Positions 1 to 21,894 of a stretch of DNA of 21,894 nt are shown one piece after another. The stretch is from a virus, in the IMG/VR virus record IMGVR_UViG_3300005607_000062, positions 1 through 21,894 of that record. One strand, 5' to 3'. The position numbers and the translations under genes are program-made. The notes beneath the pieces are model-generated. The model searched no databases, was not told the DNA's origin, and saw only the letters and a program-made list of their open reading frames with translations. Position 1 is the stretch's first letter. Every line of letters starts with the position of its first letter.

Positions 1-1340
1 ACGCCCAGCGTTTCCGCGGCCGCGCCGGTCAAGCGGCTGTCGAAGTCATGACGGCCGGTCGTGTCCTCGTATTGCTTCTTGAGGCCCCTGAGCTGTCCAG
101 CCATCAGTTCTCGAATGGTCTGAATGGCCCCCTTGACCTGCTCCGGCGTCTTCGCGGCATCAAGAACGCTCTGCGCCTCCTGACGGTCGGTGACGCCACC
201 GCCCGATCCCACGATTGCCTTGACGATCTCGCTGCCGACGATCTGCTTGGCCGAGTTGAAGTTATTCGGAGCCGTGCCGCCGAACTGTTCCGCCCAAGCA
301 TTGGCGACGCGGTTGAACGCCTTCACGTCGTTGTTTTCGAGCGCGTCGGCGAGCTTTTCGAGCGTCTTCAGATGATTCGTGGCGACGTTGAAGGAATTGA
401 TGATCTGACCTTGTTTCCCTGTGGCGAAGGCGGTGACGGCTGCGCCTCTTGCGCGATAATCCGCGGCGAAATTGGTTATGTCTTCCGCCGTAGCGTCGGG
501 ATGCTCGTCGATATAGCGTTGCATCGCCAGCGCTTGAGCGGAGCGCGGCTGACGAAGCTTTTGCAGGAATCCGGCTACGTCTTCCGCCGTGGCGTCGGGA
601 TGCTCGCGCTTGTACTGAGCCAAGGCTTGTGCCTGGGGTGTCGTGCCTTCCTCGAGTTTTCTGCGCTCGTTCTCCATCCGCTCGCGCTGAATTTCCAAGG
701 ACTGCTTACGGAACTCATTCAGAATGTCCTGTTCCTTCAACCTATCAAGCATCTGCTCGCGAGTTTCGATGATCCTGATCGCCGCGTCGTAATTCCCCGC
801 CTTTACCAGAGAAAGGACATGTTGATCCTGGAACGCGGAAGACACGGCTTCCAACGCAGCCGATTTGTCTCGAATCGAAGTTCCGTGCTTTTCGAGCTGC
901 GCGCGGTACGCTTGCATCATCTCGTCGTTCTGCTTCACCACCTGATCCAGAGCGTCCCGATACTGCTGCTCGGCCTGCTTCGCCGCTTCCAGATGTCCTT
1001 GGTGATAGCCCTGCATTGCAGAGGCGGCGGCATTCAGAGCCGCGGTGGCGGGCGATCGGGTGCCGAGCGCGGAGAAGATGGCGAGAACCACCAGGGGGTT
1101 GTTGAAGGACTGTAGATTGTCCTCCGGCTTGATCCTGGGGGCTTGCGGCAGAGACTGAGGTTTGGGGACATCGGGAAGCGAACTCGCCTCCCTGTAGATG
1201 TCCTCCCCGATCTGTTGCTGACGCTTGGCAAGGCGGGACATCTCCGCTTCCTGCGGCGCCGTCTGCGCACCGATCTTCTTCGCGAGAGGATCGATCTGCT
1301 CAAGCAGGCTGTCGAGCGATCCGAAACCGCTGTCGGGCAT
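1..1340 (-). CDS. Large internal virion (ejection-type) protein, partial, C-terminus beyond left edge
   Basis: An open frame runs from an ATG at 1338-1340 to the left edge (446 codons plus two bases) with no stop, so the C-terminus is missing. The translation begins MPDSGFGSLDSLLEQ. It is rich in Gln, Glu, Lys and Ala, with long predicted helices such as EQQYRDALDQVVKQNDEMMQ and EIQRERMENERRKLEE, which suggests coiled coil. Two copies of HPDATAED occur 33 codons apart. There is no signal peptide. One mildly hydrophobic patch (LVVLAIFSALGTRSPATAAL) lies near residues 83-102. It starts 3 bases after the preceding stop and is probably coupled to it. Size, helical composition and position after the tail genes and the other long internal protein suggest a podovirus ejection protein. 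This is inference from context, since I do not recognise a named family. The antisense plus frame here is open only because it is codon-aligned. Confidence 0.75.
   Translation of the reverse strand, partial: MPDSGFGSLDSLLEQIDPLAKKIGAQTAPQEAEMSRLAKRQQQIGEDIYREASSLPDVPKPQSLPQAPRIKPEDNLQSFNNPLVVLAIFSALGTRSPATAALNAAASAMQGYHQGHLEAAKQAEQQYRDALDQVVKQNDEMMQAYRAQLEKHGTSIRDKSAALEAVSSAFQDQHVLSLVKAGNYDAAIRIIETREQMLDRLKEQDILNEFRKQSLEIQRERMENERRKLEEGTTPQAQALAQYKREHPDATAEDVAGFLQKLRQPRSAQALAMQRYIDEHPDATAEDITNFAADYRARGAAVTAFATGKQGQIINSFNVATNHLKTLEKLADALENNDVKAFNRVANAWAEQFGGTAPNNFNSAKQIVGSEIVKAIVGSGGGVTDRQEAQSVLDAAKTPEQVKGAIQTIRELMAGQLRGLKKQYEDTTGRHDFDSRLTGAAAETLG
481..606 (-). repeat. Pair of 27-bp near-identical direct repeats inside the ejection-type gene
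   Basis: Bases 481-507 and 580-606 match at 26 of 27 positions and lie 99 bp (33 codons) apart in the same frame. They encode EHPDATAED twice, followed by VAGF and ITNF. The single mismatch is an A/G change. The spacing points to a duplicated helical unit of about 33 residues. Confidence 0.85.
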
Positions 1341-1343
1341 GGC

Positions 1344-2945
1344 TTACACCGACTGTATCCCGCGCGCCGCGGCGCCCAGAGCGGCGGACCCGGCGAAATT
1401 CGCCAAGGCCTGTTGCAAGCCCTGATCCTGTTGCAGGGTGAGCCCGGCGATGGCGTTGAAAATCTGATCCTGGAGTCCCGCGGCGTTGAGGCCGGTTTGA
1501 GTGGCCTGCGCGGCGAGCTGGGCGCGTTCCGCCACCGCTCTTTCGTCCACGGCATTGAGTTCTTGGGTTTCCATCGTGGACCCAGACAATCCGAGATTTG
1601 CATATTTGGCGCGGATCTGGGTTTTGGCGTCGTTGATGGCGTTCTGCACCATCTGCTCCTGACCCGGAGGAAGAACGCCCGTCGTCTCCGATGCGATGAG
1701 CTGTTTGGCCGTGCTGCCGATATTGTTGAGCTGATCCTGTACCCCAGAAAGATTGGGGATGCGCGGCTTGGTCAATTGACTCAAGAGGAGCCCTCCCCCC
1801 GACAGCGCTAGGCCGGGATTCGCTTTCAGGAAGCTCAGGATGTTGCCGCCAAGACCGCTGGAGCTGCTGCTGCCGAGATCGAAGGTGCCCGTGGCGGGGC
1901 CAAAGGGTAGGTCTTCCATGCCGGCTCCTGTAGCGGCTGGGGTGGAAAGATTCGCCGGGGCGAAGGCGGAATTCTCGGCGCCCCCGGCGATCGAGGGATC
2001 GGTCTGGAAATTGAACGTGGTCGATCCCGTGGTGGCGGGTGCCGTTGACGTGCCGCTGAAAGCGTCTGCAGCGCCATTGGCGCTGCCGAACGCATTCGAT
2101 CCGGCGGTGCTCGGATTGAGTTCGCTGGCAATGTCGTTAACCTGCCCCGTGACGGGCGAGGTATTGGCGAGTCCGCTGGCAAGGGACGTGGCGGCGGGGC
2201 TCAGAGAGGTGGGCGCAGCCCCCGTCATGCTGCCCGCGCCGGACAAGGCACCGAGGTCGGAGGTTGCAATCGACGGAGCCGTACCCACACCCGCAATAGG
2301 ACCCGCACCGGAGATCGCGCCGAGGTCGCTGGTCGCCAACTCGGGAACGCCGCCCCCGAGGATATCCGCTGCCGCAGCCCCGCCTCCAGCGCCGCCGATC
2401 GCGCCGGCAGTGCCAGCCGCCGCCGGAGCGGCAGCGCCCGCGGCTTCCGGCGCGGCGGCACCCGCCGCTTCGGCTCCCGCTCCCGCCATGCCCCCAGCCG
2501 CCGCCGAAATAGCCGGGGCCGCCGCGGCGAAGATGACCGGACCGAAGGTCTGGAGGAAATCCATGAACCCGAAACCGGGGTCGGGCGTGGCCTGGGTCGG
2601 GAATTTTCGCACGAGCGCCGGCAATTCGTCTAGCATCTCGGGGGTGATGGCGCCTGGAGGGGTGGTGTCGAAAACCCTCCCGTTCTCGAAATCCGGGATG
2701 TTGGCCGTTATGAACGGAGCTTCGGCGCCCCGCGCTTTTAATTGATTCAGGATCGCCATCACGTCCGGGGCATAGCTGGGCGGCGGGATGTAGCCTGGCC
2801 AATTCGGGTTGTCGAAAAGCGGCACCTGCGACGCCACCTCATAGGCGAAGGTATCCGGCAACTGCCCCGTCGCCAATTGCTGTAGCAACGCCCGGACCTG
2901 AGGGTCGCTCTCCTGCATCCACCAGGCGTTCGGGTCGTCAGCCAT
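1344..2945 (-). CDS. Putative internal virion / DNA-ejection protein, Ala-Gly rich
   Basis: A 533-residue protein in three parts. An N-terminal globular part (about 1-120) contains MADDPNAWWMQESDPQVR. A very long Ala/Gly/Ser/Thr-rich stretch (about 125-370) includes FGPVIFAAAAPAISAAAGG and a repeated ATSDLGA(I/L)SGAG motif. The C-terminal part (about 390-533) is helical and Gln/Ala-rich, with QIRAKYANLGLSGSTMETQE. The Ala-rich segment could insert into membranes, as ejected podovirus proteins do, and the C-terminal part resembles helical phage internal proteins. It is the first minus-strand gene after the plus-strand lipoprotein gene and is followed 3 bases later by another long helical protein, so the two probably act together. 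An antisense Ala/Pro frame of about 300 codons at 1840-2745 is a compositional shadow. The function is inferred from size, composition and position. Confidence 0.8.
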   Translation of the reverse strand: MADDPNAWWMQESDPQVRALLQQLATGQLPDTFAYEVASQVPLFDNPNWPGYIPPPSYAPDVMAILNQLKARGAEAPFITANIPDFENGRVFDTTPPGAITPEMLDELPALVRKFPTQATPDPGFGFMDFLQTFGPVIFAAAAPAISAAAGGMAGAGAEAAGAAAPEAAGAAAPAAAGTAGAIGGAGGGAAAADILGGGVPELATSDLGAISGAGPIAGVGTAPSIATSDLGALSGAGSMTGAAPTSLSPAATSLASGLANTSPVTGQVNDIASELNPSTAGSNAFGSANGAADAFSGTSTAPATTGSTTFNFQTDPSIAGGAENSAFAPANLSTPAATGAGMEDLPFGPATGTFDLGSSSSSGLGGNILSFLKANPGLALSGGGLLLSQLTKPRIPNLSGVQDQLNNIGSTAKQLIASETTGVLPPGQEQMVQNAINDAKTQIRAKYANLGLSGSTMETQELNAVDERAVAERAQLAAQATQTGLNAAGLQDQIFNAIAGLTLQQDQGLQQALANFAGSAALGAAARGIQSV

Positions 2946-3031
2946 GTGTCAATTCCTTAACCATGAATTCCGCTTGCAATCGCAAGGTGTCGTGCCGATC
3001 TTATGTGCGACCTCGGATGGAGGAGGAGGAC

Positions 3032-3295
3032 ATGACCAGGATTTTCGGGGTTTTGGCGCTTATGGGACTCTCCGCCTGCACCATGGGCTACTGGCCCAAG
3101 GTCGAGGGGACTGTAGATCAGAGCCGCTACCAGGCCGATGTCCGCGAGTGCCAGACGGACAGCCAAGGGGCCGGCGGGAATGCGGCGTATCTCTTGGGTG
3201 GAATTGCGGGTCAGGCGCTTGCGGCAGACAGCGACGCGCAAAAGACCGCAATCAACGCCTGCATGGCGAAGCGGGGCTATCACGTCGTTTCCTGA
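3032..3295 (+). CDS. Small lipoprotein (moron-like) on the opposite strand
   Basis: An 87-residue protein. I start it at the ATG at 3032 because a strong ribosome site (GGAGGAGGAGGA) sits just upstream and because this start gives a proper lipoprotein signal: MTRIF, a hydrophobic core, then lipobox LSAC with the lipidated Cys at residue 16. Residue +2 is Thr, not Asp, so outer-membrane sorting is likely. The mature part has two further cysteines (C40, C77) that could pair, and a Gly/Ala-rich hydrophobic patch (residues 46-64, LLGGIAGQALA). It ends in ACMAKRGYHVVS, a Cys-Met...Arg-Gly-Tyr ending common in small bacterial envelope lipoproteins. It is the only plus-strand gene among the virion genes, so it is probably transcribed independently. 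Possible roles are an outer-membrane spanin or a surface exclusion factor expressed in the host. I cannot tell which, and it carries no Pro-rich spanin signature. Confidence 0.78.
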   Translation: MTRIFGVLALMGLSACTMGYWPKVEGTVDQSRYQADVRECQTDSQGAGGNAAYLLGGIAGQALAADSDAQKTAINACMAKRGYHVVS

Positions 3296-3429
3296 CCGCG
3301 GACAATCCATCCGGCGACACCCTCATTGGAGGATGCAGCCAGCCGGTCAGGCGAGGACTTGAGGAGAAAACGGCACGCGCCTCCGAGGGGCTGCGGCGCT
3401 ACCGTCGTTTAGAACCTATCACAACCGGG

Positions 3430-3467
3430 CTTGCGGCTCAAATTTTCAAGGCCTGGCAGGCCGCAAG
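3430..3467. repeat. 8-bp inverted repeat at the end of the 3438-3773 gene
   Basis: CTTGCGGC at 3430-3437 and GCCGCAAG at 3460-3467 are perfectly complementary with 22 bases between, and a smaller GGCCT/AGGCC hairpin lies inside. The structure spans the stop codon of the minus-strand gene and lies between convergent genes. No T-run follows on either strand, so it is not a classical intrinsic terminator, though it could protect or separate 3' ends. Confidence 0.45.
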
Positions 3468-3773
3468 ATGTTCCTCGTAATTGTAGAAGGCCCACGCGTT
3501 CCTCTGGAGCCGGTCGGAGAAATTCACCGAGGTCAGGTCGTTCGACGCCAGACCCAGGGCCGCGTTGAAATCGTTGTGGGCCGATTGATGATCGTTCAGC
3601 CATCGGTCGATATGCTGCATGTCCACGGGATCCAAAACGTAGATCGGCAGGTTAAGGTGTCCCTGCTGCTGGATCGCCGTCCGGATCCGCAAATGCTCGG
3701 CCTGATGATAGAAGAACCACGCTTTCAGGTCGCGGTCGTTCTCCGGCAGGAACAGCAGCTGATTGAGACTCAC
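3438..3773 (-). CDS. Conserved phage protein of unknown function, 111 aa
   Basis: The start is a GTG at 3771-3773 that overlaps the TGA of the preceding gene (GTGA), which indicates translational coupling. The protein is soluble and rich in aromatic residues and His, with motifs DRDLKAWFFYHQAEHLRIR, PIYVLDPVD, HQSAHNDFNAALGL, and ends NAWAFYNYEEHLAACQALKI. I recall similar small proteins with a YVLDP segment and an HNxxNxxLG segment in tail regions of other phages, where they are unannotated; this is memory, not a search. No signal peptide or membrane segment is seen. It is the last gene of the tail and lysis block before the convergent lipoprotein gene. Confidence 0.75.
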   Translation of the reverse strand: MSLNQLLFLPENDRDLKAWFFYHQAEHLRIRTAIQQQGHLNLPIYVLDPVDMQHIDRWLNDHQSAHNDFNAALGLASNDLTSVNFSDRLQRNAWAFYNYEEHLAACQALKI

Positions 3774-3925
3774 TGGAAATTCTTGGTCGGTCGCACGCCG
3801 CGGGGCGGGATGCCCGGTCCCCTGACCGCAACATCGGCATCAGGCTTCTGCACCCGAGAATCCATCCCCTCCTTCGCCTGTTTTCCGGGGAAGGAGCGGG
3901 GCTTGTCAGGATAGCGAGAGGTCAT
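3770..3925 (-). CDS. Small hypothetical protein, 51 aa
   Basis: A short Pro/Lys/Arg-rich soluble protein beginning MTSRYPDKPRSFPGKQ and ending GVRPTKNFQ. A longer frame upstream is open, but I choose the ATG at 3923-3925 because AAAGGA lies at normal distance before it and because the longer version would run backwards through the holin candidate. It starts 2 bases after the holin candidate's stop and its own TGA overlaps the GTG of the next gene. The composition suggests a flexible, disordered protein. No family is recognised. Confidence 0.6.
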   Translation of the reverse strand: MTSRYPDKPRSFPGKQAKEGMDSRVQKPDADVAVRGPGIPPRGVRPTKNFQ

Positions 3926-3927
3926 GA

Positions 3928-4131
3928 TCAGCGTCCTTTCAAGACGAGGGTGACGATCAGCGTTGCCATGCCGATGATGAGAGCGCCAGCCGAGGACAGG
4001 ACAACCCACCACAGGCTTTGAATGCTCGCCCCCATGCTGTCCAGGCGACGGCGGATTTCTCCCCAGCGCTCGGCGCATACCGCCTCATGCGCCGAAAGAC
4101 GCCCTGCCACGTTTTCGGCTCCATCGCTCAT
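3928..4131 (-). CDS. Small single-span membrane protein, holin candidate
   Basis: A 67-residue protein with a charged, probably helical N-terminal half (GRLSAHEAVCAERWGEIRRR), one hydrophobic span at about residues 40-63 (WWVVLSSAGALIIGMATLIV) and a short basic tail KGR. This layout, an amphipathic helix followed by one C-terminal membrane helix, resembles XhlA-type lysis accessory proteins and some class III holins. The start is supported by GAGGAG seven bases upstream. It sits right after the tail-fibre genes, a usual place for lysis genes. The endolysin candidate is about 12 kb away (15975-16400), so the lysis genes are not clustered. The role is inferred. A tail- or envelope-associated membrane protein is the alternative. 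Confidence 0.65.
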   Translation of the reverse strand: MSDGAENVAGRLSAHEAVCAERWGEIRRRLDSMGASIQSLWWVVLSSAGALIIGMATLIVTLVLKGR

Positions 4132-4149
4132 GTGTATCTCCTCGATCGG

Positions 4150-4521
4150 TCATGGCGCGAGCAGCGTGGCGACTTCCCCCTCAGTGAGGAGTCCCTTTGA
4201 GCGCAGAAGGTTGACGTTCTGGATCGTCCGCGGATCGGTCACGTCGATCGCCACCACGCCGCCCGCGTAGCGCAGCGCCAGTGACACGGCGGTGTCGGTC
4301 CGCGCCGCAGTGTCGAGCGCGGCTTGCGTCGCTGGCGACAGCCGCATGAACCAGTCGAGGGGTGACGGCTTCGGTGGCGGAGGCGGCGGCGGCGCAAGAC
4401 GCGGGTCGTCGTCTTCGACCTCGACCTGTGTACAGCCGGCATAGGCGGGTTGCGCCATGTCCTGCGCCACAGCGAAGTCGCCGACGCGCTCACCGCGCGC
4501 ATCGAGAATGAGCCAGCGCAT
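4150..4521 (-). CDS. Tail-fibre-associated small protein with poly-proline linker
   Basis: A 123-residue protein. An N-terminal part (MRWLILDARGERVGDFAV) is joined by a run of seven prolines (about residues 44-50) to a helical C-terminal part with DWFMRLSPATQAALDTAART and DPRTIQNVNLLRSKGLLT. The C-terminal pattern (phe-rich start, DPRT, LxxxGLLT) resembles domains I recall after tail-fibre genes in many phages. Its ATG overlaps the fibre gene's TGA (ATGA), with a strong ribosome site (GGGAGG) inside the end of the fibre gene. It may be a fibre assembly chaperone or a small tail component. The CCG/GGC-rich repeat behind the prolines could change length by slippage. Confidence 0.7.
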   Translation of the reverse strand: MRWLILDARGERVGDFAVAQDMAQPAYAGCTQVEVEDDDPRLAPPPPPPPKPSPLDWFMRLSPATQAALDTAARTDTAVSLALRYAGGVVAIDVTDPRTIQNVNLLRSKGLLTEGEVATLLAP

Positions 4522-5687
4522 CAGTTGAACCTCCCTCGGGTGTCGAGCCAGCCGATGACGCGCAGCGCGAAGCTACAAGTGGCATCAGACTCAAATCGTA
4601 GCTGTTGCGAGGTGTTGGTAAGTGTCCATCCCGACGCCTGAAGTCGCACGATCGTAGTCGCTGAGGCGTTGTCCGTGAAGCCAAGGGTTGGACCACCCGT
4701 CGTTGAGGTAGGCACAAAATCAGTGAACGACGGATTGTATATCCTGACGTTGCCCGAAGTGTTCGACGACGAATTGAACGCCGCGGCTTGCCAGTTAGCG
4801 AGAACCTGTACGCCAGGCGGGCAATTGACGGTGCCATTTATTGGCGTCGCCCCGGTAAGGACGGTGCTGATGTCGTCGTTGGTGGGGCTATTCCACCAAA
4901 AGTAATCGCCAAATTGCGTGAACGGGATGAGCTGCGCCGAGGCATTCGTCTTCACCGAGCCGAGCCGGCGCTTGAAGGTGAATCCATTGGGCATCGTCGG
5001 CGCGGAAACGGAGGTCGAGAACAGCGCATCGACCGTTCCGTTTGCCTGACCAATGAGAAACACGTGATACCACGTGTTAGCCGCGATCGTTCCGGTATCG
5101 AGCGCGCCATTTCCCGACCCGAACGCCCACGCCGCCGTGCTTTTGCCGTATCCGGCAACCGTGAGCGTCATCGCCAGCGCCTGCGTGTCATCGACGGCGA
5201 CGCCCTGCGATATGTCCAAGACGGTATTCGGATTGCCGCTGTCGTTGCTGAGCGTCAGCCCGGCCAGATAATCCCTCGGCACAAGGAGACCGCCGGAGGT
5301 CTGGCTGATAATGACGAAGCCACCCGCGCCGTTGTTCAGAGATGAGACGAACATGATGTCGTAGGCGGAGTTCAGCGCCACTCCATTTGCGCCCACTTGC
5401 ACCGCGCCGCCAGGCAGGTAGAGATTGAAGATCCCTCCGCCGGCAATCTGCACCGTCACCGATCCGGTAGAAGTCCCCGCTGCGATAAAGGAGAAGCGTT
5501 GCAGGTTCTGCGGCGGATTGTTGACCGAAGGCTGATTGTTGAAAGGCGTCAGCACGATGGAATTCGTACCTGTGGCGGTGCATTGGGTGATGCCCATCGC
5601 ACCCACGGCATTGAAGTTCTGATCAAGTTGGACCAGGGGGATCTGCGATCCGCCCGGCGCTGTCGCGAAAACGTTGTTCAATGCCAT
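4521..5687 (-). CDS. Tail fibre / receptor-binding protein
   Basis: A 388-residue protein that begins MALNNVFATAPGGSQIPLVQ, followed by LDQNFNAV. The xLDxNF pattern near the N-terminus is typical of phage tail-fibre and tail-spike attachment regions. The rest is Ser/Thr/Asn/Gly-rich and predicted mostly beta, with few charged residues, consistent with a trimeric fibre. The C-terminal part (from about residue 250) contains FTQFGDYFWWNSPTNDD and later SFALRVIGWLDTRGRFN, a likely receptor-binding or beta-sandwich head. The GGAG ribosome site lies 8 bases upstream, 3 bases after the tail hub's stop. It has no recognisable enzymatic depolymerase motif. The start is well supported and the specific receptor cannot be read from the sequence. 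Confidence 0.82.
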   Translation of the reverse strand: MALNNVFATAPGGSQIPLVQLDQNFNAVGAMGITQCTATGTNSIVLTPFNNQPSVNNPPQNLQRFSFIAAGTSTGSVTVQIAGGGIFNLYLPGGAVQVGANGVALNSAYDIMFVSSLNNGAGGFVIISQTSGGLLVPRDYLAGLTLSNDSGNPNTVLDISQGVAVDDTQALAMTLTVAGYGKSTAAWAFGSGNGALDTGTIAANTWYHVFLIGQANGTVDALFSTSVSAPTMPNGFTFKRRLGSVKTNASAQLIPFTQFGDYFWWNSPTNDDISTVLTGATPINGTVNCPPGVQVLANWQAAAFNSSSNTSGNVRIYNPSFTDFVPTSTTGGPTLGFTDNASATTIVRLQASGWTLTNTSQQLRFESDATCSFALRVIGWLDTRGRFN

Positions 5688-5690
5688 CGG

Positions 5691-7322
5691 TCAGGCTCCG
5701 TAAGGTGCATAGTCGCGATAGCCCAGGGCCGCGGTGACCAGCGTGAAATCAGGGCTTGTCGAGGTGAGCGTTAGCCCCAAAAGTCGCCCGTAGACGCTAT
5801 CGACGTTGGCACCGGAGATCGCGCCGCCAGTGCTGCCCCAAGTGACGGTTTGCGATGCGTTGTTCTGCCATCCGACCGTCTGAGCGGAATTGTTGATCCA
5901 CGTGACCGACGCCAGCCCCGAGATCGTGACAGCGCCCGAGTTCACGTCGGTATCGATGCTGGCGGAGATCGAGAATCCCTGTCCGGAATTGTCATTGGCC
6001 TGCGTAAAGACCCGGAGCGCCTGTTTGATGACGATGAATCCCGAACCCGCCCAGAGCTTGGTCTGCAAAATCTTCTTGAGACTGGACGAGGGCGTGGCGA
6101 AAAGCTGGAAGATCGTCGTGCCATCCGTCCCCCACGCGACGGGCTGTGAATTCACTTCCTGGGTGGCGATGTAGGTGAGATTCTTCGATTGGCTGGCAAT
6201 GAAAAAGGTCTTTCCGTCCCAGCACAGCAGGACATTTCTCGGCTGTCCGGTGAAGGGGTCGATGATGGTGACGAGGAGAAGATAGACCTTGAGAGAATAA
6301 ATCGTCGCGACCGCCGCGGAGGGAATGCTTGTCCCCGAGGTGGGAAGAATCGCCGTGGCGAAGATGCCATCCAATTTCTCGGACAGCTTCTCCGCTGTGG
6401 AGCCGAACAACCCATAAATTCCGGTCGGATTGGCAAAGACCAGAGCCCGGCCGTATGCCTGCACGCTATCGCGCCACGGTGTGCCGGATTGCGGGTCGGT
6501 GTTATTGTTGTTGAAGGTGGTCGTGGGCGGACTGCCCGCGGTCTGGACGTTGGAGATGACTTGAATCGAGGAGTCGCCGAAGGGATAGAGATAGCCATTT
6601 GCTTGCTTCACGGCATGGAAGCCGACGCGCAAAAAACTGTCCGAGGAGGTGAAGGTGCCACCCCCGGCAGAAGTCGAGAAATTCGCCCCATTGCTGGGGG
6701 CGCTGAACGTGCCGACGCCGTTGGTGTCGTTGAACACCCAAACCCTGGACTGAAAGGTCTCGATCGAGCTGCCGCTCAGTCCCGTCGGCATGGTGGTTGC
6801 TGAACCGCCATTGAGCCATGACGGACTCGACCCGCCAGGCGAATAGAGCGTCCCGCCCGAGGCTTCATCCCAAGCCCAATAGCCGTTCGCTTGCGCCGTC
6901 GACGCGACGATGATTCCGGAAGATCCCCATTGCGCCGCCGAAGGTCTTTGTCCGCCCGCGATGAAGAATGTGTTGGCCGTCGTGCTCATCTGCGTGACGG
7001 CAAGGGTGCCGAGATTCACCTGATCGGCGGTGCCGTCGTTCAGAAACGCGGCGATATAGTTGGTCGAGCCAATATTGAACGGGAAGAACGACACGATCGT
7101 CTTGTTGGCGGGTGCGGTGTAAACCGCGCCGCCCACGTCCCATAGGGTCCGAAGATTCCCGTTGCCGATCCGGATGAAATTCTCCTGCCAGGAAGTCTCC
7201 TGATCGTCGATCGCGGAACGCGCGTCCTTGGTGTTGAGCCCCTTGGACTGCTCCAGGGCAAACACCTTGAACTCCTCCGGAAAGGGAAGGCCCTCGTTCT
7301 GCTGCTGAGCACGCTGCGCCAT
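5691..7322 (-). CDS. Tail hub / packaged-DNA stabilisation protein, P22 gp10-like
   Basis: A 543-residue beta-rich protein. The N-terminus (about 10-60) has KGLNTKDARSAIDDQETSWQ and NLRTLWDVGG, a pattern I associate with the P22 gp10-type family, in which the opening segment precedes a beta-propeller. Repeating beta units follow (SWLNGGSATTMPTG, NGYLYPFGDSSIQVISNV, GIYGLFGSTAEKLSEKLDGI, NVLLCWDGKTFF). In P22-like phages this protein closes the portal channel after packaging and holds the tail needle. It lies between the head-tail adaptor and the tail fibre, the expected place. It starts 1 base after the adaptor's stop with only a weak ribosome site (GGATG), so coupling is likely. I rate the family as probable, not proven. 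Confidence 0.78.
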   Translation of the reverse strand: MAQRAQQQNEGLPFPEEFKVFALEQSKGLNTKDARSAIDDQETSWQENFIRIGNGNLRTLWDVGGAVYTAPANKTIVSFFPFNIGSTNYIAAFLNDGTADQVNLGTLAVTQMSTTANTFFIAGGQRPSAAQWGSSGIIVASTAQANGYWAWDEASGGTLYSPGGSSPSWLNGGSATTMPTGLSGSSIETFQSRVWVFNDTNGVGTFSAPSNGANFSTSAGGGTFTSSDSFLRVGFHAVKQANGYLYPFGDSSIQVISNVQTAGSPPTTTFNNNNTDPQSGTPWRDSVQAYGRALVFANPTGIYGLFGSTAEKLSEKLDGIFATAILPTSGTSIPSAAVATIYSLKVYLLLVTIIDPFTGQPRNVLLCWDGKTFFIASQSKNLTYIATQEVNSQPVAWGTDGTTIFQLFATPSSSLKKILQTKLWAGSGFIVIKQALRVFTQANDNSGQGFSISASIDTDVNSGAVTISGLASVTWINNSAQTVGWQNNASQTVTWGSTGGAISGANVDSVYGRLLGLTLTSTSPDFTLVTAALGYRDYAPYGA

Positions 7323-7323
7323 G

Positions 7324-8241
7324 TCAGCATCCCAGCCCGTTGTAGTAATCGGTCACCAGCGAGCGCATCGAATTCGCGCGAGCCGCACGTATGCGCTGCT
7401 GGTACATCTGCATCATCAACTGCGCGTCCTGCTTCCTCTGTCCGTAGAGGAAAGCAAGATAGGTCGCGTAGTATTGAACGGCGTCGGTGAAGGGCGAGGG
7501 AATTGCTTCCGGATCGCTGTCCGATCCAAGAGCCAGAGGGACGCAGATGCAGTCCCAATCCATGCCCAAAACCGAAGAAGGGATAGGCCAGAAATAGAGC
7601 GTTCCATTCTCTCCCTGGCCGTATTGCGACCACACCGAAGGGAAATTCGAGACAAGCGGCCACGAGCGGTATTTCGCGTTGAATAGGGTCCACGGACAAT
7701 AATTGAGGGGCGGCTTGATGTTGCCCCAATAGACCGCGACCTGCTTCAATGACAAAATACCCGAGACACCCGCGGTCTGCTGCACGAAGGCATTCGCGGT
7801 CGCGAAGCTGTAGACTTCCTGATTGGCGACGGTGAAATTCCCCGAGCCCAGCACGGCCGTCGCTCGAGCTCCAGACCCTCCTCCGCCGGAGAAAGTGATT
7901 CCGGGAGGCATGTTGTAGCCGGACCCGGCCGTGGTGACGATGACGCCGGCCACGCTCCCGCCCGATATCGTCGCGGTGCCTTGGGCGGTCACGCCGTTGA
8001 TCAAGGCGGGACCGGAGAAAGTTACCGTCGGCGCGGAGGTGTATCCCGTTCCCCCATTGGCGATCGTCACCGAAGCCACGCCGGCGCTGTTCGGGGGCAA
8101 GACGCGAATGCACTGCCCGTCTTCCGCAACGCGCTGGCGGGCCTGATTGATCCAGCCGGTGATCAGCGAGACGGGATAGAACGATCCTGCCGTGTCATGG
8201 ACGAGCTGCTGAACCTGGCTGATATAGCCGTTGAGCGCCAT
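7324..8241 (-). CDS. Head-tail adaptor with inserted glycine-rich repeat module
   Basis: A 305-residue protein. The ends fit a podovirus head-tail adaptor: the N-terminal helical part has MALNGYISQVQQLVHD and LITGWINQARQRVAEDG, and the C-terminal part has PEAIPSPFTDAVQYYATYLA followed by a helical tail with QDAQLMMQMYQQRIRAAR. Between them, at about residues 54-132, sits a Gly-rich insert with two beta-type repeats (GTGYTSAPTVTFSG and GSGYNMPPGITFSGGGGSG). The same repeats occur in the neighbouring 8384-9562 protein. I start at the ATG at 8239-8241 because AGGAG is at good distance. The stop of the 37-codon ORF lies directly before it. The adaptor would bind the portal ring and connect it to the tail hub. 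The insert is unexpected in a small adaptor and may decorate the neck. Confidence 0.78.
   Translation of the reverse strand: MALNGYISQVQQLVHDTAGSFYPVSLITGWINQARQRVAEDGQCIRVLPPNSAGVASVTIANGGTGYTSAPTVTFSGPALINGVTAQGTATISGGSVAGVIVTTAGSGYNMPPGITFSGGGGSGARATAVLGSGNFTVANQEVYSFATANAFVQQTAGVSGILSLKQVAVYWGNIKPPLNYCPWTLFNAKYRSWPLVSNFPSVWSQYGQGENGTLYFWPIPSSVLGMDWDCICVPLALGSDSDPEAIPSPFTDAVQYYATYLAFLYGQRKQDAQLMMQMYQQRIRAARANSMRSLVTDYYNGLGC
7855..8052 (-). repeat. Two Gly-Tyr-Ser-Ala-Pro repeat units in the adaptor gene
   Basis: Bases 8011-8052 encode GTGYTSAPTVTFSG and 7855-7926 encode GSGYNMPPGITFSG followed by GGGSGARATA. They match units in the adjacent virion gene, the closest being at 9236-9283 (GSGYTSAPTVTASAGG). 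The plus-strand DNA of the two best copies shares GTCGG, one or two changed bases, then GCGGAGGTGTA, so the similarity is visible at DNA level too. Confidence 0.8.
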
Positions 8242-8355
8242 TCATGCGCTCCTGCCTTTTCGCTCGTCAGCGCAGCGGCACAGAAGAATCACCGCAGCGT
8301 TGAGAATGTCAGCCTTGGCGGGAGAGCGGCGGAGCTGTTTCAGCCCCGCCACCAT
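8242..8355 (-). CDS. Small ORF of 37 codons between two virion genes
   Basis: Translation begins MVAGLKQLRRSPAKADILNA and continues with AVILLCRCADERKGRSA. The ATG is at 8353-8355 and the TGA at 8242-8244 abuts the ATG of the adaptor gene. The ribosome site is weak (GCTCTCGG just before the ATG), so translation may depend on ribosomes leaving the upstream gene. It is basic, with two close cysteines (CRC). It fills most of an otherwise empty 142-base gap in a block where gaps are usually under 20 bases, which favours a real gene. No family is recognised. The alternative is an untranslated spacer that happens to be open. Confidence 0.4.
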   Translation of the reverse strand: MVAGLKQLRRSPAKADILNAAVILLCRCADERKGRSA

Positions 8356-8383
8356 CCGAGAGCACGAAGCACAGGAGTGCCGA

Positions 8384-9562
8384 TCATGCATCGGCCGGCA
8401 TGAGGTAGACGGTATCGGTAACGCCGCCCACTGTCGCGGTGGCCTGCGCCGCCGTCGTGGTCGGGAGAGCGTTGCCGGCGGGAATGACCGACAAGAACGG
8501 AACCAACTGAAAGCCGATGCCGCTGTCTTCGATGATCGAGCCCGCGGTCTGGATGCCGCCGCCCGCGGTGGTCGTTCCCGCGATGCGCGCCTGCCGCACC
8601 TGAGTAATGCCTTTCTCGACGGCGGGCTGCGTATGCACAGCGCTAGCCGCGCTGACGCCGCCCACCGACTGCAACTGGAAGGGCTGCGCGTTACCGTAGC
8701 TCGAGCCCGCGGTGACCACGGTGAAGCCCGTCACCGCGAAGTTCATCAGAGCCGTGGCTGCGGCCGAGGACCCGCCACCACCCGAGAAGCTGAGCGTGGG
8801 AACCGAGGTCTGCGGCGTTCCGGGATCCGTGCAGACCACCGCGGCGATGGTATTGGCGCCCGTCAGAGTCAAGGTGGTGCCAAGCGTGCCCTGCCCGACC
8901 GGTGTTCCGATGGGAACGCCGGGGAAGTTCGAGACCGCCGCGCCGCACGGCGTGATGGCCGTGGTGGTGTTGGGATTGAAGACCGGATTGTTCGGGTCGC
9001 GCGGATCGGCGACGAACCAGATCTGCGGCGCCGACACGTAGCCCGCGCCCTGATTGGTGATGGTGATGCCATTGACGGCGCCGCCCGAGATCGTCGCTAC
9101 CGCCGTAGCCTGAATTCCGCCGGCCGGCGGCGGGGCGATGATGCAGATCGGCGGATAGGTGTAGTTCGCTCCCGCCTGGCTCGGAACGGTCGCGGTCGTG
9201 TTGACGAGACCGCCGACGATCGCCCGCCACAACGATCCGCCGGCCGAGGCGGTCACGGTCGGAGCGGAGGTGTACCCGGAGCCCGCGTTCGTCACGACCG
9301 CGCCCGCGGCGCAGCCCGAGAGATTGGCGAGACGGAAATTCGCGCCGTCCGACGACACCGGCTGGGCGCAGTTGCCGTTCATCTGCGCGACGTTGCGCCA
9401 CAGCCCCGAGACGGGATCGAGGAACTGAAGGTAGGTGTAGGGGCCGGGGACGATGAACCACGATCCCGCAGGAATGAGCGCCGTCTGACCCGCGGTCAAC
9501 GTGATCTCGTTGGAGGTCAGCGCCTTCAGGCTGAGCGGGATGTTGATGCCGCCAATGGACAT
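8384..9562 (-). CDS. Virion decoration / head-fibre-like protein with GxGYxSAP repeats
   Basis: A 392-residue protein directly after the capsid gene. The N-terminal about 75 residues (MSIGGINIPLSLKALTSNEI, then PAGSWFIVPGPYTYLQFLDP) look like a small beta domain. The rest carries several degenerate beta repeats: AGSGYTSAPTVTASAGG (about 93-109), NQGAGYVSAPQIWF (about 160-173), PQTSVPTLSFSGGGGSS (about 250-266) and a weaker copy with TAGSSYGNAQPFQL. Such repeats occur in surface-exposed phage proteins. The C-terminal part (about 290-392) is less repetitive and ends VTDTVYLMPADA. The start follows GGAGGGG by 6 bases. It could be a capsid fibre or a decoration protein. It lacks catalytic motifs. 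Confidence 0.7.
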   Translation of the reverse strand: MSIGGINIPLSLKALTSNEITLTAGQTALIPAGSWFIVPGPYTYLQFLDPVSGLWRNVAQMNGNCAQPVSSDGANFRLANLSGCAAGAVVTNAGSGYTSAPTVTASAGGSLWRAIVGGLVNTTATVPSQAGANYTYPPICIIAPPPAGGIQATAVATISGGAVNGITITNQGAGYVSAPQIWFVADPRDPNNPVFNPNTTTAITPCGAAVSNFPGVPIGTPVGQGTLGTTLTLTGANTIAAVVCTDPGTPQTSVPTLSFSGGGGSSAAATALMNFAVTGFTVVTAGSSYGNAQPFQLQSVGGVSAASAVHTQPAVEKGITQVRQARIAGTTTAGGGIQTAGSIIEDSGIGFQLVPFLSVIPAGNALPTTTAAQATATVGGVTDTVYLMPADA

Positions 9563-9574
9563 GATAGCCCCTCC

Positions 9575-10597
9575 TTAGAAGGCGCCGCCGGTGATGCCGG
9601 TCACCTGCATCGACGAAACCGGCTTCGAGCACACGAAGTCGAAAGCGACGATCAGGACGCCGACGTTGGCGATCTGCATGTTGGGGATGGCGCTATAGAA
9701 GCCGGAGAAGACGAACGGCGCGTCCTCCGACAAGTACATCGCCATGTAGCGGGTATTGACCAGGATTTGCGTCCCCTTCGGACAGAAGGGGTCGGGATAG
9801 ATCATGGTGTTGCCGATCGACAGCCCGCGGAAGCCGGCATTCACCACGTCGTTCTGGCCGAATTTCGTGCCGGGGTTGGTGTTATACTGCTCGGCCGACA
9901 TGTAATCGGTGAGCAGCGTCGCCCAGTCCGAGAAGGACATGAGGATGAGGTCGGGCGTCTCACCCCCCGCCAAGAGACTCGCCTGCGCCAGCTTCACCGC
10001 CTGCGCCGAGCGGGTGAGAACCGCGCCCGCGGAAGTGATGAGATTCGATTGCCAGACCGGAGTAGCCTGACGGTTGATCCCGCCATAGGTCGGGGCGTTG
10101 GTGCCGTTGTCGAAGGCGTTCAGGAAGCTGTCGGGCTTCAGAGAATTGGCGGTGTTGAGGGTGTAGAGATCCGACGCCAACTGCTGCAACGCTACGGTCT
10201 TGGCATCGGTCAGACGCGCCTTGCACAGATTGATGATCGTCTCCGACGACTGAATCACCGCCTCCATTCCGAGGAAGGGGATCGGCACCACGCCGAGGGA
10301 GAGATTGAACTGCGCGTTCTGGATCGCCGTCTGCACCTGAGGCTGCGGGAAGCCCCCGTCGTAGCCCGCATAGGAGAAGCTGACGAAGCTGTTGCCCTGG
10401 ACGGGAATGGTCACCTGAGAGACGCCGCCCTTCGCCCGCTGCGCATTTCTCAGCAGGAAGGACAACGCCGGATTCGCCTTGTAGAGCTGGACGATCAGGT
10501 TCGGCACGAAGGCCCGGCGGACGATGCTCGTCAACTCGTTGAAGATCGGTCCCGACGCAGGGACGATACCCTGACCGGCAATGGGCGTGACTGCCAT
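9575..10597 (-). CDS. Major capsid protein
   Basis: A 340-residue protein beginning MAVTPIAGQGIVPASGPIFN. It has TSIVRRAFVPNLIVQLYKAN near the N-terminus and GGVSQVTIPVQGNSFVSFSY at about 77-96, a pattern like the E-loop and P-domain region of HK97-fold capsid proteins. The helical middle with TDAKTVALQQLASDLYTLNT and the segment GETPDLILMSFSDWATLLTD fit the same fold. It ends with FVCSKPVSSMQVTGITGG. The position directly after a scaffold-like protein, the length, and the strong AAAGGAG ribosome site (high expression) support the call. No N-terminal prohead protease domain is seen and no protease gene is nearby, so maturation may use the separate scaffold without cleavage. The exact capsid family is not resolved. 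Confidence 0.85.
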   Translation of the reverse strand: MAVTPIAGQGIVPASGPIFNELTSIVRRAFVPNLIVQLYKANPALSFLLRNAQRAKGGVSQVTIPVQGNSFVSFSYAGYDGGFPQPQVQTAIQNAQFNLSLGVVPIPFLGMEAVIQSSETIINLCKARLTDAKTVALQQLASDLYTLNTANSLKPDSFLNAFDNGTNAPTYGGINRQATPVWQSNLITSAGAVLTRSAQAVKLAQASLLAGGETPDLILMSFSDWATLLTDYMSAEQYNTNPGTKFGQNDVVNAGFRGLSIGNTMIYPDPFCPKGTQILVNTRYMAMYLSEDAPFVFSGFYSAIPNMQIANVGVLIVAFDFVCSKPVSSMQVTGITGGAF

Positions 10598-10600
10598 GGA

Positions 10601-11155
10601 TCAGACTCCTTTCACCGGCAAAGAGCGGGATTCGCCGATGATCTTCGGGACTTGACGCTCGAACCATGCGTCGGGATCGTTGACCATCGCAGCCAAGTCC
10701 TCCTGCGCCTCCTTCCCGTCAGCGGAGAAGAAGTTCCAGGATCCGCCGAGATTCGATTGACCTGCCGGTTCGGGCTTGGTGGTGCCGACGACGTAGCCCG
10801 CGGCGATTTCGGGATCGGAGATTTTCTTTTCCTCCATCACCTTGCGCACCCGGTCCATGCCCTCGTCGGTCAAGCCGAACTGCTCGCGCACCTGGGACAA
10901 GGCACGCTCGCGCGCGTAATCGGTCGACGCCTTGCCGAAAAGTTCCTTGATCTCGCCGATCGACTTCTCGATCTTGTCCATCCGCTCGTTCTGCGGCTTC
11001 AGGAGATCGAGTTCGGGAATGCGGGCCTGGGGGTACTTCTTCTTGATGAGCTCCTTGAAGCTCACGCCCACGGATTCGTCGGTGTAGAGATCGTTCAACA
11101 GCGCGCGCAGGCGCTGATTGGCAACGAACTCCTCATCGGAGATCTCGCGCGGCAT
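10601..11155 (-). CDS. Scaffolding protein candidate
   Basis: A 184-residue charged, helical protein immediately before the capsid gene. It begins MPREISDEEFVANQRLRALL and has a strongly helical middle with NERMDKIEKSIGEIKELFGK, which suggests coiled coil, then ERALSQVREQFGLTDEGMDR. A C-terminal part with WNFFSADGKEAQEDLAAMVN and a basic end (SRSLPVKGV) could bind the capsid, as scaffold tails do. Its ATG overlaps the stop of the 55-residue gene upstream (TGATG arrangement), so it is probably coupled. Position, acidic helical composition and a basic C-terminus are typical of phage scaffolds, but the sequence itself does not name the family. Confidence 0.72.
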   Translation of the reverse strand: MPREISDEEFVANQRLRALLNDLYTDESVGVSFKELIKKKYPQARIPELDLLKPQNERMDKIEKSIGEIKELFGKASTDYARERALSQVREQFGLTDEGMDRVRKVMEEKKISDPEIAAGYVVGTTKPEPAGQSNLGGSWNFFSADGKEAQEDLAAMVNDPDAWFERQVPKIIGESRSLPVKGV

Positions 11156-11322
11156 CAGCTACGACCTCCGACGTGCTTGATGCCCATGCCGATATCCATT
11201 TTCTTCGGCTCGGTCGAACGGCGAGAGCCGATCTCGGCATGGTCGAGGTCAACCCGCTTGATCTGCGGGTCGCTGTCCTTGACCTGATCGTAGGCGGGGC
11301 CGGGAAAGCGGGGATTGGGCAT
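11155..11322 (-). CDS. Small head-region protein, 55 aa
   Basis: This gene was read directly from the bases. ATG at 11320-11322, TGA at 11155-11157. Translation begins MPNPRFPGPAYDQVKDSDPQ, continues with the segment IKRVDLDHAEIGSRRSTEPK, and ends GIKHVGGRS. A good ribosome site (GAGGA) lies 4-5 bases before the ATG. The gene fits exactly between the previous stop (8-base gap) and the scaffold ATG, which overlaps its stop. Both contacts are typical of real operon members. The protein is hydrophilic with a conserved-looking PRFPGPAYDQVKD opening. No family is recognised. A minor capsid or scaffold-associated role is only a guess from position. Confidence 0.75.
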   Translation of the reverse strand: MPNPRFPGPAYDQVKDSDPQIKRVDLDHAEIGSRRSTEPKKMDIGMGIKHVGGRS

Positions 11323-11330
11323 GATGTCCT

Positions 11331-11681
11331 CTATGCGGCGGCTCTGCCGCCCTGGGATGCGAGCGCGCGCATCAGAAACTCCATGGGCGCGTTCTGGCGT
11401 TGCTCGTTTTGGAGATTGTTCACGGCGGTCTGCTGAATGCCCGGCTGCGCCTCAGAAGCCGGCGCCACCTTGGCAAGCTTCTGGACGCAATCCAGAACCG
11501 CCTTGTGGCTCTCACTGCCAACGGGAAGCGACGGCAGCGCTTTCTGAAGCGTCTCGATAGCGAGGCGAACCTGCGCCATCGCCTGAGCGCCGTTGCCGGG
11601 CTGGGCAAGCTTCTGCCCCATCGGCGCCGCACCCATCGGCGGGGTGCCGGTCATCTGGGGCGGCATGCCGGGAAGCGGCAT
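11331..11681 (-). CDS. Small head-region hypothetical protein, 116 aa
   Basis: Translation begins MPLPGMPPQMTGTPPMGAAP, a Pro/Met/Gly-rich low-complexity stretch of about 30 residues. A helical part with QVRLAIETLQKALPSLPVGS and SHKAVLDCVQKLAKVAPASE follows, then a Gln/Asn-rich end (NNLQNEQRQNAPMEFLMRAL). The helical part resembles small proteins often encoded between portal and scaffold genes in podoviruses, with no known function. GAGG lies at usable distance before the ATG. The gene follows the region with the long inverted repeat (11704-11802), so its expression may be affected by that structure. Confidence 0.7.
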   Translation of the reverse strand: MPLPGMPPQMTGTPPMGAAPMGQKLAQPGNGAQAMAQVRLAIETLQKALPSLPVGSESHKAVLDCVQKLAKVAPASEAQPGIQQTAVNNLQNEQRQNAPMEFLMRALASQGGRAAA

Positions 11682-11703
11682 GTTCGCCTCGAAAGGCGGC
11701 GGA

Positions 11704-11802
11704 GAAGTAGGGAAGCGTCAGGGGGCGGGGATGGTCAGGACGGGAGGAACTGACGATCGGCCCAGGAAGGAGAGGAGCCGCCCCCTGACGGCTCCTTACT
11801 TC
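11704..11802. repeat. Long inverted repeat, possible structured RNA between portal and head genes
   Basis: CGTCAGGGGGCGG (11716-11728) pairs perfectly with 11778-11790. After a two-base mismatch the pairing continues outward for ten positions (11704-11713 with 11793-11802), one of them G-T. Between the arms, on the minus strand, GTCAG and CTGAC can form a second small hairpin. No T-run follows on either strand, so this is not a simple terminator. The right arm covers the last codons and stop of the 12-codon ORF at 11796-11834, so a translating ribosome would open the stem. No protein-coding frame with a good start fills this gap, which supports a role as RNA. The role is unknown. Confidence 0.65.
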
Positions 11803-11834
11803 TTGCGCCGCGAGCGACGATGACGACGAGCCAT
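11796..11834 (-). CDS. Arginine-rich 12-codon mini-ORF
   Basis: The ORF encodes MARRHRRSRRKK, then TAA. It has one of the best ribosome sites in the window (AAAAGGAG, nine bases before the ATG at 11832-11834). Seven of the twelve residues are Arg, two are Lys and one is His, and the Arg codons are CGT, CGC and CGG. It stands alone 63 bases after the portal stop, and its 3' end forms one arm of the long inverted repeat. It could be a tiny nucleic-acid-binding virion peptide (compare the small basic J protein of microviruses, which is longer) or a leader peptide whose translation controls the downstream hairpin. The sequence supports translation but not the role. Confidence 0.55.
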   Translation of the reverse strand: MARRHRRSRRKK

Positions 11835-11897
11835 GTCTTTCACTCCTTTTGACCCGCGGGTCTCAAGTCGATACGCGGGCCGAGGTGGCGCCGACCA

Positions 11898-13583
11898 TCA
11901 GCGCCGATGAGAGCCTTGCTTGGTCAGAAGCTCTGGATGCTGGCGTATCAGCGCCTCTTGAGCTTCCTGGCGTTGCTCGGCTGCCGCCACCAGATTATCC
12001 TCATGCTGCGGATGGGTCAAGCGCAACAAATCGATGGGCGAGATCGCGTGATTCGCCGCCAGAGCGAAGGCCAGTCGTCTCTCGTCCTCGCTGAACGCCG
12101 GCGAGGCCGAATGGCTGTCCACCTCCACGTGGAAATCGTCGGGCAATTGCGATAGCAGGAATTCCCCGTCTTTACCCATGAGCCTCGACATTAGGCCGGA
12201 TGATTTGGTCTTGTATCTGTATGCAGTGGCGTCCTGCGCCTGCATCAATCTCAGGAAGAGATCGCCGCAATCCTCGAGCTGACGCTCGACAATGAGCGCT
12301 CTGTCCCGGATGCGGGGGCTGCCCGTTCTCAGCAACGTATCGGCATGCACGCCGGCTCTTACCCCAGGCTCTCCCTGCCCCTGCATGATCGGCGGGGTGC
12401 CCGTCACGTCGTCGAATTGATTCCCGAGCTCGTGAAGGTCCACCCAGATGTTGTCGGGCATCGGTGGAGCTATGGGCTGGGCCTTCGCATTCGGATTTTC
12501 CTCGGCGATGAAGCCGCCTGGGATGTTTTGCGCCGCCCAGACTTCATCATTGATGCCGCTCGTTCCGGAAAACATCGTCGGAGGGTTTTCCTGCAATCGC
12601 ATCATCCTCTCGATGCCGTAGCAGCGCTTCTTGATCTGATCCTGAAGCATGAAGATGTCTGCAATTTCTGACCTTCCCCAGAAATATCCCTCCGTCTCGT
12701 TCGGGCAGACCTTCACGAAAGGATGATGCTCCTTGATGTTGCAAAGATTCACGTGCTGCATGTCGCCAAGAACGGGCGTCGTGCCGATGAGCTGAATCGT
12801 GGTGTAGTCCTGCCGGTCGTCATCGATCACCCAAAGCTCGTCGAATCTCAGAAGTCCCGCCATCACCTGAGCCGACAATTGCGGCGCAGGGCCTTCCATC
12901 CAGCGGACGATTCCCCCAGCGGGGTTGTTGGTGGCCTGCAATGAGACGGGATTGGTGCCGCCAATCACCAACTGCTTGAAGTAATCGTCCTTCTCAGATG
13001 TCTCGTCGCCCTGCTTTTCTTGACCGTGAATCTCCCGCAGGATTTCCTCGCGGCGTGGATTTCCGACCAACAGGCGATCGACGGCGGTAGGCGTCAAAAA
13101 CGTCGTATGAACGAACGCCTCCTGATGATCTAGGCTCGGCAGGTCTTCCCGATAGACGGCAAATCCCGCGGCGGGGATGGTGAAGGTGTCGACGCCATTC
13201 CGCCCCCAAAGCTGCTTGACGATCCGACAGCCATCGATAAGGCCCCATTTGACCGCTTGCCCAAAGGCCAGGTCCGCGCCGCGCCGATGGAAGTCCTTCG
13301 ACAGCACCGACGCCGCAGCTTCGCCCATGCGCTTCGCGTCGTCGCTATGCGTCTTGTCATAGTCGATGGCGAATCGGACATCCACCGGACTGTAGAGATA
13401 GGAAGCGAGGCGATCGACGTGGCCCTTGATCTTGTTGTAAGGGCTGGGCTGATCGTCATCGGCTCCGGTGAAATAGTACTGGCGCCAGCTCTGATACTGC
13501 GAAATGCGCTGCTTGCGCGACGCCTCGCATTCGTCGATGAGCTCGCGCGCCCAATTGCCGATGTCTCGCTGCGGAACCTTCAC
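11898..13583 (-). CDS. Portal protein
   Basis: A 561-residue protein with the make-up of a podovirus portal (head-tail connector). It begins MKVPQRDIGNWARELIDECE and carries SRKQRISQYQSWRQYYFTGA early, then NKIKGHVDRLASYLYSP, an opening shared by many P22-like and related portals. The middle has DELWVIDDDRQDYTTIQLIG and KEHHPFVKVCPNETEGYFWG, followed by EIADIFMLQDQIKKRCYGIE. Near the C-terminus are QFDDVTGTPPIMQGQGEPGV and a helical region with LIVERQLEDCGDLFLRLMQA. The first possible start is a GTG at 13581-13583, since TAG lies three codons upstream in frame. No clear ribosome site precedes it, so coupling to the zinc-ribbon gene 25 bases upstream is likely. The portal forms the DNA channel and contacts the terminase. 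Confidence 0.85.
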   Translation of the reverse strand: MKVPQRDIGNWARELIDECEASRKQRISQYQSWRQYYFTGADDDQPSPYNKIKGHVDRLASYLYSPVDVRFAIDYDKTHSDDAKRMGEAAASVLSKDFHRRGADLAFGQAVKWGLIDGCRIVKQLWGRNGVDTFTIPAAGFAVYREDLPSLDHQEAFVHTTFLTPTAVDRLLVGNPRREEILREIHGQEKQGDETSEKDDYFKQLVIGGTNPVSLQATNNPAGGIVRWMEGPAPQLSAQVMAGLLRFDELWVIDDDRQDYTTIQLIGTTPVLGDMQHVNLCNIKEHHPFVKVCPNETEGYFWGRSEIADIFMLQDQIKKRCYGIERMMRLQENPPTMFSGTSGINDEVWAAQNIPGGFIAEENPNAKAQPIAPPMPDNIWVDLHELGNQFDDVTGTPPIMQGQGEPGVRAGVHADTLLRTGSPRIRDRALIVERQLEDCGDLFLRLMQAQDATAYRYKTKSSGLMSRLMGKDGEFLLSQLPDDFHVEVDSHSASPAFSEDERRLAFALAANHAISPIDLLRLTHPQHEDNLVAAAEQRQEAQEALIRQHPELLTKQGSHRR

Positions 13584-13608
13584 CCACTGCTATGCTCTCG
13601 ATCTGCGC

Positions 13609-14073
13609 TCATCGCTTAAGACTCTGTTTGATCGCTGCCTGAGCCATCGCCATGGGATCGGCGATGCCCGATGCTCTCGTCTGCGCCGTAGCGGCCTGCG
13701 CCATCTGAATCACCTGTCCCGCCGGCATGCCCAATCCCCCGCCGTGCCAGGATTGAGCCATCTTCTGTTGCGCGGGTGTGAGTTTCGGCGCGGAGGTTTC
13801 GCCCTGGGCCAATCCTTGAACATCCCCTCCCGCGCTCCCTCGCAAATCGGTCAAGCCATATTGCTCTGATGCAATCCGCTCGACTTCCTTCAAGGCCGTC
13901 GATCGCACGGTCGTCATGGACGGGGCCTTGGACCTCGCGAAATCGAAAAGGCTCTTGTCCTCGATCTCGGCAGAGCAATTAGGACAGTCGGGTATCTCGA
14001 CCTCCGCAGTGCTGGCGGGGAGCTTGAAGGTCTGTCCGCAGTCGGGACAGCGGAGAATCATCATCACGGGCAT
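13609..14073 (-). CDS. Zinc-ribbon protein between terminase and portal genes
   Basis: A 154-residue protein. The N-terminus has a zinc ribbon with Cys at 9, 12, 30 and 33 (CPDC and CPNC), similar to FmdB-type ribbons. The rest is Ala/Gln/Met-rich and flexible, with LKEVERIASEQYGLTDLRG and a C-terminal helix AMAQAAIKQSLKR. It starts 4 bases after the terminase stop (ATG at 14071-14073, preceded by GGTGAG) and ends 25 bases before the portal GTG. The position suggests a packaging or portal-assembly accessory factor, but no known packaging domain is recognised. In-frame ATGs at residues 4 and 5 are possible alternative starts and would not affect the ribbon. Confidence 0.7.
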   Translation of the reverse strand: MPVMMILRCPDCGQTFKLPASTAEVEIPDCPNCSAEIEDKSLFDFARSKAPSMTTVRSTALKEVERIASEQYGLTDLRGSAGGDVQGLAQGETSAPKLTPAQQKMAQSWHGGGLGMPAGQVIQMAQAATAQTRASGIADPMAMAQAAIKQSLKR

Positions 14074-14077
14074 GGTC

Positions 14078-15898
14078 TCACCATCTCACGGGCACCTGAC
14101 CGAAGGCGCGGCGCTTCAATTCAAGCTTCCGCTCCTGCTCTTTTCCCTGAAAGAAATTCCTGACGATTCCACCGACCATGCCGTCGTCCTGGGGCGCCGG
14201 CTTTCCCGCCGCTTCCGCCGCCACGGCTTGCGCGTAGGTCCGCCCCCGGCTCTGCAAATCGCTCCTTCGCCATTCAATCCATGCCTTGTGGGCCAACGCA
14301 GCGGCAAAAACGCGGTCGTCCTTGCCTTTGCCATAAGCGGCGATCGACGCACCTTCCTGAACGATCGTCTGCATCTCCCGGAGCAAGGGGGCCGAGCGGA
14401 TCACAAGAGAGCCCAGATGATAGCTGTCTCTCATCTGGTTCATGATGACCATGTTGGCGTCCAACGTGGTTTTCCAGCCGTAGGCGTAGCCCGCGCCCAT
14501 GCTGTCCGGACGGTGATAGAGATACCACCTCGCGCCGCCCAAGGCGTCGGTGAAGCCTTTCACCGCCTCCGGCGCGCCTTTCACTTGCGCCTCGGCGCGA
14601 AGCGTCGATTTCAATTGCTTCAATCCGGTCATGATCGTCGTGCCGGGACCGTTGACCTCCAAATTGATGAGACAGTCCCGATACTGGCTCGCCAGATGAG
14701 CAAGGACCCATATCACCTGCCATGTCTCGGGAATGGGTGTCGCATATTCCGCCACCTGAACCAGCTTGTCGGCAAAGCACCGCCACACCGATATCGCATG
14801 GCGGTCCTGCCAGTCGTTCCGGCCATAAGCCGGATCGACGCCGATTACGTAAACTCCATTGGTCTTGGGCGGCTCCCATACCCGGAGATGCGCCTCTGAC
14901 GAGAAGCTCACCGGCTCCATGTCGAGCACGCTCAGCTCCGAACCCAGGAACTGCTCACCCAGATTATAGCGATAGGCTTTGAACAGGACCGATTTCCCGT
15001 CCATGACGCGCTTCAGATCTTCGGTGAGCTTGCGGGCGGGAAAGAAATGCTGCCCCGTGACGATGAAGGCTTCTTCCTCGTGCCAGGGATATTCCTGCTC
15101 CATCGATCCTTCATTGAAGGTCCGATTCTGCGACCTCCAGCGGTACCACGCCAGTTGCTCATGCGTGACCTTGTGCCCATACTGGTCCCAGACGATCGCG
15201 GCTTTCTTCTGCTCCTCCTGCGTCGGCGATTCCTGCATCACCTCGGCATACCGCGGATCGCTCTTGGAGATGGCGTAAATCTCCTTGGCCCACCAGCCGA
15301 TGAAAAACGCCCTTTGCGAATGACGGTCGTCCTTCGCGGCGTTCCACATCTCATGCCAGTGGTTGAACCCCTTGGCGGTCGATTCAAAGATGTAAAGCCG
15401 GTCCGGATGCGTCTCCGCCATGGACGCCATTAGACTGTCCAGACCTTCGCCGCCGCCCCACTTCGCAACCTCGGTCGCATGGACGAAATTAAACCCGCGG
15501 GACGTGCCAAGATCGGCATTGCGCTTTTTGCCGGCCACCAGATAGTCGAGCCTCGAGCCGTTTTCGAGCAGCAGGAAGTACTTGTTGTTTTTCACCACCG
15601 GAGACAGGAAGCCTTTCGGCAGGCTTTCGATGTATCTCTGGATGGTGTTGCGAAAGACCTCCTTGTTCTCGTCGCTGTCCGCGATGAGAGCTCCCCGCAG
15701 ACCCTTGTGCATGTTCATCCAGAAAATATCGATCGCCAGCGATATCGTCGTGATCCCAAGCTGACGAGCCTTCAGGTTGACGAAGAACCGCTGCCCCTGA
15801 TCCAGCCCCTGACACACCTCTTGCAGAAAGCGCATCTGCGCCCCGTAGGGCTTCAAGGGAGACGGCCCCTGAAGCTCCTTCGACTCAATCCGCAACAT
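14078..15898 (-). CDS. terL: Terminase large subunit (true start probably upstream of first ATG)
   Basis: A 606-residue packaging motor. The ATPase domain has a Walker A-type ARQLGITT (44-51), a Walker B-type region FVHATEVAKW with E143 and the coupling motif ESTAKG (172-177). The C-terminal nuclease has acidic residues in VDPAYG (D355), NLEVNGPG (E414) and GKDDR (D527/D528). It would cut and translocate phage DNA into the prohead through the portal encoded downstream. The listed start is the first ATG. The open frame continues upstream to about 15991 and encodes ARSIKTRQNWLKLFLDFIG directly before MLRIESKEL. Relatives of this family carry a comparable Trp-rich helix here, so the protein probably starts earlier. 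A strong ribosome site (15966-15976) lies seven bases before a GTC at 15956-15958, with no ATG, GTG or TTG in frame. Confidence 0.93.
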   Translation of the reverse strand: MLRIESKELQGPSPLKPYGAQMRFLQEVCQGLDQGQRFFVNLKARQLGITTISLAIDIFWMNMHKGLRGALIADSDENKEVFRNTIQRYIESLPKGFLSPVVKNNKYFLLLENGSRLDYLVAGKKRNADLGTSRGFNFVHATEVAKWGGGEGLDSLMASMAETHPDRLYIFESTAKGFNHWHEMWNAAKDDRHSQRAFFIGWWAKEIYAISKSDPRYAEVMQESPTQEEQKKAAIVWDQYGHKVTHEQLAWYRWRSQNRTFNEGSMEQEYPWHEEEAFIVTGQHFFPARKLTEDLKRVMDGKSVLFKAYRYNLGEQFLGSELSVLDMEPVSFSSEAHLRVWEPPKTNGVYVIGVDPAYGRNDWQDRHAISVWRCFADKLVQVAEYATPIPETWQVIWVLAHLASQYRDCLINLEVNGPGTTIMTGLKQLKSTLRAEAQVKGAPEAVKGFTDALGGARWYLYHRPDSMGAGYAYGWKTTLDANMVIMNQMRDSYHLGSLVIRSAPLLREMQTIVQEGASIAAYGKGKDDRVFAAALAHKAWIEWRRSDLQSRGRTYAQAVAAEAAGKPAPQDDGMVGGIVRNFFQGKEQERKLELKRRAFGQVPVRW

Positions 15899-15965
15899 GC
15901 CGATGAAATCAAGGAACAGCTTGAGCCAGTTCTGCCGGGTCTTTATCGAACGCGCGACGAGGGAA

Positions 15966-15976
15966 CCTTCCTTTCT
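15966..15976 (-). promoter_or_regulatory. Strong ribosome binding site with no canonical terminase start behind it
   Basis: AGAAAGGAAGG overlaps the endolysin stop (TAG at 15975-15977). The bases TTCCCTC follow and then a GTC codon in the terminase frame at 15956-15958, exactly where a start codon would be expected. The first ATG in that frame is 58 bases further on (15896-15898) and lacks its own ribosome site. The site therefore argues for a terminase start near 15958, either non-canonical or with a one-base change from GTG. Confidence 0.6.
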
Positions 15977-16400
15977 ACGCCATCGCCGCCTTCAACCGCG
16001 CCACATAGGCGTCGGCATTGGCCGGTCCATTATACACCCGAGCAAAAGCCAGCAGCTTCGCATCGTCGTTCATGTCGTCATCCGACAACACCACGTCATG
16101 ACGTCGACAGAAATCCTCAAACGATGCCCGCTGCGCCGCCTCATCCGCCAGATAGTCAAAAACATGCTTCAGCCAGTTGAACCCGGCGGGGTCGTACAGA
16201 TTGAACCCCATGAGCTGCCACGCGCCCCAGGATGAGCACAAAATCACCTTCGCCGTATCAAGCGAGCACCGGCAAATCCGCGCCACCCTCACCGCCGAAT
16301 CATTCCGAGCGTCCCCACGAAACGCCGCGCGCTCAAACCGCCATGCGCGCGGATCCCCCGCGCTCTCAATCTGCTTGACGATATCCGCGAGACCCATCAT
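15975..16400 (-). CDS. Endolysin, N-acetylmuramidase (DUF3380-like)
   Basis: A 141-residue protein matching the N-acetylmuramidase family (DUF3380): IESAGDPRAWRFERAAF at 11-27 with the candidate catalytic Glu at residue 12, then SSWGAWQLMGFNLYDPAG at 56-73, and near the end FARVYNGPANADAYVARL at 119-136. These enzymes cut the glycan backbone of peptidoglycan for lysis. The protein is short for the family, which usually has a longer domain and often a separate wall-binding domain. No signal peptide or anchor is present, so it would need a holin. The start is ATG at 16398-16400 (16397 also possible), with no strong ribosome site. It ends just before the terminase frame, an unusual place for an endolysin. 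Confidence 0.85.
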   Translation of the reverse strand: MMGLADIVKQIESAGDPRAWRFERAAFRGDARNDSAVRVARICRCSLDTAKVILCSSWGAWQLMGFNLYDPAGFNWLKHVFDYLADEAAQRASFEDFCRRHDVVLSDDDMNDDAKLLAFARVYNGPANADAYVARLKAAMA

Positions 16401-16436
16401 GCCGAATCGGCCGAGGAATGAACCATCATCGCGTCA

Positions 16437-16769
16437 TCATGACACCAACGGCGGCCCCGCCGCGCCCAGACCCAAACGCACCATCGGATCGGCACTGGCC
16501 CCGCGCTGCACCATCACCTGACCCCGCGCCTGCAATACCGCTATATCCGCCTGCGCTTCGAATTGCCGGCTCAATTCGCCCAGGCTCACCAGCATCAGAT
16601 CATAGGACGAGACCATGCCTCTCAGCCCATAATCATCGGACACCTCGATAAACGCCGCGCTTCCCGTCGCGCCGGAGATCCGTCGATAAACCTCCTCGGC
16701 ATTCTTGAATTCCTTGAAGTGCAATTGCCATTGCGCGCCGTTCTTGAACAGCATCGACACCGTGTTCAT
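16437..16769 (-). CDS. Hypothetical phage protein, 110 aa
   Basis: Translation begins MNTVSMLFKNGAQWQLHFKE. The first 60 residues look like an alpha/beta fold (AEEVYRRISGATGSAAFIEV, then DDYGLRGMVSSYDLMLVSLG). The C-terminal half is helical and Ala/Gln-rich (QFEAQADIAVLQARGQVMVQ) and ends in a Gly/Leu-rich tail. GGGAG lies nine bases before the ATG and overlaps the end of the XRE gene, four bases upstream. There are no membrane segments or catalytic motifs. Small proteins of this composition sit beside terminase genes in several phages I recall, without a function. It may be cotranscribed with the XRE gene and the endolysin. Confidence 0.7.
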   Translation of the reverse strand: MNTVSMLFKNGAQWQLHFKEFKNAEEVYRRISGATGSAAFIEVSDDYGLRGMVSSYDLMLVSLGELSRQFEAQADIAVLQARGQVMVQRGASADPMVRLGLGAAGPPLVS

Positions 16770-16773
16770 CGCC

Positions 16774-17175
16774 TTACGCTCCCAAAAGCCTCGCTACCTC
16801 GCCCATCGCATCCCTGATCGCACCCGCCAATTCGACATACGCGAATACCGGAGGGGGGACCTTCGCCGTCTTCCCAGAACACCAATTGCTCACCAGCGAC
16901 GGCCGAACCCCTAAACGCCGAGCCAACTCGGCCTGAGACCAGCCCAAATCGATCAATTTCGCCCGCAATTCCTGCGCCGAAATGCCCCGGCGAACCCGCT
17001 TCGACGCAATTTCTTCGGGATTGTCGAATGTCCGGGGGCCGGAAATGTTCATTTCGGGAATCCGGTTTTCTCTGGGAAATGCGGGGGTGTGGGGCGCCCG
17101 AACGCCGATCGCCCGGGCCATCGAGGCCGCGGCGCCGCTCGCCTGGCTCGCCAACTCCGCCCGATCCATCACCAT
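16774..17175 (-). CDS. XRE/HTH_3-type transcriptional regulator
   Basis: A 133-residue protein with an N-terminal low-complexity part and a helix-turn-helix at about residues 69-102 (LRAKLIDLGWSQAELARRLG then VRPSLVSNWCSGKTAKVPPP). The pattern SQAELARRLGV...SLVSNW is typical of lambda-repressor-like domains. The C-terminal helix (AYVELAGAIRDAMGEVARLL) may form a dimer. A longer frame starts at a GTG (17205), but I choose the ATG at 17173-17175 because GGAGAG precedes it at fair distance and because a perfect palindrome at 17199-17212 covers the GTG, which fits an operator. It probably represses its own operon. It has no peptidase domain, so it is not a LexA/CI-type cleavable repressor. It may be a Cro- or antitoxin-like regulator. 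Confidence 0.8.
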   Translation of the reverse strand: MVMDRAELASQASGAAASMARAIGVRAPHTPAFPRENRIPEMNISGPRTFDNPEEIASKRVRRGISAQELRAKLIDLGWSQAELARRLGVRPSLVSNWCSGKTAKVPPPVFAYVELAGAIRDAMGEVARLLGA

Positions 17176-17198
17176 AGCACCCCGACTCTCCGCCAGTC

Positions 17199-17212
17199 GT
17201 TTCACTTGAAAC
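17199..17212. promoter_or_regulatory. Palindromic operator upstream of the XRE gene
   Basis: GTTTCACTTGAAAC is a perfect inverted repeat (6-2-6), 24 bases upstream of the chosen ATG. Size and symmetry fit a binding site for a dimer of XRE-type proteins. A further half-site GTTTCA lies at 17258-17263. A possible -10 element (CATAGT on the minus strand) abuts the upstream side, so binding would block transcription. This is sequence-based inference. Confidence 0.65.
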
Positions 17213-17375
17213 TATGCTGCACCGAACATCGCATAACCGGCAGTATGGGAAATGCGAGTTTCAGCGATTTCAACGACTTAGATAAACGCGCGGCGCAATA
17301 TGGGAAAAAGCACCGCAGCACGCGCAAGATGTAGTGGCGTCAGCCGCTTACCGCTCCTCGCCTTTCGCAGGCGCG

Positions 17376-17900
17376 TCATGGCCGCGCGAGCACCCGCGCC
17401 AGCCTTCGCCGCGCGTCGCTGACGAGTTGATGCCACGCCACCCGCAAGCAGTCGGAGTGATACCAGCCCAACACTCTAAGCCCGAGGGTGAGTGGGGCGG
17501 GAGATAGCGGGTCGTCGCGCAATTCTTGGCCGCACCTCGGGCATGTTTCCTGCTCGCTCGCCTCGATTTCGTGAGCAGTCACGTTGAGGTAGAGGGCTGT
17601 AAGCTCGCGTATAGCAAGCTCTGTGGCGCGCGGGGAATAGCGGTAGCGCTCGATCGACTGGTCGTACAGGTCGCGCCACCACTGGGTGGAGTTGATACTT
17701 GGGGCGCGCAAAACGGCTGAGATTGGCTGCCATTTGTCGGGCAGTACTTCCTCGATCGTCATGTAGCGCGGCGCGCCGGCGCCTGGGCGTGAGGGCTGGG
17801 GCTGGCCTTTCATCCAGGGTTTGAGCCATCCGCCGTTTTTGCCGCGACGCCAGCCCTGAGCGATACGCTCCTCGTCGGTGATGGGTTTGATTTCGGTCAT
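17376..17900 (-). CDS. Zinc-finger protein of unknown function, 174 aa (early packaging region)
   Basis: The protein begins MTEIKPITDEERIAQGWRRG. Its N-terminal part is basic and Pro-rich (WLKPWMKGQPQPSRPGAGAP), which recalls the openings of small terminase subunits. A central helical part has STQWWRDLYDQSIERYRYSP and ELAIRELTALYLNVTAHEIE. A metal site of the form C120-x2-C123...H148-x2-C151 follows, and the C-terminus is Arg-rich (DARRRLARVLARP). With a terminase downstream on the same strand and no other small subunit visible, a small-terminase or DNA-binding role is possible, but a zinc finger is not typical of that family. Its ATG overlaps the TGA of a 13-codon leader ORF. Function unassigned. 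Confidence 0.65.
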   Translation of the reverse strand: MTEIKPITDEERIAQGWRRGKNGGWLKPWMKGQPQPSRPGAGAPRYMTIEEVLPDKWQPISAVLRAPSINSTQWWRDLYDQSIERYRYSPRATELAIRELTALYLNVTAHEIEASEQETCPRCGQELRDDPLSPAPLTLGLRVLGWYHSDCLRVAWHQLVSDARRRLARVLARP

Positions 17901-17938
17901 TCGAGTGGGCAGCCTCGAGGCTGCAGCGCGAACGGCAT
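17897..17938 (-). CDS. 13-codon leader ORF coupled to the zinc-finger gene
   Basis: The ORF encodes MPFALQPRGCPLE. It has a good ribosome site (AGGGAG, six bases before the ATG at 17936-17938), whereas the downstream 174-residue gene has none at normal distance. Its TGA overlaps that gene's ATG (ATGA), so ribosomes finishing the leader could restart on the next gene. A perfect 16-base palindrome lies inside the ORF. This looks like a translational coupling leader rather than a functional peptide, though no conservation test was possible. Confidence 0.5.
   Translation of the reverse strand: MPFALQPRGCPLE
17909..17924. repeat. 16-bp perfect palindrome inside the leader ORF
   Basis: GCAGCCTCGAGGCTGC is fully self-complementary. 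In the minus-strand RNA it would form a GC-rich hairpin ending 9 bases before the ATG of the zinc-finger gene and would hide the only GAGG near that start. Translation of the leader would melt it. It may equally be a protein binding site. Confidence 0.6.
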
Positions 17939-17950
17939 GACGTGCTCCCT

Positions 17951-17966
17951 ACCGGCCTGCGCCGGT
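17951..17966. repeat. Short GC hairpin after the GcrA-tail gene
   Basis: ACCGGC and GCCGGT enclose a CTGC loop. On the minus strand it begins 7 bases after the TGA of the 65-residue gene. No T-run follows in that direction, so termination there is doubtful. It may stabilise or partly attenuate the message before the AGGGAG ribosome site of the leader ORF. Confidence 0.4.
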
Positions 17967-17973
17967 CAGTTTA

Positions 17974-18171
17974 TCATGAAATCGGCTCGGTGACACGGGA
18001 TTTTGTGAGCGAATGCCGAACGACTCTGGGCGATTGTGACGAGATCGGCCGGTAGCAGATTCGAAGATGATCGTCACAATAGCTGAGCAGTGGATGCCCG
18101 ACGCCCGCGCCGCAATACCGATGATCGGGCTTGGCTTTGTCGGGCCAAAGCGGGAATCGGCAGCCTTTCAT
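17974..18171 (-). CDS. Stand-alone GcrA C-terminal-domain-like protein
   Basis: A 65-residue protein that begins MKGCRFPLWPDKAKPDHRYC and continues with GAGVGHPLLSYCDDHLRICY. The order C4-R-F-P-L, F/Y-C20-G-A, Y-C32-x2-H35, followed by a Tyr-Arg-Pro, matches the C-terminal Cys/His motif of GcrA (usually CxWPxGdP...FCG...YCxxHxxxAYxP). In Caulobacter GcrA the C-terminal part binds domain 2 of the housekeeping sigma factor, while the N-terminal helix-turn-helix reads DNA and is sensitive to GANTC methylation. Here the DNA-binding half is absent. The upstream 150 bases encode no such domain in any minus frame I checked. A weak GGGGTGG ribosome site precedes the ATG. I infer a sigma-factor-binding mini-protein. 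Confidence 0.75.
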   Translation of the reverse strand: MKGCRFPLWPDKAKPDHRYCGAGVGHPLLSYCDDHLRICYRPISSQSPRVVRHSLTKSRVTEPIS

Positions 18172-18234
18172 GACACCACCCCACGCTGCCGGGTTTCACG
18201 TGCGAGAAAGCAATAAAATTGCGCAGATTTCCGC

Positions 18235-18269
18235 TTGCGCTCTTGTCCTAACTTCCCTATATTTAGGAC
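18235..18269 (+). promoter_or_regulatory. Promoter overlapped by an inverted-repeat operator for the plus-strand operon
   Basis: TTGCGC (18235-18240) and TATATT (18258-18263) are 17 bases apart, a good sigma-70-type arrangement. GTCCTAA (18245-18251) and TTAGGAC (18263-18269) form a perfect 7-base inverted repeat with 11 bases between, spanning the spacer, the end of the -10 box and the likely start site. A dimer bound here would block transcription. The half-site centres are 18 bases apart. The operon it controls ends in a helix-turn-helix protein, the natural candidate to bind it. The gene starts at 18321 behind an AAGGAG site. Confidence 0.7.
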
Positions 18270-18320
18270 GTGGCAAGGGCGATGGCGCCCGGCCGCGGAA
18301 GGGCAAGGAGGCCCGCCACG

Positions 18321-18746
18321 ATGACCAAATACCACCTCAAGTACTGGGCGAAGCGTTCGGGCAGCACCAGCAACCCGCTGATCCCGGCCCTCTCGATCAG
18401 TCGCGTCTACGTCAACGCCGATGACGGCTCGACGCTCGGCTATGTCGAGCGCCGGATACAAGAAGGCGAGCGCTCCGGCCGCTCCTCCTATGACCGCCAC
18501 CGCGCGGCCAAGGGCGATACCACGGTCACGCAGTCGGATGTGATCACCTCGACGCTGCCCGAGGGCGTGCTGGAGAAGATCCTCGCCGGCATCGTCGCCT
18601 TCAGCCCCGATTACGCCGAGGCGATGAGGGGCGACATGGACCGCTGGCTGGCCCTCCAGGGCCACGCTCGCGGCGTCAACTGGATCGCGTCGGGTGCACA
18701 AAAGCGCCGGCTGACCCGCCAGGCGCGCTTTGAAATCGAGCTGTGA
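18321..18746 (+). CDS. Hypothetical protein, first gene of the plus-strand operon, 141 aa
   Basis: I start at the ATG at 18321 because AAGGAG (18305-18310) is correctly placed. An upstream GTG-type start would add an Arg-rich stretch that lies over the promoter leader. The protein begins MTKYHLKYWAKRSGSTSNPL and has RVYVNADDGSTLGYVERRIQ and later LEKILAGIVAFSPDYAEAMR. It looks soluble and mixed alpha/beta, with a basic end. I recognise no family. As the first gene behind a regulated promoter, in an operon of small unknown proteins ending with a helix-turn-helix protein, it could be an early host-takeover or anti-defence factor, but there is no motif evidence. Confidence 0.72.
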   Translation: MTKYHLKYWAKRSGSTSNPLIPALSISRVYVNADDGSTLGYVERRIQEGERSGRSSYDRHRAAKGDTTVTQSDVITSTLPEGVLEKILAGIVAFSPDYAEAMRGDMDRWLALQGHARGVNWIASGAQKRRLTRQARFEIEL

Positions 18747-18758
18747 GGAGCGCAACCC

Positions 18759-19145
18759 ATGACCACCTACACCGTCTATCGCCACGCCTCTGATTTCGTC
18801 GAAGGCAGCGGGCTCACCGCCGAGCAGGCGGCCGAGATCATTCTGAGCCATGACGGCGCGCGCTGGGAGCTGCGCCGCGAGCCGGCGCGCTGGGATATCG
18901 CCGGCGTACCCTGCTGGCAGGTCTACGGCCCTCCTCCCGGCGGCCGTGGCGAGTGGGTGCCGTACTATGACGGGCCGCCGCCCCATGGACGCGCGCTCGA
19001 GGCTTGCGCGCCGACCGAGGCGGAGGCGTGGGCCAAGATCGCGCCGATGGTATTGACCGCTGATTGGCGCGGCCCGTTTACGGTTATGACCGACGCCGAT
19101 TTCGACGCGATGATGGCCGAGCTCGCGGCCGAGCGGGAGGACTGA
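18759..19145 (+). CDS. Hypothetical protein, second gene of the plus-strand operon, 128 aa
   Basis: An acidic protein beginning MTTYTVYRHASDFVEGSGLT, with AEQAAEIILSHDGARWELRR near the N-terminus, a Pro/Gly-rich middle (WQVYGPPPGGRGEWVPYYDG) and an acidic helical end (DADFDAMMAELAAERED). GAGGAG lies 8 bases before the ATG. The gap to the previous stop is 12 bases. The aromatic residues and acid-rich surface would fit a protein-binding or DNA-mimic-like role, but this is only a compositional remark. No known family is recognised. Confidence 0.7.
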   Translation: MTTYTVYRHASDFVEGSGLTAEQAAEIILSHDGARWELRREPARWDIAGVPCWQVYGPPPGGRGEWVPYYDGPPPHGRALEACAPTEAEAWAKIAPMVLTADWRGPFTVMTDADFDAMMAELAAERED

Positions 19146-19148
19146 GGG

Positions 19149-19577
19149 GTGCGCGACCAACAGCTTGGCCGCTTTCTCCAGCGCGTCGCCGCGGAACACG
19201 ACGGCGAGATGCCGCGCCGCGTGATGATCGCGCGGCACTCGCCGCAATCGCTGGCGCGCTTTCATCCGCTCGCCAGCTACGCCGAATGGGAGCGGCGCTA
19301 CCGGGAGGTGGTGGCAGATCTGCGCGCCGCTGACGTGCCGATGACCGAGATCGACGCCGACGCGGCGCCGGCGAGCATCACCACCAGCCAGCAGCTCGCC
19401 AGTTGGTGCGAGCGGCAGCGGGGCGACGGTGCTAGGCCGCCCTATCGCCTCGGCATCAAATGGGCCACAGGGAGCAAGGCACCCTTCGGCAAGCTGGGTT
19501 TCGCCGGCACGAGCCAGAGCCAGATCGGCTGGTGTATTACGGGCCTGCGCTCTTTCGAGAGTGGCGAGGAGCGCTGA
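19149..19577 (+). CDS. Hypothetical protein, third gene of the plus-strand operon, 142 aa
   Basis: The start is a GTG at 19149-19151, supported by GGGAGG eight bases upstream and only 3 bases after the previous stop. An internal ATG at 19209 has no comparable site. The protein begins MRDQQLGRFLQRVAAEHDGE and has RFHPLASYAEWERRYREVVA and a Ser/Gly-rich C-terminal part (KAPFGKLGFAGTSQSQIGWC). It is mixed alpha/beta and mildly basic, without membrane segments. No family is recognised. Confidence 0.68.
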   Translation: MRDQQLGRFLQRVAAEHDGEMPRRVMIARHSPQSLARFHPLASYAEWERRYREVVADLRAADVPMTEIDADAAPASITTSQQLASWCERQRGDGARPPYRLGIKWATGSKAPFGKLGFAGTSQSQIGWCITGLRSFESGEER

Positions 19578-19580
19578 TCG

Positions 19581-19928
19581 ATGACGCGCGACGAACTCCG
19601 CCACATCGGCGCGGCGCTGTACGGCTACGGCTGGCAGCGCCGCCTTGCCGGCGAATGGGGTGTCAACGAGCGCACGATGCGGCGATGGGTAGCCGAGCCC
19701 GAGCGGCTGCCGCCTGACCGCGAGACATGGCTCCGCGAGGCTTACGCGGCCAGCGCCAACCGGATCGGCGATCTCGGCGCCACGGTGCTGCGCGTGCCGA
19801 GCCGCGATGAATTGCCGAATCTCGTCGTCCGCGTCGTTCGGCTGTGGGCCGAGATCCACGAGGCCGATCGGCCGCTGGCGCTGGAGCTCGCGGCGAAGCT
19901 GCCGACAATGGCGATACGGCGAGGCTAG
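19581..19928 (+). CDS. Helix-turn-helix regulator at the end of the plus-strand operon
   Basis: A 115-residue protein with a helix-turn-helix at about residues 14-45 (YGYGWQRRLAGEWGVNERTM then RRWVAEPERLPPD). The pattern GWQRRLAxxWGVxxRTxRRW is common in small phage regulators, and the WVAEPERLPP stretch resembles the wing of Aca2-type proteins as I recall them. The C-terminal half is helical (VVRVVRLWAEIHEADRPLAL) and may dimerise. GAGGAG lies nine bases before the ATG. It is the last gene of the operon and ends 17 bases before the convergent DUF1376 gene. It likely autoregulates through the inverted repeat at 18245-18269. The binding claim is inference. Confidence 0.72.
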   Translation: MTRDELRHIGAALYGYGWQRRLAGEWGVNERTMRRWVAEPERLPPDRETWLREAYAASANRIGDLGATVLRVPSRDELPNLVVRVVRLWAEIHEADRPLALELAAKLPTMAIRRG

Positions 19929-19945
19929 CCGTCCTGAGCCTGGGG

Positions 19946-20671
19946 TCATAGCGGGCCGTACTCCTTGCGCTTTGCCGCCGCGGCGCCGGGATCGGCCTGG
20001 GCTTTCAGCGCCCACGACAGCCAGCTTTGCCGCCAGTCAAAGGATTCCGCCGCTTTTCGCCGCTGCCAGGCGACGAATTGCGCCGCTTCCTGGCGCAGAT
20101 TGGCGGGAGGCAAGCTGAGATTGCGCCGTTTTTCCTCGGCTTCCGCTAGCCAATCAGGCGGAACGGTAAAATCCGCCGGAAGTCGCGTTGCTCGGCTCGC
20201 GCCGTTCACGGCACCGAGTCTCCCGGCGGGAGGCTCCCTCTCTCGCTGTGACTGTGACTGTGACTGTGATGGTGCATCGTTTTGCGATGCGTTTGCCAAT
20301 GGCTCAACTATAGCTGAGCTATCGGTTTGCCATCGCTTTGCCGCGCCTTTTGCTCCCGCCTTTCGACGCTCCTCGCTATTCATCAAGGCCCGCGCCAATT
20401 CCGCGTCAATGCGCTTATGGTGCCAGAGGCCATCGACGATCTGAAAAAACGCACAGAGGATGGGCCGTAGGAGTTTCCGCCACTCCCCCACCGTCGCGCG
20501 TGCGATGGCGGCCAATTGATTGTCATCGTCAGGCAGCGGCCCACCGCGGCGCCAATAGGCGAAAATAAGCAATAGATAGGCGCCATGCTGATCGCGATTA
20601 AGGTGCATCGTGTCAGCGAGGTAGTCGCCGATATAGAACGGCATCCAGCTATCCGGCCGAGCGCCGCTCAT
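19946..20671 (-). CDS. DUF1376 replication-associated protein
   Basis: A 241-residue protein. The first half (about 1-90) is a DUF1376 domain: SWMPFYIGDYLADTMHLNRD, then QHGAYLLLIFAYWRRGGPLP and WRKLLRPILCAFFQIVDGLW. Such proteins are common beside phage replicative helicases and are thought to act like a replication initiator or helicase loader. The second half has a low-complexity linker with SQSQSQSQ and a helical end (NLRQEAAQFVAWQRRKAAES). The ATG overlaps the helicase's TGA (ATGA at 20668-20671). I chose this start over a longer frame because the extension runs over the helicase gene and is Arg/Gly-rich without sense. It probably works with the helicase. The role is from family knowledge. 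Confidence 0.82.
   Translation of the reverse strand: MSGARPDSWMPFYIGDYLADTMHLNRDQHGAYLLLIFAYWRRGGPLPDDDNQLAAIARATVGEWRKLLRPILCAFFQIVDGLWHHKRIDAELARALMNSEERRKAGAKGAAKRWQTDSSAIVEPLANASQNDAPSQSQSQSQREREPPAGRLGAVNGASRATRLPADFTVPPDWLAEAEEKRRNLSLPPANLRQEAAQFVAWQRRKAAESFDWRQSWLSWALKAQADPGAAAAKRKEYGPL
20246..20269. repeat. Four tandem copies of a 6-bp unit in the DUF1376 gene
   Basis: CTGTGA is repeated four times without change. On the coding strand it encodes (Ser-Gln)x4 at about residues 135-142. Loss or gain of a unit keeps the frame, so the linker length may vary between relatives. Confidence 0.85.
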
Positions 20672-21894
20672 GCGCCCTCCCGATCCGACCAATGGCGCGC
20701 CGGCGGCTGAACCTCGCCCGTCTCGCGCTCGAAATAGGTTCCCGTGGCGCGCTCGTATTTGAGATAGGCAATGCCCACCTTGCCGACGGCCTTGAACCGC
20801 ACCTTCTTGACGTGGATCTCCACATCGTTGCTGGCGTCGGCCCAATCGCGCGCGACGACGACGCCGAGATCGGCCTTGTTCACCCAGTTGGCGCTGCCTG
20901 AAATGTCGTAAAGCGTCGGCACCGGAATATCGCCCGCCTTGTCCCTGTACATCTTGGCGGGGTGCGCGACGAACCAGACATGGACGCCATGGCTCTGAGC
21001 AAAGCGCTTCACCTTGCCCAGAATTTGGGAGACGTATTCCGTCTCCGTCATGTTGGCTGGGCGCTTGTGTTCGATCTCGTTGTAAGGGTCGATCACCATG
21101 CCCTTGATGCCGTAGCGCATGACGGCCACGGCGGCTTTCTCGAGTATCCAGTCAATCGTCGGCGCCTCATCGTCGGCGCGGATGAAGAAGATGTGCTCCT
21201 TGAGCCAGGCGATGGCGCGTAGCAGGTCCGTTTCGCTCATTCTGAGCCGCGGGCCATCCCAGAAAGGTGCCATCACTACTTTTTCGGCGAGCTTCGCGAT
21301 ATGCTCGTCCGGCGGATTTTCGAAGCTGCAAACCGCGAAGCGCCATTTGTCACGGCGCGCCAGATTGACCATCAATGCATCGACGAACTCGCTCTTGCCG
21401 CTGCCGGGTATGCCCGTAACGACGCTGAGCTCGCCCGGCCGGATGGTCATGAAATTGTCCACTTCCCGCCATCCGGTGCTCACGCCGCGCTTCCGGCCGC
21501 CGCGATAAAGTGCGAGCGTATCGCTCTCGAATTGTCCGGCATCGAACAGGCTCTTGATGGGATGAGGCTTCGCCTCGGCAATGCACTGTGCGAGCTTCTC
21601 CGGGCCGTGCTTCACCAGCACGTCATTCGCGTCCTTGCAGCCCTCGGGCCACGCGACCAGCCAGCACCGCTCGCGGCCGAGACGGCGCGCCAGCTCCTCG
21701 GCAAGCGCGCGGCCAGGCTCGTCTGCATCCGTCGCAAGAACGATCTTGCGAAAGCGATCGATATCCTCCTTGCAATTCCAGATATACGCGAATTTCTTGT
21801 CGTCGGCCGGATCGACCTCGCCGGCGCGCACGGTTTTCGGCGCGCCGTCCGGAACCGAAAGCGTGTTGTCGACGCCGGCCTCGACGAGAGACAG
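20668..21894 (-). CDS. Primase-helicase / DnaB-type helicase, Twinkle-like, N-terminus beyond right edge
   Basis: The frame is open to the right edge (409 codons in the window), and the 21 codons upstream of the GTG at 21831 (SLVEAGVDNTLSVPDGAPKT) look like the toprim region of Twinkle proteins, so the protein is cut, not started, here. Counting from that GTG, the toprim motif ATDADEPG is at 33-40, then Walker A GIPGSGKS (140-147), Walker B MVIDPYNEIE (245-254) and a conserved HVWFVAHPAKM (284-294). It would unwind DNA at the phage fork. The primase activity cannot be judged because the N-terminal zinc and primase parts are outside the window. The TGA overlaps the ATG of the DUF1376 gene. Confidence 0.9.
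   Translation of the reverse strand: MSLVEAGVDNTLSVPDGAPKTVRAGEVDPADDKKFAYIWNCKEDIDRFRKIVLATDADEPGRALAEELARRLGRERCWLVAWPEGCKDANDVLVKHGPEKLAQCIAEAKPHPIKSLFDAGQFESDTLALYRGGRKRGVSTGWREVDNFMTIRPGELSVVTGIPGSGKSEFVDALMVNLARRDKWRFAVCSFENPPDEHIAKLAEKVVMAPFWDGPRLRMSETDLLRAIAWLKEHIFFIRADDEAPTIDWILEKAAVAVMRYGIKGMVIDPYNEIEHKRPANMTETEYVSQILGKVKRFAQSHGVHVWFVAHPAKMYRDKAGDIPVPTLYDISGSANWVNKADLGVVVARDWADASNDVEIHVKKVRFKAVGKVGIAYLKYERATGTYFERETGEVQPPARHWSDREGA

Follow-up and report, generated by a model that had tools for sequence, protein, structure and literature searches.

A stand-alone GcrA SID encoded by a viral genome, and the recurrence of SID-only genes in other phages and one bacterial family

The window, the whole stretch of 21,894 nucleotides analysed here, carries on its minus strand a 65-aa ORF that holds a GcrA sigma-interacting domain (SID) by itself (Table 1). 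The translation of 17974-18171(-) is MKGCRFPLWPDKAKPDHRYCGAGVGHPLLSYCDDHLRICYRPISSQSPRVVRHSLTKSRVTEPIS, in which CRFPLW, RYCGA, YCDDH and CYRP follow one another in that order. Coordinates and sequence thus confirm the sequence-only reading, which had described a 65-residue ORF with these four motifs arranged as in the C-terminus of GcrA. The ATG is preceded by a Shine-Dalgarno-like element, and the 8 codons between the SID ATG and the upstream in-frame TGA include no start.

The SID gene is divergent from four plus-strand genes, and an operator-like inverted repeat lies in the intergenic region. The four plus-strand genes (18318-19928) have almost no family matches and run convergently with the replication genes; the last of them, 19581-19928(+), gives a weak HTH-type match. 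Past the SID gene, the order on the minus strand is the 174-aa gene, an HTH gene at 16774-17205(-) (HTH_3, E 8e-9), a muramidase-type endolysin, terminase, portal and capsid. Two GC-rich hairpins separate the SID gene from the 174-aa gene, and the region that contains them (17909-17966) has a fold z-score of only -1.7. An Rfam scan of the window found nothing, and a promoter scan found no consensus promoter. The argument for an early control region is therefore weak: the gene is divergent from the plus-strand genes, but it heads a leftward lysis/terminase/portal/capsid arm, and its position is no proof of early expression.

Table 1. Features of the SID locus and members of the related bacterial gene family
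Feature	Position	Strand	Remark
Stand-alone GcrA SID ORF, 65 aa	17974..18171	-	ATG 18171-18169
SID core, residues 3-44	18040..18165	-	confident fold prediction and gene-like codon usage
C-terminal tail, residues 45-65	17977..18039	-	low predicted order; codon usage not gene-like
C4 codon, first of four invariant Cys/His	18160..18162	-	69-SID alignment
C20 codon, second invariant Cys	18112..18114	-	69-SID alignment
C32 codon, third invariant Cys	18076..18078	-	69-SID alignment
H35 codon, invariant His	18067..18069	-	69-SID alignment
Shine-Dalgarno-like GGGGTGG	18176..18182	-	4 nt 5' of ATG, read from sequence
In-frame TGA closing the frame upstream	18196..18198	-	NPAAWGGV alone between TGA and ATG
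Perfect inverted repeat GTCCTAA-11-TTAGGAC, operator-like	18245..18269	.	divergent intergenic region
First gene of divergent plus-strand cluster	18321..18746	+	no family match
Hairpin ACCGGC-GCAG-GCCGGT	17951..17966	-	just past SID stop, no T-run
Hairpin GCAGCC-TCGA-GGCTGC	17909..17924	-	just before next gene, no T-run
Next same-strand gene, 174 aa	17376..17900	-	weak zinc-ribbon-like C-x2-C motif
~63-aa bacterial family members	L264:1459-1650; L268, L270, L269, L261, L330-L339	- (L264)	

The ORF almost certainly encodes a GcrA-family domain. Its residues 3-46 match positions 110-151 of the 155 positions of Pfam GcrA (PF07750) with an E value of 4.1e-6 and 27.7 bits, which exceeds the curated cut-off of 26.9 bits when the ORF is searched as a protein; in whole-genome mode the score is 21.8 bits, below the cut-off. 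The likeness to the GcrA C-terminus proposed from the motifs is thus borne out by a significant match to the C-terminal end of the profile. With a profile of the SIDs of 120 viral loci, the window ORF scored 36.7 bits, against 14.9 bits for the best of 5000 shuffles of the same residues, and a chance resemblance was therefore rejected. A second profile, of 69 related SIDs, recovered the GcrA SID crystallised with sigma (5YIX chain B, E 4.5e-19) and GcrA in the RNAP complexes 7YE1/7YE2 (E 1.6e-18). In an alignment of 69 SIDs drawn from viral contigs, bacterial genomes and isolated phages, six residues are invariant, and all of them (C4, P7, C20, Y31, C32 and H35) occur in the window protein; judging from the alignment, the four invariant Cys/His (C-C-C-H) are probably zinc ligands. 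The NCBIfam equivalog NF050816, which describes full-length GcrA, scored 15.9 bits against a threshold of 280, aligning at profile positions 115-168 of 173 only. Foldseek of the window protein against the PDB returned zero matches, a result probably due to the very small size and irregular structure of the domain. Among predicted viral structures (BFVD), the best matches were several entries named GcrA cell cycle regulator and a 71-aa protein (E 6.9e-3, probability 1.00); the search points to phage proteins of 71-77 aa, one of which, the weak match A0A6J5LHS5 (E 0.19), bears the GcrA name. The identity of the encoded domain as a GcrA SID is near certain.

The core of the ORF is gene-like in its codon usage. 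Over residues 1-44 this usage falls inside the range of the genome's real genes, at their 8th percentile, and beats 99% of off-frame controls, and the AF2 model has a pLDDT of 91-95 for residues 1-40. The tail, RVVRHSLTKSRVTEPIS, has a pLDDT of about 65, and its 21 codons (residues 45-65) look non-coding. Neither tblastn of the single sequence against phages and plasmids nor a scan of viral contigs found close relatives of the window protein. A 100% match of seven residues in L002 and L003 was rejected as an antisense coincidence inside another gene; these two loci, which are helicase relatives, carry no GcrA. The non-coding-like tail codons and the absence of a close relative make it possible that a formerly longer gene is decaying.

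GcrA ties DNA methylation to the alphaproteobacterial cell cycle, and a flexible linker joins its two domains. GcrA proper reads methylated GANTC DNA through an N-terminal HTH, whereas the window protein has none, either in frame or in the 1 kb upstream. A GcrA DNA-binding-domain profile, run over all frames, found no match in the kilobase that precedes the SID ORF, and the in-frame stretch before the ATG (8 codons, then TGA) encodes no DNA-binding half. Across the 21,894-base record, which the window covers in full, which IMG/VR classes as linear and which is therefore probably a genome fragment, Pfam GcrA matched the SID ORF only; a full-length GcrA may lie on the part of the genome beyond the record. 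With the Pfam match above its cut-off and no DNA-binding half within 1 kb upstream, the description of the protein as a GcrA C-terminal domain lacking its HTH holds.

The main rival to a functional SID protein is that an ancestral full-length phage GcrA has lost its N-terminal half through a deletion, and that the surviving SID keeps a chance ATG and may be functionless. The ATG stands three residues ahead of the first Cys and the linker is absent, as would be expected of such a remnant, and the state of the tail codons points the same way. In contrast, every invariant position is intact, as are G3, W9 and H17, which are characteristic of the subtype described below; the core is free of stops and frameshifts, and the GGGGTGG element is well positioned. 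Moreover, the DNA-binding domain has left no trace in the upstream 1 kb, which is taken up by the divergent gene. Considering these points together with the conservation of SID-only genes elsewhere, we judge decay unlikely.

Relatives in viruses were sought with a degenerate nucleotide pattern that encodes C-[RF/RW]-P ... [FY]-C-G ... Y-C-x2-H, which at least 120 viral loci match. Among the 120 listed, 110 have at least 350 nt of upstream sequence, and a locus was called SID-only when no more than 60 residues of the ORF preceded the SID. By this definition, 6 of the 110 viral loci among the matches listed (~5%) are SID-only (L032, L035, L039, L047, L055 and L118), while most viral GcrA relatives among these matches are full length. 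SID-only is a minority architecture among phage GcrA relatives. The genes of L035, L039 and L055 look like intact operon members, because their starts overlap the preceding gene in ATGA-type junctions. L032, L035, L039 and L055 resemble the window protein in having the SID alone and differ from it in keeping an L-x-x-L segment. L118 may be a degenerate SID gene: it shares the 'M-x-G-C' start of the window protein and its motif is gone beyond the histidine, a combination that speaks for the remnant reading of the window gene. In L070, 73 residues without a recognisable DNA-binding domain precede the SID.

The same domain is found in the GcrA homologues of alphaproteobacterial phages such as phiCbK (gp222), Agrobacterium phage Atu_ph08 (gp5) and Brevundimonas phage Bajun. 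Unlike the window protein, the GcrAs of isolated phages (these three, CcrRogue, DMCA, RHph_X2_24, RHph_Y1_10, 7-7-1, OLIVR4, Pam5 and others) are 145-235 aa long, and nearly all of those examined have an N-terminal HTH. No SID-only gene was found in isolated phages, where tblastn with other SIDs gave full-length GcrAs alone. Further arrangements were observed among phage GcrA relatives. Phaeobacter phage MD18 (L016:1001-1375) encodes a 124-aa protein whose residues 1-45 share 71% identity with the GcrA DNA-binding domain and which has no SID, and in L320-L322 and L026 one SID is preceded by two DNA-binding domains or by extra winged-helix-like domains. GcrA-type genes lie immediately 3' of a DUF2312 (GapR-like) gene in L035:2727-3235 and in Agrobacterium phage 7-7-1 (L345:902-1677); in L035, the SID-only gene overlaps what reads from its sequence as the DUF2312 gene.

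SID-only genes also occur in bacteria. The window protein was searched against 385 genomes belonging to the class of one alphaproteobacterial MAG, and the top matches included frames of 66 and 93 aa that hold a SID alone. The proteins encoded there form a ~63-aa family (for example, MLDIRPRRGCLWPLWPHGDHPSHEYCGEVRSDGSSYCEEHKAKSIRDLEVEPRQPFIPRRKAA) that in alignment is 33-36% identical to the window protein, with G-C, P, W, P-x-H, Y-C-G, S-Y-C, H and R in common. Like the window protein, the family is a stand-alone SID with G-C-x-[WF]-P-x-W, H-x-Y-C-G and S-Y-C-x2-H; it differs in its conserved C-terminus of the FIPRRKAA type and in the 5-7 residues that stand ahead of the GC. The gene is present in 14 of the 15 genomes of one alphaproteobacterial family (a family-rank group), and 13 of these 14 also encode a separate, longer GcrA that comprises both halves. 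Three members compared in pairs gave dN/dS values of 0.03-0.04; the gene is under strong purifying selection. Its presence in 14 of 15 genomes and the low dN/dS indicate that a SID can be conserved and functional as a protein of its own, with no DNA-binding half, which argues against a remnant at the window locus. Judged from translations only, the neighbours of the ~63-aa gene read as metabolic (CoA ligase, acyl-CoA dehydrogenase, pyrophosphatase) and not as phage genes. The gene scores near the Pfam cut-off, and annotation would often miss it. A second, unrelated bacterial SID-only gene, whose 73-aa product is a SID of the classical type, lies beside a cytochrome P450-like ORF at L306:1447-1665(+). 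The sequence-only reading had proposed a survey of phages for the same short form, which is found there and on bacterial chromosomes too; the SID-only architecture is real and recurs in other phages and in one bacterial family.

The window SID belongs to a PLW subtype that differs from classical SIDs by a one-residue insertion (CRFPLWP) and by loss of the L-x-x-L before the first Cys; the subtype residues are the G3, W9 and H17 mentioned above. The nearest viral SIDs of this subtype are those of full-length GcrAs (L124, L321 and L324-L329), which is also what a remnant would show. In a FastTree analysis of 151 SIDs, the window SID clustered with the ~63-aa bacterial family and the PLW-type SIDs of the full-length phage GcrAs L324, L325 and L329 (support 0.88), and L124, L131 and the SID-only phage protein L032 were next out. 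This grouping is only suggestive, because the alignment has fewer than 60 columns. The tree is compatible with an origin of the window form in the bacterial small gene as well as in a phage GcrA that was truncated. The departure of the PLW subtype from classical SIDs could also be taken to mean that the fold has been reused, as a small zinc-finger-like protein aimed at another host or phage protein and no longer at sigma-70. The subtype is, however, shared by full-length GcrAs that have a DNA-binding domain and in which sigma contact is expected, and such reuse is highly improbable.

The host is probably an alphaproteobacterium of the CcrM/GcrA type. GANTC is the CcrM methylation site, and the host assignment follows from the depletion of GANTC in the window (62 observed versus ~116 expected) and its near absence from two of the nearest terminase relatives, L140 (17.1 kb; 0 versus 61 expected) and L142 (12.4 kb; 3 versus 43). 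In L004, a more distant relative from a spring, GANTC is not depleted. The portal and capsid proteins of the nearest terminase relatives are 40-60% identical to those of the window, and the SID is absent from them; none of about 85 terminase relatives among viral and bacterial contigs carries one. This absence of the gene from relatives would fit a decaying copy.

In GcrA, residues 108-173 form the SID and bind sigma region 2, residues 1-45 bind DNA, and an unstructured linker lies between them (PMC7403470). Because the SID is separate from the DNA-binding residues and joined to them through such a linker, it should be able to act alone. Lacking the DNA-reading half, it should either block GcrA from the enzyme or stimulate the polymerase in the manner of Crl. 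We favor the former, although we rate it slightly below an even chance: the phage SID would occupy GcrA's site on the host sigma and act as a decoy. The sequence-only reading had likewise proposed a decoy, one that could compete with GcrA or divert RNA polymerase to phage promoters; it is one of several options. The small, probably zinc-stabilised module would dock on the host's housekeeping sigma factor at region 2, in the place of GcrA and without contacting DNA. With that site on the holoenzyme occupied, the host GcrA could not bring the polymerase to GANTC-methylated promoters during infection. We infer sigma binding from homology; the expression of the protein, its zinc, its competition with GcrA and the consequence for the host are inferences too.

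A DNA-independent activator resembling Crl is quite unlikely by our estimate. By analogy, the SID would stabilise sigma region 2 and increase open complex formation, perhaps favouring phage promoters. The contacts of Crl, RbpA and GcrA on sigma overlap, and the same stabilising mechanism has been proposed for them (PMC7403470); Crl stabilises without touching DNA (PMC6917491), and the fact that the bacterial family has kept a SID-only gene beside GcrA speaks for a positive role in the cell more than for a simple inhibitor. However, GcrA is reported to require contact with methylated DNA for activation, and Crl is not homologous to the SID. Alternatively, the SID might recruit sigma while a separate phage DNA-binding protein selects promoters. 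The window does encode separate HTH proteins, at 16774-17205(-) and 19581-19928(+), and phage MD18 has the converse, a GcrA DNA-binding domain without the SID. Nevertheless, no fusion of either HTH protein to a SID was seen and neither HTH gene is adjacent to the SID gene, and we consider such a split activator improbable.

The proposed decoy can be compared with several known systems. The SID of Caulobacter crescentus GcrA (PF07750; 5YIX, 7YE1, 7YE2) is homologous to the window protein and shares C-x2-P ... C-G ... Y-C-x2-H with it; in contrast to that 173-aa protein, the 65-aa window protein lacks the DNA-binding half, the linker and the L-x-x-L and has the PLW insertion. Crl of gammaproteobacteria binds sigma region 2 independently of DNA, the same working mode as proposed for the window SID, but it is non-homologous, larger and directed at sigma-S. 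T4 AsiA and P23-45 gp39 are small phage proteins that act on the host sigma, as proposed here; they bind region 4 and have no homology to the SID, which would bind region 2. The sigma-repressors tabulated in a review likewise target region 4 (PMC7403470). Full-length GcrA homologues were already known in phages, and an action on the cell cycle of the host has been proposed for them (PMC3556154, PMC6630229). The structure of the SID with sigma and short public phage proteins called GcrA are also already known. No description of SID-only proteins was found in the literature searched, the key GcrA structure papers lying outside that search.

More broadly, SID-only proteins could form a distinct class of miniproteins that dock on sigma region 2, serving as permanent partner or antagonist of GcrA in some alphaproteobacteria and captured or reinvented by phages, in which they would uncouple host transcription from CcrM methylation. 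We advance this idea, with the window protein as a phage member of the class, tentatively and on the doubtful side of possible. A natural sigma-gripping half alone would separate the effects of sigma docking from those of DNA reading, and the bacterial family with a SID-only gene beside GcrA is a genetically tractable, phage-free test system. A SID-only phage protein would be a phage handle on sigma region 2.
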